This document shows, one piece after another, positions 1-64,000 of a DNA stretch of 64,000 nt. The notes below the pieces were generated by a model that saw only the letters and a program-made list of their open reading frames with translations, was not told the DNA's origin and did not search any database. The position numbers and the translations under genes were made by a program. The number at the start of each line of letters is the position of its first letter. Positions within the stretch are counted from its first letter, which is position 1. Origin of the DNA: a virus; IMG/VR virus record IMGVR_UViG_3300034685_000168, positions 43,639-107,638 of that record; one strand, 5' to 3'.

Positions 1-394
1 AAAATAATTTATAATGTAACATCTTAATAACATTAAAACACCCAGATAATATATCTTTCTTAGGTAAATTAGAATTCAATATTAAATGTGATAACCATAA
101 ACAAAATAAATTATAAGGATCAGTAATTGTATTATTGGATAAATCTATTCCATCAACTTGTTTAATTGCATTATAAAAAGATTTAATATCCGTATCAAAT
201 ATTTCAAATAAATAATCTTTATCTTTATCAGTAAAACTAATAGTTTTTACTGCTAATAACATACCATTAAGAGCTTCTGGGTGATTTCTATAAACTTCCC
301 AAGCTCTTGTATATTTTTCTATAGCTATTATATGGCTTTTTGTTATTTCAAAATTAAAAGATTTTTTAAAACTATTTTTTAATGAAGTTTCCAT
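1..394 (-). CDS. Hypothetical phage protein, C-terminus cut by window edge
   Basis: The minus-strand frame is open from an ATG at 394 to the window edge, giving 131 codons without a stop. An AAGGA ribosome binding site lies five bases upstream of the ATG. The protein starts METSLKNSFKKSFNFE and is mostly helical, with alternating charged and hydrophobic residues and no signal peptide. I do not recognise the family. It is the last gene visible in the minus-strand block that begins at 12930, downstream of the terminase, so a virion or assembly role is plausible but is only inferred from position. The gene is incomplete here. Confidence 0.75.
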   Translation of the reverse strand, partial: METSLKNSFKKSFNFEITKSHIIAIEKYTRAWEVYRNHPEALNGMLLAVKTISFTDKDKDYLFEIFDTDIKSFYNAIKQVDGIDLSNNTITDPYNLFCLWLSHLILNSNLPKKDILSGCFNVIKMLHYKLF

Positions 395-408
395 AATAAT
401 CCTTATTT

Positions 409-1104
409 TTAATATATACAAAATAATGAAGTAGCAATTATTGTTTTATTTCTCGTAGAATACACTGTTCTCTTTACATAAGGAAATATTAAATCTATTC
501 TTGTATGAAAATATTCAGCTATTTCTTTAGTTACTAAATAATAATTATTACCTTCATTTATTTTTAAATTACCTGAGAAGAAATTATTTACTTTTTTAAC
601 ATTTATTAAATTATTTAATTTTATTATTTCTTTAAATTCATAATTTATTTTAACAACTTCATCTATATGTTCTTTTAAAAATAATATATATTTATTTTCA
701 TCATATAAATATACATCAGCAGTTATTTTATTAAATATATTAATATAAGTTTCTTCTATATTTTCTTCAGTATAATCTAATTCATAAATCATACCTTCTT
801 GAGTTAATAATACATCTAGACCATCTTTATAAGTTTTTTGGAATAAAAATACTATATCTTTACGCAATTCATATATATTGGTTAATACTGATAAATTATA
901 ATTTTCAGGTGTTAAGATATATAAATTATTAATATCTTCTTTTTCAGGTAAAGTTTGATTAGATGGTAATAATTTTATTGTATTTTTACCATTATTAATT
1001 GTAATAGCTTTATCTGTACAATTAATTATATTACGTATATCTTTTTTAATTACATTATTCTTTACAATATGTTGTATATATCCACAATTTTTAATTAAAC
1101 ATCT
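409..1104 (-). CDS. Hypothetical protein downstream of terminase
   Basis: About 231 residues. I place the start at the ATG at 1104 (protein MRCLIKNCGYIQ) because an AAAGGA site precedes it by ten bases. The longer reading from 1137 has no such site and would begin inside the leader. The protein is a mix of strands and helices with a Lys/Asn-rich composition; no known domain or catalytic motif is visible. It follows terL after a terminator hairpin, and an ATTATATAA motif just upstream (about 1143-1151) may be its own promoter. Function unknown. Confidence 0.7.
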   Translation of the reverse strand, partial: RCLIKNCGYIQHIVKNNVIKKDIRNIINCTDKAITINNGKNTIKLLPSNQTLPEKEDINNLYILTPENYNLSVLTNIYELRKDIVFLFQKTYKDGLDVLLTQEGMIYELDYTEENIEETYINIFNKITADVYLYDENKYILFLKEHIDEVVKINYEFKEIIKLNNLINVKKVNNFFSGNLKINEGNNYYLVTKEIAEYFHTRIDLIFPYVKRTVYSTRNKTIIATSLFCIY

Positions 1105-1160
1105 CATAAATATATAATCCTTTAAAAATACTAACATTACAGTTATATAATTATAGATAA

Positions 1161-1194
1161 TAGATAGGTATAGGAATATTCCTATACCTATCTA
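1161..1194. terminator. Perfect 34-nt palindrome after terL
   Basis: A perfect inverted repeat (17 + 17 bases, arm beginning TAGATAGGTATAGG) sits 11 bases past the terL stop. There is no long T-run. The same kind of element closes most operons in this window, so it is read as a transcription terminator or mRNA 3'-end stabiliser. Confidence 0.75.
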
Positions 1195-1204
1195 TAATAT
1201 GTTT

Positions 1205-3322
1205 TTATTTATTAAGTAATCTTCTTAATGTATTAGATAAATTTAATCTTTTATCTTTTTTATTTTCTATGGTTTCAGTATCTAAACTAGATTGAGATTG
1301 GATAGCTTGTTTGATTTCATGATTAATAGAACTTTCGACTAACAACAATTCTCTTTTATAAATCTCTTTTAAACTATTAGAAGAAGTAATTTCTATTAAT
1401 TCTTTTAATCCATCTCTACGTTTACGTAATTCCATTTGATTTTCTATTTCAGTTTTACTATAAGTATTATTAGGGTCTATATGTTTAATCATAAACTTAT
1501 TTGCATCTATGTTATATATATAAGTATTTTTAGCATATTTAATAAACCATTGACCTATCATCCATGCCATTAATAAGTCATCGTGTTTACCATCTGGGTG
1601 ATCTATTCTACCATTTTTATTTTTAATACTTTGTATTTCAAGTATTAATCTTTCATCATATAATTTAGTTTTACATTCAGGTATTACGTCTTTATAAATA
1701 GAAGAATATAAAATATGTCTTGAAGCAGTAGTTGTTCTAAATCCAAAACACTTTTTATCAGGACCAACTATACTTCCAACATGATAGAAATCTCTTTTTT
1801 CCGGATGTATTGCGGTATCTACTTTTGTATTAAATATTCTTAAATACGGATTTATATTTGCATTTTCACAAAATGCTAAAACGTTATCTAATATAGATGC
1901 ACCTACATGATTACGTTCAGGTATATAAAGTAATTTATCATAATTAACTATAAAATCAAATGCTAATTCACTTATATGGAATAAATTACTTATATTACAT
2001 TTACAACTTGCAACTAATGATAAATCTTCTGGATCTAATACAACAAATGTTGTAAAGTCTTCCCCAATATCTTCAGAACTATCATTAGCTAATATTAAAC
2101 TTTTATTTTTTCTAAATTCATTAGATTCTATTTCACTTTTCTCTCTAAACCAATAAATTAATATATTATTAAAATTTTGTACATAACAAGCATCTTTTTT
2201 ATAATTACTTAATTCAGATAATAAAATTGGATTTAATATACTTGATGACCCTGAACCAACTGACCATTTCCCTAAGAAATCTCGTTCTACTTCTTCTCTT
2301 GTTAAGTTACCATTACGAATACGTTCTTCTAACCATGCTTTATCTTTACCTAATTGTAAATATGATTTAGTTATATAAACCATATTATTTTTAGAATTCT
2401 TAGTTACCAATGCAATTAATTCGTCATGATCTTTACAATCATAGATACCTTCATACCAAGGCATACATTTTTTAACAATAGAATATGCAAAATCTCCAGA
2501 AGCAGTTGTTAAATCACCAGCGGTTGTAAATATCATATTAGCTGTAGGCATATCATTTTTTTTAGCTTGTTCTGATGCAGCTGACATGGCACTTATAGCT
2601 GCTTTATACATAACTTCATTATTATTAATATATGGAAATTCATCCCATGCTAATAGTGGAACAGACATACCTCTAACTTTTCTATCAGCAGCTCGTCTAT
2701 CACTTTGACCAACGAATGTTAAAACTTTATTAAATAATTTATGATAATATAAACCTTCTTTATTATCTGTGTCTTTTATACTAGTATTAATTAACCATTG
2801 TGGTAAATCATCTCTCATAGATTTTAATCTACTAATGTTTTCTTGTCTAAGATCATTGGTACTCATTATTAATCCAATAGTATATCTAAATCCTAATAAA
2901 TACATCATTAAAATAACAATGGATAATAATGTAATAGTTTTACCTATCTGTCGTGCTATGACTAAAAATAAATTTATATCATTAAAAAATAACCACAATA
3001 CTGCTAAGTTAGCTTGATTAAATTCAAACATTACTGAATCACCAGATGATTGTGGTACTCTTAATATTTCTCTAAAAAAATATATAGGATTTATTTTTAT
3101 TTCAACTGCTATTTTTAACATAGTAGAATAAGATAAATTAGGATCTAAAGGATCTATATATCTAAGATCTTCTTGACATAAAGTTAAAAACCAATAATAA
3201 TTTTCTATACCTTTTTCTTTTAGTTTTTTAGCTTCTTTTATAGCTGATAAATTTTTAGTTTCCCAATGGATACCAATATTATTATTTTGTATCCCGTTTA
3301 TGTATAATAAATTTTTTTCCAT
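1205..3322 (-). CDS. terL: Terminase large subunit (packaging ATPase/nuclease)
   Basis: This is the 705-residue DNA packaging motor that pumps DNA through the portal and cuts concatemers. The N-terminal ATPase has a Walker A motif ARQIGKT at residues 123-129, matching the T4 gp17 form SRQLGKT. Walker B with the catalytic Glu is PLLAWDEF at about 222-229, followed by a coupling motif MIFTTAGD. The C-terminal RNase H-like nuclease keeps acidic residues in LANDSSEDIGEDFT and in HPDGKHDDLLMAWM. The length is somewhat above T4 gp17 (610 aa). The start at 3322 has an AAGGAT site. It lies beside the protease genes and is flanked by terminators at 1161 and 3340, so it is probably transcribed on its own as well as by read-through. 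Confidence 0.93.
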   Translation of the reverse strand: MEKNLLYINGIQNNNIGIHWETKNLSAIKEAKKLKEKGIENYYWFLTLCQEDLRYIDPLDPNLSYSTMLKIAVEIKINPIYFFREILRVPQSSGDSVMFEFNQANLAVLWLFFNDINLFLVIARQIGKTITLLSIVILMMYLLGFRYTIGLIMSTNDLRQENISRLKSMRDDLPQWLINTSIKDTDNKEGLYYHKLFNKVLTFVGQSDRRAADRKVRGMSVPLLAWDEFPYINNNEVMYKAAISAMSAASEQAKKNDMPTANMIFTTAGDLTTASGDFAYSIVKKCMPWYEGIYDCKDHDELIALVTKNSKNNMVYITKSYLQLGKDKAWLEERIRNGNLTREEVERDFLGKWSVGSGSSSILNPILLSELSNYKKDACYVQNFNNILIYWFREKSEIESNEFRKNKSLILANDSSEDIGEDFTTFVVLDPEDLSLVASCKCNISNLFHISELAFDFIVNYDKLLYIPERNHVGASILDNVLAFCENANINPYLRIFNTKVDTAIHPEKRDFYHVGSIVGPDKKCFGFRTTTASRHILYSSIYKDVIPECKTKLYDERLILEIQSIKNKNGRIDHPDGKHDDLLMAWMIGQWFIKYAKNTYIYNIDANKFMIKHIDPNNTYSKTEIENQMELRKRRDGLKELIEITSSNSLKEIYKRELLLVESSINHEIKQAIQSQSSLDTETIENKKDKRLNLSNTLRRLLNK

Positions 3323-3339
3323 ATCAAATCCTTACAAAA

Positions 3340-3368
3340 GTTATAGGTTGGAAATACCAACCTATAAC
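3340..3368. terminator. Hairpin between pseudo-ClpP gene and terL
   Basis: A 12-bp perfect stem (GTTATAGGTTGG paired with its complement) has a 5-base AAATA loop. It lies between the end of the minus-strand gene at 3377 and the start of terL at 3322. Confidence 0.75.
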
Positions 3369-3376
3369 TACATATT

Positions 3377-3997
3377 TTATTTATTAGCTATTAATTTATT
3401 AATTCTATTTTGTAAATCATTACCATAAAATAATTTAAAATAATCATGTTGTTGATTAATAATTTCCATATCTTCATTATTTAAAAAACCTCTTTTATAA
3501 AGAGTATTATATAAATCATTAATTATATATTGTTCTATATTAAGTAAATTAATTGTTTTATTATATGATCCATAAGAAAAAACATTAACTGGTTTTGCTT
3601 CTATAGATGAAATAGGATTCAAAATAATTTCATCCGCTATTTTAATAAAAAATAAAGAATAAGTATTAGTTCTTCTAATATCAACTTTAATTTTACATGG
3701 AAGATTTTCTAATAAATTAACTAGACCATTAATACAAAATATCTCTGAATTAATTATATCTAAATGAAAATAAATAGTATCTTCATTGGTTAATTGTAAT
3801 GCAATGTTAATAAGTTCATATACAAACTTATTATGGTAATGAAAATCTACTAAATATACATCTACTATTTTATTACCATTTTCATCTAATCTAATATTAG
3901 ATAAACTAGCTTCTTTTTTATTTTCATCATTAGCTGGTTGAGGTGGTTCGATTTTGTCATTTTTCATATTCATAAGATAAATATCAAGATCTTCCAT
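3377..3997 (-). CDS. ClpP-fold paralogue lacking catalytic residues
   Basis: 206 residues. After an acidic, Pro-rich N-terminal tail of about 40 residues, the order of strands and helices follows the ClpP-like neighbour encoded just upstream. For example TNEDTIYFHLDIINS matches TENDEVFFLINSTGG, and IKIADEIILNP matches LFGHNRIILPG. In this alignment the nucleophile position (ASMGS in the neighbour) falls on TNTYS, with Asn at the Ser position. The His-containing stretch MFHMSSGG has no His here. The gene overlaps the neighbour's stop codon (TAATG) with a GGAG site inside that gene, so translation is coupled. I infer a duplicated, inactive subunit of a mixed protease ring, analogous to ClpR. 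The relationship is by eye and needs profile comparison. Confidence 0.6.
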   Translation of the reverse strand: MEDLDIYLMNMKNDKIEPPQPANDENKKEASLSNIRLDENGNKIVDVYLVDFHYHNKFVYELINIALQLTNEDTIYFHLDIINSEIFCINGLVNLLENLPCKIKVDIRRTNTYSLFFIKIADEIILNPISSIEAKPVNVFSYGSYNKTINLLNIEQYIINDLYNTLYKRGFLNNEDMEIINQQHDYFKLFYGNDLQNRINKLIANK

Positions 3998-4770
3998 TAT
4001 TCATCTCCTTCATTTTCAGTATTTCCACCCATTCTTCTAGAAAACTCTTCATAAGTTATAAATATATCTTTTTTATTTTTAACAATATCTACAACTTCTT
4101 CTGGAGTTAAGATACCATCTTGTTGAGCTTTATTCATAAAAACTTCTGTCATATAATCTTGTAAACTAGATTCTGATTCAATATTTACAGTCGTATTACC
4201 TGCAACCCCACCAGAACTCATATGAAACATTATAACAGTACCAGGGAGTATTATTCTATTATGACCAAATAACCATATTCCAGAACCCATAGATGCAATT
4301 ATACCAAATCCAACTGTGGTTATTTCTGCTTTACACCTAGTTATTGCTGAAATCAAACTACTACCACCATTAACATAACCACCGGTACTATTAATAAGGA
4401 AAAATACTTCATCATTTTCTGTTAATCTATCTAATACCATTTCAATACATCTATAAAAATAAAATAATTCTATACCACCAACAATTACTATAAATACTGT
4501 TAAATTACCCGATTCATTAGGTAATATTTTAACAGTAAAAGAAGGAAATTGAACATCATCTGGCCAAGCATCTATTGTATTTTTATCTAAAAAATCTTTT
4601 AATGGTATTTCTTGATCTAATAATTTATTGTTAATAAAATTATTTTGAATTATTTCATTGAAATCAATATTAGATTTATTATTTATATTACCAAAAGATG
4701 GAGAAAAATTATTATTAATTGGATTAATACTATTAATATCTGTTTTATTTTTATTTATAACAAATGACAT
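3997..4770 (-). CDS. ClpP-like serine protease (S14 family)
   Basis: 257 residues from the ATG at 4770, chosen because AAAGGAG precedes it; a longer start at 4803 would lie inside the previous gene. The first 90 residues are an Asn-rich extension absent from bacterial ClpP. The catalytic core follows: LINSTGGYVNGG at about 126, IIASMGSG with the nucleophile Ser at about 160, and FHMSSGG with the His at about 183. The Ser-His spacing is close to that of E. coli ClpP. ClpP-type proteases serve as head-maturation or scaffold proteases in many phages. Its neighbours are the gp21-like prohead protease and terL, so a role in head assembly is likely. A second, degenerate copy follows immediately. 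Confidence 0.85.
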   Translation of the reverse strand: MSFVINKNKTDINSINPINNNFSPSFGNINNKSNIDFNEIIQNNFINNKLLDQEIPLKDFLDKNTIDAWPDDVQFPSFTVKILPNESGNLTVFIVIVGGIELFYFYRCIEMVLDRLTENDEVFFLINSTGGYVNGGSSLISAITRCKAEITTVGFGIIASMGSGIWLFGHNRIILPGTVIMFHMSSGGVAGNTTVNIESESSLQDYMTEVFMNKAQQDGILTPEEVVDIVKNKKDIFITYEEFSRRMGGNTENEGDE

Positions 4771-4771
4771 T

Positions 4772-5650
4772 TTAATTATTTTCTCCTTTATATAGAATAT
4801 CAAACAATGATAATCTTTTGCCTTTGGAAGATACTATTTGTTTTTTTCTTTTATCTATAAAAGATATTGCATCACTATAACTAAAAGACTCATCTAATAA
4901 TATTTTTTTAATATCATCTATTATATTAGAATGCATTCTAATATTTCTATTATTATCATAAATCATTTCAGCTAATGTGAGTGTTATATCATATTCTTCT
5001 TTTAAAGGATCAACTTCAGGAAACATATTGTTCATAATAGTTGTAGCATCATTTTCTATCATTTGAAATCTTTTAGATGCTACTTCAAATCCAGGTATAT
5101 CACAATGGTCTATTGTTTTTGCCGCTCTCACAGGAAGATATCCTGTTTTAGGATCTTGTTTTCCAACAAATGTTCTGATACTAAAAGCCGTGTTCATATA
5201 AGGATCTTCTAATGATTGTCTTAAATAATCACCATATGGACCAAATGGTTTAAAATTTAAATATAAAGTTTTTTTATTATTAATTTCTTTTCCTGGATTT
5301 ATTTCTCTAATATAATGTGATACTAATGTTGAGTCTATAAAGAAACATCTTTCTACCCATTCATTCATTGGTCTATTGTTTCTTTTTGGATGTCTATATT
5401 CTCCATAACAACCACCTTCTAATATAGATTTAGCCAACATTCCAACACTTGGGTCTAATAAATGTTGAGATAAAGTGATTGGGTCATATAACCCTTCTCC
5501 TTGTCCTCTAAATTTAGTATCAAGTTGGATAAATGGAACATTATAGTATCCTTCTTGAGAAGGTTTAGCTTGTTTTAAAACATACCCATTAAGTTCTTTT
5601 GCTACTTTAATTGACTTGTAAAATAATTTATTTAATCTTGTATCACTCAT
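4772..5650 (-). CDS. Prohead core protease (T4 gp21-like)
   Basis: 292 residues. The segment GGCYGEYRHPKRNNRP (about residues 80-95) matches the GExxHP catalytic-His motif of the gp21/S78 prohead proteases. It is followed by VSHYIREINPG and then AFSIRTFVG (about 155), where the catalytic Ser of the family sits. Family members cleave the internal scaffold and head proteins before DNA packaging. The length is close to T4 gp21 plus a helical C-terminal tail. The start at 5650 has an AAAGGATAA site. It is encoded next to the ClpP-like pair and terL, which fits a head-maturation module holding two protease types. Confidence 0.8.
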   Translation of the reverse strand: MSDTRLNKLFYKSIKVAKELNGYVLKQAKPSQEGYYNVPFIQLDTKFRGQGEGLYDPITLSQHLLDPSVGMLAKSILEGGCYGEYRHPKRNNRPMNEWVERCFFIDSTLVSHYIREINPGKEINNKKTLYLNFKPFGPYGDYLRQSLEDPYMNTAFSIRTFVGKQDPKTGYLPVRAAKTIDHCDIPGFEVASKRFQMIENDATTIMNNMFPEVDPLKEEYDITLTLAEMIYDNNRNIRMHSNIIDDIKKILLDESFSYSDAISFIDKRKKQIVSSKGKRLSLFDILYKGENN

Positions 5651-5675
5651 AATTATTTTATCCTTTTTTATTTAT

Positions 5676-6353
5676 TTAATCTCGTAATAAACTTTCTAGC
5701 TCAGAAGTATTACTTGTTGGATTAGCTAATGAAGCATCTTCACCTAAACTTGCATAGTTACCACCTATTCTACTAAGTGATGTCATAGCGGCATGGTAAG
5801 GTCTTCCAACAGGTACAAATACTGGTTCTGATTTTTGTTCAGTGTCCTTATATAATAACATTGGATTATCTTTATCTCTGTAACAATACATTAACATCAT
5901 TTCAAAAGATAACCTATCGGAGTTAAAATTAATATTAAGTAATTCTTCTGTATTTTCGAATAATTTAATAGCATTATTAAATGATAACCACTTAGGAACA
6001 TTCCCTACTTTAATAAATTCATTAAATAAATTACCAACATTAGATGACTTAGGGATATATTCTTCGGATACTAAAAATACATCATTTTTTTTATATATTA
6101 AATATACCATATTATTACCATCTATATTTTTAGTTATTATATCTGATGGTATTGTTTCTATAGTAGCTTGGAAATTATAACCAACTTTAATAGAATCATT
6201 AATAGTCATTGTAAAAATACCTATACATTTTACAACTTCTTCTAATTCTAACCAACCTATATTTTCAAATCTTTCGGGTATTTCTATTTCTAGTTTATCA
6301 CCTATAAATAAAACACTACCATCTTTTTGTCTTTTAAAATAATCTTTATACAT
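5676..6353 (-). CDS. Hypothetical protein, Ser/Asn-rich C-terminus
   Basis: 225 residues in a strand-rich N-terminal part (ERFENIGWLELEEVVKCIG) with a low-complexity C-terminal tail rich in Ser, Gly and Asn (SLSRIGGNYASLGEDAS). I do not recognise the family. The start at 6353 overlaps the upstream gene by 8 bases and has an AAAGGATT site inside that gene, so the two are translationally coupled. Position between the prohead protease and large structural-looking genes suggests a virion component, by inference only. Confidence 0.7.
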   Translation of the reverse strand: MYKDYFKRQKDGSVLFIGDKLEIEIPERFENIGWLELEEVVKCIGIFTMTINDSIKVGYNFQATIETIPSDIITKNIDGNNMVYLIYKKNDVFLVSEEYIPKSSNVGNLFNEFIKVGNVPKWLSFNNAIKLFENTEELLNINFNSDRLSFEMMLMYCYRDKDNPMLLYKDTEQKSEPVFVPVGRPYHAAMTSLSRIGGNYASLGEDASLANPTSNTSELESLLRD

Positions 6354-7635
6354 AATTTAATCCTTTTATTTTTATTAGATTAAAAGAACCTTCATTAAGA
6401 TTTATACCTATTTCTTCTGGTTCATTACAATAACTAGTATATAATCTTTCATTATTGACTCTATCTACGAGGTATTGATCTTTATGTGGTTTTATAAAAT
6501 AAAAATAATCTTTTAATTGTCCTTTATGTCTAACATAATTTACCATATCTAAATTACTATTGCGTTGTAACAATGATTGATTAGTAAAAATTTTAGATTG
6601 GAATAAATTCTTTAATCCTATTCTTGGAATATTATTAATTTCTACAAATACTTTACTATCTACCAAAATAACAAAAGAGTCAAAACTATATTCTTCATTC
6701 CAAAATTTAGTAATCATATCTTTTACTGAATAAGGAATAACGGCATTTAATTTAGCTGGTCTAAATTTATTTTTTCCATAATCAGATATCATCATAGCTT
6801 CTATAGGAATATCATTTAAATTTAACTCAATATTGCTTGTATTATAATGATATTTATTAGGTAATATTAATCTACCATTAATTACTAATAAAGGAGTTTT
6901 ATTAACTAATTCATTTTCATTGAACTTTATTTTTAATTTACCATTAAATCCATTATCTAAATCAATAGAACTATAATCTATATTTAATTCATTAAATTGT
7001 TTAATAGTAAAATTATTAAAATTACTAAAGTCTAATAAAAAAGTTCCACCATTATCTTCTTGTAACTCTTTAGTTGCATTTAAAATATAATATTCATTAT
7101 TAATAATTTTAAAAGGTAAAAACTTTCCATTAATATTAAAAATACAATTGTTTAAATTAATAATATCTGAATAAAATAATTCAGGTATTTTAACTCTTAA
7201 ATCTTTAGGTTTTTTGATTAAATATTCTCGTTTAACTAAGTGTGGTTTTTTATAATTAGCTTCTTGTATAATAATATCTTTTATATATTCTATTGGTATT
7301 ATTTTTAATAAACTATTATAGTTATCTTTATTAACTTCTATATATTTATTAATTCTATTACCATCTTTAAAATAAATTATTTCTCCTCTAGGAATGTTAG
7401 ATTTATAATTATTTAGATCAGTAATTGTTATCTTAGATAAAAAGTCTTCCCATGTAAAAGCTCTTATTTTTTTAGCATTAATTAATTTATTATAATTTAT
7501 ATTAATATTATTTATTGTTAATATAATAGTTTTATTATTAGATAAAGAATTAAGTATTTCTTGATAAGTAAAAAAACTATATTCATAAGTTTTTATTATA
7601 TGGTTTTCTAAAAAAGTAATATATGTTAGTTCCAT
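6346..7635 (-). CDS. Hypothetical, probably structural protein
   Basis: 429 residues, rich in Asn, Ile and Lys and predicted by eye to be mostly beta strands. No catalytic motif, signal peptide or membrane segment is visible. GGAG precedes the ATG at 7635 by eleven bases. An AT-rich stretch with ATTATATATAATT (about 7666) upstream resembles the promoter-like motifs seen elsewhere in the window, and a terminator hairpin separates it from the gene before. Function unknown. Confidence 0.7.
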   Translation of the reverse strand: MELTYITFLENHIIKTYEYSFFTYQEILNSLSNNKTIILTINNININYNKLINAKKIRAFTWEDFLSKITITDLNNYKSNIPRGEIIYFKDGNRINKYIEVNKDNYNSLLKIIPIEYIKDIIIQEANYKKPHLVKREYLIKKPKDLRVKIPELFYSDIINLNNCIFNINGKFLPFKIINNEYYILNATKELQEDNGGTFLLDFSNFNNFTIKQFNELNIDYSSIDLDNGFNGKLKIKFNENELVNKTPLLVINGRLILPNKYHYNTSNIELNLNDIPIEAMMISDYGKNKFRPAKLNAVIPYSVKDMITKFWNEEYSFDSFVILVDSKVFVEINNIPRIGLKNLFQSKIFTNQSLLQRNSNLDMVNYVRHKGQLKDYFYFIKPHKDQYLVDRVNNERLYTSYCNEPEEIGINLNEGSFNLIKIKGLNYV

Positions 7636-7681
7636 AATTAAGTAATCTCCATATTAATTAAATTTAATTATATATAATGTC

Positions 7682-7711
7682 TATAGGTAGGAAGATATCT
7701 TCCTACCTATA
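7682..7711. terminator. Perfect 30-nt palindrome
   Basis: TATAGGTAGGAAGAT followed by its exact complement lies directly after the stop of the 7717-9300 gene. It resembles the palindrome at 1161 both in form and in the TATAGGTA start of the arm. Confidence 0.75.
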
Positions 7712-7716
7712 ACATA

Positions 7717-9300
7717 TTATTTAATTTCTACAGGTACTCCATAAATAGGATAATAAACATCATTAATCTTTTCTAAAAATTCCATTATTACTATTTTATT
7801 TTTATATTCACCTGGAATATTTTCAGTAATAAAAATATCAGTATTATAATCTATTATAGCTTTTGGTATACTCAATATAGCTTGGCCAGTTACAGCATCT
7901 AATATATTAAAATGAGTTGGTTCTATGGCTGTTGATTCCCCATTATCTGGATTATAAGGTGGATTAGCATTATAATAAAATGAATCTAAAAATATAGTAG
8001 AATTATGAAATTCTGTTTCTGGAATATTATACAATTGTGTTGTTTGATTATATATTAATCTAGGTCTTGGAGTATTTTGTCCTATTCCACCATAACTATC
8101 TATAACAAATGGTGTATTATTAGAGAATGTTGTAAGATTAATAAATCCTGTTTGATTAGTAAATACTAAAGCATTATCTGTAATGTTAAATTCAAATGGT
8201 TGTATAGAATTTATTAATGTTAAATTAATATTTTTAATCCAATTTATTTTATTAGTAACATCTCTTATTGCTTTGGTTCTATCTTTCATATATGCTCTAA
8301 GTATTAAAGACCATTTGCTTGTATTATGATCCCATTGTGGAATAATAGATACTTTACCAACAGTACTAATTTCTATAGGACTTACAACTACCCATTTTTC
8401 TGCAGTAATATGATTACTATTAAGATCTAATAAATTAGTATTTAATTCTGATGTATCGGGTGGAAAATATTTAGCTATTATTTTAAATCTTGTTTGAAAA
8501 TATGGTGGTATTAATTCATCTATACCATAAACAAAACAATCTAAATTATTTACATCCACAGCTAATTCTGCACCATCTGCATAAATTAATGTTGGATAAA
8601 TACCTATTTCATAAGGATCTTGATTTTCATATAAAATTATTTCTTCTCCAACATCTTGAGAAGATCTAATAATAAAATCTACTATAGGATTTTCTACTAC
8701 AGGAAGTTGATTAATTACAGTAGATGAAGTACTAACTACCATAATACGCATAACATATTCATCAGAGTTATTATAAATTTCTATTTTAAATACATCATTA
8801 TCTTGTATATCATAATTAGTATAACATGGACTGCAAGTATATATATTATCTACATTAGATTCTACTAAAGGAATTTTATAAGTAATAGATTGATCACTAG
8901 GATCTATATGATATCCAACATCAACCCAATTTTCATTTATATACTTTTTTAATTTATAATAATAAGAGTTTAATCCAAATATAGGAATTTTATTATCTAC
9001 TATTAATTTAGTTGGTATTACTTCTTTATTGTAATATAAAAAGAAAATATCATTTCCATAATCAATTAAATATTCAGATTCCACAGTTTCAAAAAAAGCA
9101 GTAGCATAAGTAACTTTATATCTTTCATCTATAGATTTAACACGTCTATAATATCCATTTTGATCAAAAACAAAAGCTCCTATTTCAGGAACTATCTTAC
9201 CCACAGCTAAAGAATTAGTTGTATGTATATCCGGATCATAAATATTTACAATATTATGTATTTCAGGTTTTTCTCTATGATTTAATCTTAACTGAACCAT
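7717..9300 (-). CDS. Large beta-rich putative virion protein
   Basis: 527 residues, dominated by short strands with Thr, Ile, Asn and Pro turns. It has no Cys-rich or catalytic motif apart from an isolated CSPCY. The composition and length are typical of tail or baseplate proteins with Ig-like or jelly-roll modules, but I cannot name a family. The gene starts 5 bases after the upstream gene, with GGAATAAAACTT before its ATG, and ends at a terminator. It forms one transcription unit with the 9306 and 11920 genes, divergent from the tail sheath. Confidence 0.7.
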   Translation of the reverse strand: MVQLRLNHREKPEIHNIVNIYDPDIHTTNSLAVGKIVPEIGAFVFDQNGYYRRVKSIDERYKVTYATAFFETVESEYLIDYGNDIFFLYYNKEVIPTKLIVDNKIPIFGLNSYYYKLKKYINENWVDVGYHIDPSDQSITYKIPLVESNVDNIYTCSPCYTNYDIQDNDVFKIEIYNNSDEYVMRIMVVSTSSTVINQLPVVENPIVDFIIRSSQDVGEEIILYENQDPYEIGIYPTLIYADGAELAVDVNNLDCFVYGIDELIPPYFQTRFKIIAKYFPPDTSELNTNLLDLNSNHITAEKWVVVSPIEISTVGKVSIIPQWDHNTSKWSLILRAYMKDRTKAIRDVTNKINWIKNINLTLINSIQPFEFNITDNALVFTNQTGFINLTTFSNNTPFVIDSYGGIGQNTPRPRLIYNQTTQLYNIPETEFHNSTIFLDSFYYNANPPYNPDNGESTAIEPTHFNILDAVTGQAILSIPKAIIDYNTDIFITENIPGEYKNKIVIMEFLEKINDVYYPIYGVPVEIK

Positions 9301-9305
9301 AAGTT

Positions 9306-11915
9306 TTATTCCTTATCTTCTACTTTATCTATAGGTAGAATTTCTTTTATTTGTTGTATTTGTTTATAAATTTTAGCAGTTACATTAACTGGTGTATGAA
9401 CAACTTCCATATCAATAAAATCTAGATTTACTGATTTATTAAATATAATATCTCTGTTTTTGATATGTTCATAAAAATAAAAATGTATTTTAGTAGTTTC
9501 ATTAGAAAATGTTTTTGGTATTTCTATTTCACCATTTATTAAATCCTCTATTAAATTTTGTGTATAGATAGAATACAAATGATATTCTTCAGGTATAAGA
9601 AGTATTTCTTTTTGAGTAAGTCCTATATGTCCATTAAGAAATCTCATAACATCAAGCATTATTTGTATATGTTCTAATAATTGAAATTGTGGTATTTGAT
9701 CTAATATATATTTATTAAATCTTGTGAATAAACTATATAAAGTTCCTGGTTTAGATTTATCTGATTCATTATTACTTATGTAATTAGTATATACATTAAA
9801 ATTATTAATTGATTTTCCTCTTATATATAAATCAGACAATCCTTTAAAAAATGATTCAGCAAAAGGTAATATATCTTTATTTTCATATATGAGAAAATCT
9901 TTATGTTTAAATAAACTTTTACCAGATAAAGTGTATACTTCTATATCGTTTTTTGTTATATCATCATAATTAATATATTCTATTGTATATATACATAATT
10001 GATTAAAACACAATTTACCATTTAAATATAATGGTTCAATTTTATAATCAATTCCTTCTGTTAAATAATACCCATTAAAAAATACTATATTTTCATTAAT
10101 ATTTATAACTGGTATATTTTCATTAAATATTAAATTTATAACTAATGCTTGGTTATTAATTAATTTATTTTCTAAATTATATTTATTATAAGTTATGTTC
10201 CCATTATCTATTTCATATTTGGGATATATAACAAATTCATTATCTACTTCTGTGTTTTTAAATGTTAATCTTTTATTTTCTTCATCTATATTTTCAACAA
10301 ATAAAATATCAGATATATTATTTATTTTATCCCAATAAAAATTATAAATTTTATGATCCATTCCATTAGATTTAAATATAGGGAAATTAATTCTTTTATA
10401 TATAACAAAATCAGTATAATTTATATCTATTGACATATCATCTATAATAGGTTTTTTATATAATCCATTATTGGGAATATGTTCTAATAATTTTATTTCA
10501 TGTATTAAATTATCTCCGTTATAATCTTCATTAAAATTTATACTAACCATACCAGTTTCTGTATTATCTTCATATGTAAAATTATCATTATTTATTTTAA
10601 CACCATCTTTAAATATAAGAGGAATTGTTTTAATATCTTGCCATAACAAATCTTTACGTAACCATATTTCAGTAAAAGTTGTATTTATTTTTAAATTATA
10701 TTTATTTATAGCAATTAACGATAGTGTTTTAAACAACCCTAATATATTAACATAAGTATTAAAATTATGATCTTTTGAAGAAAAATCATATAAAGTTTTT
10801 AAATAATTTGTATTCTCTAAAAAAGAAGCTTTCCAGAAATTAGGTTTATTAATTCCTATATCATTAAAAAAACTATCCTCACACAAGATTTCTATTATAT
10901 TAGAATCAGATAAAGAATATAATTTATTTATATAGTATTTATCTTGTTCCATGTAATTATCGTTATCTTCAGGAAAACGAATATGAATCTCTATGTATAC
11001 ATCAGTTGTATTTAATATAGATTTACCAAATGTAATTAAATATTCAGGTATACTAAAATCATTATGAGTAACTTGTTTAGGTGGTTTGTTATATATAGCA
11101 TCATTAACTATTATACCTTTATGATTATCTTTTCTTCTTACATAAATCATTAATGAGTTAAGAGTTATTATTTTATTATCTTTATTTAATTCTTTTGGTA
11201 TATGTATTAAAAATCTATTTTCTAATAAATCATCTTCATAATATCTACCTTGATTAATATCTGTTATATCTATTTTACATTTATTTTTTATATCTTCATC
11301 TATAAGAATTTCTATAAAGTCACCATTTTTTATTTCTGATGTAGTCATACTATCAACTAAATAACCATTATGAAAACATATATTATTTTTTATTTTGTTA
11401 ATAATATTATTTTTATTAGAAGAACTTGTAATAAAATAGTTTTCTACAAATAAATTAGTATTTTTAACTATATCTTTCCATGTTTTTAAATATATATCTA
11501 AGCTTTTTATATTAAGTTTTTTATAAGCTTTTTTATTTATTATTATGACAAAATATTCATCAAGTAAATTAAAATTTAAATAAAAATTATCTTTTGGAAT
11601 CGATTTGCCTTCTCTACTTATTAATTCACAATATCGTCTTTTATCATTAATAAGTTCATTACCAGAATACCATTTATCTTCATAATTAAAAGATAAATCG
11701 AATAATAAATTTTTATCAAAATAAAATACATAATAAGGACCGTTATCTGGTAATTTATGGTTTTTACCAAATAGATAAAAATAATTAGTTTGTGATCTTG
11801 TATGTAAATATGATAATTTTATATTATTCCTATAATCTTGATGTTCTTCATTCCATATATTCTGTGTAACATATGATTGTAAATACCTAAGAACTCGTTG
11901 GTTATTGAAATCCAT
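9306..11915 (-). CDS. Very large putative tail or baseplate protein
   Basis: 869 residues, Asn/Ile/Tyr-rich, with alternating strands and loops throughout and a more helical C-terminal quarter (for example HIQIMLDVMRFLNGHIGL). No known domain is recognisable. It starts with GGAATATAAAAAT before the ATG and is packed between two genes with 4-5 base gaps, so it belongs to one operon with the 7717 and 11920 genes. The order next to the sheath gene suggests a tail or baseplate role; this is inference. Confidence 0.7.
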   Translation of the reverse strand: MDFNNQRVLRYLQSYVTQNIWNEEHQDYRNNIKLSYLHTRSQTNYFYLFGKNHKLPDNGPYYVFYFDKNLLFDLSFNYEDKWYSGNELINDKRRYCELISREGKSIPKDNFYLNFNLLDEYFVIIINKKAYKKLNIKSLDIYLKTWKDIVKNTNLFVENYFITSSSNKNNIINKIKNNICFHNGYLVDSMTTSEIKNGDFIEILIDEDIKNKCKIDITDINQGRYYEDDLLENRFLIHIPKELNKDNKIITLNSLMIYVRRKDNHKGIIVNDAIYNKPPKQVTHNDFSIPEYLITFGKSILNTTDVYIEIHIRFPEDNDNYMEQDKYYINKLYSLSDSNIIEILCEDSFFNDIGINKPNFWKASFLENTNYLKTLYDFSSKDHNFNTYVNILGLFKTLSLIAINKYNLKINTTFTEIWLRKDLLWQDIKTIPLIFKDGVKINNDNFTYEDNTETGMVSINFNEDYNGDNLIHEIKLLEHIPNNGLYKKPIIDDMSIDINYTDFVIYKRINFPIFKSNGMDHKIYNFYWDKINNISDILFVENIDEENKRLTFKNTEVDNEFVIYPKYEIDNGNITYNKYNLENKLINNQALVINLIFNENIPVININENIVFFNGYYLTEGIDYKIEPLYLNGKLCFNQLCIYTIEYINYDDITKNDIEVYTLSGKSLFKHKDFLIYENKDILPFAESFFKGLSDLYIRGKSINNFNVYTNYISNNESDKSKPGTLYSLFTRFNKYILDQIPQFQLLEHIQIMLDVMRFLNGHIGLTQKEILLIPEEYHLYSIYTQNLIEDLINGEIEIPKTFSNETTKIHFYFYEHIKNRDIIFNKSVNLDFIDMEVVHTPVNVTAKIYKQIQQIKEILPIDKVEDKE

Positions 11916-11919
11916 ATTT

Positions 11920-12930
11920 TTATATTCCTTCTAAAGTAGAAAGAAACAATCTTGATTTTAATAATGAAGATATTAATTCTTCTACATCTGACATTAATTT
12001 AAAAGTATTAAGTGGCTTTCTATGCCAATCTTTATTACCACCAACTATCTTTAATAAATGACTAACCCAATATGGTGGATATTCTATGGCTATCATTAAT
12101 TCTGTACTGTTATTGTGGGATATACTAAAACTTCTCATTAGATAATATTCATTAAATCTATCTTTTAGTATAGGAATTAATTTAATTAATCTTTTACAAA
12201 ACTCGACAATGGTCATTGGTTCTGTAATTTTATAATCTAATAGAAATTCATTTAATATATTTTCCATTTCTATTTTAGATAAATTAATTTTTAATTGTGT
12301 TAAAACGAAAGGAGAAAAAAAATCATCTTGATCAAATTTATACAATCTAGTAAAGTAAAACCAAGCAAATAACATCCGAACCATTTCAATATCTCTAACA
12401 TTATTAAGTAAACGTATAGTTGATGTAATAATCATATTATAGGATTGAACTATTGTTTTTAAAATACTTTTTTCTAACCACATAGGAATATTTTTATTAT
12501 TTAAAAAAGTTTCATATGATAGAAAAAGTGTATATTTCATAATTAGTTCATGAAAAGCATCGAGATTATTTATCTCAACATCATCGTCACTAAATTTTTT
12601 CTTTTTAATAAAAGGTGTAATATTAACAATAACTTTATTATTATGTATTATAGGAATATCAGAGATATTAAAAACATCAGGAATACTATCAGAGTTTATA
12701 TTAGATAAATCAATTAATTCAAATAAACCAGTTAAATCATTTTGTACTACATAATTAGTTATGACTTTAGCTGGATTTTCAACTAGTGTTTTTTTCTTAA
12801 AGAAAATATTTTTATTTCTTGTGTTTAAAACACATTCATTATGCTTTTTTAAGAATATAATTGCTTTATTAGTTTGTTCTTTAACGTTATGGATTTTAGT
12901 AAATGATGTATTTTCAAATTTATTTTTCAT
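11920..12930 (-). CDS. Hypothetical protein, first gene of minus operon
   Basis: 336 residues, largely helical in the C-terminal two thirds, with a basic N-terminal third containing two KKHNE/KKKTL patches. No membrane segment and no known motif. TAGGAG lies nine bases before the ATG at 12930. It is transcribed divergently from the tail sheath and is followed at 4 bases by the 9306 gene. Function unknown; the operon context suggests a tail-related role. Confidence 0.7.
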   Translation of the reverse strand: MKNKFENTSFTKIHNVKEQTNKAIIFLKKHNECVLNTRNKNIFFKKKTLVENPAKVITNYVVQNDLTGLFELIDLSNINSDSIPDVFNISDIPIIHNNKVIVNITPFIKKKKFSDDDVEINNLDAFHELIMKYTLFLSYETFLNNKNIPMWLEKSILKTIVQSYNMIITSTIRLLNNVRDIEMVRMLFAWFYFTRLYKFDQDDFFSPFVLTQLKINLSKIEMENILNEFLLDYKITEPMTIVEFCKRLIKLIPILKDRFNEYYLMRSFSISHNNSTELMIAIEYPPYWVSHLLKIVGGNKDWHRKPLNTFKLMSDVEELISSLLKSRLFLSTLEGI

Positions 12931-13021
12931 TTGTAAGCTCCTATGCTTAATTAAAATATGTTTAAATATATTATTTATTAATTTACTTATAAAATTATAA
13001 AAATATATAAGGAGAATAATA
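12931..13021. promoter_or_regulatory. Divergent intergenic region, sheath operon promoter
   Basis: The 91 bases between two divergent start codons must hold promoters for both operons. The stretch 12960-13005 is almost pure A/T and contains TTACTTATAAAATTATAA, similar to TTTTATAA motifs ahead of other plus-strand genes (42649, 58680). The sheath gene has a strong AAGGAG site at 13010-13015. Promoter limits cannot be fixed from sequence alone. Confidence 0.5.
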
Positions 13022-14716
13022 ATGCCTACTTATTACCACCCAGGTTATCTTATCAATACCATTGATACTGGATTATATGTACCTGTTGAAGAAATCGTAA
13101 GATCTCTTCATAGACCATGTGTTTTTATGTTTACTCAATCTGGACCTTATAACAAACCAGTTTGGGTTAATAACATCACCGAAGCTAAACGTATATTTGG
13201 TGAAGAAACTTTCAATAAGTTTAATTCTGAATATTTTAGTAAAGAATCTAGATTAGCTGAAACCTTTTTCCCTCATCATGGTTGTTATATAGTACGACTA
13301 TTACCAACAGATGATTTTCAGGTTAGTGGAGAACAACCAGAAAGTGCTAGAGTAATTCTTGCACTAGATATAACTGAATCAAAATTAACTAATTACCAAC
13401 GTAATTTAGATGGATCATTTGTTCTAGATGGTGCTGGTAATAAAGTCGTTGATCCTGATACACCTTCTGTAGAAGGATTCAAATTCTTTTTTCATTATAA
13501 ATATGTGTCTGATGCAGATTGGACTACCAAAACTACACAAGAACTATTAACTAAATCTACACCTACTCCTGGTACTACATCATATAACATTATGTTAATT
13601 AATGATATTTACCCAGGTAAAGATGGTAATAGATTTGGATTTAATTTCTATAGAGATATTGAAGCTTATGACTCTAATTTCATAGATGAAATAAAAGCTA
13701 TGATGTACACATTTAAACCTAAGAAAAAGGTTTATAATAATGTACAAGTTACTCCTATGTTAGATAAATATAATAGTGTTTTTAATAATTTCAGTTTAAA
13801 AGAAAATACTATTGATCCCAATACTAATATAGAACTAAGTATTGATAAAGTACTTGATAATAAATATGATAATTTTAATTATGAGTTTGTAGTTAATACT
13901 GAATTAATAAAAGAAATAGGTAATCTATATTTAGCTAAAAGACAAGTTATAGATGGAACAGAAACACCTGGGTATATCGATGGTGGAATACTTGTAGATG
14001 AGCCGTTTATGATAGATTTTATTAATTTCAAAGATTTTAATGGTAATCCACTTATTGGTACTGAAAAAGAAGCTATAGAAGATCAACCTGGACTTAACCC
14101 CATTACTAAAGATACTATCATTTATCTTGATGGTGGTAAAGATGGTAATAAAACAGATACTACTAAAGAATTTCTTATTAGTGAATTCTGCAAAGCTACA
14201 TTATTCCCTGATATACTAAATAAAGCTAAATACCCTATTACTCATATTTATGATATGGGTTATACAATAGATACTAAAAAGAAAATGCTTGATTTTATGG
14301 CAGTGCGTGATGACGTAAGTGTTACAACAGTAACTCAGGTATTTAGTATTGTTGCCAAAATGGCAATGCCAGTTATTGTTGATGTTGATAGTGCTGCTAA
14401 TATTACTGATGTTAAATTAGGAATCGCCGCACCCGAATTTATTAATGGCGATGGAACTGTTACAAGTATTTACTTAGAATTAGAAAATACAGATACATCT
14501 ACATTATTATACGATGGTCCAATAGAGTTTAGTACATTAATACCAACTAAAGAACTAGAACAAGCATCTGGTGATTATTGGATTCCTATGATAGATCTTA
14601 CATTAAACCCTGGTATTGGTACTGGAAATTTCCGTGCTAGAATTAAATTTACTGATAACAACGGTGTTGAATCTGATTTCTCTCTATGGAAATCTTTTAG
14701 TGTTGTTGGTGTTTAG
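13022..14716 (+). CDS. Contractile tail sheath protein
   Basis: 564 residues. The N-terminus has the features of phage sheath proteins: a YHPGYLINTID start, then FMFTQSGPYNKPVWVNN and EAKRIFGEETFNKF, which correspond to the GP.....I....E....FG block of T4 gp18. It continues with a variable insertion domain and a conserved-looking C-terminal half (LIGTEKEAIEDQPGLNP). Sheath subunits form the contracting outer tail cylinder. Codon use is richer in C and G than in neighbours, as expected for an abundant virion protein. A strong AAGGAG site precedes the ATG. It is first of three plus-strand genes ending in a terminator at 16330. Confidence 0.75.
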   Translation: MPTYYHPGYLINTIDTGLYVPVEEIVRSLHRPCVFMFTQSGPYNKPVWVNNITEAKRIFGEETFNKFNSEYFSKESRLAETFFPHHGCYIVRLLPTDDFQVSGEQPESARVILALDITESKLTNYQRNLDGSFVLDGAGNKVVDPDTPSVEGFKFFFHYKYVSDADWTTKTTQELLTKSTPTPGTTSYNIMLINDIYPGKDGNRFGFNFYRDIEAYDSNFIDEIKAMMYTFKPKKKVYNNVQVTPMLDKYNSVFNNFSLKENTIDPNTNIELSIDKVLDNKYDNFNYEFVVNTELIKEIGNLYLAKRQVIDGTETPGYIDGGILVDEPFMIDFINFKDFNGNPLIGTEKEAIEDQPGLNPITKDTIIYLDGGKDGNKTDTTKEFLISEFCKATLFPDILNKAKYPITHIYDMGYTIDTKKKMLDFMAVRDDVSVTTVTQVFSIVAKMAMPVIVDVDSAANITDVKLGIAAPEFINGDGTVTSIYLELENTDTSTLLYDGPIEFSTLIPTKELEQASGDYWIPMIDLTLNPGIGTGNFRARIKFTDNNGVESDFSLWKSFSVVGV

Positions 14717-14746
14717 TAAAAATAACAATTAAGGAGATAGTTTAAA

Positions 14747-15457
14747 ATGACTGTTAAAATAAATAACGCATATGAAGATGAGTCTGTTGCAATATCTCTA
14801 GCTGCTTATGGCAGACTCATTCCTGAATCAGTAGAAAAAGGAACTGAATCTTGTAGATTTAGTATTTTTGTTCAATGTGGAAAAACCCATGATAATATTA
14901 TGATGCCAGCTGGACTTCGGATAGCACAAATGCGTGCAGAAAAGATGGGAACCCAATCTCTTAGAGGAGATTTTGGTGGAAGACCTGATAGTGAATGTCA
15001 TCTGTTTAAAGAACTTAGTTATATTCCAGCAGGTGATGAAAGCAAAGCAAGATTGTGGGCCGCAGGTGCTAATTATCTTAGTTCTTGTAATGAAAAAGAT
15101 GTTTATTATGAAGGACTTAAATCAGGGTATGCACACCAAAGTTCTGCATTAAGTGATTTATATTTTTGTGATACATTATGTTATGTTAAACAAGCGGTTG
15201 GAGTATCATACTCTATGTTTGCTGGTGTTAGATGGCCTTTTAATATACTTAAAGATAAAATAACTAAAGACCTTACTACTAGATTAAATACTCTATTCAA
15301 TGGTAAATATGTATTTTCTGTTGATGTTTATCAGACTGTAGAAGAACAGAAAAAAGGTTATGAAACACACGTAGCTATTAATATAGAATCTCCTAATCAA
15401 AATCTTAGGTGGAATGTTGATATAAACTGCTCAAGAGAAGGTTATGTTGCAGAATAA
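14747..15457 (+). CDS. Hypothetical virion protein between sheath and tube
   Basis: 236 residues with a well-expressed type of codon use and unusually many Cys residues for this genome (ESCRF, VQCGK, SECHL, SSCNEKD, FCDTLCYV). A stretch RIAQMRAEKMGTQSLRGDFGG and a C-terminal strand pair (YVFSVDVYQTVEE, RWNVDINCSREG) are notable. I do not recognise the family. It is co-transcribed with the sheath gene (30 bases apart, AAGGAG site), so a tail component such as a sheath or tube partner is the best guess. Confidence 0.7.
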   Translation: MTVKINNAYEDESVAISLAAYGRLIPESVEKGTESCRFSIFVQCGKTHDNIMMPAGLRIAQMRAEKMGTQSLRGDFGGRPDSECHLFKELSYIPAGDESKARLWAAGANYLSSCNEKDVYYEGLKSGYAHQSSALSDLYFCDTLCYVKQAVGVSYSMFAGVRWPFNILKDKITKDLTTRLNTLFNGKYVFSVDVYQTVEEQKKGYETHVAINIESPNQNLRWNVDINCSREGYVAE

Positions 15458-15485
15458 TCTTTAACAATAAAAGGATAAAATAATT

Positions 15486-16313
15486 ATGAGTGATGCTATT
15501 TTAAACGAAGTAGAAAGTATCTACTACGGACGAAATAAAAAAATATCCAATATAAACAATGGTGGTTTGGCTGGTATTGCAGCCCAAGTTAAAAATCTAG
15601 ATGCAGCAGCTTCTTTGATTTTACCCCCAGCGGTACCAATTGTTATACATGTACCAACTATGTATGATCCTTGGCCAGACCTTCAACAATTCATTACAGA
15701 TCTTGTAGAAACTCATGCGACTTCTATTACTGGAGTTGATGTTGGATATACAACAGAAACTGATGATAGACCTGGTGGAGCAGATGGACAAACTATAGCC
15801 ACACCAACACAGACCAAACGAAAAGCTGTTAGTCCGAGTATGACATTTCCTGAACTTAATGGGTCACCTATTTGGACAATATTAACTCAATGGCAACATG
15901 ATATACAACACCCTGATACTAATATCTTCTGTGCTAGAATGACTAATCCCCCACCATTTATTCCATCGAGTTATTCTATGTCATTATTAATGATACAATT
16001 TGGTGTATCTCACAGACCAGATGATATTCTTATAGCTAATTATATCACTAATATATTTCCAACTGATGTTGGAGATTATGGTTTAGAGATGAATATTGGT
16101 GCAAGTAAAAGAATGGAAAGAACTGTTCAATTTACTGGTTATGGTATACAAAATAATATGGTTACAGAATTGGCTTATGAAATAGCTTCTAAACTACAAA
16201 TCCATAAAGGAGATTTTAACAGATTATCTCCTGAATATAATAAAGTTATGGATTCTATATCTAAATCAGGTATAGTCAGACAGTTAGATAGTATTCCTAA
16301 AATACAAGAGTAA
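15486..16313 (+). CDS. Putative tail tube protein
   Basis: 275 residues. Following the sheath gene, this is where a contractile phage usually encodes the tube. The segment SPSMTFPELNGSPIWTIL followed by TQWQHDIQHPDTN resembles the tube-protein pattern in which a strand is followed by a helix of a monomer with a partner-binding loop, and the rest is strand-rich. No direct family match can be confirmed by eye. An AAAAGGATAA site lies upstream and a bidirectional terminator follows. It could instead be a tube-terminator protein. Confidence 0.5.
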   Translation: MSDAILNEVESIYYGRNKKISNINNGGLAGIAAQVKNLDAAASLILPPAVPIVIHVPTMYDPWPDLQQFITDLVETHATSITGVDVGYTTETDDRPGGADGQTIATPTQTKRKAVSPSMTFPELNGSPIWTILTQWQHDIQHPDTNIFCARMTNPPPFIPSSYSMSLLMIQFGVSHRPDDILIANYITNIFPTDVGDYGLEMNIGASKRMERTVQFTGYGIQNNMVTELAYEIASKLQIHKGDFNRLSPEYNKVMDSISKSGIVRQLDSIPKIQE

Positions 16314-16329
16314 TATAAGTTAAATGTTA

Positions 16330-16363
16330 TTATCTATGGTCCTGTAAAAAGGACCATAGATAA
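16330..16363. terminator. Bidirectional terminator between convergent genes
   Basis: A perfect 13-bp stem (TTATCTATGGTCC with its complement) with an 8-base TGTAAAAA loop lies between the convergent stops of the tube candidate and the portal gene. Confidence 0.8.
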
Positions 16364-16376
16364 AACACTTTTTATA

Positions 16377-19043
16377 TTACCATCTACTTCCACCAGAATC
16401 ACTAGATGTATCAGCTGTTGCATCATCTAGTTTCTTTTTCCAATCACTTATACCTTGAGTTATATTACGTAACCGTTTATATAGATCTATAGACTCATCT
16501 TGATCAAATGCATCTATATCAGATTCCATAATATTAGCCATTCCATTAGTAGCTACAAAATTCTTAATTAATCGTCGTATAGCAGTTGCTTTCATAGCAG
16601 GTAAACTATTACGTAATTTATCATCTTCTATCGGTAATAGTTCTTGACTAATAACTTTATCCATATATTTTTCACATAGATCAATAAATGAATCTAATTC
16701 ATCTATTCTATTTTTATCTATTACTAAATTGGGTTTAGGTAAAAATGCAGTTACATTTTCAATAATTTCATAAAGAATATCAACAAGTTCTTTTTTCTCA
16801 CCTGTTATTATTCCATCTTCTATATTAATAACTCCACCAACAAATAAATTATTAGATTTTTTATCATCAGGTTCTTCAGTTTTATACTTATCTTTTACAC
16901 TATCTGGATCATCCTTTTTTTTACTAAAAAACTGCTTAGTGATGTATGCATCACCCTTTAAGATTTCGAGGATTCTACGCTGAATTACTTCCGAGTATAT
17001 AAGCTCATTTTGAGCTAATTTAGAACATAACGAAATTATCTTATTTTGTATTATTTTTACAATATTAGCTAAAAAGAGATTATTAGACAATATAGATGTT
17101 GCTAGTTCATTTTCTCCAACAGCATTCAATGAACTATAAGGGACATTTAAATAAGCCAATACTTGTTTATCTAATTCTTCTATTAAATTATCTACATCCC
17201 CTCTACTTCTTGTAGAACTTGATTCCATTCTAGTTTCAGATAAACCTTCTAATCCTTGAATATTTTTAGGTATTATTTTAATGTGTCTATCTATTATATC
17301 TTTACCTATATCAGAATAATGAATATTAGGTTTAAAATTACGTTTATCATTAACAACTCTTCTAATATCTTCCATTATTTCTTCTATATTAGTTGTTCCT
17401 TCAGGAATATCAACTTCTATAGTTCTACTATCCATAGCATTTTCCATAGTCTCTAATACTTTAGAAACTAATAATGTATTTTTCATTGCTATTAAAAGTT
17501 TAGCACCATCTTCTAACTTAGATTTACCAGTACCATCTTCTCTATAATCAAAAGCAAAATAAGTTATTAAATTTTCAGGAACAAATATTAATCTAACTTT
17601 TCTTTCGTGTAAAAAATTTTGAAATATAGTAGAAGCTATATTATTATAAATATTGATATTAATATTGTTTAAGCCCATATCAGATAGTTTAGTTTCTATC
17701 ATATATTTCAATGCGATATTAAATATAGTAGAAGCATATTTTTGTTTTTGTTTATTATTTAATTTATTTAACTCTGTCATATTAGGAGAAAATACTTCTT
17801 TTAAAATATGGGTTGTATTACTAAAATCTGAAGTATTATTTGCACCATTTGTAATATCATTAAATAGTGGATTTATATTTTCATCTGTTACAACAAAATA
17901 CCCTGCTTTTTCATTAGAACCAGGGATAGTTATAGGAATAACATTTTTAGATTTCAATATAATAAGAAATGGATGATCTCCTTTAACAAGATTTGTATTG
18001 TTATCAACTTTATAAATAGAATTATCTACTCCTATAAATTGATCATTAAATGTTTTATTAATTCTATCCATTGCTTTCTTGACATTTTTCTTAGACTTTT
18101 CTAATACTCTAAAATTATCTGATATAATTACATTGTTATCTTCACTCATTTTGTTCAATATAGGTTTTGCTATTTTTTTTATATTTTCTATATTAAACAT
18201 TTTTTTATTTTCTTTTAATTCTTTATTCGTAAATTCATTAGTAAATTCATTAGTAATTGATTGATTTAAAACTTTTAAAAACTTAGAATCGTTTTTATCT
18301 TCTTGTATTATATTTTTAAAATTATTTAATATCAAACTATTAGAATTATTATTAACTGAAAATATATTTTTTTTAAGTAGAGAATCTATATCTTCATTAT
18401 CTAAATTACTATTATATATATCGTCTCTAATAAATACTTCTTTATTATTTTGATTCTTAACCACTAATTTAATATCTTCAGTTAATTGATACAATATTCT
18501 ATTATTAGAATTCGGTATTGTTAATATAGGTACTGCACCAGAACTCATAATTGCTTCATAAATCCAATCTGGAAGTAATGTATTTAGTTTTCTATATTTA
18601 CACATATGTTCTGTTAATAAATCAGATAATGCTTTATTAGTATCATCTGTTATATTGGGATGATTGATTATAAATCGTAACGAATCAGTTTGTAAATCAT
18701 CTGGTGATAATATAGTAGAAACTAATAATTTACCAGCTTGTTGTAAATTAGGTGATAATTCTAATAAAGATTTAGTATCTTCTATTTTATCAGAATTATC
18801 TTTTGTTAATGTTTCTAAATAAGATTTAATATCATTTAAACGAACATCTTGTTTAATATCTTTATCAGGAGATAACATATATCTAACATGTTCTTTTTTA
18901 TACATATCAGAAAAATAATTATCTTTTTTAAATTTATTTTTCTTATCTTGTTCATGATATGGTGCTTCTGCTTGAGAAAATAAAGAAGTAAATGCTCGTT
19001 TTATTTCTATTAAAATCTTATTTTTATTTTTTTCTTCTTCCAT
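16377..19043 (-). CDS. Portal protein
   Basis: 888 residues, long for a portal because of Asn/Lys-rich insertions in the N-terminal half. The core matches large-phage portal proteins: RLIFVPENLITYFAFDY and DGTGKSKLEDGAKLL in the middle, then STRSRGDVDNLIEELDKQV and NVPYSSLNAVGENELAT, where the clip and crown helices begin. The portal is the dodecameric ring at the head vertex through which terminase packs DNA. It ends in an acidic, Ser/Gly-rich tail. The start at 19043 has AAGGAG. Only 34 bases separate its start codon from a divergent gene, so its promoter must overlap that gene. Confidence 0.75.
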   Translation of the reverse strand: MEEEKNKNKILIEIKRAFTSLFSQAEAPYHEQDKKNKFKKDNYFSDMYKKEHVRYMLSPDKDIKQDVRLNDIKSYLETLTKDNSDKIEDTKSLLELSPNLQQAGKLLVSTILSPDDLQTDSLRFIINHPNITDDTNKALSDLLTEHMCKYRKLNTLLPDWIYEAIMSSGAVPILTIPNSNNRILYQLTEDIKLVVKNQNNKEVFIRDDIYNSNLDNEDIDSLLKKNIFSVNNNSNSLILNNFKNIIQEDKNDSKFLKVLNQSITNEFTNEFTNKELKENKKMFNIENIKKIAKPILNKMSEDNNVIISDNFRVLEKSKKNVKKAMDRINKTFNDQFIGVDNSIYKVDNNTNLVKGDHPFLIILKSKNVIPITIPGSNEKAGYFVVTDENINPLFNDITNGANNTSDFSNTTHILKEVFSPNMTELNKLNNKQKQKYASTIFNIALKYMIETKLSDMGLNNININIYNNIASTIFQNFLHERKVRLIFVPENLITYFAFDYREDGTGKSKLEDGAKLLIAMKNTLLVSKVLETMENAMDSRTIEVDIPEGTTNIEEIMEDIRRVVNDKRNFKPNIHYSDIGKDIIDRHIKIIPKNIQGLEGLSETRMESSSTRSRGDVDNLIEELDKQVLAYLNVPYSSLNAVGENELATSILSNNLFLANIVKIIQNKIISLCSKLAQNELIYSEVIQRRILEILKGDAYITKQFFSKKKDDPDSVKDKYKTEEPDDKKSNNLFVGGVINIEDGIITGEKKELVDILYEIIENVTAFLPKPNLVIDKNRIDELDSFIDLCEKYMDKVISQELLPIEDDKLRNSLPAMKATAIRRLIKNFVATNGMANIMESDIDAFDQDESIDLYKRLRNITQGISDWKKKLDDATADTSSDSGGSRW

Positions 19044-19077
19044 ATTTAAAACTCCTTAAAGTAAGGTAAAAATAATT

Positions 19078-21213
19078 ATGTTACAAAATAATATTTATAA
19101 ATTAGAAATATTGAATTTTTTAAAATCTATTACTATAAAAAATTCAGCTAAAGCTAATTTGATTAAAGAACAAACTATAATAGATTATGGATTAGATGAA
19201 TTATCAGAATATGATAATCCTTATTACAAAAATCTATTCGGTGAATATAGTATTTATGATGAAATGATGTATATAAAATCTTTAGATACATATGAAATAA
19301 TTGAATATACAAAAGAAAATTTAAATAACCACCCCAAAACTAAAATGAGTTATGTTATAGGTAGTGATTTCTATAAAAAATTATGTGATAAATATCCTTT
19401 ACAAAAAGATCTTATTAAAAATATTAGATATCCTGTTAATTCTAAAAAAGAAGCAATAGAATCAAGTAATTTTTCATTACTTGTTTATGATGGGTCTTTA
19501 TTACAAGAAAATGAAAAAGATTATATTATTATTAATATAAAAAAATATCTACAATATCTTAAAGAAAGATGGTACGTAAAAGAATTTGAATATGATAAAT
19601 ACTATATTGTAGTATTTGAATATTTAATTTATGGTATATTATTTAATTATATTGAATCATTGAGATTAGATAATTTACAAACTCCTTATGTTCATATTTT
19701 TCATGTAAAAGAATATTTGAAAAGTAAAGGATTAGGTGAATATCTTCCTTATTTAAATTATAATCAGTTAATGTTTTTATATAAAAATATAGATTATATT
19801 TATAACAATGAAGGAAAAAAAGAAATATTAGAACTAATAACAGATCAGTTATTATCACAAGTTGGAGCTGGTATTACTTATAAAGAAATTTATTTAAATA
19901 CTAAAAATAGTGAAAATACTTTAACATTAATACCCGAAGTAATTACTAAAAAATTAAATGATAAGTCTGACTCTATTAATATAAATAATATAGAGTCTTT
20001 AGAAAATTTTATTTATCTTTTAAATGAAAATGAAAATGTAGAACCAGATATTTCTACTAATAATATTAATAATTTATCTAAACAATTACAATTACAAAAA
20101 TATACCAAAATACCAACGAAGTATTTACAACTTAATAATAATTTTAAAATAAGAAATTTCGATGAATTTGTATTGAACCATATAAATAGTATGTTTGTTT
20201 ATGGTTTAGTAGAAAAAAATTTAAATTATAATTTATCACTTTCTACTTCATATACAGATATTTTAATATTAGATACGATTGATGCATATCTGTTATATAA
20301 TTATTGTTACTTAAAAAGTAATAATATAGAACCTACTATGATACCAACAACATTCAGTATGTATTCTGTTATAGAAACTCCTATAATAGAATATTCTAAT
20401 ATAAATAAATATTTTACATTTAAAAATAGAAGTTTTAATATAGAAGATTTTGTAGATATAAAATGGGTATTAGATAAATTTAAAATAACTAATGATAATA
20501 ATTATAATTCATATGATGAATTTTTGAATTTAATGATGAGTCATTTAGAAGCATTTTATTATTTATATAATTTAGCAAATGCTGGTAGTGAAATATTGAT
20601 TACAGATGCAGTTAATCATCTATTAAAACAACTATATTTTAAAGGAACTAAAACTAAACAATTATTAGGAGATACAATATATCAAAATTGGTTCGATAAT
20701 AGATCAGATATTAAATCTCTTATAACAAATGTAAATAATATTTCTACAGATCAAAGAAACGTATGGAAGGAATTATCCGAATCTATTGCTGAAGCTACTA
20801 TTTATATCCCTGATATGTTTACTAAATATACATCATTACAATCTAATAATAAAAATACTTTACCTTATTTAAAAAATTTATTAAAAAAATTATCTAGTTA
20901 CAATATTTGTTTTTTAGATACTGATGTAGGTGATAATAGTTTATTTTATGATATTACTAATTTAAAATATTATCATAGTTCTAATATATACACTAATCAA
21001 ACCAATGGGTTATCTTACATTAATAATATTAAATATAATAAAGGATTTACTGTAGGTACAACTGATATTATTAAAAATTATAGTTCAATTAAACACTTAC
21101 CAATAGAAGACAATGTCCATCAAGATTATGGCGATATATCTGATATACAAAAAGTATTGTTAGATAAAATGCATAATTTAAATATAGGATTATCATTTTC
21201 AATAGATATTTAA
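19078..21213 (+). CDS. Large hypothetical protein divergent from portal
   Basis: 711 residues, rich in Tyr, Asn, Ile and Leu, largely helical with long aromatic-rich stretches (YYIVVFEYLIYGILFNYIE). That stretch is hydrophobic enough to be buried but is interrupted by charged residues, so it is not a clear membrane segment. No known domain. It starts with AAGTAAGGT before the ATG and is co-transcribed with the next gene (18 bases apart). A structural or neck/tail role is inferred only from position beside the portal. Confidence 0.7.
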   Translation: MLQNNIYKLEILNFLKSITIKNSAKANLIKEQTIIDYGLDELSEYDNPYYKNLFGEYSIYDEMMYIKSLDTYEIIEYTKENLNNHPKTKMSYVIGSDFYKKLCDKYPLQKDLIKNIRYPVNSKKEAIESSNFSLLVYDGSLLQENEKDYIIINIKKYLQYLKERWYVKEFEYDKYYIVVFEYLIYGILFNYIESLRLDNLQTPYVHIFHVKEYLKSKGLGEYLPYLNYNQLMFLYKNIDYIYNNEGKKEILELITDQLLSQVGAGITYKEIYLNTKNSENTLTLIPEVITKKLNDKSDSININNIESLENFIYLLNENENVEPDISTNNINNLSKQLQLQKYTKIPTKYLQLNNNFKIRNFDEFVLNHINSMFVYGLVEKNLNYNLSLSTSYTDILILDTIDAYLLYNYCYLKSNNIEPTMIPTTFSMYSVIETPIIEYSNINKYFTFKNRSFNIEDFVDIKWVLDKFKITNDNNYNSYDEFLNLMMSHLEAFYYLYNLANAGSEILITDAVNHLLKQLYFKGTKTKQLLGDTIYQNWFDNRSDIKSLITNVNNISTDQRNVWKELSESIAEATIYIPDMFTKYTSLQSNNKNTLPYLKNLLKKLSSYNICFLDTDVGDNSLFYDITNLKYYHSSNIYTNQTNGLSYINNIKYNKGFTVGTTDIIKNYSSIKHLPIEDNVHQDYGDISDIQKVLLDKMHNLNIGLSFSIDI

Positions 21214-21231
21214 AAAAGGAAAATTAAAACA

Positions 21232-22053
21232 ATGAAAAATAGAAGTATTACTACTAATATGTTGGCCGGTGCACGAACTTCATTAGAGATGCAATTAGGT
21301 CTACCTACTACTTTTCAACCCAATATAACATTAAACTATTTACGTAATGTTGCAGCAGATATTCAACCAACAGGTTATTCTATTAACTATTATTATGGAA
21401 TAGGGACAAAAGGTGAATATAGTATTAATGATGGTAATACAACAGAATTATATATTCCAACACCTTATGAATTAAATGCTTATAATCAAATACCCTTTAG
21501 AATTGTTCCTGTAGAAGAAGATTTATCCGATGTAGAAAGAAGTCAATATAGGATAAGGGAACTACGTAATATTAATGGTCAGTATTATTTTATTTATTGG
21601 TTAAAAGTATTAACTATTAATATCGATTCATTAGAAACTAATAAAATAACAGCTAGTGGTACTATAGAACCATTTGATTTAGATTCTACTATGTTACAAC
21701 CTATCCCTAGAACATTATCTTCATCACAAGGGGCTATGATAACCGAAACATATAATGCTACTTGTACAGCAACATTAGATATTAAAGCTACAGAAATATT
21801 CGAAGTTATTAACACTCTTTACAATAATGAAATAGATAGTAAAATATCTGAGATATGTATATTTAATGGTCAAGATAGAATTATTCAAGGACCTGATGGT
21901 AATAATATTAATAACATGATCAATTACACTGATGCTATTAATTGTAAAATAGTTGAAAAAACATGTATGAAATCATATCCATTTATCGATATAGAAGATA
22001 GATTTACAAGAACTATTACTATAGGTAATGGTAAAGCTATGATTAAAATGTAA
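21232..22053 (+). CDS. Hypothetical beta-rich virion protein
   Basis: 273 residues with strand-forming segments throughout (ITASGTIEPFDLDST, RTITIGNGKAMIKM) and a short helical N-terminus (MLAGARTSLEMQLGL). It resembles head-completion or tail-connector proteins in size and composition but no specific match is visible. AAAAGGAAAATT precedes the ATG. It is the last gene of a two-gene plus-strand operon that ends at the terminator at 22067. Confidence 0.65.
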   Translation: MKNRSITTNMLAGARTSLEMQLGLPTTFQPNITLNYLRNVAADIQPTGYSINYYYGIGTKGEYSINDGNTTELYIPTPYELNAYNQIPFRIVPVEEDLSDVERSQYRIRELRNINGQYYFIYWLKVLTINIDSLETNKITASGTIEPFDLDSTMLQPIPRTLSSSQGAMITETYNATCTATLDIKATEIFEVINTLYNNEIDSKISEICIFNGQDRIIQGPDGNNINNMINYTDAINCKIVEKTCMKSYPFIDIEDRFTRTITIGNGKAMIKM

Positions 22054-22066
22054 AAAAAATAACTAT

Positions 22067-22098
22067 GATAAGGATACCTATTTAAAGGTATCCTTATC
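22067..22098. terminator. Bidirectional terminator between convergent genes
   Basis: A 13-bp perfect stem (GATAAGGATACCT with its complement) and a 6-base ATTTAA loop separate convergent operons ending at 22053 and 22112. Confidence 0.8.
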
Positions 22099-22111
22099 TG
22101 TTATATTATTT

Positions 22112-23902
22112 TTATTGTTCTATAAACTCTACATCTTTCTTTTCATTAAGAAAAACATTAAACACTTTATCGTATTTTTCATTACACATAAAAAACAAAT
22201 TATTATTAATAGTTTCAAAATAATAATTTAATATAAGACCAATAATAAGTTTATCAATATGTATTGAACCATATGAATAAAATTTATAATCCATATTATT
22301 AATATCAATTTTAAATCGTTTTAGTTTTGTATATCTCGATCTTCCTGTTAGTTCAGAACATGTGATATTTGATAAAACAGCTATATTATTAACTATTACA
22401 CCCTCATAATTTTTAATATACTCATTTATATCATACAGACAATTGTCTGCTATCGCATCTTTGAACTTTTCTTTTTCTTCAGGTGAATCTGCATTTTTAT
22501 CTTCATTCAAATTATATAGAAATTCAACCAAAGTTGAATCAACTGAATTGTTATAACTGATAAATTTATATTTATCAATTCCAGTTATTTCCTTGTTAAT
22601 TTTACTTGAAGACATTAAATTTTCAGCTATTGCTTTAAGATTATTATAAACAGAAACATCAAGATATTTCTCTAACTCTTCTATAAGAGTATTAACATCA
22701 TCGTTTTTGTTAATAATAATTTCACCAAGACTTGGTATGTGATAATCAAGATATTTTTGTATATCTTTTTTGATCAAGTTAGAATAAACAACATTTGTAT
22801 CTTCATCTACAACTACTGTTTTATAATCTATTTTGCAAAAATAACCCAGATCTTCTCCGAATTTTTCAGATATAAAACTTTCTATAATAAACTTAATATC
22901 TTGAATCATGTTTTTTAGTTCATCAACGGTTATTACCGTTTTGATCTTTACTTCAAATTCAAGTATGTGAGGAAAAAATATTCCTTCTTCTGAACACAGA
23001 ATAATATCAATTTTATCACTACCACCGTGATCTATAATTATATTCTCTGTGTTGATTATTGGTCGTTCTATAAAATTTCTTGCTTTGATAAATTTATTAA
23101 AATTAACTTTATTACTTATTACATTATTAAAATTGTTCTCCAATGGAGAAGTTAATTCTGCAACCAACCCATAATCGATAGAACTGGTTTTTTTAACTTC
23201 TTCAATTTGTTCTTCTTCTATTACTTCTTCCATAGCTTCTTCAATAATGCTTTTTTCCATCATTTCAACATTCTCCTCTTCTTTTAAAAATACATCTGTA
23301 TTAAATTCATTGTCACTTACCAAAAAATCTTTTCTATTAATATTCTTTCCATATTCTGGTTTCAGTTTATCGTATGTTATTGGTGCTTCATTGTATTGTG
23401 GGATATTGTTGTATGGATTTTTATAGACAATAGGTCTACCATAATTATCATATCCCATAATTTGTATACCTGACGATTTATTATTTAATGGTGGTTTTTT
23501 CAACGGACCAAATAATGTCATTTTATAATTTTCATTATTATTTTCATATTGTTGATTATTATTTAATCCAAATATAACATCCGGAGTCCCTGGTTCTATA
23601 TCATAATCACCTGGGTTACAATTATTAGATATTAATTTAATTAAATTATTATAATAATATTCAATAATTGCATTCATTGCAGATGTTTGTGCTCTCACAT
23701 CAAAATTACCACTATAATAATCATCCCAAGCCATCATATCTTGAACCATAGATTCAATATTTTCAATAAGAAATTGAAAATGAAAATCTGGGATATTATT
23801 ATTTATAGCAAAGTTATTTATTGCTGCTACAAATCCTTGTTTTCTTGCCTCATAATTTTGTCTCTGTAAAATACCAGATCCAAAATGTAATTTTCTTTTC
23901 AT
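22112..23902 (-). CDS. Hypothetical protein downstream of RNAP beta-N gene
   Basis: 596 residues in three parts: a helical N-terminus (about 1-95), a Pro/Asn/Gly-rich middle with repeated short motifs (about 95-200), and an acidic segment EEAMEEVIEEEQIEEVKK followed by a mixed alpha/beta C-terminal half. I searched it for the missing middle of RNA polymerase beta (GDKxxxRHGxKG, NPxxxPSRM) and found neither. It follows the beta-N gene by 30 bases with a GAGGCG site, so it may act with the polymerase or be a virion protein. Function unknown. Confidence 0.7.
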   Translation of the reverse strand: MKRKLHFGSGILQRQNYEARKQGFVAAINNFAINNNIPDFHFQFLIENIESMVQDMMAWDDYYSGNFDVRAQTSAMNAIIEYYYNNLIKLISNNCNPGDYDIEPGTPDVIFGLNNNQQYENNNENYKMTLFGPLKKPPLNNKSSGIQIMGYDNYGRPIVYKNPYNNIPQYNEAPITYDKLKPEYGKNINRKDFLVSDNEFNTDVFLKEEENVEMMEKSIIEEAMEEVIEEEQIEEVKKTSSIDYGLVAELTSPLENNFNNVISNKVNFNKFIKARNFIERPIINTENIIIDHGGSDKIDIILCSEEGIFFPHILEFEVKIKTVITVDELKNMIQDIKFIIESFISEKFGEDLGYFCKIDYKTVVVDEDTNVVYSNLIKKDIQKYLDYHIPSLGEIIINKNDDVNTLIEELEKYLDVSVYNNLKAIAENLMSSSKINKEITGIDKYKFISYNNSVDSTLVEFLYNLNEDKNADSPEEKEKFKDAIADNCLYDINEYIKNYEGVIVNNIAVLSNITCSELTGRSRYTKLKRFKIDINNMDYKFYSYGSIHIDKLIIGLILNYYFETINNNLFFMCNEKYDKVFNVFLNEKKDVEFIEQ

Positions 23903-23932
23903 AAATACGCCTCTTTTTTCTTTTAAATTTTT

Positions 23933-25474
23933 TTATGAATCATAACCTAGTTTTTCATCTATTTTACTCCAATCTGGTTGGATTATACCACCTAATTCAT
24001 CAACTTCTATATAAGGATTTATAAGCCCAGATGTACCTGGGTTATCAGCAGGAAAACATATTAATGTTTCTACAACTGCATGAGAAGGGTGATACCGTAT
24101 TAATTCTGGACTTATTATATTAGACTTTTTTGCACTTGATTGTTTTTCTATATTTTCTAAAGATCTAAATGATTTTATACCAATACTATAGAACCAATTA
24201 TTATTATAAAACTGAGGGCCACTTGATAACATTCTATTGTTTTTAAGATTCATAAGAATGCTATCGGGAATTATAGTTCTCATTAATTCAGATTCTATAT
24301 CTTTATATGTTAAAGGTTTATTTTGTTTATTAACTAACTTATATAAATTATCAAATAAACTAGTTACAAAATATGTCATCAATTCTTGTATTGATGCAAT
24401 CCTTTTTAGATATAAATTAGATGGGTTAAAATGTGTAATAAACTCGTCTATTATGTATGTTACAAGATCAAATAGTTCTTGTATTGTTGTTATTTCATAA
24501 CCAATTCTCCTTAATTGTCGTGTTACTTTTGGATCAATAAATCTATCTAAATAGAATAAATGATCTGTTGTATTTTTTATTAATAATGAATCATTAAAAC
24601 CTTTAGTGAAAAAATGTTTTCCCAAACAAGTTTTAAAAAACACATTATTTTCAGTTTCTATTAAATTCTCTATTTCAAATCTTTTCTTTCCATTTTTAAT
24701 TGATTGAAATAAAGATAATAATGCTCTTCTTTTATAAAGATTATTTTTAAAAGTTTTTATTACTTTCACATAAACATTATTTTTTAATCTGAAGTAATAA
24801 AAATCATTATCATTATCAACTGGGTCAGTTACTAATTCTATTTCTCCAGGTTCATATTGATAAAAATAAAACGTATTATAAAATCCTTTATAAATTAATT
24901 GATAAAGGAATAAGGGTGGTGGAACAATATTTCTTTTACCATGAGCTCTACATGTAATTATTCTATCACTAACTGAATAATTACCAGTATGATCCTTAAT
25001 TGTTATTGTTTTAGATCTACCAAATATTATTGGGAATCTTAATACTTTAAGGATCATACTATTATTCACTATATTAAATACATCTTCTACAATACCAAAT
25101 ATCTGATATGTGTCTGTACCATTGATAACCATTTTTTGTTTATCTATCATATATGGTACATTAAGGTATACACTAATAATATCGGTTCCATTATATAAAA
25201 AATCAAATCTAACCATTTTAACTTCATGGTTAGCTACTTGGACTTTAAATTTAGGGTTCTTAAATTCTCTTTCTACTTGTTCTTCAGGTGTTAATTCGTA
25301 GTGTCCTTTATATTCAAGAAAACCACCTAGTGTTTTAATCACCTCTTCAAAAAAGAATTCTATCTCATTAATAATATCTTTCATAGAAAAATTACGATAA
25401 TCTAATAATAATTTATTATTAAATTTAGGAATATTATCGTTAACTTTTCTGAATATTGTATTCCACTTTGACAT
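23933..25474 (-). CDS. Multisubunit RNA polymerase beta subunit, N-terminal part
   Basis: 513 residues corresponding to the N-terminal half of bacterial RpoB. NVPYMIDKQKMVINGTD (about 124-140) matches the IPLMTDxGTFVINGTE block. NPSNLYLKRIASIQEL (about 365-380) matches the DxxNRRxRSxGEL block, and RYHPSHAVVETLICFPAD plus NPGTSGLINPYIEVDELG near the C-terminus match the [24 protein letters not shown] block. The reading frame ends just after this block, so the catalytic-proximal C-terminal half is encoded elsewhere. Split beta genes are known from phiKZ-like and AR9-like jumbo phages. The rifampicin-pocket residues of RpoB are not conserved (IEKQSSAKKSNII replaces NPLAELTHKRRLS). GAGGAG precedes the ATG. 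Confidence 0.85.
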   Translation of the reverse strand: MSKWNTIFRKVNDNIPKFNNKLLLDYRNFSMKDIINEIEFFFEEVIKTLGGFLEYKGHYELTPEEQVEREFKNPKFKVQVANHEVKMVRFDFLYNGTDIISVYLNVPYMIDKQKMVINGTDTYQIFGIVEDVFNIVNNSMILKVLRFPIIFGRSKTITIKDHTGNYSVSDRIITCRAHGKRNIVPPPLFLYQLIYKGFYNTFYFYQYEPGEIELVTDPVDNDNDFYYFRLKNNVYVKVIKTFKNNLYKRRALLSLFQSIKNGKKRFEIENLIETENNVFFKTCLGKHFFTKGFNDSLLIKNTTDHLFYLDRFIDPKVTRQLRRIGYEITTIQELFDLVTYIIDEFITHFNPSNLYLKRIASIQELMTYFVTSLFDNLYKLVNKQNKPLTYKDIESELMRTIIPDSILMNLKNNRMLSSGPQFYNNNWFYSIGIKSFRSLENIEKQSSAKKSNIISPELIRYHPSHAVVETLICFPADNPGTSGLINPYIEVDELGGIIQPDWSKIDEKLGYDS

Positions 25475-25531
25475 TTTAATCTCCTCATTAAATTAAAATT
25501 ATATAACCCTATACAATATATTTATATAGTA

Positions 25532-27004
25532 TTATTTTTTAAGTTTAATCAATGCCAAAGCTATTGATAATACGGGTAATACAACAGATACTATTGCTTT
25601 TGTAATTCCCATTAATGCCATTACCTTTTTGGATTTAACTTCTTCTTGTTTTAACTTAGCTTCTTCTTTCTTCCTAAGTTCTTCTTCTTTTTCTCTTATC
25701 CTTTCTTGTTTCATATTTTCTATTTCTTGTTTTAATTTCTCTGTTTCTAATTTATTTTCATAATATCTTTTTCTTTCAAATTCCTCATAGGCAGATTCTC
25801 CAGATTCTATTATTGATAATTTCTCTTTTAGAGATTTTATTATTTTTTCATTATCTTCTACTCGTTTTGATAATTGATTTGTCTCCTTTTTATAATAATT
25901 ACATTCTTCTGTTATTTTCTCAAAGTTTACTACTTTAGATTTTCTTTCTTCAAACTGTTTATTAAAATCACTAAGTATTTGATTATAATTAATACTCAAT
26001 GTTATTTCTTCATATTCATTATAATATTCGTGCTTTATAAGATTTTTTATTTTATGTTGTCCATAAGGATTCTTAAGAAAAACATCTAAATCTTTTGGAT
26101 CAGCATCAAATATTATTTTAGGTTTATCAGATAATGGATTATTATAAATAATCTTTAAAGACTTATTTTCTTTTCCATTAAAAGTTTTATCTATTGGAAT
26201 ATTTAAGAAATTACTATCAGTATAACAATAAGCAAATGCTTCTGCCAATTTACCACCTGCTTGGAGTTTTAGGAAAATTTGTCCTTGTTCATTTAAATAA
26301 TCTTTAAATTTAGGATTATCATTTTCCATTAATTCTTCTACTTCAATATATTTATCGAGATAATGAAAATTCTCGATATTATCTTCTGTACTATTACAGA
26401 ATAAAGTTAACTTAGGCTCACAAACACCATTAAGAACATGATATAATTTATCCTTATTATTAAATTTAGATAATGGAATTCTTTTTATCATTGTTCTAAG
26501 ATTTTGTTGTGGTGGGTAGAAGATAAATGATGCGTCTTTGGTTTCTTCATCTCTTGCCAATATAGGTGGAACAAATTCTTTATATCTATTGTTTCCTGCT
26601 TTAAATTTTATATCAACACAGACATATCGTATTAGATACACATATCCACGCAAATAAAAATCATATCTGTCACCAAACGATTTATTATTAGAACATCTTA
26701 TTTTTTCACCATTAATAGAACAAACTATTATATCTGTCGGTGAATCATTATAAACATATACACCATCGATATAATACAAATTGGATAATTCTATTTTCTC
26801 CCATTTTTTACATTCACTTGCTTCATAATACTCCCATCCATTTTCTTGAAGATATTTTGTTGAGAATGTTCCAAAGAATGAGCTATATTCTTTTATATTA
26901 CTCATATCTGTTGGAAATTTACTTGCATAAATATCTGGTGGAAGTGTTCGATAATCATTTACTGGTAAGCTTGTTACATTAGCTCCTATTTTTTTGTTAT
27001 TCAT
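25532..27004 (-). CDS. Coiled-coil protein with C-terminal membrane anchor
   Basis: 490 residues. An N-terminal globular part of about 340 residues is followed by a long charged coiled coil (about 345-465, rich in KEE/RKK heptads). It ends in a single hydrophobic segment ITKAIVSVVLPVLSIALALI with a basic KLKK tail, typical of a tail-anchored membrane protein or a fusion-like amphipathic helix. No family recognised. It has its own promoter-like motif at 27051-27072, 47 bases upstream of the ATG, behind the terminator at 27092. It sits between the two RNA polymerase beta genes. Confidence 0.7.
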   Translation of the reverse strand: MNNKKIGANVTSLPVNDYRTLPPDIYASKFPTDMSNIKEYSSFFGTFSTKYLQENGWEYYEASECKKWEKIELSNLYYIDGVYVYNDSPTDIIVCSINGEKIRCSNNKSFGDRYDFYLRGYVYLIRYVCVDIKFKAGNNRYKEFVPPILARDEETKDASFIFYPPQQNLRTMIKRIPLSKFNNKDKLYHVLNGVCEPKLTLFCNSTEDNIENFHYLDKYIEVEELMENDNPKFKDYLNEQGQIFLKLQAGGKLAEAFAYCYTDSNFLNIPIDKTFNGKENKSLKIIYNNPLSDKPKIIFDADPKDLDVFLKNPYGQHKIKNLIKHEYYNEYEEITLSINYNQILSDFNKQFEERKSKVVNFEKITEECNYYKKETNQLSKRVEDNEKIIKSLKEKLSIIESGESAYEEFERKRYYENKLETEKLKQEIENMKQERIREKEEELRKKEEAKLKQEEVKSKKVMALMGITKAIVSVVLPVLSIALALIKLKK

Positions 27005-27050
27005 ATATATTAAATCCCTTTAAATTATTTAAAGTTATAGCTCATTTCTG

Positions 27051-27072
27051 TAATAGTAATATATAAATAAAA
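27051..27072 (-). promoter_or_regulatory. Conserved promoter-like element, copy 1
   Basis: On the minus strand it reads TTTTATTTATATATTACTAT plus TA. The identical 22 bases occur at 34813-34834, and a close relative at 47178-47199. All three lie 45-47 bases upstream of a minus-strand start codon. Conserved sequence plus conserved spacing argues for a promoter with a TTATATAT core, possibly read by the phage's own RNA polymerase. Confidence 0.6.
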
Positions 27073-27091
27073 TGTAATTGATTTTTATAAC

Positions 27092-27128
27092 TATAGATAA
27101 GAGACCATTATCTGGTCTCTTATCTATA
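27092..27128. terminator. Terminator hairpin
   Basis: A perfect 15-bp stem (TATAGATAAGAGACC with its complement) has a 7-base ATTATCT loop and follows the stop of the 27131 gene directly. Confidence 0.8.
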
Positions 27129-27130
27129 TA

Positions 27131-28156
27131 TTATTTTTCCCAAGGATCTTTTGCCCAATCTGGTTTAACAAATTTATCTGTTGTTGTATTTTGTGTTGTA
27201 CTAATATTATCATTTATATTATTAATAATTAATAAATCATCTTTATCTTCTATAAAAACTGATTGTGAATGTATGTCTAATTCTTTAAATATTTCAGAAG
27301 AAGAATCTACTATATCAGTATCAGTAAATCTTTCATCTTCATATTTATAAATAGTAGAAGGAGTTTCTCCTTTTAGAGATAATAATGTATTTATATTTTC
27401 TTTATGTTGTTCCGTTGTTGTTCCAGTAACAGGTGAAGCTATTGCTTTTTTAGTTAATTCTTTATCTTTATTAGGTGGTATAACAACTCCAGATTTAACT
27501 ATATTAGTATATGTTTCTATATTACCATTTTCTACTAATTTATCTATAGACTTATTTAATTTCTTTTTATTCTCTAATGTGTAATGTTTACAATTAGTCA
27601 TAGCTTGTAAAAGATCAGATAATAATGGGTTATTTAATATCTCATCAAATAATTCATCAAAAGATAATTTATCTAATAGTTCATTAAACTTATCTATTAA
27701 TTGACTAACTAAATCATTAACACCTTCACAAACTGATGATATTAAATTAGCTAATTGTTTTTCTCTTTCTTTTACACTTTTATAAGCATCCATCCCTGTT
27801 TTTACATATTTATTATTAGTAGTAATAGATTCAACACCATATGAAGAACCTGCATCTAATGTATTCATGAATCTATTAGACATATTATCTATGCTCGCTG
27901 AAGCAGAAGCTATATGTCTATTAACAGTGCTTTGAGCTACTTTTAATTTTGTTTCTGTATAATCGGATGCTAATTTTATTTTAGCAGCAGTAACATCAAC
28001 TGGAGATTTTATCTCTGTTTTAGACCGTTGTTCTAATAGAAATTTTTCATCTATTTCAACTTGTCTCATTAAGTTAATATCACCTACTTCTTCAAAATCT
28101 CCTATTTCTCTTGTCACTCTTTTTTTATCCGATGATGTGAATAATGAACCAGCCAT
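27131..28156 (-). CDS. Hypothetical helical protein
   Basis: 341 residues, mostly helical, with a central region of short amphipathic helices (LISSVCEGVNDLVSQLIDKF) and an acidic, Thr/Asn-rich C-terminus ending KPDWAKDPWEK. No signal peptide or known motif. AAGGATAA precedes the ATG. It follows the RNA polymerase beta-C gene by 13 bases and so is co-transcribed with it. Candidates include a polymerase accessory factor or a virion protein; nothing in the sequence decides. Confidence 0.7.
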   Translation of the reverse strand: MAGSLFTSSDKKRVTREIGDFEEVGDINLMRQVEIDEKFLLEQRSKTEIKSPVDVTAAKIKLASDYTETKLKVAQSTVNRHIASASASIDNMSNRFMNTLDAGSSYGVESITTNNKYVKTGMDAYKSVKEREKQLANLISSVCEGVNDLVSQLIDKFNELLDKLSFDELFDEILNNPLLSDLLQAMTNCKHYTLENKKKLNKSIDKLVENGNIETYTNIVKSGVVIPPNKDKELTKKAIASPVTGTTTEQHKENINTLLSLKGETPSTIYKYEDERFTDTDIVDSSSEIFKELDIHSQSVFIEDKDDLLIINNINDNISTTQNTTTDKFVKPDWAKDPWEK

Positions 28157-28169
28157 ATTTTATTTATCC

Positions 28170-28844
28170 TTATTCATTATCTAATAAATTATTATCAAAA
28201 TGTCTAGCATATAATAAATTACTAGTTGTAACAACACTTTTGGTTTTAGTTCCAGGTAAAGATGTTTCTATAGAACATTCACCTTTTTCTAATGCTTCCA
28301 TTTTAAGTCTAGAATAAGCTTGTATATTACCACCCCTAATAGTTGCTAATTCACTAATGGTTTTATCTAATCCTTTATTTTTTAATGAGTATAATTCATT
28401 GATAGATATTTTAGCTGCTTTATCATCACTAATAACTTGTCCAGATAATTGATCCGTGTGTTTATCACTATGTGAAAAATGTTGTTTATCATCTAAATAC
28501 TGTATTGTTCTTCTAACATTATTTTTTAATATTAAGTATTTTTCATTAGTTTTATAATATTCCCCAATAACTTCATCGTATACTAATAATTGAGACATCA
28601 ATACAACACCAATTCTCTCAGCTTCTTTTTTTAAATCTATTAAATTAGCATTATTGTCCATATTAGGAAATTGTAAATAAATATTATCTTTATCATCTTT
28701 TAAATCATTCATAAATTTATCAAATTCTTCATCTGTCATTTTATCAAATCTTTTTTTTAATAACTCTGTATTTTTATTAGATTTATCACACCTAGATACA
28801 GAATCTAATAAATAGTCCATTACTTGTTTTCTTTTTATATTCAT
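28170..28844 (-). CDS. RNA polymerase beta subunit, extreme C-terminal part
   Basis: 224 residues. The order of motifs from about residue 85 follows the RpoB C-terminus: LLVYDEVIGEYYKTNEKYLI matches LYDGRTGExFxxxVxVGxMYML, and KNNVRRTIQ falls on the LHHMVDDK stretch. HTDQLSGQVISDDKAA falls on the TQQPLGGKAQFGGQRFGE region with most invariant residues changed. NELYSLKNKGLDKTISEL matches the ALEAYGAAYTLQEL helix, and IRGGNIQAYSRLKMEALEKG matches the KSDDxxGRxxxYExIxxG segment that binds beta'. RpoB itself is about 1340 residues, so this is a small stand-alone piece. The first 80 residues are not alignable. An AAGAGGATT site precedes the ATG. Confidence 0.68.
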   Translation of the reverse strand: MNIKRKQVMDYLLDSVSRCDKSNKNTELLKKRFDKMTDEEFDKFMNDLKDDKDNIYLQFPNMDNNANLIDLKKEAERIGVVLMSQLLVYDEVIGEYYKTNEKYLILKNNVRRTIQYLDDKQHFSHSDKHTDQLSGQVISDDKAAKISINELYSLKNKGLDKTISELATIRGGNIQAYSRLKMEALEKGECSIETSLPGTKTKSVVTTSNLLYARHFDNNLLDNE

Positions 28845-28899
28845 AATTAAATTTTAATCCTCTTTTAGAAATTAAAAAAATATAAGTTTCATATATATA

Positions 28900-28936
28900 A
28901 TATTACTTATGGGGATTTATTCCCCATAAGTAATAT
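28900..28936. terminator. Terminator hairpin
   Basis: A perfect 15-bp stem (ATATTACTTATGGGG with its complement) and a 7-base ATTTATT loop follow the stop of the topoisomerase A gene. An AT-rich stretch just upstream of the 28844 start (about 28889, TATATATGAAAC on the minus strand) may be the next promoter. Confidence 0.8.
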
Positions 28937-28941
28937 ATACA

Positions 28942-31173
28942 TTATTTGTAAATTAAAATATTTTTATTTTTCTTAAATGTTCTTAAATTTAAATAAATAT
29001 GTTTTTCATTACCTAATACCTTTTTAACATCTTTGATAAAAATAATATTTTTAGCTATCCTATTTAAAAATATATCAGGTATTTTAGCTAATAAAGGATT
29101 ATTAATTTTACCAATACATACAATGTCTGTTTTACCTGTTGGTAATGTTTTTATTTCTTTAATATCACCATCGGAAAAATTACTGATTCTAAGAATATTC
29201 TTATCTTTAGAATTCATATGTGCTATAAAATAATTTTTACCTGGGATATTAATTACATTTTCTATTTCAGTTAAATTACCTGAAGCATTAATGCTTTTTC
29301 TATAAGGTAGCTCAACTGTTGGACATTCTTTTATTTTTCCAAATTTATCTATTAATAAAACATTATCAGAAACATGAAAAGTTTTTTTACCTTCTACTAA
29401 ATATAATCCTTTGGTATAAAAGATTTTACCATCATCAAGAATAACAGTATATTTTAATTTATTAGATGATGCTAATAAATACCCATTATCTTCCTTGGGT
29501 AATTCATACTTTTCTTCTGTCTCTATTCCAGTAGATTTAATATTATATTTATATGCATAAGAAGGATAATAAAATACATCTATATCTTTAGCTGTTTTAA
29601 ATGAATTTAATTTTTTATTTAATTCATCTATATCATGAAGTTGTATAAATCCATTGTGTGTTTTATTAATAATATTAACTCCTATATTAAAATCTGGAGT
29701 TTTTGTTCTTCTCTCCTCTACTAGTTTTCCATATTTATTTTTCAACCATTCTGCATCGGAATAAATTTTTTCATATATATTAGATATTGAATAATTTATC
29801 TCCTTTATTTTATTTATAACTATATCTTTTTCAACAACTAAGTTTTTACTTTTAGATTTAGTTAGTTCTATTATTTTCATTTCAGCTATAACACCAGCTT
29901 GAAATAGTGTTATATTAAATTTTTGTGATAATCTCTTTTTAGCTATATTATCATCTTCTGATGTTCTTATTATATTAATTACATCATCTATATGATCTTG
30001 TATTTTTAAAAGAGCTTCTAATCTTCTTAATTTATTATATTGTCTTTTAGCTTCATATCCATATTGAGAAGAAATACTATAATATCTTTCTTCCATCCAA
30101 TATTCTAATATTTCCAATGGTGTAAAAGCTTTGAATCTATTTTTATAAAATAAATTATATTTAAAAGATTCATTTTGACTAAAACTTGTTATCTTCTTAA
30201 TTTTAGAAAGATATTCAAATATATCTTTGTTCTGTTTAAATGAAAATTCAAAGTCTGCATATAATACATTCTTTATACCACCAGATACATCTTTAAATTC
30301 CAAGATATTCTGGAACCAAGATTTTTTATCTATCATCATATCTGTCATTTTTTTAGATATTGTATTAAGTGCAATAGAGTTGGGTAAAGATCTAATATTA
30401 ATAATATTAGATGATAATGACATAGTTCCATCTACAAGCATTCTATAATCAAAATCTAATTTCCTAATACTATCTTCTATTTGTCTTTTATTCCTTAATA
30501 ACCCATATGTTGGAAAGTCAGGAATTAAATATTTAACAACTCTATCTATTTCTTTTCTTATATCTTTCTTTTCATGAATAATATTTATAGTTTCTAAAAC
30601 AAGGTTAACTATATCATTTAAATTATACTGTGGTGCTTTACTATAAAATCCAGATCCAATAACTGTTGTTCCTAATAATAAAGTTGTTGGTATTTTAGGA
30701 ATAAAATATTCTGGTTCTAAAAAGTCTTCACCATCTACCTCAACCATATTTATAGTTCTTTCCATATTAGGGAAGAAAAATAAATCTTTAGAGAATTCAG
30801 ATATCTTTCCTTCTAGATATCTTGGTTTACCTGCTTTATCTCCAGCATAACAACCAATACCACCTTGATGATCTAGTAGTGGAATAGGAAAAACCCAAGG
30901 TTGCATCATACGTGACATTGTTTTTCCTATACTAGCATCTCCAGAAGGATGATATTCATTCACAGCACTAACTTGTGCATGAACCTTTTTCATGGGCTTA
31001 TCTTTTATCCCATATAATATTCTTCTTGTGACTTTATTTAGTCCATCCACAAGATGATTAGATTTCTGTATGCATAGTTCTTTAGAGAACTCTTCCATAT
31101 ATGCTGTAATCAAGGTTCCAGCATCAGTTTCATCTCCAAGTCCTAAAAAACCATATTTTTGATCTTCTTCCAT
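28942..31173 (-). CDS. Type II DNA topoisomerase, cleavage (A/ParC-like, T4 gp52-like) subunit
   Basis: 743 residues. The winged-helix breakage domain has VDGLNKVTRRILYG at about 42, EYHPSGDASIG at about 73-83 (GyrA YHPHGD) and KPRYLEGKIS with the active-site Tyr at about 119, close to GyrA Tyr122. A tower/coiled-coil region follows, and the C-terminal third is beta-rich, which could be a short pinwheel-like domain. Together with the ATPase subunit at 32339 it makes a heterotetrameric enzyme that removes supercoils and decatenates DNA during replication. The start at 31173 has an unusual G-only site (GGGGG) eight bases upstream; no other ATG fits better. Confidence 0.9.
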   Translation of the reverse strand: MEEDQKYGFLGLGDETDAGTLITAYMEEFSKELCIQKSNHLVDGLNKVTRRILYGIKDKPMKKVHAQVSAVNEYHPSGDASIGKTMSRMMQPWVFPIPLLDHQGGIGCYAGDKAGKPRYLEGKISEFSKDLFFFPNMERTINMVEVDGEDFLEPEYFIPKIPTTLLLGTTVIGSGFYSKAPQYNLNDIVNLVLETINIIHEKKDIRKEIDRVVKYLIPDFPTYGLLRNKRQIEDSIRKLDFDYRMLVDGTMSLSSNIINIRSLPNSIALNTISKKMTDMMIDKKSWFQNILEFKDVSGGIKNVLYADFEFSFKQNKDIFEYLSKIKKITSFSQNESFKYNLFYKNRFKAFTPLEILEYWMEERYYSISSQYGYEAKRQYNKLRRLEALLKIQDHIDDVINIIRTSEDDNIAKKRLSQKFNITLFQAGVIAEMKIIELTKSKSKNLVVEKDIVINKIKEINYSISNIYEKIYSDAEWLKNKYGKLVEERRTKTPDFNIGVNIINKTHNGFIQLHDIDELNKKLNSFKTAKDIDVFYYPSYAYKYNIKSTGIETEEKYELPKEDNGYLLASSNKLKYTVILDDGKIFYTKGLYLVEGKKTFHVSDNVLLIDKFGKIKECPTVELPYRKSINASGNLTEIENVINIPGKNYFIAHMNSKDKNILRISNFSDGDIKEIKTLPTGKTDIVCIGKINNPLLAKIPDIFLNRIAKNIIFIKDVKKVLGNEKHIYLNLRTFKKNKNILIYK

Positions 31174-31232
31174 TAAGCCCCCAAAACTATCTATTTCAGT
31201 GATATAAAATGGTCAAAATTCATTAAAAAAAA

Positions 31233-31257
31233 GGGTAGGTGTATCATTACCTTACCC
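31233..31257 (-). terminator. Intrinsic terminator with T-run
   Basis: Read on the minus strand after the stop at 31267, a GGGTA/TACCC plus GGT/ACC stem with one bulged base is followed by eight T residues. This is the only canonical rho-independent terminator with a long U-tract that I found in the window. Confidence 0.65.
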
Positions 31258-31266
31258 CTGTATTTT

Positions 31267-31632
31267 TTAAGGAATTGGTATTTTTTGTTTTTCTATATTT
31301 TGGTCATCAAAAACTACCTCTATATCAGCTATTATAGATAACAAGTTTATATTTAAAATATCACAAAATTCTTGAAGTTTTCTAAATGTTACTTTATCTG
31401 ATTTTTGAAGCATTCTTGTAAAGTTATATGCTCTTGCAGATCTTTGTTTATTGTCTTGCATATTAACTTCTTTTATTAGAAATTCATGACATTTGTTTAT
31501 GAAATATTTTTTACCAATATTATTATTGATACATATTTTAACTAATAATCTTTTTAATATGTCATCAATATACTCTAAATCTTTTTCAACAAACAATGGC
31601 TCGCCTTCGGCCATTCTCCATTTATTATCCAT
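31267..31632 (-). CDS. Small helical protein, possible helix-turn-helix
   Basis: 121 residues. The segment RMLQKSDKVTFRKLQEFCDI followed by LNINLLSI resembles the second half of a Cro/C1-type helix-turn-helix domain, in which helices pack after a KxTxxxLxxxCxxL pattern. The N-terminal half is also helical and the last 20 residues are acidic, ending KQKIPIP. AAGGGATAAAT precedes the ATG. It lies between the two topoisomerase genes and ends at an intrinsic terminator. A regulatory DNA-binding role is a weak inference. Confidence 0.65.
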   Translation of the reverse strand: MDNKWRMAEGEPLFVEKDLEYIDDILKRLLVKICINNNIGKKYFINKCHEFLIKEVNMQDNKQRSARAYNFTRMLQKSDKVTFRKLQEFCDILNINLLSIIADIEVVFDDQNIEKQKIPIP

Positions 31633-31646
31633 TATATTTATCCCTT

Positions 31647-32333
31647 TTAATTATCAATAATAATTTGTAAATTATTTAAATATTGATTAATAGGTTCTCT
31701 ATTTTCATAACTATCTTTATATATTGAAAAAATAATATATTGAAGATATATTGATAGTGTTGATAAGTAATCATCTACATCCTCAGTTATATTTTTATTT
31801 GGAGTATTTATATCCATTGTTAAATTTTTAAATCCAGTCAAAATATGAGTATATAATTTAATAGTTCTGATTTTTAAATTCATATTTTCTTGAAATAAAA
31901 TATCATAATCTCTATTAAATTTATAAATTGCTAATTTTAATTGATTTCTCCTTTTAAAAGTTAAATTATTAGATGTATGTTTTAATAATACAAAAGCTGC
32001 TAGACTAGTTATTTGTGCATTAAGTATATTATATAAATGTTCATTATATTCTGGAAGAGTAGATTTTCCAATTGACTTAGATAATTTCACTAAATGAAGT
32101 TTAGTAATAAAATCATGTTTATTATTTTTCTTCTTCTTTTTTACAAACAATTTATCTATTATTGTTTCTTTATCAAAACAATAATATTTGAATGCTTTCA
32201 TTTTATCAAAATGTGTTGATAATACAACATATGTTACTGTATTAATTTTATGTAATAAATTTTCTTGTTCTTTTTCATCATTAGATGAAAAATATTTTGT
32301 TATAAATTCAGTATACTTATAAAATTCGTCCAT
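31647..32333 (-). CDS. Hypothetical helical protein between topoisomerase genes
   Basis: 228 residues, all-helical by composition, with a lysine cluster LFVKKKKKNNKHD near residue 75 that could touch nucleic acid. No recognised family. GGAGAATAAATATA precedes its ATG and the upstream topoisomerase B stop is 5 bases away, so it is translated from the same mRNA. T4 has a third topoisomerase gene (60), but this protein shows no similarity to it that I can see. Confidence 0.7.
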   Translation of the reverse strand: MDEFYKYTEFITKYFSSNDEKEQENLLHKINTVTYVVLSTHFDKMKAFKYYCFDKETIIDKLFVKKKKKNNKHDFITKLHLVKLSKSIGKSTLPEYNEHLYNILNAQITSLAAFVLLKHTSNNLTFKRRNQLKLAIYKFNRDYDILFQENMNLKIRTIKLYTHILTGFKNLTMDINTPNKNITEDVDDYLSTLSIYLQYIIFSIYKDSYENREPINQYLNNLQIIIDN

Positions 32334-32338
32334 TATAT

Positions 32339-34768
32339 TTATTCTCCTTCAATAAATTGTTTTCTATATGTTGGGTCAACTCCCATCATTCGATATATTT
32401 TTTCTGTTTCTCCTAATTCCGTTATTGTAATAAATGATCTTGTTCTTGGATTAACACATATTTCGTATAAGTCTTCTGGATTTAAAACACCTATTCCTTT
32501 ATATCTACTTATAGAAACCATAGAAGCAAGTGTATCAAGAATATTATTTAAATAACATATAGTAACAGGAGTTTGGTTATACTCTTCTGAATTTTTAGAA
32601 GTTATTTTAAATACATATTTATCATAATTTATTTTAGCTAAGATAGGATATATCTTTGTTTTTAATTTTTCATATAAACCATGAAGAGGAATAGTAAATT
32701 CACCACCATCTTCAAAATCTATAGATAATGTATTCCTTAATTCATCATACAACACTGGTTTATTAATTAACTTAGATATTCCTTCTACATTAACATTATC
32801 AGGTTCAAATAGTTTATAATACAATGCAAATATTTCTAAAAAAGTTGGATCAACATTGGTATTTTTTGCATATGTAATTATTTGAGTATTTATGTTTTTA
32901 ACCATATATATTACATCTCTATATGCTCCATTTTCTAATTTTTTATCTACATAATTCATACCATCTTTTATAGATACAAAAATATCTAAAGAAGGTTTGT
33001 AAACTTTTTCTATTAACTCATCATTTTTAGCTTTATAATCTTTTAAGAATAAAGTTTTATTTTTATACTTCATACAGTATAAAGGTGGGTTAGCAACCAC
33101 TACTCTTCCTTGAGCTAAAATCAATGGGTTAATTGTGTAAAATATAGAACACAATAGAGATGCAATATGTAATCCATCTATATCGGCATCTGTAAGTATT
33201 ATTATTTTACTAAAGTTCATATTATTAAGATCAGTATCTGTTTCTGATACACCTAATATTTGTTTTATATCTTTAAAAACAGCATCTTTATTAGCTTTCT
33301 TTTTTTCTTTAACAGCATTGACTGTCTTACCTGTTAGAAAATAGATAGCTTGAAAATCAGCATCTCTTGCTGCTTTCAAAGTATTACCGGCTGTTTCACC
33401 TTCTGTAAAGAATATTTCTGTAACTCTATTATCTTTACTTCTACAAGGTTTATAATTATCTGGTTTTTCTAAACTAGAATATACATTAGACAATCCTTTA
33501 GTTTTAATTTGTCTTTTATTATAAATCTTATATCTTTCTTCTATATCAGGAAGTAGCAATTCAAATAATTCTTTTATTTCTTCTTCTCTTTGATATAGTA
33601 ATTTAGATAAAATATTTCCATATATCTGCCTGAAGATAATGTCAACATAACCTTCTTTAGCAGCACCTATATATTTAGCTCCTTTTATAGCAGCAATAAT
33701 AGATGGTAAAATAGGAAGTTTATAATATGAATCAAAAAAGGCTTTTATTTCTACATCGCCTTCATCAAAATAATTGGACATAATACTTTTTAATGTATTA
33801 TAAAATACCACAATGTGATCTGAATGTTGTAGTTTCATAAATACACCATTAACTGCAGATATTACAATAGTATTAGAAGGTACATGAAATGAATTGGGAA
33901 CAACAAAATTTATTTCAAATCCAAATTTAGTTTTATCGTTATAATTATAATTAATATTCTCCATAGAAAATACTATATTTTTATCAGTTATTCCATAATA
34001 CTTTTGAATATATTTTTTCATAGTCTTAGGTTGTTCTGTTTTAAAGACTAATTTTAAATTTTGCATATCAAAAATATTATTTAAAGTATTTTTTATATCT
34101 CCTTTTAGTTTAATTAAAGGAATTTTATTTTGTTTGTGTTTATAATAATGAATATTTACATTATGTTCTGATACATAACTTATAAATTCTATATATTCAT
34201 CTAATAATCTTTCACCTTCTCCACCAATAAAATCTTTTGCATCTATAAAGATCTTATCATCAGATTGAATCATTATTGTTGTTCCGTAATTACCATGATC
34301 TTCTTTGGTAACTACAGACTCTAATATTTCTCCTTCTTTAATAAGAAGTTTAGCAGTTCCTTCTGGTCTTTTAGATATAGCACAAACTACTGAACTAGCA
34401 GCACACGAAGCAACAACACCTATACCATATGCACCAGCAGTATTTTTTGTATAAGCACCAGAATTTTGTTTACCAGAAGCATATAATTTAGTTAATAATA
34501 CTTCTAAACTATTAAGAGGAATACCTCTACCTTTATCCACTATAGTTACTTGATAACCACCGTTATAACTTCTTAAATAAACTTCTATAGGTTCTGTTGT
34601 GCCTATAGCAGCATGTTCATCAACACTATTATCTACATTTTCTCGTATTACAAGAACTTGACCTTTAGGTCCCATTTCACCTATAACTGAAGAAGGCGAC
34701 ATTCTAATACCATACATATCATTTTTAGGTATTGTAATATCATTATCTGTATAAGAACTAACAACCAT
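32339..34768 (-). CDS. Type II DNA topoisomerase, ATPase (GyrB/ParE, T4 gp39-like) subunit
   Basis: 809 residues. GHKL ATPase motifs are in order: ENVDNSVDEH (about 43), VDKGRGIPL (about 78) and a TAGAYGIGVVAS loop (about 108-119). The transducer follows. The TOPRIM domain has FFTEGETAGNTLKAA (family VEGDSA, so Asp is Glu here) and IILTDADIDGLHIASLL with the metal-binding DxD. KGIGVLNPEDLYE near the C-terminus matches the conserved KGLGEMNxxxLWE segment. It pairs with the 28942 subunit. GAGGAG precedes the ATG and the conserved promoter-like element lies 45 bases upstream. Confidence 0.92.
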   Translation of the reverse strand: MVVSSYTDNDITIPKNDMYGIRMSPSSVIGEMGPKGQVLVIRENVDNSVDEHAAIGTTEPIEVYLRSYNGGYQVTIVDKGRGIPLNSLEVLLTKLYASGKQNSGAYTKNTAGAYGIGVVASCAASSVVCAISKRPEGTAKLLIKEGEILESVVTKEDHGNYGTTIMIQSDDKIFIDAKDFIGGEGERLLDEYIEFISYVSEHNVNIHYYKHKQNKIPLIKLKGDIKNTLNNIFDMQNLKLVFKTEQPKTMKKYIQKYYGITDKNIVFSMENINYNYNDKTKFGFEINFVVPNSFHVPSNTIVISAVNGVFMKLQHSDHIVVFYNTLKSIMSNYFDEGDVEIKAFFDSYYKLPILPSIIAAIKGAKYIGAAKEGYVDIIFRQIYGNILSKLLYQREEEIKELFELLLPDIEERYKIYNKRQIKTKGLSNVYSSLEKPDNYKPCRSKDNRVTEIFFTEGETAGNTLKAARDADFQAIYFLTGKTVNAVKEKKKANKDAVFKDIKQILGVSETDTDLNNMNFSKIIILTDADIDGLHIASLLCSIFYTINPLILAQGRVVVANPPLYCMKYKNKTLFLKDYKAKNDELIEKVYKPSLDIFVSIKDGMNYVDKKLENGAYRDVIYMVKNINTQIITYAKNTNVDPTFLEIFALYYKLFEPDNVNVEGISKLINKPVLYDELRNTLSIDFEDGGEFTIPLHGLYEKLKTKIYPILAKINYDKYVFKITSKNSEEYNQTPVTICYLNNILDTLASMVSISRYKGIGVLNPEDLYEICVNPRTRSFITITELGETEKIYRMMGVDPTYRKQFIEGE

Positions 34769-34812
34769 AATATTTTCTCCTCTTTCTATTTGTAATTTTT
34801 ATATTATTTCTT

Positions 34813-34834
34813 TAATAGTAATATATAAATAAAA
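34813..34834 (-). promoter_or_regulatory. Conserved promoter-like element, copy 2
   Basis: Identical over 22 bases to the element at 27051-27072 and at nearly the same distance (45 bases) from the start codon of the topoisomerase B gene. It lies between that start and the terminator at 34884, as expected for the first promoter of the topoisomerase operon. Confidence 0.6.
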
Positions 34835-34883
34835 AAATAGTGAACATATTTTAATATAGTATGTTTAATTAATAATAAAAAAT

Positions 34884-34919
34884 ATATTACTACTCCAGAA
34901 TCAACTGGAGTAGTAATAT
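34884..34919. terminator. Terminator hairpin
   Basis: A perfect 15-bp stem (ATATTACTACTCCAG with its complement) with a 6-base AATCAA loop closes the minus-strand operon that ends with the 34924 gene. Confidence 0.8.
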
Positions 34920-34923
34920 GTAA

Positions 34924-35391
34924 TTAATCTATTTCATCTAAATTTATATCTATATATTCAGGATTTTCTATAAGTTCTGTTTCTTTAATTGTTATGTTAT
35001 TTTTATTAACTATATCTTCTAATTTATCATCACTAAATGTTTTATTTTTAATCATATTAAAATTAACTTTAGGAAGTATAGATGTAATATCAGAACTAAT
35101 ATCTTCTATAATTTCATTAGCCTTATTCTTTAATTCTAGTTTTGCTTTATCAACATAAGCCTTATCATAAGAATTTATAGTATCATTTAATGTTTTTATA
35201 ACAGACATTTGAGCTAATACCACTTCAGAACCTTTTGGATTATTAATAATATCTTTTAAATTAATATCTTCTAATGGTTCTAATAATTTATTTATAATTT
35301 TATTTCTTATAACATTAGTTTTTTCAATAGATGTTTCTACATCTTTCATAAATTTAGGTTGAACTACTTTTATTTCTTCTTGTTCTTCCAT
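34924..35391 (-). CDS. Hypothetical small helical protein
   Basis: 155 residues, acidic and helical, with several amphipathic segments (NKIINKLLEPLEDINLKDII) and no cysteine. No known domain. AAAAGGC precedes the ATG at 35391. It is the last gene of the operon that starts near 39317 and includes the RNA polymerase beta' piece. Function unknown. Confidence 0.65.
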   Translation of the reverse strand: MEEQEEIKVVQPKFMKDVETSIEKTNVIRNKIINKLLEPLEDINLKDIINNPKGSEVVLAQMSVIKTLNDTINSYDKAYVDKAKLELKNKANEIIEDISSDITSILPKVNFNMIKNKTFSDDKLEDIVNKNNITIKETELIENPEYIDINLDEID

Positions 35392-35410
35392 AATAAAAAG
35401 CCTTTTTTAT

Positions 35411-36076
35411 TTAACCTATCTTCTCACTAAAATATAATACAAGTGCATCATTGTTAGAAGACATTCTAAGTTGATCTATATTGATATTAAATTTTTCAGA
35501 CTTATCTTTTCTTTTATTATGATCAGCAAGTTTAATAAATGCTGTTAGAATATCAGCTGTTTTTACTTGACTTGCACTATTAAAACCTGGTATTTTAACA
35601 GAAGACACTCCTTGGAAAATACAATTATCAGAAGTAATACCTGATCTATGTTTTTCTATAAATGAAAGAACTTCATCAAATACTTTAAAACTTTTAACTC
35701 TAAATAGAACAGAAGTAATGGAAATTAAATTACGCACATGTTGTTCAAGATCTTTAGTCATTGGTCTTGAAACACCTTTGATTTTTTCTGCTGTTTTTTC
35801 ATAATCTTTTAGAATAATTTTGATATTTTTTAAAAATAGTTCATCTACAGTAGGTTTTTTAACTTCTTCTTCTATAGGAACAACTTTTTCTTTTACTTCT
35901 TCTTCTGGTTCTGGTACAACTTCTTCTTTTACTTCTTCTTCTTCTGGTTCTTTTTCATCTTCTGAAGTCAGGTTATCTTCTTCAGATAGTTCTTCTACAT
36001 TTACATTTTCTGATTCCATTTCATTTTCTCCTGTTACTGGATTAATAGTTTTAATTCTATTTTTTTTCTTAGCCAT
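35411..36076 (-). CDS. Hypothetical protein with long acidic N-terminal region
   Basis: 221 residues. After a basic MAKKKNR start, residues 20-75 are dominated by Glu, Val and Pro in imperfect repeats (EEEVKEEVVPEPEEEVKEK), likely disordered. The C-terminal 140 residues form a compact helical domain (TKDLEQHVRNLISITSVLF). Highly acidic tails of this kind occur in DNA-mimic, scaffold and RNA polymerase-associated proteins. Its place directly after the beta' gene makes a polymerase-associated factor attractive, but there is no motif evidence. AAGGAG precedes the ATG. Confidence 0.7.
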   Translation of the reverse strand: MAKKKNRIKTINPVTGENEMESENVNVEELSEEDNLTSEDEKEPEEEEVKEEVVPEPEEEVKEKVVPIEEEVKKPTVDELFLKNIKIILKDYEKTAEKIKGVSRPMTKDLEQHVRNLISITSVLFRVKSFKVFDEVLSFIEKHRSGITSDNCIFQGVSSVKIPGFNSASQVKTADILTAFIKLADHNKRKDKSEKFNINIDQLRMSSNNDALVLYFSEKIG

Positions 36077-36121
36077 TTTATTTCTTCTCCTTATATATTT
36101 ATATAATCTTTTATATAATAT

Positions 36122-37354
36122 TTAGAAACTAATAAAATAATCTTCAAATTTAAACTTTTTTATATTAACTTTAGATCCATGCATAGATTTCATTTTAAAG
36201 TTCATAGTGTCATTACCAATTGATGCAATATTATCGACAACCGTTTTTTGTTCTAATAATTCATAATCCATATGTGTACAATGATAACATAAACCATTTT
36301 TTACTTTACAGTGAAAAGGATCTCGTAGTATTACTTTTTTATTTAAATATTGATTTATATTATCAATAGTTAAAACTACAGTTTTATCTCCTTCGATAAT
36401 ATATCGTCCTAAATAAGTTTCTGTATCTTTTATTATTTCTTCTCTACCTTCCGTAGTACCACAATCTATTTCTGATATTTCTAATGAACTAAATACTCTA
36501 TAAAGTAATTTAGCCAAATACCCACCTTCTCTAGTTCCAATACCTCTATCAGAAGAACCTTTTACAATAGTATTACATATAGCAGCAAAGTCTTTTTTTT
36601 TCCAACCTGATAATAATGAAGATTCAATAAAATCGAATGTTCCTTCATCTTTATTAAATCTCTCTACAACACCTTGCATTAAAAATAATGTTTTTCTATG
36701 TACATCAAAAGCTTTACTTCCTATAGCATCATAAAAAATAATACCTATATCATCTTTTAAAGTATCTCTATCTAGTGCAATAAGTTCATCTTCTATATTA
36801 ATAATAATTTTAAATTTTTCATTCTCATCTAAATTAGGATCTAATAATTCTTCTTTATGAAGATTTAATAATTCCTGAGCTCGTTTTAGCACTATATCAG
36901 AAACAACTATAGAATCACTACTAAAAGATGCCGTATGTAATTCATTAAAATGTGCTATAAACCTTAAATTATCTAAGAATATACCATAGTCTTCAACTGT
37001 TAAAGATTTATCATATAATCTTAATTTTATTTGTTGATGAATTTTACTAATAGTTGATTTAGTGAATCCTTCGTTTATATATTGAAAACTTTCTGTAAAA
37101 TTATCAATATGTTTAAATGGATCAACTAATAAAATATAATTACCAATATATTGTCCTATATTAGTTAATATTGGAGTATTTTTATTATAGTTTTCAATCA
37201 TACCTTTTTCTAAATAAAATTCCGATCTTAATGGTATTTTAAACTTAGTATCATTTTCATCTAAAGGTGGTGTGAATGTATCTATTAAAAATTTTCTATA
37301 TAATAAATTTTCTCTATTATCAACTAGATAATTTATTTGTTTTTCATTTAACAT
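36122..37354 (-). CDS. RNA polymerase beta' subunit piece: bridge helix, Zn2 site, start of trigger loop
   Basis: 410 residues corresponding to the part of RpoC after the catalytic NADFDGD loop. VKGSSDRGIGTREGGYLAKLL (264-284) matches the bridge-helix block [23 protein letters not shown] in length and key Gly/Tyr/Leu positions. IDCGTTEGR (Cys298) then CKVKNGLCYHC (Cys349, 356, 359) reproduce the four zinc ligands of RpoC, with the same C-x6-C-x2-C spacing. IASIGNDTMNFKMKSMHG matches [22 protein letters not shown], keeping the trigger-loop His (His392, E. coli His936). The frame stops 18 residues later, so the second trigger-loop helix and the rest of the jaw must be on another polypeptide. 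The catalytic Asp loop is also elsewhere. A clear start with GAAGGATAA. Confidence 0.88.
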   Translation of the reverse strand: MLNEKQINYLVDNRENLLYRKFLIDTFTPPLDENDTKFKIPLRSEFYLEKGMIENYNKNTPILTNIGQYIGNYILLVDPFKHIDNFTESFQYINEGFTKSTISKIHQQIKLRLYDKSLTVEDYGIFLDNLRFIAHFNELHTASFSSDSIVVSDIVLKRAQELLNLHKEELLDPNLDENEKFKIIINIEDELIALDRDTLKDDIGIIFYDAIGSKAFDVHRKTLFLMQGVVERFNKDEGTFDFIESSLLSGWKKKDFAAICNTIVKGSSDRGIGTREGGYLAKLLYRVFSSLEISEIDCGTTEGREEIIKDTETYLGRYIIEGDKTVVLTIDNINQYLNKKVILRDPFHCKVKNGLCYHCTHMDYELLEQKTVVDNIASIGNDTMNFKMKSMHGSKVNIKKFKFEDYFISF

Positions 37355-37361
37355 TAGTTAA

Positions 37362-37910
37362 TTATCCTTCTAATATAATTTTACTAGGTGGACCATTTTC
37401 TCTTATTTTATTTATTATAAACTCCAGGTATCCTTTAAATATTTCTTTATTACTTATATCATAAAAATATTTAGTTAGTAGTAAATTATAATTTTCATTT
37501 AATGGATATGATTTATTAAAAGCTAAAATAATATTGATTATTAATGATGAATTATCTTCTTCATAATCGAAAACTTCATTATGAATTAGTTCTTCTATAT
37601 CATAAGATAAATCTGTATTTTGTTCAAATATATTTATTAGATCTTGTTTTCTAAATACTTTTCTTAATATTTCTATTAATTTTAATTTAGAAAAACTACT
37701 AAATAATTCATCTTTTTCAATATTAATAATAATACCAGCTTGTATAAGTTCTTCATATATTGAATAATAAGTATTTAATAATACATCTTTAATAGTGACA
37801 TATTCTTCTTCATTATTCTCATCCCTATTCTCCAAATACTCTCTTGCATAAGCTGATATTTCTGCTAATTCTCTAATTTTTAATTCATAATCTATTTCAT
37901 CTACAAACAT
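37362..37910 (-). CDS. Hypothetical acidic helical protein upstream of beta' gene
   Basis: 182 residues, strongly acidic, helical, with several Tyr and Asp/Glu clusters (ENRDENNEEEYVTIKDVLL). No domain recognised and no similarity to RNA polymerase parts that I could see. It sits 7 bases upstream of the beta' piece and 3 bases after the 37914 gene, so it is co-expressed. Its ribosome binding site is weak (AAAGAG), suggesting coupling to the upstream gene. Confidence 0.65.
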   Translation of the reverse strand: MFVDEIDYELKIRELAEISAYAREYLENRDENNEEEYVTIKDVLLNTYYSIYEELIQAGIIINIEKDELFSSFSKLKLIEILRKVFRKQDLINIFEQNTDLSYDIEELIHNEVFDYEEDNSSLIINIILAFNKSYPLNENYNLLLTKYFYDISNKEIFKGYLEFIINKIRENGPPSKIILEG

Positions 37911-37913
37911 AAT

Positions 37914-38855
37914 TTATTTCTCTTTTCTAGTTATTTGAACTAAAACGTTATGAGTTTCATTAATAATAACTTTACCAGTTGTTAATAAAGTAAACAACCA
38001 TTTGTTTATGAACTGTGTATAAATTAATAAATTATCTAATTGTTTTTTATAAATATCATAATCTAAATTTTTACCTTTAATAATTTTTTCAACTTGTTTT
38101 TCTATAATATCTAATTCATTATATTTATTATCAAATTTACTAATTATATTTACCATCTGATCAGATAATTGTTTTTTAACAAAATTAAAAAAATTATCAT
38201 AATCATAATTTAAATTAACTAATGAATCGTTTTTATATTTATCTTTAATATTAAATTCTATCTTTAAGTCTTGGGTAACTATACCTTCTATTTCTTCTAT
38301 TATATCAATAAATGATTTTAAACTTTTAGTATTTTTATCAATTTTATTTTCTATAATAGATGTTACTTCATTTTTATCCAATAACTTAAGATTAAAAGAT
38401 TTAATAAAATTATCAGTAATTTTAGATAAGTAATTAAAATCTAAAGTATTAATACTTTTATTATTAATATTATTTATTACTATTTCTCTATCTAATTTAA
38501 TAGCTTCTTCTCTAGCTGCTTTTATTTTTTTACTATCTGTAATTATAGAGTTATAAAGTTTTTTAAATAAATTAGAAAAAAAAGAAATAATATCTTTTAT
38601 TTTTTTCCAAAGATAGTCTAAAGCATCAGAAATTACACCATTAAGAAATATCTTTATATCTTCTTTATTTTTACATATATTAAGTTCTTGTTCTATATCA
38701 GTATCATAAAAATAAAATAAATAATCTCTAGCTTCTGTATAAGTTAATTTATCTATAGTTTTATTTAAAAATAAATTTAACATATGAATATCTTTTTGTA
38801 CTAGAGTACAATCCATAATTATATTATCTACATAATTCATATTGTATATTTCCAT
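37914..38855 (-). CDS. Helical protein with central amphipathic/hydrophobic hairpin
   Basis: 313 residues. A helical N-terminal domain (about 1-75) is followed by a segment of aromatic-rich amphipathic helices, FLNGVISDALDYLWKKIKDI then ISFFSNLFKKLYNSI (about 70-105), and a long Lys/Glu-rich helical C-terminus. The same architecture recurs in the proteins encoded at 42697 and 62957, so these may be paralogues. Such proteins could be internal head proteins or membrane-active ejection proteins; this is inference. AAGGATAAG lies upstream of the ATG. Confidence 0.65.
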   Translation of the reverse strand: MEIYNMNYVDNIIMDCTLVQKDIHMLNLFLNKTIDKLTYTEARDYLFYFYDTDIEQELNICKNKEDIKIFLNGVISDALDYLWKKIKDIISFFSNLFKKLYNSIITDSKKIKAAREEAIKLDREIVINNINNKSINTLDFNYLSKITDNFIKSFNLKLLDKNEVTSIIENKIDKNTKSLKSFIDIIEEIEGIVTQDLKIEFNIKDKYKNDSLVNLNYDYDNFFNFVKKQLSDQMVNIISKFDNKYNELDIIEKQVEKIIKGKNLDYDIYKKQLDNLLIYTQFINKWLFTLLTTGKVIINETHNVLVQITRKEK

Positions 38856-38876
38856 AATTAATTCTTATCCTTTTTT

Positions 38877-39317
38877 TTAATTTAAAAAAAATATTATATT
38901 GTGTAAAAAATTAAATAATTGTTCCCATTCAAATTCATCTTCTTTTATAAAAATTAAATTAAATAACAATACAATAATAATTGCTATATATTTAATTGTT
39001 TTTTTCAAACTATATTTAAATTTATATTTTTTTATAATTTTATCTATATCAGGAAATGTATAAACCATAACCTCTTCTTGATTATTTTGTGTATAACGTT
39101 TTACTATTAATTTATTTTCTTCTCTTTCTATTATTTCAATAAAATTATCTGATATTATTTTTATCTTAAATTTGTCATGTTTATTCGAATCTATGTAATC
39201 ATCTATTATATCAAAAATTAAAGAAAGAGTTATACTATTATGTTGGTGTATTTTTTCTTTATTTAATTTTTTATTAACTTCGTTTAAAATATATAATTTA
39301 TTTCTTTTATCACCCAT
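38877..39317 (-). CDS. Small membrane-associated hypothetical protein
   Basis: 146 residues. The first 95 are soluble and charged; TIKYIAIIIVLLFNLIFI near residue 105 is a clear membrane-spanning segment, and the last 15 residues (LFNFLHNIIFFLN) are a second hydrophobic stretch. TAGGAA precedes the ATG. It is the first gene of the minus operon containing the beta' piece. An AATATATAAAATATT element 30 bases upstream (plus-strand view, about 39352) resembles the promoter motifs. A holin role is possible but cannot be claimed. Confidence 0.6.
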   Translation of the reverse strand: MGDKRNKLYILNEVNKKLNKEKIHQHNSITLSLIFDIIDDYIDSNKHDKFKIKIISDNFIEIIEREENKLIVKRYTQNNQEEVMVYTFPDIDKIIKKYKFKYSLKKTIKYIAIIIVLLFNLIFIKEDEFEWEQLFNFLHNIIFFLN

Positions 39318-39383
39318 TACATAATTTCCTAAATATTATTATGGTTAATATATAAAATATTAAAAAAAATAAATAGTTGTTAA

Positions 39384-39416
39384 ATATACTAGGTGAATTA
39401 AATTCACCTAGTATAT
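39384..39416. terminator. Near-perfect palindrome, terminator
   Basis: Sixteen-base arms (ATATACTAGGTGAATT and complement) around one base lie 4 bases beyond the stop of the 39421 gene. Confidence 0.75.
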
Positions 39417-39420
39417 ATAT

Positions 39421-39768
39421 TTAATAATCTATATTAGATATAATTGTTTTTATATCTATTATGTATTGAATAACAAATGGTTTCTCTATTGTTATAGATT
39501 TTCCCACAACACTATTATTAAAATAAGATTTATCTAAATAATTTATTCTAACAATGTAAAAAGTTTCATTTCTTGATAAAATTGTTATATCAGTTATTTT
39601 ACTTTCTTCTATTTTACATAGTTTTTCTACTGCTTCTTTTACCATTTCAAATTCATCATGAACTTTACATAATCTTGACCAAAATTTTTGATATTTTTTA
39701 TTTTCAAGATCATTCATTAATTTTATGTATTTCAATACAAATTTATTTTTAATTCTAGAATGTATCAT
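39421..39768 (-). CDS. Small hypothetical protein with structured leader
   Basis: 115 residues with a basic helical N-terminus (MIHSRIKNKFVLKYIKLMND) and a strand-rich C-terminal half (VGKSITIEKPFVIQYIIDIK). No known domain. A strong AAAAAGGAG site is present. It is a single-gene unit, with a terminator behind it and an unusually structured leader of about 200 bases ahead of it. Confidence 0.65.
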   Translation of the reverse strand: MIHSRIKNKFVLKYIKLMNDLENKKYQKFWSRLCKVHDEFEMVKEAVEKLCKIEESKITDITILSRNETFYIVRINYLDKSYFNNSVVGKSITIEKPFVIQYIIDIKTIISNIDY

Positions 39769-39797
39769 TTTTTTCTCCTTTTTATATCTAAGTTAAA

Positions 39798-39880
39798 AAG
39801 CCCTAAAAAAGTATAACGTATTAATAACTTTTATAGCTCTATTTTGGCTTAAAAAGACGTCCGTGTATAATGATACACGG
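39798..39880 (-). promoter_or_regulatory. Two stem-loops in the leader of the 39421 gene
   Basis: On the minus strand an 8-bp perfect hairpin at 39861-39880 (CCGTGTAT, 4-base loop) is followed by a longer element at 39798-39850 with AAGCC/GGCTT and AAAAGT/ACTTTT stems and a short T-run (GGCTTTTT), about 30 bases before the start codon. A 14-base palindrome (TTCCATTAATGGAA) lies at 39910-39923. This looks like an attenuator or protein-binding leader. The region 39769-40031 holds no gene. Confidence 0.45.
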
Positions 39881-39964
39881 TTTGTATTGAACCTGTTTTA
39901 TTTAACAAATTCCATTAATGGAATATATAACTAAAATTTTAATGAAAAAAAATAAGAGGAGTAT

Positions 39965-39998
39965 AGATAAGAGTGTGGATAAAACCACACTCTTATCT
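39965..39998. terminator. Terminator hairpin
   Basis: A perfect 14-bp stem (AGATAAGAGTGTGG with its complement) and a 6-base ATAAAA loop follow the stop of the 40032 gene by about 30 bases. Confidence 0.8.
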
Positions 39999-40031
39999 TA
40001 AAACTTAATTGTAATCATGATTAAAATTAAA

Positions 40032-40334
40032 TTATTCCATAATAGATTTATTATATTCGTTAAATAAACCTAATAATTCATCCATCTTTTTAAAAAGTAG
40101 ATTCCGGAGTCTACTTTCTTTGATGAATTTGCAAACACTAACATAATGATGCATTACTATTCTCTTGTCAGACCAATCTATATTACTACCATCATTGATT
40201 AAATTAAATGATTCATTAACTACTTTTTTCAAATCAAATAATTCACATTTAATTTGGTTATGCAATATAAAATTAGTTTCTTCTTCCGCTTCCTTTTCAA
40301 TTTTATTTATTAAATCATTTATTTCTGTTTGCAT
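40032..40334 (-). CDS. Small hypothetical protein
   Basis: 100 residues from the ATG at 40334, preceded by TAAGGAATATTGATA. A TTG six bases earlier is less likely because the AAGGA site would be too close. The protein is helical and charged, with no Cys motif or membrane segment (NDLINKIEKEAEEETNF start). An 11-codon reading frame with its own GAGGAG site lies immediately upstream (start about 40388), which could be a leader peptide. Function unknown. Confidence 0.6.
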   Translation of the reverse strand: MQTEINDLINKIEKEAEEETNFILHNQIKCELFDLKKVVNESFNLINDGSNIDWSDKRIVMHHYVSVCKFIKESRLRNLLFKKMDELLGLFNEYNKSIME

Positions 40335-40340
40335 TATCAA

Positions 40341-40705
40341 TATTCCTTAAACTTTTTTTATTTGAAGTGACAAGATTATCATTTAACTCCTCTTAATTAA
40401 TTTAAATAAATACAAACATATTAATCACCTACCTTTCTTTTGTAATATCATAAAAGAAATATATAAATGATTTTTAATTGAAATATTAATATATACAACA
40501 CTCCGTATAAGAAAGCTATGCGGGGAAGCGGTCAGCTTCCACCCGCATAACCGCTTATACATCTGTGGCCCATTTTCTTGGTGTCCTCTCGGATCTTTAA
40601 TAGCATTACGCTTATTCTCTACATTAGTAGTTTATGTATACCAGGACGGGTACGTTATTACATCTAGTCTAACTTTAGTTGTAACCTTTAACAAAATTTA
40701 AAATA
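40341..40705. ncRNA. GC-rich structured RNA candidate (core 40500-40680)
   Basis: This 365-base gap has no credible gene, but the 60 bases from 40501 are about 53% G+C and the next 60 about 42%, far above the surrounding DNA. 40505-40560 folds into a long hairpin: GTATAAG with CTTATAC outside, TATGCGGG with CCCGCATA inside, then GAAGC/GCTTC around a GGTCA loop. More short inverted repeats follow to about 40680. In an AT-rich phage, such an island usually marks a folded RNA. The strand is not certain; on the minus strand it would be the 3' part of the mRNA from the highly expressed 40706 gene or a processed RNA. Confidence 0.5.
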
Positions 40706-41464
40706 TTATTTATTTTCAAAAATATTTGATAGCTCATCGAGTTTTACTTTTTTATCAGAACTTTGTTCTTTAAGTTGTTCAGTTTTTTCTTTAAGTTCTT
40801 TAATTTTATTTTCTGTCTTTTTAAGCTCTTCTTTTTTTTCAACAAGTAGTTGTTGATGAGATAATTCTTTCTGAGAAGCAGCAAGTTTTTTCTGTAGATC
40901 TAGAAGCTCAATCGTATATTCATTTTGATTTTTTTCGAACATAAGATCTGAAGCATCCAGAGCTGCTGCTTTTTTAGGAAAATGAACACGAATAAAATCT
41001 TCGACTTTCTGTTTAGTTTCTTCATCATCCCTAAGGTGATTTATATCCTGAAGAATGTCCAAATCATGTTTATTTTTCTTTGTTACTTTGTCGTAAATTA
41101 CAAACCAATCAAAAAATTCATTTATAACATAATCCCAAAATTTACCATTGAAGAATCTTCTGGAGTTGAAATTTTCAAGTCTAGAAGCTAGAATATCTCC
41201 AGGATTCATTTCAACTTCCCACACGTTATAAAAAATTTTACTAGTTCTATGTTGTTTCTTCTTTTTATCAAAGTATTTAATTTCTACAGGTTCTTTCGTA
41301 TGAGAAATTACAGTCACAACACCAGGGATATGGCTTCCATCGAATTTGAAGAAGTTCTCAAACTCTTGAGACCAGATAGTGTTAAATCTAGCTCGTCCAC
41401 CAGTAGAAGGTTTGTCAGTAATTTTAATTCTTCTTGGTTCTTCGTTCACAGTTTCATTTTGCAT
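40706..41464 (-). CDS. Hypothetical coiled-coil protein, high-expression codon use
   Basis: 252 residues from the ATG at 41464; AAGGAA ten bases upstream is the ribosome binding site, so a TTG at 41482 that overlaps it is rejected. The N-terminal 170 residues are a compact mixed domain rich in Phe, Trp and Lys (NNFFKFDGSHIPGVVTV-like, FWDYVINEFFDWFVIYD). Residues 175-250 are a continuous Lys/Glu/Gln coiled coil. Codon use is richer in G and C than its neighbours, similar to the tail sheath gene, which suggests an abundant product. It lies directly downstream of the origin-like region and upstream of the GC-rich element. Function unknown. Confidence 0.7.
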   Translation of the reverse strand: MQNETVNEEPRRIKITDKPSTGGRARFNTIWSQEFENFFKFDGSHIPGVVTVISHTKEPVEIKYFDKKKKQHRTSKIFYNVWEVEMNPGDILASRLENFNSRRFFNGKFWDYVINEFFDWFVIYDKVTKKNKHDLDILQDINHLRDDEETKQKVEDFIRVHFPKKAAALDASDLMFEKNQNEYTIELLDLQKKLAASQKELSHQQLLVEKKEELKKTENKIKELKEKTEQLKEQSSDKKVKLDELSNIFENK

Positions 41465-41646
41465 AAGTTTTATTTCCTTCAACGTGTTTAAAAGTTTTAT
41501 ATTTAGAAAATTATAAACTTCTGTTTTTTTTTACGATGAAAGTTATGTTTGATTGTTTTGTAGCAAGTGTGAATCGATGAAGTTGAATTATTTCTTATAT
41601 CATGATAACCTTTTTTGTTTTCGCTAAAACCAAGCATTTTTTAAAA

Positions 41647-41796
41647 GCTTCTTGATTTCTCTAAACTTTTTTCTTAACTTCTTGATTTACAATAAAATTC
41701 TTATTAACTTCTTGTTTTCTAAGGCTTTTCTATTCTTCTTCTTGATTTACAACACTTTTCTCTCTAATCTCTTGATTTACAACTAAAAATTCTCTA
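41647..41796. repeat. Five tandem 30-bp repeats (iteron-like)
   Basis: CTTGATTTCT, CTTGATTTAC, CTTGTTTTCT, CTTGATTTAC and CTTGATTTAC begin at 41651, 41681, 41711, 41741 and 41771, that is at an exact 30-base period. The conserved part is about 16 bases (ACTTCTTGATTTACAA); the remainder of each unit is a looser CT-rich filler. The array lies upstream of an AT tract and between two minus-strand genes. It is best read as binding sites for a replication or regulatory protein. Confidence 0.7.
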
Positions 41797-41854
41797 ACCT
41801 AGACTTTTAGGGTTAAAAGAAAAAAGTAACATAAAAAAGAAAAGACTAAATGTA

Positions 41855-41877
41855 TATATAATACTTCGTATTATATA
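41855..41877. repeat. Palindrome copy 1 in AT tract
   Basis: Ten-base arms TATATAATAC and GTATTATATA flank a TTC centre. A copy differing at a single central base lies at 41966-41988, 111 bases away. Confidence 0.75.
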
Positions 41878-41965
41878 TATCTAATTATATAAAGGTAATC
41901 AAAAATTTATTATATATAATAATATTAATAATATATATTATTTATATAATTATATAAATAACAAG

Positions 41966-41988
41966 TATATAATACTACGTATTATATA
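41966..41988. repeat. Palindrome copy 2 in AT tract
   Basis: The same ten-base arms as copy 1, with a TAC centre instead of TTC. Twin identical palindromes suggest a dimeric protein site or paired hairpins rather than chance in AT-rich DNA. Confidence 0.75.
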
Positions 41989-42249
41989 TTATTAATTATA
42001 TAATATTTAAACAATACATATTATTATATTATAATATATATAATAAATTAAGATAAGGTATAAAAGAAAAAAAGAAAAGAAAAAAAGAAAAAAAGAAAAT
42101 TTTGAGAAAAAGAGATTTTTGTAAGATTGCTTTTTTTTCCTTTTTCGTTTTTTTTTAGAAAATTAAGATTAAATTTTTTAGATAACTGTAAATAAAATTT
42201 TAGATTAGATCATAAAAAAATACATACAGTTATCATGTTATAAAAAACT

Positions 42250-42585
42250 TTAAGAAGAAATTGAATTGAATTTTGAGTTGTTTATTTCTTCTGAATTTAG
42301 ACTTAGTGAGTAGTTATATTCGTTTCTTGCAAAAATAGTTTGAATTATTTTATATTTTCTTGTTAACAAGAGTTTATCTTCAACATAAACTTCATACGAA
42401 GTACTTTGATTTTTATTAATCTTGAAATTAACTAGAATTTTTTTATTAATATCATCAATGAATTTTATTTTACCTGTAATTTTGAAATTTTGTATTAATT
42501 CTATAACTCTATCAAGATCTTCATCGAAGAATTTTAGAATAGCTGAAGCTATGATATCTTGTTCTGATAAATTTATACAATTCAT
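42250..42585 (-). CDS. Small hypothetical protein beside origin-like region
   Basis: 111 residues, starting MNCINLSEQDIIASAILKFF, with a helical first half and a strand-rich second half (KFIDDINKKILVNFKIN). CTAGGAG lies 11 bases before the ATG. It is transcribed towards the origin-like region and divergently from the 42697 gene. No family recognised. Confidence 0.65.
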   Translation of the reverse strand: MNCINLSEQDIIASAILKFFDEDLDRVIELIQNFKITGKIKFIDDINKKILVNFKINKNQSTSYEVYVEDKLLLTRKYKIIQTIFARNEYNYSLSLNSEEINNSKFNSISS

Positions 42586-42696
42586 GATTTTATATTCTCC
42601 TAGTAAATAAATTATAATTTAATTTTGGGTTATAAAATTATAAGTTTATTATTTTATAAAAACTAAAAATAACTCAAACTTAGGAAATTAAACAAA

Positions 42697-44022
42697 ATGA
42701 ATTTACAAAATTTGCTAAAAGAATATAAACAACTTGAAGTTAAGGATTTTGAAAATCCAGAAAAAATGGAAATTGAATTTTATAAGCTTTGTTCAGAATT
42801 TGATAATTTAGTTTATACTCATGATATAATAAACAATACTTTGAAAATTAAGAATTTTGATACAAGTGTTTTAGATTTTGTTGAAAATATCGGAGCTAAA
42901 GCAATCTTTGGAGAAGATGAATTTAAAAAAGTTTATTATTTTATACAAACACAAAATAACCTTGATTCTGAAGAATACAAAATAATTTACAATGGATTTT
43001 TTGAAAAAGGCTTAGAAGCAATAAAGAAAGCTATTTATTTTCTTCTGGATGTTATAAAAAAAATATTAGGATTTATTTTATCTGCTCTTGCTATATATCC
43101 TGCAATGCTTTATTTTTTACTTGTAGGAACAAAAGATAAATTTAAAAAAGCTATAGTGAAGAATGAAAAAGCTAAAAAAGAATATGTTAAGAAACAACAA
43201 GTTAAAGAAAATATATCAGATTATCAACAAGAAGAAAAAATAAAAGATGATTTTTTTAGTTTTCTTCAGGATAAAATATCCAATAAAAAACTTAATTTTT
43301 TAGTTTTAGAAGTTAATGATTTAGGAGAAAAAAATCTTAGTGATATTATTTACAATCACTTAACTCCTATGAAACAAATTTTATCTTCTCAGAAGAATAT
43401 GTTAGAGGAGTTTATTAACTATCCAGAAAAACATGATTATCAAAAAATCTTTAAAGAAATAAACGAAAGATTTTATTCTGAATTTAGTCCTGAATATTAT
43501 AAAGCTCTTTGTATAGAATTCGAAGAAGGAACTTTTAATGCCATAGGAAATACAGAAAAATTAAGAGATAAATATTATAAACAAAAATCTTGTTCTATGC
43601 TAGAGTTTTTTAATTACGATAGTGATGTTACAGGTGTTCTTAAGACTATAACTAAAGAAATATTTATTACACCTAATAAACTAGAAGAAAAAATTATTGA
43701 ATTAGATAGAAGATATTATGAGAATTTAGGTATTACCAGAATGAGAGGAATTTTAGAAAAAGATTCTAAAGAAATCAAGAGATTATATGACGAATTAGAA
43801 AAACTAGCTAAAAATAAAAATGTTTTAGAAAACTTAGATGCTGGTAATTTTCTTATTAATATTCTTGAAAATAAAAAACAATTTGATAGATTAATTTTTA
43901 CTATTACAACTCAATTAAAAGCATTTGATGAATTTAGTAAAAGATATCTTGAAGTATTTATTGAAAATATTATTTTCGTTCTAGATGAATTATCTGATTA
44001 TTATATGAAAAAAGCAAGTTAA
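42697..44022 (+). CDS. Helical protein with central membrane-like segment
   Basis: 441 residues. The N-terminal ~95 residues are helical. KGLEAIKKAIYFLLDVIKKI and ILGFILSALAIYPAMLYFLL (about 108-148) form a long hydrophobic or amphipathic region, followed by a lysine-rich stretch and a 270-residue helical C-terminus. The order of parts (N-domain with an EKMEIEFY motif, amphipathic segment, charged helical tail) parallels the products at 37914 and 62957. AGGAAATTAAACAAA precedes the ATG, with TTATTATTTTATAA about 45 bases upstream as a possible promoter. Likely virion-internal or membrane-active, by inference. Confidence 0.7.
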   Translation: MNLQNLLKEYKQLEVKDFENPEKMEIEFYKLCSEFDNLVYTHDIINNTLKIKNFDTSVLDFVENIGAKAIFGEDEFKKVYYFIQTQNNLDSEEYKIIYNGFFEKGLEAIKKAIYFLLDVIKKILGFILSALAIYPAMLYFLLVGTKDKFKKAIVKNEKAKKEYVKKQQVKENISDYQQEEKIKDDFFSFLQDKISNKKLNFLVLEVNDLGEKNLSDIIYNHLTPMKQILSSQKNMLEEFINYPEKHDYQKIFKEINERFYSEFSPEYYKALCIEFEEGTFNAIGNTEKLRDKYYKQKSCSMLEFFNYDSDVTGVLKTITKEIFITPNKLEEKIIELDRRYYENLGITRMRGILEKDSKEIKRLYDELEKLAKNKNVLENLDAGNFLINILENKKQFDRLIFTITTQLKAFDEFSKRYLEVFIENIIFVLDELSDYYMKKAS

Positions 44023-44353
44023 ATTATATTTTTTTATACAAACTACTTATTATATAAAAGTAATTATTGTTAGTATTAATATATGGGATATAGAAGAAAA
44101 CCTCTTTTAAGTAAAAACATTTATATTATTCTGTATATTAATATTCTTTTAACATTATTATAAATTTGCCTCGGTTTATAGTAATGTCATAAGAAATCCT
44201 CTTTCTTTTTTTGGTTGATATAACCTGTTTTGCTCTTAGTGTATATCCCTAGTTAAACTAGGGATATACACTAAAGTAATCTATTATAAAAAATTATACA
44301 AAATTGTTATTATATATAAAAATTTATAATAATTAACAAAAAGGTATTAAAAT
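44023..44353 (+). ncRNA. Gene-free region, possible small RNA 1
   Basis: TTATTATATAA at 44047-44057 resembles a promoter and the segment ends at a strong hairpin (44236-44274), giving a possible transcript of about 200 bases. Only a 26-codon frame (start 44082, hydrophobic, no ribosome site) is present. The stretch AATCCTCTTTCTTTTT then GGTTGATAT before the hairpin is repeated in similar form in the region after rnhA. A further TTATTATATATAAA at 44307 probably serves rnhA. Confidence 0.4.
44236..44274. terminator. Long terminator hairpin
   Basis: A perfect 17-bp stem (TTAGTGTATATCCCTAG with its complement) and a 5-base TTAAA loop form the longest hairpin stem with a loop in the window. Confidence 0.8.
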
Positions 44354-44788
44354 ATGATATATAATTTAACAGCATATACCGATGGATCTTATTTTAGGAA
44401 CAATGGTGGTAATGCGTCTATAGTCCTTCATGGTTCTAATTTTTTATTAATATTAGAAAGAGAAACTAGTTCATACGTTACTAATAATCGTATGGAATTA
44501 AAAGCAGTAATAAATATATTAAAACATCTTAATAGTCAATGTAATATAACTATTTATTGTGATAGTAAATATGTTGTGGATAGTATAGACCAAGGATGGG
44601 TTAATAATTGGGTTAATAATAATTGGCGTAATAGTGGTGGAGATGTAAAGAATAGAGATTTATGGGAAGAATACTTAATGTATTCTCAATATCATAATGT
44701 TAAAATGATATGGGTTAGAGGACATGATGGGAATATAGATAATGAGTTTGTAGATGAGATGGCTAATTATGCAAGAAAATATTTATAA
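44354..44788 (+). CDS. rnhA: Ribonuclease HI
   Basis: 144 residues, full length for bacterial RNase HI (155 aa). It keeps the whole catalytic set: YTDGSY with Asp8, NNRMELKAV with Glu49, YCDSKYVVDSI with Asp71, and WVRGHDGNIDNEFVDEMA with the catalytic His and the last Asp. It cuts RNA in RNA-DNA hybrids, removing replication primers or R-loops. It is preceded by AAAAAGGTATTAAAAT and a TTATTATATATAAA promoter-like motif at 44307, and is a single-gene unit facing the split DNA polymerase gene, in keeping with a replication role. Confidence 0.95.
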   Translation: MIYNLTAYTDGSYFRNNGGNASIVLHGSNFLLILERETSSYVTNNRMELKAVINILKHLNSQCNITIYCDSKYVVDSIDQGWVNNWVNNNWRNSGGDVKNRDLWEEYLMYSQYHNVKMIWVRGHDGNIDNEFVDEMANYARKYL

Positions 44789-44796
44789 AAAGACAG

Positions 44797-44920
44797 TTAT
44801 TATATAAGACTCTTCTTTTCTGTCATAACTGTTATTATAGGAAATGTATTATAAGTAAAATATTTATGATATGTTTCCTATATAAAAAACCAATCGATCC
44901 TTTCTTTTCTTCTGGTTAAT
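44797..44920 (+). ncRNA. Possible small RNA 2 downstream of rnhA
   Basis: TTATTATATAAGA at 44797 begins 9 bases after the rnhA stop, and a terminator hairpin follows at 44921. Between them is a stem (44836-44844 with 44874-44882, TATAGGAAA and complement) and the shared motif GATCCTTTCTTTTC then GGTTAATGTA. There is no reading frame of note. The layout matches the region at 44047-44274. Confidence 0.35.
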
Positions 44921-44955
44921 GTATAATACTCTACCATTATGGTAGAGTATTATAC
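44921..44955. terminator. Bidirectional terminator, rnhA and polB
   Basis: A perfect 15-bp stem (GTATAATACTCTACC with its complement) around ATTAT separates the convergent rnhA and polymerase genes, ending 3 bases from the polymerase stop. Confidence 0.8.
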
Positions 44956-44958
44956 TAA

Positions 44959-47133
44959 CTAGTTAATATATTGATCCATTAATAGAGTTACTTTTTTCTT
45001 ATTTTTATTTTTATCCATAGTTGCTTCTATTTTCAATGATTCTAGAATCATATAGATAGTTGACATATTCTCATAAATAATTTGCCTTCTATCCACTAAT
45101 GGTTTAATAATATCTGGAATAATATCATATTGTAAACTTAATGCTAACTTAGAAGGGAATATTTTATATTTAGCTTTTCTGGTTTTAGGTTGTTTATTAG
45201 GATGAACTTGATTCCATAGATCATCTATATACTTTTCTAATTTCTTAAAGAATTTATTATGATTTTCTGCTAACCAATTAAGATATCCTTCGTCTATATC
45301 ATTAAGTGGTATAACTTTAGTTTTAGTTGGTATATTGAGTTCTCCAAATTTATCAGCGAATAATGAATTCCATAAATCTGAATATAACCAATTAGAACTT
45401 AAATGATTTTTATAATCTTCTTCATTCTTAATAGAAACTGATTTAATGTAATCTGTTGTACCTTCATCTATAGATTTATTAATATCTAATTCTCTTTCTA
45501 AAGCTATATTAATAAATTCTCTAGCACTAATTGTTCCTTCTGCAACATCAGTCATTATTTTCTTTAAGAAATAATCTATAAAATCAGATGTTTTATCTGG
45601 AAACACAGATGATCTTAATTGTATCCCTTTAATATCATATTTATTTTTTAATAATACCATTCCTTCTACCATTGTTATTAATGAAGCATAATGTTTTTTA
45701 ACATTAAATCCTATATATAGAGGCATAAGAAACTCATTCTTCATTACCATCCTATGAGATTCTTTTTCACTACTCCCATGTGCGATACTATATTTATAAA
45801 GAGTTTTAAACATAGTTTTAGCAACTAAGAAAATAACTAATGAAGATATTTCATATAAACCTTGTGTAATTTTAACTTCTTCTCCAGTATAAAGTGTAAC
45901 CCAATTATGACATGAATAAATACAACTATCAGTATCGGAACCAGGAACTGTATTACGTCTCATTAAATGTTTAGTATTTATATTATCTATTTGTGTTTTA
46001 GTATCTATTAGAATATTGTAAATAGACATTAGTTCATTGAGTTTATTTTCTACATGGTTATAAATGTGAATTATTTCTTTATATAATTCTGTATTAACAG
46101 TTGAAAGTTCTATAATAGAATAAACTCTATCTTTATTAGTTTTAGGATCTTTTAAAATTAATTTATCACCTATATTGATACTAACTAATATTAATATATC
46201 TTCATCGAATGAGTTATGAAATTCAGTAAAATTGTGTGGTATAGATGAAGTATCTATATTTTTAAAGTCAAATAGATCTTTTAAAAAAGGTAAAAAGAAG
46301 TGTGTATTTTTCCAGAATAAATAATAAAGATTATTAACATAATAAATATATATAAGTTCTTCTTTACTCATATTATTTATTATAGATGTTGATTTAGTTA
46401 GTTTATCGAAAAAAGAATAATTACGAACTTGTTTAGTAAAGTGTTCTATTACATCTTCTTTAGTTGGTAATTTAAAATTGTATTTATTAATTATTTCTAA
46501 TACTTCATTATGTTTATCAAATTGTTTTAAATGAGTTATAATGTAATTTACAACATCATTATCACAAGTTAAATGAAAATTACCACCTATAGTATTTTCT
46601 ATACAAGTAGTTGCATTTTTAATAAGTGATCTTGCTAAAGAAGTAATAGCATTATAATTACCTTTATCATATTGTGCATTATAAGGACTATTATATGATC
46701 CAGGTAATGTATTAACTCGTATTTTTTTATTACCTTGTGCAAAGTTTTTTAAATTAGCTAAATCTTCTTTGCCTTGTGCTCTAAGTTTAAATCCTTCTTT
46801 TTTAATTTGACTTCTTTCTTTTAATCTAACTATAATGTAATCTGATAGTAATGATTTTTCTTCTTCTTCTGGAATATATACACTACCACTAGGAGTAATA
46901 ATATTTTTTTTATTAGCATTTATCCAATTCATTAGAGATTGATTTTTAACTACTACTTCACCTTTTTCAGTAATAATATTACCTATAGTTAAATCTTTAA
47001 AATTGTCTTGTATATATCCTTTTAGTATTTCTCTTACTTGTTCTTCTTTTCCAATATATTTACCAGTACGAAGTAGAGCATCATATTGATTCTCAAAATA
47101 ACATACTAATAAATCTAAACGTTCTCTGCTCAT
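44959..47133 (-). CDS. Family B DNA polymerase, C-terminal part (fingers, palm motif C, thumb)
   Basis: 724 residues from the ATG at 47133, which has AAAGGG nine bases upstream; the longer frame to 47187 would include the promoter zone. Residues 95-170 match the fingers and motif B region (KIRVNTLPGSYNSPYN for KxxxNSxYG, then KGNYNAITSLARSLI). GSDTDSCIYS at 398-407 is motif C (GDTDS) with both catalytic Asp. MVMKNEFLMPLYIGFNVKKH then YASLITMVEG and IKGIQLRSSVFP match the KxExEx..KKRYA..KGxxxxRxD block of the palm and thumb. Motif A (DxxSLYPS) and the 3'-5' exonuclease are absent, so the enzyme must be completed by a second polypeptide encoded outside the window. Confidence 0.87.
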   Translation of the reverse strand: MSRERLDLLVCYFENQYDALLRTGKYIGKEEQVREILKGYIQDNFKDLTIGNIITEKGEVVVKNQSLMNWINANKKNIITPSGSVYIPEEEEKSLLSDYIIVRLKERSQIKKEGFKLRAQGKEDLANLKNFAQGNKKIRVNTLPGSYNSPYNAQYDKGNYNAITSLARSLIKNATTCIENTIGGNFHLTCDNDVVNYIITHLKQFDKHNEVLEIINKYNFKLPTKEDVIEHFTKQVRNYSFFDKLTKSTSIINNMSKEELIYIYYVNNLYYLFWKNTHFFLPFLKDLFDFKNIDTSSIPHNFTEFHNSFDEDILILVSINIGDKLILKDPKTNKDRVYSIIELSTVNTELYKEIIHIYNHVENKLNELMSIYNILIDTKTQIDNINTKHLMRRNTVPGSDTDSCIYSCHNWVTLYTGEEVKITQGLYEISSLVIFLVAKTMFKTLYKYSIAHGSSEKESHRMVMKNEFLMPLYIGFNVKKHYASLITMVEGMVLLKNKYDIKGIQLRSSVFPDKTSDFIDYFLKKIMTDVAEGTISAREFINIALERELDINKSIDEGTTDYIKSVSIKNEEDYKNHLSSNWLYSDLWNSLFADKFGELNIPTKTKVIPLNDIDEGYLNWLAENHNKFFKKLEKYIDDLWNQVHPNKQPKTRKAKYKIFPSKLALSLQYDIIPDIIKPLVDRRQIIYENMSTIYMILESLKIEATMDKNKNKKKVTLLMDQYIN

Positions 47134-47177
47134 TTTATAAACCCTTTCATTATTGTTCTTTCTTTTTTTATGGTTAT

Positions 47178-47199
47178 TAATAATCATATATAATTAAAA
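47178..47199 (-). promoter_or_regulatory. Conserved promoter-like element, copy 3
   Basis: Plus-strand TAATAATCATATATAATTAA plus AA aligns with the elements at 27051 and 34813, differing at four positions, and again lies 45 bases upstream of the minus-strand start codon (47133). The same AT-rich stretch may also serve the divergent gene at 47239. Confidence 0.5.
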
Positions 47200-47238
47200 G
47201 AACATATAAAAAATTAACATTAAGGAGATAAAAAGAAA

Positions 47239-47739
47239 ATGAGTGGAATTATAACTAGGTTACAGAAACATAATATCGAATCGTTTAAAGATGATTTTGA
47301 TAAACTTACTGATAATGACAAAACAGTTATTAATACGGTATCACAAGTTTCTATTCTTTCACAGACTATTAAGAATAAACTTAAAGATAATGATATTGAA
47401 ACTACAGAAAGATTTATAAAAGATATTGTTAAACGTAACAAAGAAGTTGGTAATCTAAATTTTGGTGTTGATAAGAAAATAGATGAATATATTGAAGATA
47501 TTAAAGTTAAAGAATCTTCTAATAAAAAGAATATAGAAGAAGATTTACTAGATATGATTTTTAATACTGATATATTTGATGTATTGAGTTGCTTGGACAA
47601 TGAAGTTGATAAAAATAAAATTATGAAAATAAAAGAATTACAGAATGAAATTACAAGTATCAAAAATGAATTTATTAATAAATATGGTGATCAACTTAAA
47701 TATGCTATGAAAAATAATAGTAAAGTAATTATGGTATAA
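47239..47739 (+). CDS. Hypothetical helical protein
   Basis: 166 residues, all-helical and charged, with no Cys motif other than LSCLDN and no membrane segment. AAGGAGATAAAAAGAAA precedes the ATG. The reverse strand here is also open but reads as a low-complexity Ser/Leu/Ile protein with no ribosome site, typical of an antisense shadow. It is first gene of the plus-strand operon that leads to the frameshifted gene and the chaperonin. Function unknown. Confidence 0.65.
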   Translation: MSGIITRLQKHNIESFKDDFDKLTDNDKTVINTVSQVSILSQTIKNKLKDNDIETTERFIKDIVKRNKEVGNLNFGVDKKIDEYIEDIKVKESSNKKNIEEDLLDMIFNTDIFDVLSCLDNEVDKNKIMKIKELQNEITSIKNEFINKYGDQLKYAMKNNSKVIMV

Positions 47740-47771
47740 ATATTTTTTTAAGGTAAGAGGATATTTTTTAA

Positions 47772-47990
47772 ATGAAAAAAAATAAAATGGCCAAAAAGCG
47801 ATTAAGAGAAAAACAAATTAAAAAACAACAAAATATTAAAAAAAACAACACTAGTAAAAGAGAATCAAATATTAATAAACTTTTATCACAAATAAATAGT
47901 CTAAAACAAGTAATGAGTTCTGTTAAAGACACTAAAGATAATATATCTAATTTAATGGAATCACCTGAAGAAATTATTAGTACAGAATAA
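47772..47990 (+). CDS. Small basic protein
   Basis: 72 residues. The first 30 are extremely basic (MKKNKMAKKRLREKQIKKQQ), followed by a predicted coiled coil and an acidic tail ending EEIISTE. GAGGAT precedes the ATG. The basic end suggests nucleic acid or acidic-partner binding; no family is recognised. Confidence 0.6.
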   Translation: MKKNKMAKKRLREKQIKKQQNIKKNNTSKRESNINKLLSQINSLKQVMSSVKDTKDNISNLMESPEEIISTE

Positions 47991-48050
47991 AAAAGTTTAT
48001 TATAGTATTTTTTCTTTTGCTTTTTAATAAAAAAAGGAATTTATTCAATT

Positions 48051-48881
48051 ATGAAATTCGATGAACAACAAGAAAAAGAAGCAAGAGATTTAATAAAGAA
48101 ATACTTTAGTTTATTTAAAAGACAAAATAAATATATCTACAAAATAGATGATATGTGGATATATACTTCTATGATAGAATCTGATATTTTAAAGTATTAT
48201 ACTTGTATCGAACATTCACCTATACATATCGTTAATTTTAAAGATGATAAATTCGAAGAAGTATTTTTTAAATTATTCCCTGATTTAATAAACAAAGATT
48301 TCTCTATTGAATTAAAAGTATTAAATACTATAATAAACAAAGCATCTTCCTTAAATAACTTAAAATTAAAAGACGATGGTGGGTTACTTTATATAACTAA
48401 CGTACCTCATATAAAATCTAAACAAGGAACTAAATTAAAAGATCCTAAAGATGATGTTCCTGAAAACCAGATAAACTATGAAAATATATTAATTGGAAAT
48501 TATATTAATAAATTAATAAAAGAATCTATTAAAAATATTATAGATGAATTGAAACAACACACTGTATTTTTAAAACCATTAGAAATAGAAGAGTTTGTAA
48601 ATAATGAAACATTCTTTGTAAGATTTAAAGAGAATGATTTAAATGAATATGTTGGAAAAGATAAAAAATCAACTAATATTAATATCCCAATATGGGATGG
48701 TGAATCTTCTGTTTCTGTATGTGAATTTGTTAAAAAAATGAAATATGAAAAAGACCCAGAGATATTATTAAATATCTATATCATAAACGATCACATTAAA
48801 CATTCTTTTTTATATAAGGCAGAAGATATAGATGTATTATCTTTACATAGAAGAATATGGTTTCCTTTTATTTTAAAATAA
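48051..48881 (+). CDS. Hypothetical protein
   Basis: 276 residues of mixed alpha/beta character (DDMWIYTSMIESDILKYY, PIWDGESSVSVCEFVKKM). No catalytic motif or membrane segment. I considered a sliding-clamp or baseplate protein but found no specific feature. AAAAAAAGGAATTT lies upstream, and the frameshifted gene starts 13 bases after its stop, so the two are co-translated. Confidence 0.65.
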   Translation: MKFDEQQEKEARDLIKKYFSLFKRQNKYIYKIDDMWIYTSMIESDILKYYTCIEHSPIHIVNFKDDKFEEVFFKLFPDLINKDFSIELKVLNTIINKASSLNNLKLKDDGGLLYITNVPHIKSKQGTKLKDPKDDVPENQINYENILIGNYINKLIKESIKNIIDELKQHTVFLKPLEIEEFVNNETFFVRFKENDLNEYVGKDKKSTNINIPIWDGESSVSVCEFVKKMKYEKDPEILLNIYIINDHIKHSFLYKAEDIDVLSLHRRIWFPFILK

Positions 48882-48894
48882 AGAGAGAATTATT

Positions 48895-50379
48895 ATGACA
48901 GAAGAATATATACCTGATAAGGATATGGAAGAATCAATTCCTGATCAAGAAGAAGTTACTCCAGTTGAAGAAGAAGTAATAGAAAAAAATAAAATTGATG
49001 AAGAAGATAAAAAAGATCTTAGTTTTTTATATCCCGAAAAAGTATTAACTAAGTTATCTAATACTGTAGCAGATTTTACTAATGTGTTGAGTGTCGTTAT
49101 TCATAAGCAAGATAATATAATTAATGAATTAAATGATTTATTAGAAGTAAAGAAAATTACAGCAGAAGAAGTAAAAAAAGCTGGCGGTGATGATAATAAT
49201 TTTATTAAGAATATATTTAAATCCAATATTCTTTATACAGACAGACAATCAATGCTTAATAAAGAATGGAATAACGTAGAAAAAGATAATTTTAATATTA
49301 CTGATAAAGAATCAGAAGTTGCATCTAAACTTATTAAGAAATTTAATAGTAAAGGGCAAAAATTAGAGGGTAAATTAGCTAAATTAGCTCTTATAGCTAA
49401 AACAACTGGTTATATTCATAATCCGTTATTTCATTCGGGATTCTGGGTAAAACAAATTCCTATTCCTTTACCTGAACTATATGATTGTTATGTGTCTATA
49501 GATACTGAATTAAATGATTTTGGTAGGATATATACAGTTCATTCCCTTAGTATGGGGGATATATTAGTTCAAGAAGCTACATTACGAATTATACATAAAC
49601 ATATTGTAGATTCTAACCTAGAAGGTTGGGAAGATTTTGATACATTTATTAGTTGTTTAGTTGAATTTGATTTTGATTTACTTTTATTAAATACAGTTAG
49701 ATTAATGTTTAGAGATGGTATAGATTTAACTCTATCATGTCTTAATCCTGAATGTATAGCAACTGATAATTTTAATATAAATTTTGCTGATTTACGTTTA
49801 GATAATTTAGATAAATTAGATGATAAAGCAATAGAAATAATGATGTCTGATAATGTTACACCAGAACAACTGGTTGAATATAGAGCTAAATATTTACCTA
49901 ATAAAAAAATAAAATTATCTGATAGTATTGGTATGACATTTAAACCTGCTGTCATTAGTGATAGATTTTCTGTAGGTGTAGAAATAGTTAAACTTATTCA
50001 GAATAAATTAAAACAAAATAAAAAATATAATATTAATGATTTAGTATCCATTAATTTCATTAAGATAATAAAACCATGGGTTAAAAATGTTCTTCTATAT
50101 GACGAAGAAACAGAAGAACTAGAAGGTGTAATAAGTGATTTTGATGATATAGTTGATACATTTAGTACATTCATGACAGACAATGATAGTAATATAACAG
50201 AAGAACTTATTAAATATAAGTCGGAAATAAGAATGTCATTCGTTGGTCACAAACCATTTAAATGTAAAAAATGTAATCATGAAACAAAAGAAGATTATTT
50301 ACAGATAGGAGATATTCAATCTATTTTTTTTATCGTAGTCTACCAACTATTGACTACAGCAGCTTCGAAAACGATTTAG
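48895..50379 (+). CDS. Zinc-ribbon protein, frame-0 product of a frameshifted gene
   Basis: The normal reading gives 494 residues. It has an acidic N-terminal 50 residues, a helical central domain, a Cys pair LSCLNPECIATDNFNINFAD (about 283), and a CKKCNH pair near 460, together a likely zinc site. The normal frame ends only 15 codons past a T TTT TTT slippery site (50325-50331), whereas slipping back one base joins it to an open frame to 50798 and gives a 634-residue product. Two products from one gene at a fixed ratio are typical of tail-assembly chaperones such as lambda G/GT. The Cys-rich C-terminus also recalls T4 gp26-type baseplate hub assembly proteins, but this is not certain. AAAGAGAG precedes the ATG. 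Confidence 0.75.
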   Translation: MTEEYIPDKDMEESIPDQEEVTPVEEEVIEKNKIDEEDKKDLSFLYPEKVLTKLSNTVADFTNVLSVVIHKQDNIINELNDLLEVKKITAEEVKKAGGDDNNFIKNIFKSNILYTDRQSMLNKEWNNVEKDNFNITDKESEVASKLIKKFNSKGQKLEGKLAKLALIAKTTGYIHNPLFHSGFWVKQIPIPLPELYDCYVSIDTELNDFGRIYTVHSLSMGDILVQEATLRIIHKHIVDSNLEGWEDFDTFISCLVEFDFDLLLLNTVRLMFRDGIDLTLSCLNPECIATDNFNINFADLRLDNLDKLDDKAIEIMMSDNVTPEQLVEYRAKYLPNKKIKLSDSIGMTFKPAVISDRFSVGVEIVKLIQNKLKQNKKYNINDLVSINFIKIIKPWVKNVLLYDEETEELEGVISDFDDIVDTFSTFMTDNDSNITEELIKYKSEIRMSFVGHKPFKCKKCNHETKEDYLQIGDIQSIFFIVVYQLLTTAASKTI

Positions 50380-50414
50380 CATTAAGTATCAATACTTATA
50401 ACAAGTTGGTAGAC
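50325..50414 (+). promoter_or_regulatory. Programmed -1 ribosomal frameshift signal
   Basis: Slippery heptamer T TTT TTT (50325-50331) in the correct phase for the upstream gene. After a 6-base spacer, GTCTACCAACT (50338-50348) pairs perfectly with AGTTGGTAGAC (50404-50414), forming an 11-bp stem. The enclosed 55 bases contain a second hairpin, TAAGTAT/ATACTTA (50383-50398), and the frame-0 stop codon. This is the standard arrangement of slip site, 5-9 base spacer and stable stem. Confidence 0.85.
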
Positions 50415-50798
50415 AGTATTAAAAATTCTGAAGGATATGAGAAATATAGATCTTTTAGAATTATATCGAAGCAAACTATAGATGAATTAAATTTTGCTAA
50501 TAGATTTTGTTTATTAGAAAGAAATAAAAATAAAAAAGTAGAAGGTTTTTTTGGTCCCAATAAAGATTTAAAAGAAGATATAATAGAATTTTTATATAAT
50601 TCACATGTTACAGAAAAACTAGGGTTATCTTTTGATAAGATATTTTATAATGAAGATTTAAATTCTTATTTAAAGATTAAACGTAAAGAAGATGAATATT
50701 GTGAAAAATTAAGAAAAGCTAAAAATTCTAATGATAATGAAGAATCAGAAATTAATATGAAAAAAATAATGAAGGAGTTTAAAAAATATGACAGATAA
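50331..50798 (+). CDS. C-terminal extension reached by -1 frameshift
   Basis: The -1 frame is open from 50283 to 50798 and reads YRSLPTIDYSSFENDLALSI then NTYNKLVDSIKNSEG after the slip, a natural-looking protein sequence of 155 residues that is mostly helical and charged. There is no ATG or ribosome site near its beginning (a TTG at 50406 has none), so it is not an independent gene. It would be made only as a fusion to the first 479 residues of the 48895 gene. Its last 11 bases overlap the start of the chaperonin gene, giving translational coupling. Confidence 0.75.
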   Translation, partial: YRSLPTIDYSSFENDLALSINTYNKLVDSIKNSEGYEKYRSFRIISKQTIDELNFANRFCLLERNKNKKVEGFFGPNKDLKEDIIEFLYNSHVTEKLGLSFDKIFYNEDLNSYLKIKRKEDEYCEKLRKAKNSNDNEESEINMKKIMKEFKKYDR

Positions 50799-52536
50799 AT
50801 TAGAGACTGCGGAGAAAATAAGATATGTAACTAATCTAAGATCTGATAAGTCTAACATTATTAGTAATGAAGAAATTAGATCTAAAATCCTTGAAGTTTT
50901 TGATATTATAGAAAATGAACTTTATAAGCATTGTGGTCCTAAAAGTAATTATGCAATGATTATAGACCCTGCTAGATATGCAGATCCTGTATTTACTAAA
51001 GATGGTATTAATATTGTAAGAAGTATGGAATTTATTAATGAGATTTCGAATACTGCGAAAAGAATAATTGCTTATATTGGAAAAAAAATAGATAAGTCTT
51101 CGTTTGATGGTACAACTACATCTATGATTATATTTATATCGGCTATTAAACATATAATCGATGGTGGTGAATTGTTTGATATGCCAACAAGTGTTATAAA
51201 CAAATGTTATAATAATTTTGTAAAAGAGTTTAATACTAAATATGAAGATTGTATTTATACAGTAGATAAATTAATGGATCTTACAGGAAAAACTAAAGAT
51301 GAAATTATTTATCAAATTGCATACTCACAAGCTTATACATCTTCTCATGGTGATACAGAACTAGCACAAGTAGTTGCTGAATGTTTTGTTAAAAACCAAT
51401 ATGATAATTTTAAATCTATTATAATAGAACGATCTGAAATAGAATCTGAAAGTAGATTTATTATTAATGAATATACAAAACAATTTGAGACAGATGATGT
51501 TTATCCTATTTCATTTAAGATGAATAATGAAAATCTTAATACATCTTTTAAAAAAGAAAAAGTAGATCTTCTTCTATTCCAGGATGAACTTAATGATGGT
51601 GATAAAAATAGCCAATACATTATGTCAGAAATACTAAGAGTAATACAAGATAAAGAAAGTAATGATCTTGTTATTTTAACTAATGGTATGACTAATTTTG
51701 GTAAACAAGAAATTATACAAGTTCTTAATGAATATAATGCGTTTGATAGAGTTGCTGTTTTTATTAAATCCTGGAATCATACATTGGAAGAAGTTAATGA
51801 TCTTCTTATTCTACGCAATATTATTGTACAAAATGACAGTACTCCAATGTATGAAGTGATTAAAACAGAAAATGCTGAAATAGAATGTAAGAATAGTAAA
51901 TTAGCTATTGGTAATCTTTTTGAAAGAAATGAAGATGGAACTCATCCATTTTATCATGATAAAACTAAAAAAGAATTTCATAAGCTTCTTACTATAATTG
52001 ATAATATGATCAAAGATCTTGAAGAAGATACTGCACCTAATACTATACAAAAAATAAATAGAATTAGAAAAGTATATAGTAGAATAGTTTATCCTATAAC
52101 TACAAGTATTAAGATTTGTGGCAAAGGATATGATAATATTAGTATGATTGATGTTATCACTGATGTTGTTGGTGCAACCAAAGTTTCGTTACAGAATGGT
52201 TTTGTTCCTGCTTCTGGTGTTGCATTTTATACAACACTTGATAAATTAGATCCTTATTTGAATAAGAATAGTATTTTTATAAAAGCATTTAAACAAGTAT
52301 TACGAAAAATATCTGACCATATTGGAACACTGGGATTTGATATTGAAGTATTCTATGATGTTATAACTAAAGTAGGATATCATATTACAGACTTTGATGT
52401 TCCATGGATAATTCAACCTAGTACAATAGATAAAGTTATTATTGAAAGATTTGGAGAAAGTGCTCTGAAGATTATTAAAACTGATAAAATTGTTGCTATA
52501 GGTGGAATTAACTTAAAAGAAGAAGTTACTGAATAA
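50788..52536 (+). CDS. GroEL-like chaperonin
   Basis: 582 residues against about 548 for GroEL. The nucleotide-binding region is clear: HCGPKSNYAM for TLGPKGRNVV, VFTKDGINIVRSMEF for TITKDGVSVAREIEL, and DKSSFDGTTTS for NDAAGDGTTTA with the ATP-hydrolysis Asp. In the C-terminal equatorial part, MIDVITDVVGATKVSLQNGF and VPASGVAF match RVEDALHATRAAVEEGVV and AGGGVAL, keeping the second catalytic Asp. The apical domain is diverged, so its substrate or co-chaperonin choice may differ. No GroES-like gene was recognised in the window. AAGGAG lies inside the upstream gene, 9 bases before the ATG. Phage GroEL-like proteins are known from jumbo phages such as EL, OBP and AR9. Confidence 0.88.
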   Translation: MTDKLETAEKIRYVTNLRSDKSNIISNEEIRSKILEVFDIIENELYKHCGPKSNYAMIIDPARYADPVFTKDGINIVRSMEFINEISNTAKRIIAYIGKKIDKSSFDGTTTSMIIFISAIKHIIDGGELFDMPTSVINKCYNNFVKEFNTKYEDCIYTVDKLMDLTGKTKDEIIYQIAYSQAYTSSHGDTELAQVVAECFVKNQYDNFKSIIIERSEIESESRFIINEYTKQFETDDVYPISFKMNNENLNTSFKKEKVDLLLFQDELNDGDKNSQYIMSEILRVIQDKESNDLVILTNGMTNFGKQEIIQVLNEYNAFDRVAVFIKSWNHTLEEVNDLLILRNIIVQNDSTPMYEVIKTENAEIECKNSKLAIGNLFERNEDGTHPFYHDKTKKEFHKLLTIIDNMIKDLEEDTAPNTIQKINRIRKVYSRIVYPITTSIKICGKGYDNISMIDVITDVVGATKVSLQNGFVPASGVAFYTTLDKLDPYLNKNSIFIKAFKQVLRKISDHIGTLGFDIEVFYDVITKVGYHITDFDVPWIIQPSTIDKVIIERFGESALKIIKTDKIVAIGGINLKEEVTE

Positions 52537-52559
52537 TAAGTTAAAAGGGATTATTAATT

Positions 52560-52964
52560 ATGATAATCGATGGTAAAGAAATACAATTAAAACAACGAAT
52601 AAGATTCCAGACACATAACTCTTATGACTATAATACATATACAGGTGTTGTTATAGCCATGGGTGGATATGAAATGGGTATTTTAGCTGAAAATGATATT
52701 GATAATTATCATAGAGAAGTTTTAAAAACACAGTCAACATTAGATGCTGATCCTAAAAATTATGAATATTTTTTATTGAAACTACCCGATGGTAAATATT
52801 TTGCTTGTGCAAGAGAATGGGTAGTTCCAGCAACATTTAGTATCCTTGATTTAAGTAGTGATACTTTCTTTGTTGTTAGAGGATTAAATGATGATAATGA
52901 AATAAATCAATTCATTAATAAATTGATCTCAGAAGGCTACAACGTATCACTATATACCCCTTGA
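52560..52964 (+). CDS. Small beta-rich protein after chaperonin
   Basis: 134 residues, strand-rich (IQLKQRIRFQTHNSYD, YTGVVIAMGGYEMGIL), with the appearance of a small SH3- or OB-like barrel in the N-terminal half. AAAAGGGATTATTAATT precedes the ATG, 23 bases after the chaperonin stop. Because of its position I looked for a GroES-type mobile loop and roof pattern and did not find one. It could still be a diverged co-chaperonin or an unrelated protein. It ends at a terminator. Confidence 0.6.
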   Translation: MIIDGKEIQLKQRIRFQTHNSYDYNTYTGVVIAMGGYEMGILAENDIDNYHREVLKTQSTLDADPKNYEYFLLKLPDGKYFACAREWVVPATFSILDLSSDTFFVVRGLNDDNEINQFINKLISEGYNVSLYTP

Positions 52965-52967
52965 TAA

Positions 52968-53003
52968 ATTACACGATATGGGAGCAATCCCATATCGTGT
53001 AAT
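52968..53003. terminator. Bidirectional terminator with GCAA loop
   Basis: A perfect 16-bp stem (ATTACACGATATGGGA with its complement) capped by a stable GCAA tetraloop separates convergent operons ending at 52964 and 53015. A T-run (TTTTTT) follows on the plus side. Confidence 0.85.
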
Positions 53004-53014
53004 CAACAGTTTTT

Positions 53015-54550
53015 TTACTTTAAAAATCTTCCTTTAAAAAAATCTAAAATAATGTTAATTAAAATATTAATATTAATTTTATTAATTATAGAAGGAGAAA
53101 GATATTCTATTTCACTTTTAGATAATTTATCTAAATATCCTTTATTAAGTTTTTCATATAGATATCTACCAAATGATTTATGATATTCAATATCAAATAT
53201 TAAATCCATAAAAATATCTTTACTATCTATACCAAACTTTAATTTATCAATACATGTATTTATTTTATTATCAAGTTCATCAGTGTTAAGTATTACAGGT
53301 TCATCTCTATTAGGATCATTTATAACACTTAATCTATATTCTTTAAGTATTTTTAACATAGCTAATTTTAAATATTTATTTTTATAATAAAGTATTTCGG
53401 AATATACTTTATTTAGATATTCATCAAATTCATTATCTAATTTATCAATGTCATTAATTATATGTTTTACATAAATTCCAGATTCAGGTAATTGAAGATT
53501 ATTTAAAGTATAATTTAAATATTCATATTTAATAATATGTTCTTTTTCATAACCCATAGCATAGAATTCAGATAATGTATCATCATTTAAACATCCATTA
53601 GGGAGAACCAATATGTTATTAAATACTTGAGTTCTCATAACTATTAGATAATAAGCACAGATATAAAGAAGTTCATTTACAATATTAACATTAGATTTAA
53701 CAATATCTTGTAATTCTTCACTAAACATATCAAGATGATCTAAAATAGTTTTATTAACAGACATAAATAACCTAATATAATTAGCCACTTGAACTACAGA
53801 TTCACCTTTTTTAATAGTTCTCTTAACAGCTACAGATATTTTATTATTAAGAGCTTTACACTTCTTTTCAGAAGTAAGAATATCAAAAACATATTCAATA
53901 TCTTCTGGAAGAATATCTATGTATTGATTAAACTCATCTATAAATGCAGTTTTAACATCTTTACTTACAGTTATTTCTCTTTCACCTTTAATTGTGTTTC
54001 TAATATCGATAAGTCTTTGTACATAAGAAAGAGAGAATGAATCCAAATCTTTACCAAGTAATTCATTACATTTGGTAAGAATATTACTGGATGTATCAAC
54101 TAATGAAATTTCTTCCCAATTAATAACATTATAATCTTTAGATAAAATATTACTATCATTAAATGATTCATAATGTTTATTCATAAATTCATCATTATTA
54201 ATTAATTTATTAAACTCAATATTAAATTTATTATCTAATTCATCTGCTTTAGATTTGACTTCATTAATATCTGAATAAGCAATATTAATTCTATTAGCTA
54301 ATAATTCAGCAACATGATCTAATTCATCAAATACTTTGGACATTAATCCTGTTTTAGAATCTTGAAACTTATTAATAACATTTTCAATATGATCTTCTAC
54401 TGGATCACTTTCATTATATCTTATAGCAGATACTTGTAATCTATTAGCTATATTTTCTAGGTTAGTATTTTTGAATTCAATAGTTGGGAATTTTTTATAT
54501 AACTTATAATAAATTTTTAGATGATTTTTAAGTTTATCGAAATTAATCAT
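53015..54550 (-). CDS. Hypothetical all-helical protein
   Basis: 511 residues, predicted helical from end to end with many Asp, Asn, Ile and Leu and no Cys cluster. The C-terminal segment INKININILINIILDFFKGR is amphipathic rather than a clear membrane helix. GGAGAAAAAGAATA precedes the ATG, which overlaps the stop of the small 54550 gene as TAATG. The gene closes the baseplate-type minus operon, so a baseplate, tape-measure or assembly role is conceivable. No family recognised. Confidence 0.65.
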   Translation of the reverse strand: MINFDKLKNHLKIYYKLYKKFPTIEFKNTNLENIANRLQVSAIRYNESDPVEDHIENVINKFQDSKTGLMSKVFDELDHVAELLANRINIAYSDINEVKSKADELDNKFNIEFNKLINNDEFMNKHYESFNDSNILSKDYNVINWEEISLVDTSSNILTKCNELLGKDLDSFSLSYVQRLIDIRNTIKGEREITVSKDVKTAFIDEFNQYIDILPEDIEYVFDILTSEKKCKALNNKISVAVKRTIKKGESVVQVANYIRLFMSVNKTILDHLDMFSEELQDIVKSNVNIVNELLYICAYYLIVMRTQVFNNILVLPNGCLNDDTLSEFYAMGYEKEHIIKYEYLNYTLNNLQLPESGIYVKHIINDIDKLDNEFDEYLNKVYSEILYYKNKYLKLAMLKILKEYRLSVINDPNRDEPVILNTDELDNKINTCIDKLKFGIDSKDIFMDLIFDIEYHKSFGRYLYEKLNKGYLDKLSKSEIEYLSPSIINKININILINIILDFFKGRFLK

Positions 54551-54708
54551 TATTCTTTTTCTCCATCTTTTTCAAGTTGTTCTAGATTACCAACAACTGT
54601 TCCATAAATATCCATATCTTCACTATCAATATTTAAATTTTTAATTTTAGATATAGTTGTTATAATCAAATAACATATAACAAATATCATAGCTATAGTT
54701 CTATTCAT
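54550..54708 (-). CDS. Small single-span membrane protein
   Basis: 52 residues: a hydrophobic N-terminal segment (MNRTIAMIFVICYLIITTIS) followed by an acidic soluble tail (NIDSEDMDIYGTVVGNLE) ending in DGEKE. GGGAGAATAATTAAA before the ATG lies in the last codons of the upstream 54714 gene, and the stop overlaps the next start codon, so it is translated as part of this operon. The form (short N-terminal anchor, acidic tail) fits small virion or lysis-accessory proteins; no specific match. Confidence 0.65.
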   Translation of the reverse strand: MNRTIAMIFVICYLIITTISKIKNLNIDSEDMDIYGTVVGNLEQLEKDGEKE

Positions 54709-54713
54709 TTTAA

Positions 54714-57608
54714 TTATTCTCCCATATTTATTGGTGAAAATGTTAATCTTAAATCAGGTTTTAACGAAAGTGTTTGGTCACTATTATAAATTAATTTTTG
54801 TTTAAGTATAGGTTGTGTGTCTTTATCTACACATTTTAATGTTTGTAATTCTGGATCTCCACTTATTCCTAAAGTATCTATAGAAATTATTTGATCATCT
54901 AATTCTTTTCTAATTTGTTTCTGTATATCTGAAATAGATATAAAACCATTTTGTATATTAGAATTTATAATATTTAAAATTACTTGTTTAATACTTTCTT
55001 TTATTTGAGTATCTTTATTGATATTTTTATCAACATAGACTATAAATGATAAATATATATTTAAATCATGTTCAATATTGATACCATTTTTAGTAGAGAA
55101 AATTGCTTTACCTATAGTTCTTTTAGGTTTGAAATAAACGTATGTCTGTGTTAATAGTTGATTTTGTACTTTATCGACTTCATCAATAAATAATTTAAAT
55201 TGATTAGATATATCAATACCTATTTGATTTAAATCAATATTAGATGGTTCTAATATCTTATTATCTAAATGTATTAAATCTATATTATATTCAATATTTC
55301 TATTAGATTTTATTATTTTATTACCATATTCATCAAGTATATAATCTCCAGCTCTATGGTTATATAATGTGCTACCATAAGTGTCTGTTACTATATCTCC
55401 TGCAGAGTGTAATTTATTAAGGACTATATTACCATCAACTATAGTGTAAACTAAAGATCCAGTTTCATCTGTTTCGTAAACATCTGTTGAGTAAGTTTTA
55501 GGTTCATCATTAAAATAAGTTTGATATTCAGTATCTGAGAAAGTAACATCTACATTAGAAAATATACTTTCGTTCAAATAATTACCTAATGTAATATCGA
55601 TTTCTTGATCTATCATTTTAATATATTCTTCTGTATCAATAACATCTAGATCATTAAGATATTTAGCTTTAGTAAACATCTCAACACTTATAGTGGTTTC
55701 TAAATTTATAAATATATTATCTATAGGTAACCCTCTATCATCTATTGTATTAGTTATATTAATACTATGGTTATCATTTATATTGTAATTAGTATAAAGT
55801 TCTACATCATAATAATGTATATCACCATCAATATAATACGGTGTTTTGTTAGCATCTATATATACTCTATTTATTCTAGAATCATCCCACATCCAGAATC
55901 TAATTATTAAATCTTCATTAGGTACTTCTAATAGATCAGATGATTTAATAACACCAACTCTAATAATAAATTTATGTTTTTCTTTTAATTTATGGATAAT
56001 AATTCCAGATCTGATAATCATCTGAGAACTAATTTCTATATTCTCTTTAATAAATTTAATATTATTTATTTTAGGATTTAACATATCATAAATAAACGAT
56101 AATGGGTATTGATCTCTAATAATTAATCTTACATGATAAGGAGAGAAAGTATATTGGTCATTATTAAATAGATTGACTCTATTAGAGTCTGACATGGAAT
56201 ATATAGAATTTATTTCTGTATCAGTTAATGGAATAGCTACGTTATCTTTATTTAATTTATAAATAGTAGAAGGAAGTATTGTAATAGATTGATCGCTGTT
56301 ATGTTTTATAGTAGAAATATTATCTATATTGTTAATATCAATTTTAGTAGATATTAACCCTGTAGATATGGGTTCGTATATCTTAGAAGAAGTATTATTT
56401 ATCGTATCAGATGGATTGTAAATAATAGAATTAGCTAAATAAATTCTTTTAGTTAAACTATCATTAATTAATTTTACTGATATATTTTTATTATTAAATA
56501 AGTTTTTAATTTGATCTTCTCTAACAGCAACCGATTTAATAAATTTTTTATTAATTATATTATCACGTAATTCTTCAAATTCATATCCATTAGTACCACC
56601 TATTATATCAGATTCTCCAGGATATAAATTTATTATAGGTATTTTATTTAGTATATTTACAAACTCATATTCTTCAGATTCTATTTCTGTTAATTCAAAA
56701 TTTATATTACCAGAAGAAATATTATTTAGAGTTATATTTAATTCACCTTTTGTTGTAAATATATCTAATTTTAATCTAGATCCTATACTTTCATTAGAAA
56801 AATATATTTGAGGTATTTCTATATTAACTTTATTATTTTCAATTTCAACAGAAAACTTAATAGTAGGAGAAAGAGGGTCATAATTAATACTAGACAAAGT
56901 TTGATTTAATTCAGACCATTTATTGTTTTTAAAATGATAAGCCCTAATAGCATAAAATTTATCTGTATATTCAATTGATTGTTTAAAACCTTTTCCTTCT
57001 ATTAATTCTTCTATAATTTGAGTTCTTTTAAATTGATAAATAGGGATTTGAATATTTAGCAGATTTAATCCACTTTCTTGTATTATATGAAAATTAACAG
57101 TATTATCAACTAAATTAAATAATGGATTAGTTTCATTAGTATTATGAGATACTATTATCGTTTCTGTAAATTTATTAATTCTTATTTCTATTGGATAATA
57201 AATACCGAAGTACAATCCACCTATTGTAAATACTGTGTTTTTAGGTATTATAATCTTTTTATAGTTTTCATTAAAATCCTTAGCATTTTTTATTAAATAA
57301 TCTCTATCTAGAATTAAATTAATTTTAGTATCAGCTGGAGAAGAAAATAATCCAACATAATCCCATGTATTCATGTGGTTATATAATTCATTACTAGTCT
57401 GGGCTCGTAGTGGATAAATACTATGAATTAATTTATCATTTTTATTAGATAATTCACTAACTAAAGTACTAATAGTTTCTAACATAAATGTTGGAACATT
57501 ATTACCATCTGCTATAGGATTACCATTTAATATTCTTGATTCCAAATCTTCTAGACAATATGATTGAATAGAAAGTTTATTACTTAAAAGATTTATTATA
57601 TTTGACAC
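54714..57608 (-). CDS. Putative baseplate wedge protein (T4 gp6 / J-like)
   Basis: 964 residues. The N-terminal 170 residues show the pattern of gp6/baseplate-J proteins: an SNELYNHMNTWDYVGLFSSP segment followed by strands and IIIPKNTVFTIGGLYFGIYY, as in the conserved IPKGTxFxxxGxxF. The middle is a long run of strands. The C-terminus has LNIYLSFIVYVDKNINKDTQ followed by IKESIKQVILNII, as in the IkxaIxxxlxxyi ending of J-like proteins. The start is GTG at 57608, with a very strong GGGGGAAG site that also spans the upstream stop codon. Together with the 57611 gene it forms a tight baseplate-type unit. Confidence 0.55.
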   Translation of the reverse strand: MSNIINLLSNKLSIQSYCLEDLESRILNGNPIADGNNVPTFMLETISTLVSELSNKNDKLIHSIYPLRAQTSNELYNHMNTWDYVGLFSSPADTKINLILDRDYLIKNAKDFNENYKKIIIPKNTVFTIGGLYFGIYYPIEIRINKFTETIIVSHNTNETNPLFNLVDNTVNFHIIQESGLNLLNIQIPIYQFKRTQIIEELIEGKGFKQSIEYTDKFYAIRAYHFKNNKWSELNQTLSSINYDPLSPTIKFSVEIENNKVNIEIPQIYFSNESIGSRLKLDIFTTKGELNITLNNISSGNINFELTEIESEEYEFVNILNKIPIINLYPGESDIIGGTNGYEFEELRDNIINKKFIKSVAVREDQIKNLFNNKNISVKLINDSLTKRIYLANSIIYNPSDTINNTSSKIYEPISTGLISTKIDINNIDNISTIKHNSDQSITILPSTIYKLNKDNVAIPLTDTEINSIYSMSDSNRVNLFNNDQYTFSPYHVRLIIRDQYPLSFIYDMLNPKINNIKFIKENIEISSQMIIRSGIIIHKLKEKHKFIIRVGVIKSSDLLEVPNEDLIIRFWMWDDSRINRVYIDANKTPYYIDGDIHYYDVELYTNYNINDNHSINITNTIDDRGLPIDNIFINLETTISVEMFTKAKYLNDLDVIDTEEYIKMIDQEIDITLGNYLNESIFSNVDVTFSDTEYQTYFNDEPKTYSTDVYETDETGSLVYTIVDGNIVLNKLHSAGDIVTDTYGSTLYNHRAGDYILDEYGNKIIKSNRNIEYNIDLIHLDNKILEPSNIDLNQIGIDISNQFKLFIDEVDKVQNQLLTQTYVYFKPKRTIGKAIFSTKNGINIEHDLNIYLSFIVYVDKNINKDTQIKESIKQVILNIINSNIQNGFISISDIQKQIRKELDDQIISIDTLGISGDPELQTLKCVDKDTQPILKQKLIYNSDQTLSLKPDLRLTFSPINMGE

Positions 57609-57610
57609 AA

Positions 57611-58639
57611 CTATCTTCCCCCTGTTCCCGAATATTTTCTAGTTTTAAATAACAGTTCATATCCATCACCTATATCATTAGATCTAAGTCCTATATAGGG
57701 AATACCGGCATAATTATCTTCCGCCCCATACCCTAAATTTTCATAATTTAATATATCAGGACAATAACGTTTAACTAATCGATTGAAGTCTATTAAATCA
57801 TTAACATTATTATATTCAATATAATTAGATGTAAATGAAATACTAAATTCTTTAGCAGCTTCTGAATATGTTTCATTTTCATTCATATTAAATTTAGCAC
57901 CATATGGAACTCCTTGTAATATATTACCAGCCGCTCTAGACCAACTTGTTATATGTCTATTGGATGGATCTAACATAAATCTATATATACTAATAGTATA
58001 TGGTAACCGTTCTAAATCTATATCTTCAGGATATCTTATTAAATCATTTTTTCTCATTAAAGATATCCATCTAAACCAAAAATAAAACATATTTAATAAA
58101 ATAGAAAATGGTAATTCCCTAACTTGTAAACTTATATCATATGTTTTATTAAATTCATCATGTCCTGTTGCAAATGCTAAGTTTTCACCTTGAAAACCAC
58201 CAGTTGTTGTAGACATACCCATGACAAAATCAGGCCATCCAGTAACACTCTTAATAGAATTACATAATGGGACATTAAAGGGATTTTCATAATTTATAAA
58301 AGGACATTGAATAGCTAATTCAATATTATCTCTCATAAATTTGGTATCCAAAATACATCTAATAGCAAACTGAATAGAAAATGGATTTGTTGTATCTAAC
58401 ATACCTAATACAGGGTCCATTCTTATATTAGGTGAAGATAGATTTAATTTAGGTCTAGTAATAAATACTAATCCAGTATTTTCAATATTAGAAGGAATAC
58501 TTTTATTACCATATCTATCATGATTTAAAAATACTTCTTGTATTGTGTTGAGATAACCACCAGAACCAGAACTTCTATTTAATATATCAGCATATTTTTC
58601 ACGTTCTTGTGTGGATATATCCATTTTAAAGTTAGACAT
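57611..58639 (-). CDS. Putative virion structural protein upstream of gp6-like gene
   Basis: 342 residues. Notable are FSILLNMFYFWFRWISLMRK, a strongly aromatic helix, and a Gly/Ser/Thr-rich segment (MGMSTTTGGFQGENL). It ends TRKYSGTGGR. It has neither signal peptide nor enzyme motif. AAGGAAATCTAATT precedes the ATG, and only 2 bases separate its stop from the GTG of the gp6-like gene. A baseplate or tail role is inferred from this coupling. Confidence 0.65.
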   Translation of the reverse strand: MSNFKMDISTQEREKYADILNRSSGSGGYLNTIQEVFLNHDRYGNKSIPSNIENTGLVFITRPKLNLSSPNIRMDPVLGMLDTTNPFSIQFAIRCILDTKFMRDNIELAIQCPFINYENPFNVPLCNSIKSVTGWPDFVMGMSTTTGGFQGENLAFATGHDEFNKTYDISLQVRELPFSILLNMFYFWFRWISLMRKNDLIRYPEDIDLERLPYTISIYRFMLDPSNRHITSWSRAAGNILQGVPYGAKFNMNENETYSEAAKEFSISFTSNYIEYNNVNDLIDFNRLVKRYCPDILNYENLGYGAEDNYAGIPYIGLRSNDIGDGYELLFKTRKYSGTGGR

Positions 58640-58752
58640 AATTAGATTTCCTTGTCATTATTATATTGGTTAACTTATTATTTTATAATTGAGAATAAAA
58701 GTATTTTCATATATACAATGTTTAAATTAATTTTTTGAGGAGTATAAATACA

Positions 58753-59901
58753 ATGGTTGAGTCATATTATGATGAATATCAAAAATGGACAGGTGGTATC
58801 AGTAATATAATGAATATAGTAAAAGCGGCATCAAACAATATGTCGATTATTGATTATATTAAACCCTCTATTATTACTGGTACAATTTTACAAGATAGAA
58901 CTATAGAAGATAATGATATACTTTTTAATATAACCAATATGTATAATACGTATTATTGTGCTTGGTTATTTACAGCATTAAGACTAAATAATGTTATTGC
59001 TAATGGTGTAACAGTAAGAGATTTATTAGGAGTTGTTAGAACCAATAGTTTATTATTAGATGAATATGAAGATATAGATGATATAATTAATAATGAATTT
59101 TTAATGAATACTAAAATTAAAGATATAGATAATATTTATTTTCATGATGATAAAGAATCAGGAATGGGAATAGGATCTGATACTGGTGATAAAGTTAATA
59201 TTATTTCACACACACAAAGAAAGATTACATTAGAAATAAATGGAAATAAAATAACTATCCCTATGAATATTATGTTATTTCAGAGATTACTTGCACCATC
59301 GGTATTTGAACTATATTTAAATGCTAAAAGTAGACCAACATTAATGCAGAGATGGACTCAATTAAAAGTTGGACAAATAACTTGGATGGAATTTATATTC
59401 GATTTAGATTTGGTTAGGAAACATAAAAAAGCATTAAAAGAAGATGATACCAATTTTATTTATGAAACAATTTTAAAAGATGATAACAAATTAGCCAAAA
59501 CAGTTTTACCATTGATATTGGGTTCTTATGATACATTTACTGATAAAAATAATAAAGAATTTGATAGAGTGGCAGATGTTGGTAAATATTCAAGTGTAAA
59601 TAATATAACTAACATGGCTATTATGGATTCAAAAAGTTTTAAAAAAATATGTAAAACATTACATTGTAATTTTAAAAATAAATCCGATAGACAAAAGTTT
59701 CTATTAACAGGTAGATTATTAATGTTATCTGTTGTTGATGAAATGCATGAAGTAGTTGATGTATTTTATTGTGGGTTAGATGATTACTCTTCTTATAGTT
59801 TTTCTGCACTTAATAAACAATTTAGTAAAGCTGAAGGTAATAAATTTTCTCTCAAAGATGTTATGGCAGCTTTTGCTTCAGGTGCAGGACCAAGATTTTA
59901 A
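58753..59901 (+). CDS. Hypothetical protein, first of plus-strand block
   Basis: 382 residues from the ATG at 58753, which follows TGAGGAG by 9 bases; an earlier TTG (58735) overlaps that site and is rejected. The protein has a helical, Asn-rich first half with a disordered Gly-rich loop (GMGIGSDTGDK) and ends ASGAGPRF. TTATTATTTTATAA about 58675-58688 is a promoter-like motif. No family recognised; the position next to baseplate genes suggests a virion component. Confidence 0.65.
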   Translation: MVESYYDEYQKWTGGISNIMNIVKAASNNMSIIDYIKPSIITGTILQDRTIEDNDILFNITNMYNTYYCAWLFTALRLNNVIANGVTVRDLLGVVRTNSLLLDEYEDIDDIINNEFLMNTKIKDIDNIYFHDDKESGMGIGSDTGDKVNIISHTQRKITLEINGNKITIPMNIMLFQRLLAPSVFELYLNAKSRPTLMQRWTQLKVGQITWMEFIFDLDLVRKHKKALKEDDTNFIYETILKDDNKLAKTVLPLILGSYDTFTDKNNKEFDRVADVGKYSSVNNITNMAIMDSKSFKKICKTLHCNFKNKSDRQKFLLTGRLLMLSVVDEMHEVVDVFYCGLDDYSSYSFSALNKQFSKAEGNKFSLKDVMAAFASGAGPRF

Positions 59902-59928
59902 AATATACATTAAAAGGATAAAATAATT

Positions 59929-60948
59929 ATGATTTCTTTCTCCGAGATAAAAAACTATGTCTCTAAATTTATTAGTTCTTCTACAGGATCTAGTATTATT
60001 AGTAAAAAAGATATTATTAAAATGTTAGATGCTAATAGAAGGGTTCATTCATACAACTATGATAGTTTAAGTTCTATTCCTGAAGAATATAGAAAAAATA
60101 TTAGTACAGTGTTATTTAATACTAAAAATAATAATAATCAATATATTAAGTTATATTTTGAATATATTAAAAATATTCCTTCTAAATATAGAAGAACAGA
60201 AGAACTTAAATTTTTCCAAACATTTATTGATATGCATAGAATATTTATTAAGTGTTATGACGATATTCTTAATAATATTGATAAATTAATAGAAGAAAAA
60301 GAAATAAATAAATATAATGCTAAAATTACATTTTTTCTAATTATGGGAATTATAGAACAGTCTAAAACATTTATAAATTTTTCTGAATATATGTTTTCAG
60401 GATTATTAATTCCTATTACTGATTCATTCAGAGCTAGAATGAATGTTATAACAGGGACTAATTTAAAAGATCCCAAACCATATAGAATAAATTTTCTTAA
60501 TCAAAATATTAAAACAGTTACTAAACTTATAGAAGAAATTTATCCATTAGAAAATGTAGCTAATCCTATAGAGAAACTTGTAGAAAAAATAAAGAAGAAT
60601 AATCAGAACTTTAATATTATTAGTTCAGATGATAAAGATCAATCTATCTTACTTCAAGGTGAATTAATAGGATCATTATCTCTTTCTCTTGTAGGAGAAG
60701 GTATAAAAAATTTTGCTATATTTGGTTGGTTTGGTAAGACATGGGTTAACTTGGTTCATTATTATATTCAGATCGTTAAAAAAAGAAAAGAATATATGGA
60801 ATCTCAAGTTGCATATTTAATGGAACTCCAATCAGAAGAACAAGAAAATAGTGAAGAATTTAATAGGTTAGCTGAAATCATTAATAATTATAATGATAGA
60901 ATAGCTAAGGATGAAAAAACTATTAATGAATATTATGAATCTGAATAA
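59929..60948 (+). CDS. Hypothetical helical protein
   Basis: 339 residues, helical. One moderately hydrophobic region (KITFFLIMGIIEQSKTFINF, about 135) and another (IKNFAIFGWFGKTWVNLVHY, about 265) flank a basic middle, and the C-terminus is a charged coiled coil. AAAAGGATAAAATAATT precedes the ATG. It is part of a run of four tightly spaced plus-strand genes (58753-62869). Function unknown. Confidence 0.65.
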   Translation: MISFSEIKNYVSKFISSSTGSSIISKKDIIKMLDANRRVHSYNYDSLSSIPEEYRKNISTVLFNTKNNNNQYIKLYFEYIKNIPSKYRRTEELKFFQTFIDMHRIFIKCYDDILNNIDKLIEEKEINKYNAKITFFLIMGIIEQSKTFINFSEYMFSGLLIPITDSFRARMNVITGTNLKDPKPYRINFLNQNIKTVTKLIEEIYPLENVANPIEKLVEKIKKNNQNFNIISSDDKDQSILLQGELIGSLSLSLVGEGIKNFAIFGWFGKTWVNLVHYYIQIVKKRKEYMESQVAYLMELQSEEQENSEEFNRLAEIINNYNDRIAKDEKTINEYYESE

Positions 60949-60969
60949 TCAAAAGGGATATTATTATTT

Positions 60970-61809
60970 ATGAAACTAAATACAAGAATAAGTTCTAATA
61001 GACCTAGAATGGGTTATTCTAAAACAGATGGTATGGATTATATCCATTGGTCTAAATTAAACTATACACATATAGTTGAATTCTTAAAAGAGATTAAATT
61101 ACCAGTTAATGAAGATACTGCTAAATTTATTTATTTTAATAACAATGAATTGAATGTTGATTTAGATAATAATTTCTGTATGAGATACAATAAAGATTCT
61201 TTTAATAAACACATAATAGAATGTATCATACAAAATTGTAGAATTATAATAGATACAATGGAGAATCTTTATATAACTAATGATAAAAACATTAAACCTA
61301 AAGTAACTAAATCTGCGTATGATATTTTAGATAAATTTTCAAAAACACAATATCCTAATAATACATTAATTAAAACAATCAATAGACAATTGATTTTTGA
61401 TAAATTAAATGAGAATATACATGATATACATATATCAAGTGGTATAATTTCTTGTTTAATTAATCATTGTAATAATAAAGTATATCAGTTAAATAGTCTA
61501 TTGAGTAATAATTTGGATATAAATAAATGTATGGTGGATATAACTGAATTTCTTTCATACGTAGAAATAATAGCTAATTTACTTCCTTTTTGTGGACATA
61601 TTAATGGTTTAGTAAGTAGACATACAGCAGGTCGTAATATATTACAAGAAAATGAAATAAATGTTTTATCTAAGTTAGATAAAGAAATCATTTTATATGC
61701 AATCACGACCAATAGTAAAATACCTGATTGTATAATATCTAAACATAAATATATGGCACCAAATAATCTAACCATTAAATATATTACATTAATGGGTGTT
61801 TCTCTTTAA
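60970..61809 (+). CDS. Hypothetical protein
   Basis: 279 residues, mostly helical with several Cys (IIECIIQNCRIII, ISCLINHCNN, LLPFCGH). The Cys are not arranged as a zinc site. AAAAGGGATATT lies upstream. It keeps the spacing of its neighbours (about 20-30 bases), so it belongs to the same operon. No family recognised. Confidence 0.65.
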   Translation: MKLNTRISSNRPRMGYSKTDGMDYIHWSKLNYTHIVEFLKEIKLPVNEDTAKFIYFNNNELNVDLDNNFCMRYNKDSFNKHIIECIIQNCRIIIDTMENLYITNDKNIKPKVTKSAYDILDKFSKTQYPNNTLIKTINRQLIFDKLNENIHDIHISSGIISCLINHCNNKVYQLNSLLSNNLDINKCMVDITEFLSYVEIIANLLPFCGHINGLVSRHTAGRNILQENEINVLSKLDKEIILYAITTNSKIPDCIISKHKYMAPNNLTIKYITLMGVSL

Positions 61810-61837
61810 AAAGAATTTAATAAAGGAAGATTAAATT

Positions 61838-62869
61838 ATGTTATCAGCAATATCAAAAATAAAAAGATTAAAAAATGATAATTTAGATAATTATTTAAAT
61901 AAAGAACAAGAATTATCATTAAAATTAGAAAAAGATATTAATAGTTTTTTAAGAAAACAAATTAAATTAGAAAATGATTTGAAAGAATTTAATGAATTAT
62001 ATGTATTCAGAAATGTTATTAATAAAAATATAAATAATAATAATCTTAGATATTTTGAAGAAAAAGGAATGGGAGTAATTTTACTTAATTATAAATATTC
62101 CTTTAAAGATTTTTATAATAATAAAGTTGATAAAGGTACTTTTATAAAAGTACTTAATAATGCTATAAGTGATTATATTAAAGATGGCGTCAAAGTGTTA
62201 TCTAAAGAAGTAAAAGATGTAGAAAAAAAGCTTAGTAATATTTTAGACACATTTAGTAGATTTATTGAGAATAAACTTAAAATAGTAGAAAAGATAAAAG
62301 AAAAAGATCTAACTGAGGTAGAGTGGGATAAAATAGTTGATACAAAAGAAGCTATAGCTTCTTCTGATGAAGTATCTAAATTTTATAAATCATTTACTAA
62401 TTTAGATTTTAATAAACTTACTAAAATTCTAAAAGAAGCTGTAGATGAAAATTCATTTAAATATGAAAATCTTGATAATTTTATAAAAATACTTTATAGT
62501 ATTGGATATTCTATAGATGAAGAAAATGATAAGCTTATTAAAAATACTGAAAAATATACCAATAAGACATTAGGGGAATTGGGTTATAATGATACTGCTA
62601 TTAAAAAATTAATACCTTTAACTGAAGAAGTATTAAAATTTTGTGAAAAACTTAATAATGATATATTAGGTAAAAAAATTGTAGAAGTGTTGGAAAAAGA
62701 AATAGAAGATTTATCTTCTAAAGAAGACATTAAAGCTATAGAATTTAAAAATAAAGAAAAAGCTTTAATAGAAGCATCGTCTAAAATGATGAAAGTTTTA
62801 ACTATTTTAATCAGTGAAATAAAAGATTATTTAACTATGACAACAACAGTGATCGGTAAAATAAAATAA
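61838..62869 (+). CDS. Long helical coiled-coil protein
   Basis: 343 residues, almost entirely Lys/Glu/Asp/Leu-rich helix, with coiled-coil heptads in the first 70 residues and again near residues 110-150. AAAGGAAGATTAAATT precedes the ATG. It resembles scaffold or internal head proteins in composition and is directly upstream of the 62957 gene, which has a related overall layout, but no family can be named. Confidence 0.65.
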   Translation: MLSAISKIKRLKNDNLDNYLNKEQELSLKLEKDINSFLRKQIKLENDLKEFNELYVFRNVINKNINNNNLRYFEEKGMGVILLNYKYSFKDFYNNKVDKGTFIKVLNNAISDYIKDGVKVLSKEVKDVEKKLSNILDTFSRFIENKLKIVEKIKEKDLTEVEWDKIVDTKEAIASSDEVSKFYKSFTNLDFNKLTKILKEAVDENSFKYENLDNFIKILYSIGYSIDEENDKLIKNTEKYTNKTLGELGYNDTAIKKLIPLTEEVLKFCEKLNNDILGKKIVEVLEKEIEDLSSKEDIKAIEFKNKEKALIEASSKMMKVLTILISEIKDYLTMTTTVIGKIK

Positions 62870-62874
62870 ATTAA

Positions 62875-62889
62875 TTACTATTATATAAG
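62875..62889 (+). promoter_or_regulatory. Promoter-like motif ahead of the 62957 gene
   Basis: TTACTATTATATAAG shares TATTATATAA with the motifs at 44047 and 44797 and has the same TTATATA core as the minus-strand elements. It lies about 70 bases ahead of a gene with high-expression codon use. Confidence 0.45.
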
Positions 62890-62956
62890 CCAATATCTTT
62901 TAATCATTTTTTTTTTATTATTTATCGATAAATAACAAATAGGAGTATTAATTACA

Positions 62957-64000
62957 ATGATAATGAACAATCTATTTAAAAAACTTAATGAAGAAAGTTC
63001 TCTTCCAATTAACATGTCTCTTGAAAAAGTAGAAAATCAGTTCTATGAAGCTTGGGATGGGATTATGAATTCTTGGAGAGAAATTGAATCTGATTCAGTT
63101 GAACTAGAAAAACTTGAATCGGATATTAGTGATCTTCAAGCATTTCTACATGCTATTAAAGGTGAGAAAATGGATACCGCTTCCATTAAATTCGCTAAAG
63201 CATGTAATTTCGATGTACTATTTAATGAATCAACTGTTTCTCTTCAGAGTTATATTGATGCACCAGAATCTGAAGAAACAAGAGAACAGATCCAGAATAC
63301 TATTGAAACTGGTATCGAAGCACTTCTTTATGGGACAGATTCTACTGTTAATCTTCATGCAGAAGGCGAAGCTGATAAAAAAGGTATTCTTGCTAAAGCA
63401 TGGGAAATGGTTAAGAAAATGTTTGCGGCTATTACAGAATGGCTTGGAAAAGTATTTTCTCAGAAGAAGAGATTCGAAGCTGCTGCTGATAAATACCTTG
63501 AAATATTTAAAGAAGGTAAAGTTGATTGGGCTGCTTTTGAAAAAGAAGAAGCAAATACATACCCAGCAGCAATGGTAATACCTAAATTGGATGCACAAGG
63601 TGATGCACTAATTAATTCTGTTGCAGATAAAATTAAATCTGTAGATGTTAGTCGTATTGGTGAAAATGTATTTGAAGCAGAAAAAGTTCTTGGAAATATT
63701 TCTAAAGAAATGGCTGCTCTAGGTTATGACGTTGATTATGGATCTCTAAAAGTTAGTAAGTCAGAAAAAGATAAAACTGAAAAGAAAACTTTTAAAGAAC
63801 ATGGATATTCAAGCTCTAATGTTCCTCAAATTGTTGCAAAAGTAAAAACCAATGTTGCACAACTTGGTAAGATTGAAGTAGCAGTTAAAAAAATGAATGT
63901 TACTTGTGAAGCTTTTATTAAAAATATTAAAATTGATAAAGCTGAAGGTTTTCAGAAAACTGTAAGTACAGCTCAGAAAATTGCTTCTTTTGGAAGTGCT
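62957..64000 (+). CDS. Abundant helical virion-type protein, C-terminus beyond window
   Basis: Open for 348 codons from the ATG at 62957 (after TAGGAGTATTAATTACA) to the window edge with no stop. Two other open frames inside it on either strand are shadows. Codon use is clearly richer in G and C than in neighbouring genes and like the tail sheath. The protein has an N-terminal domain (LEKVENQFYEAWDGIMNSW), then the sequence NLHAEGEADKKGILAKAW leading into amphipathic helices EMVKKMFAAITEWLGKVFSQ, then a long helical tail. That layout recurs in the 37914 and 42697 products. HAE/GE could be a maturation cleavage site, which is a guess. Probably an internal head or core protein. Confidence 0.75.
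   Translation, partial: MIMNNLFKKLNEESSLPINMSLEKVENQFYEAWDGIMNSWREIESDSVELEKLESDISDLQAFLHAIKGEKMDTASIKFAKACNFDVLFNESTVSLQSYIDAPESEETREQIQNTIETGIEALLYGTDSTVNLHAEGEADKKGILAKAWEMVKKMFAAITEWLGKVFSQKKRFEAAADKYLEIFKEGKVDWAAFEKEEANTYPAAMVIPKLDAQGDALINSVADKIKSVDVSRIGENVFEAEKVLGNISKEMAALGYDVDYGSLKVSKSEKDKTEKKTFKEHGYSSSNVPQIVAKVKTNVAQLGKIEVAVKKMNVTCEAFIKNIKIDKAEGFQKTVSTAQKIASFGSA

Follow-up and report, generated by a model that had tools for sequence, protein, structure and literature searches.

A noncoding region of a distant phiKZ-like jumbo phage, located at positions 41483-42249 of the 64,000-nucleotide stretch of DNA that we analysed (hereafter the window), probably serves as a bidirectional origin of DNA replication. 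The region carries an array of direct repeats, an A/T-rich tract and palindromes; the strand bias of the genome changes at this site, and a melting-prone tract is found at the corresponding position in relatives of the virus. A preliminary description of the window had put the region forward as a candidate origin, a proposal that is now supported both by a skew switch that persists after correction for gene orientation and by the conservation of the tract in six independent relatives.

The window comprises bases 43,639-107,638 of a 107,638-base virus fragment with a GC content of 23.9%; only 22 kb of this fragment (hereafter the contig) lie to the right of the site, so that a terminus is not in view. 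The phiKZ-type DNA polymerase and the split multisubunit RNA polymerase encoded on the contig (Table 1) identify the source as a member of the phiKZ-like jumbo phages. A search with one distant chimallin (ChmA) query, run without a positive control, gave no match in the contig (G000) or in the related records G001, G002, G004 and G005. Near relatives of the region at the DNA level were not found among phage records, and single-sequence searches with the 40706 protein, TerL and RNAP-beta likewise returned none. Profiles built from alignments of the polymerase and of RNAP-beta recovered relatives at about 30-38% identity, with an identity of about 30% for the polymerase. One of them (L184; JAFVPU010000067.1) is a 9.4-kb contig binned with a Clostridia MAG from sheep colon that carries the relatives of the polymerase, RNase H and RNAP-beta genes in the same order as here, a hint that gut Clostridia are hosts of this clade.

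Table 1. Features of the proposed origin and its surroundings (window coordinates)
Feature	Position	Strand	Details or basis
Whole noncoding region, proposed replication origin	41483-42249	.	ORF content, noncoding length, GC3-skew sign change
Outer inverted repeat, left copy TTATATCATGATAAC	41593-41608	+	inverted repeat
Five direct repeats (iterons), 30-bp spacing	41648-41797	+	units start at 41648, 41678, 41708, 41738, 41768
A/T tract, presumed DNA-unwinding element	41853-42055	.	203 bp, 7.4% GC
Palindrome 1, 12-bp stem, 3-base loop (TTC on +, GAA on -)	41853-41879	.	23-mer 41855-41877 = TATATAATACTTCGTATTATATA
Palindrome 2, 23-mer of palindrome 1 with one base changed, TATATAATACTACGTATTATATA	41966-41988	.	
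Purine-only run, 38 bases	42062-42099	+	sequence
Outer inverted repeat, right copy TTATAACATGATAAC	42229-42244	-	inverted repeat
Neighbouring gene 40706, 252-253 aa, helix-rich C-terminus	40706-41467	-	
RNA polymerase beta fragment (split subunit)	36122-37354	-	phrog_2962, E 4.9e-69; landmark, opposite side
RNase H gene	44354-44788	+	phrog_531, E 1.4e-40; locus landmark
phiKZ-type DNA polymerase	44959-47187	-	phrog_2927, E 4.4e-100; locus landmark
GroEL-like protein	50788-52536	+	
Large terminase gene	1205-3322		identified from its sequence only

With genes called by a simple longest-ORF rule, the noncoding stretch extends over 785 bp from position 41465 and is the second-longest of the contig; the longest (G000:C1 22578-23909, outside the window) spans 1,332 bp without an ORF of at least 60 aa. 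The largest ORFs inside the proposed origin reach 44 aa and none is credible. Its flanks are the tandem minus-strand genes 40706-41467 and 42250-42585, and the divergent junction proper (42585/42697) adjoins the region rather than lying inside it.

Within this region, the proposed five units starting exactly 30 bases apart are indeed present: the best five-member progression at this spacing contains two mismatches in total, whereas each of 200 dinucleotide shuffles has at least nine. Iteron-type arrays comprise three or more direct repeats in a fixed helical phase, and the five units at 30 bp conform to this arrangement. Units 2, 4 and 5 carry the repeat core CTTGATTTACAA without a mismatch, and three of the five units match CTTGATTTAC exactly (at 41681, 41741 and 41771); neither is found elsewhere in the 107-kb contig. 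Since unit 1 (CTTGATTTCT) and unit 3 (CTTGTTTTCT) deviate, the initial wording of a conserved core was slightly generous. By lag autocorrelation, the array is the second-strongest periodicity of the contig; the strongest has a 36-bp lag and is located at about 28492 of G000:C1 (window coordinate -15146).

An A/T-rich and easily unwound segment adjoins the array, beginning 56 bp past its last unit. The 120-bp window with the lowest GC content in the contig lies within it (GC fraction 0.058 vs. 0.092 for the next), as do, by nearest-neighbour melting energy, the 100 bp of the contig that melt most easily. The other elements that had been read from the sequence at the outset, namely the absence of a gene, about 200 bases of nearly pure A/T, two 23-base palindromes differing by one base and a purine-only run behind them, were all recovered (Table 1). 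The single-stranded DNA hairpin potential of the tract exceeds that of all 200 shuffles (z -4.55), and single-strand hairpins stronger than those of shuffled sequences were found in all four tracts tested (the window and the relatives L065, L062 and L002); the palindrome centre ATACTTCGTAT is common to the tracts of the window and L062, and a purine-rich run also adjoins the tract of L065. Hairpin density as a locus-wide criterion was dropped, because terminators and other hairpins dominate it and the tract is not its top site.

The outer inverted repeat is a possible boundary element. The motif ATAACTGT, a candidate promoter or regulator motif, occurs at window positions 1139, 42182, 42226, 44793 and 44825 and at window coordinate -9117; it is enriched in intergenic DNA (6 vs. 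0.36 expected), and two of its copies lie within the proposed origin. A 331-bp noncoding stretch upstream of the RNase H gene contains a further palindrome (44236-44274), with a 1-base loop between perfect 19-bp arms (TTAGTGTATATCCCTAGTT), that may represent a second origin element. A GC-rich structured stretch with a long hairpin (40480-40620), set in a 371-bp noncoding gap of this 24% GC genome, has an RNA fold z of about -3.3 on both strands and possibly represents a noncoding RNA; it has no credible Rfam match, and the Rfam searches yielded no match at the gathering score and, below that score, matches at chance level only. Intergenic gaps contain recurring stem-loops based on GTTATAGG/CCTATAAC (window 3340-3368, 7706, and window coordinate -12473), which probably act as terminators or processing sites.

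Bidirectional origins are marked by a switch in strand composition, and such a switch is present at this site. We fitted the third-codon GC (GC3) skew of the genes by regression on gene orientation and searched for a single step along the 107-kb contig in an unbiased scan. The best step fell at 84-86 kb of the contig, which corresponds to 40.4-42.4 kb of the window, and was equalled by 2/300, 1/500 and 0/300 gene permutations in three runs. Plus-strand GC3 skew changes from between 0.0 and 0.06 to the left of the site to 0.29 to its right for plus-strand genes, and from between -0.15 and -0.21 to -0.04 for minus-strand genes; genes of both orientations thus shift in the same direction, by about +0.15 to +0.25. 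The GC-skew check suggested in the preliminary description accordingly gave a sign change of the orientation-corrected skew at the proposed origin. All-codon skew is consistent with this step (permutations 1/300 and 4/500); skew at four-fold sites by itself is not significant in the contig, because such sites are too few in an A/T-rich genome. When genes were bootstrapped, 48% of the replicates placed the best step no more than 3 kb from the tract (chance 6%), and 80% no more than 8 kb from it (chance 15%).

The tract is conserved in position among the relatives. In six independent readable relatives (L002, L062, L065, L099, L101 and G010), the lowest-GC window is found in the corresponding junction, a noncoding segment with the RNase H side, on the minus strand, to one side and plus-strand genes running towards RNAP-beta to the other (for the left flank in L101, only minus-strand ORFs could be read). 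At the level of entire records, the easiest-melting 100 bp lie at this junction in G001/G004 (the same virus, counted once), G003, G005, G006, G007 and G010; among these, the ends overlap in G005 (235 kb), G006 (238 kb) and G010 (265 kb), which are complete or almost complete genomes. For G010, the position of the tract was predicted before the sequence was retrieved, and the prediction proved correct: the tract is the lowest-GC window of the 265 kb. A tract is absent from the junction in L098, L102, L184 and G008, and the reference nucleus-forming phages PCH45, pEa_SNUABM_54 and sm033 have no comparable tract at the syntenic junction and have their skew minima elsewhere. Alignment of the window tract with that of L002 gave a suggestive AAAGTAACATAAA block; we did not use it as evidence, because it was not significant when the A/T-rich side was shuffled (101/300).

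Where skew can be read in the relatives, it usually points to the tract. In the complete genome G006, the best skew position (199 kb) coincides with the tract (199.3 kb; 0/60 permutations), and 77% of bootstraps fall within 3 kb of it; in G005, the tract is among the top 1.3% of skew positions (4/60 permutations), permutation numbers in circular genomes being small. The skew-inferred origin of G001 lies at 20.0 kb and its tract at 20.2 kb (12/300 permutations), and in G004 the best skew position (67 kb) is close to the tract (66.7 kb) with a test that is not significant overall. The skew test was not significant in G010, where the tract site ranks in the top 4.2% of positions, and G007 gave no skew signal. 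These tests are not fully independent of each other, because gene order is partly shared. Two further genomes serve as illustrations rather than tests, their sites having been picked after the skew was seen. In G008, the skew minimum falls at 72-73 kb, where a divergent noncoding region of 749 bp contains perfect palindromes and an A/T stretch. In G011, a step at 63-65 kb accounts for 52% of the variance (0/100) and falls at a 1,659-bp noncoding region, longer than any other in that contig; skew there is nearly orientation-independent (-0.163/-0.174 to the left, +0.204/+0.103 to the right), and two identical 33-base hairpin cores lie about 625 bp apart at the step. The G011 hairpins (L149, 8614-8666 and 9238-9290) have 21-bp perfect arms around the shared core AGCCTATAGCGGAACGAAGTGACGCTATAGGCT, and an 89%-identical 100-bp block stands beside each.

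Conservation of the 30-base spacing, which had been suggested as a further check, was only partly borne out. G006 contains tandem repeats of ~32/33 bp with TTCTTAACAAAA inside its tract, together with a palindrome with 22-bp arms, and in G010 repeats of a 13-bp type (TATGCCTTAAAGG and variants) extend into the tract; none were recognised in the tracts of G001, G003, G005 and G007. Judged from these sequences, what is conserved is the tract and its place, and the iterons come and go.

We envisage that a sequence-specific protein would bind all five repeats from the same face of the helix, the 30-bp spacing being close to three turns, and that the bound protein would wrap or bend the DNA and thereby strain the neighbouring A/T tract. 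The tract would then be the first segment to open, possibly aided by cruciform extrusion of the palindromes, and the replicative helicase could load at the opened tract, from which forks would leave in both directions. By its position, the 40706 protein is a candidate for the iteron-binding protein. It has no PHROG assignment, no Pfam match above the cut-off and no homologue in the relatives, and its single-sequence structure model (pLDDT 54) is too poor to be suited to a fold search. None of the genes next to the iterons is a recognisable initiator gene, and the neighbouring genes give no family. A DnaA-type origin was considered and rejected, as 41483-42249 contains no DnaA box; the nearest match (TTATCCACA, perfect, 39974-39982) lies roughly 1.7 kb from the repeats, within a noncoding gap (39769-40031), and DnaA-box matches occur across the window in a chance-level number.

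Could the same elements serve transcription instead? The tract would then be a cluster of early promoters recognised by the virion RNA polymerase, with the repeats acting as operators or as the untranslated leader of the 40706 mRNA. The region is located upstream of this minus-strand gene, TATATATAAT is found five times in the tract and also at several other intergenic sites, and phiKZ-related phages use A/T-rich early promoters, e.g., the AAATATATATTAT-6N-G element of the early virion RNAP promoter of AR9 (PMC5312081). Transcription may therefore start here. The very high A/T content is indeed shared with these intergenic elements of the phiKZ family, which are, however, short single elements before genes, whereas here ~200 bp with palindromes are combined with a repeat array and a skew switch (AR9; PMC5312081). 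The 785 bp far exceed most upstream regions of the contig, sigma-70-like sites are present at a chance number, and no terminator-like site is found. RNA from the repeat region folds less strongly than its shuffled versions do (z +1.77); because of this, and because the skew and the conservation would be left without explanation, a plain mRNA leader is unlikely. A purely transcriptional role would explain neither the replication-type skew change nor the finding that six relatives have their easiest-melting site at the corresponding locus, and we regard it as improbable. Several phage origins contain promoters, and promoters within the region may coexist with an origin.

A rather more remote alternative holds that the skew step reflects a switch between gene classes of different composition rather than replication, and that the tract is a mere A/T-rich spacer at a divergent junction. 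Gene order around the polymerase, RNase H and RNAP-beta genes is shared among the relatives, so that composition could be inherited along with it. However, gene orientation was corrected for and both orientations shift together, the skew of G011 is nearly independent of orientation, and G008, whose junction is without a tract, has its skew minimum at another divergent, palindromic noncoding region; a spacer would also not be expected to retain the lowest melting energy of the genome. Direct repeats are likewise typical of centromere-like and packaging sites, yet a partition, packaging or other protein-binding locus in place of an origin is highly improbable, as the large terminase gene is 40 kb away and such sites need no A/T tract with a skew switch.

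The layout of the proposed origin, with direct repeats in helical phase beside an A/T-rich unwinding segment that contains inverted repeats, resembles that of the iteron-type theta origins of phage lambda (ori), P1 (oriR), RK2 (oriV) and R6K (gamma); iterons beside an unwinding segment are a standard replicator arrangement. In these systems, the spacing is usually 17-22 bp and the cognate initiator gene usually lies beside the iterons, whereas here the spacing is 30 bp and no recognisable Rep or O-type initiator is adjacent. The region also differs from them in having no DnaA box, a component present in many but not all iteron-type theta origins and hence not strictly defining, and in that the tract is conserved while the type of repeat changes between relatives. 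Origin placement has been attempted in other giant phages: in those of Aeromonas, origins were predicted with Ori-Finder, predictions that their authors rated as of low reliability with many ori elements missing (PMC12390700). In contrast to these predictions, several lines of evidence converge on the region described here.

Among the papers that we searched, none turned up a phiKZ-like jumbo phage with a mapped origin. With its comparative and skew support, the 770-bp interval can be targeted directly by read-depth mapping and in the search for the initiator. With somewhat less than even confidence, we propose that it exemplifies a positionally conserved origin across a deep phiKZ-like clade, in which the tract and its place next to the replication and transcription genes would be kept as the initiator-binding repeats are replaced, pointing to a rapidly changing or unrecognised class of initiator. 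Orientation-corrected GC3 skew in combination with the easiest-melting noncoding tract of a genome would provide a recipe for locating origins in this group.
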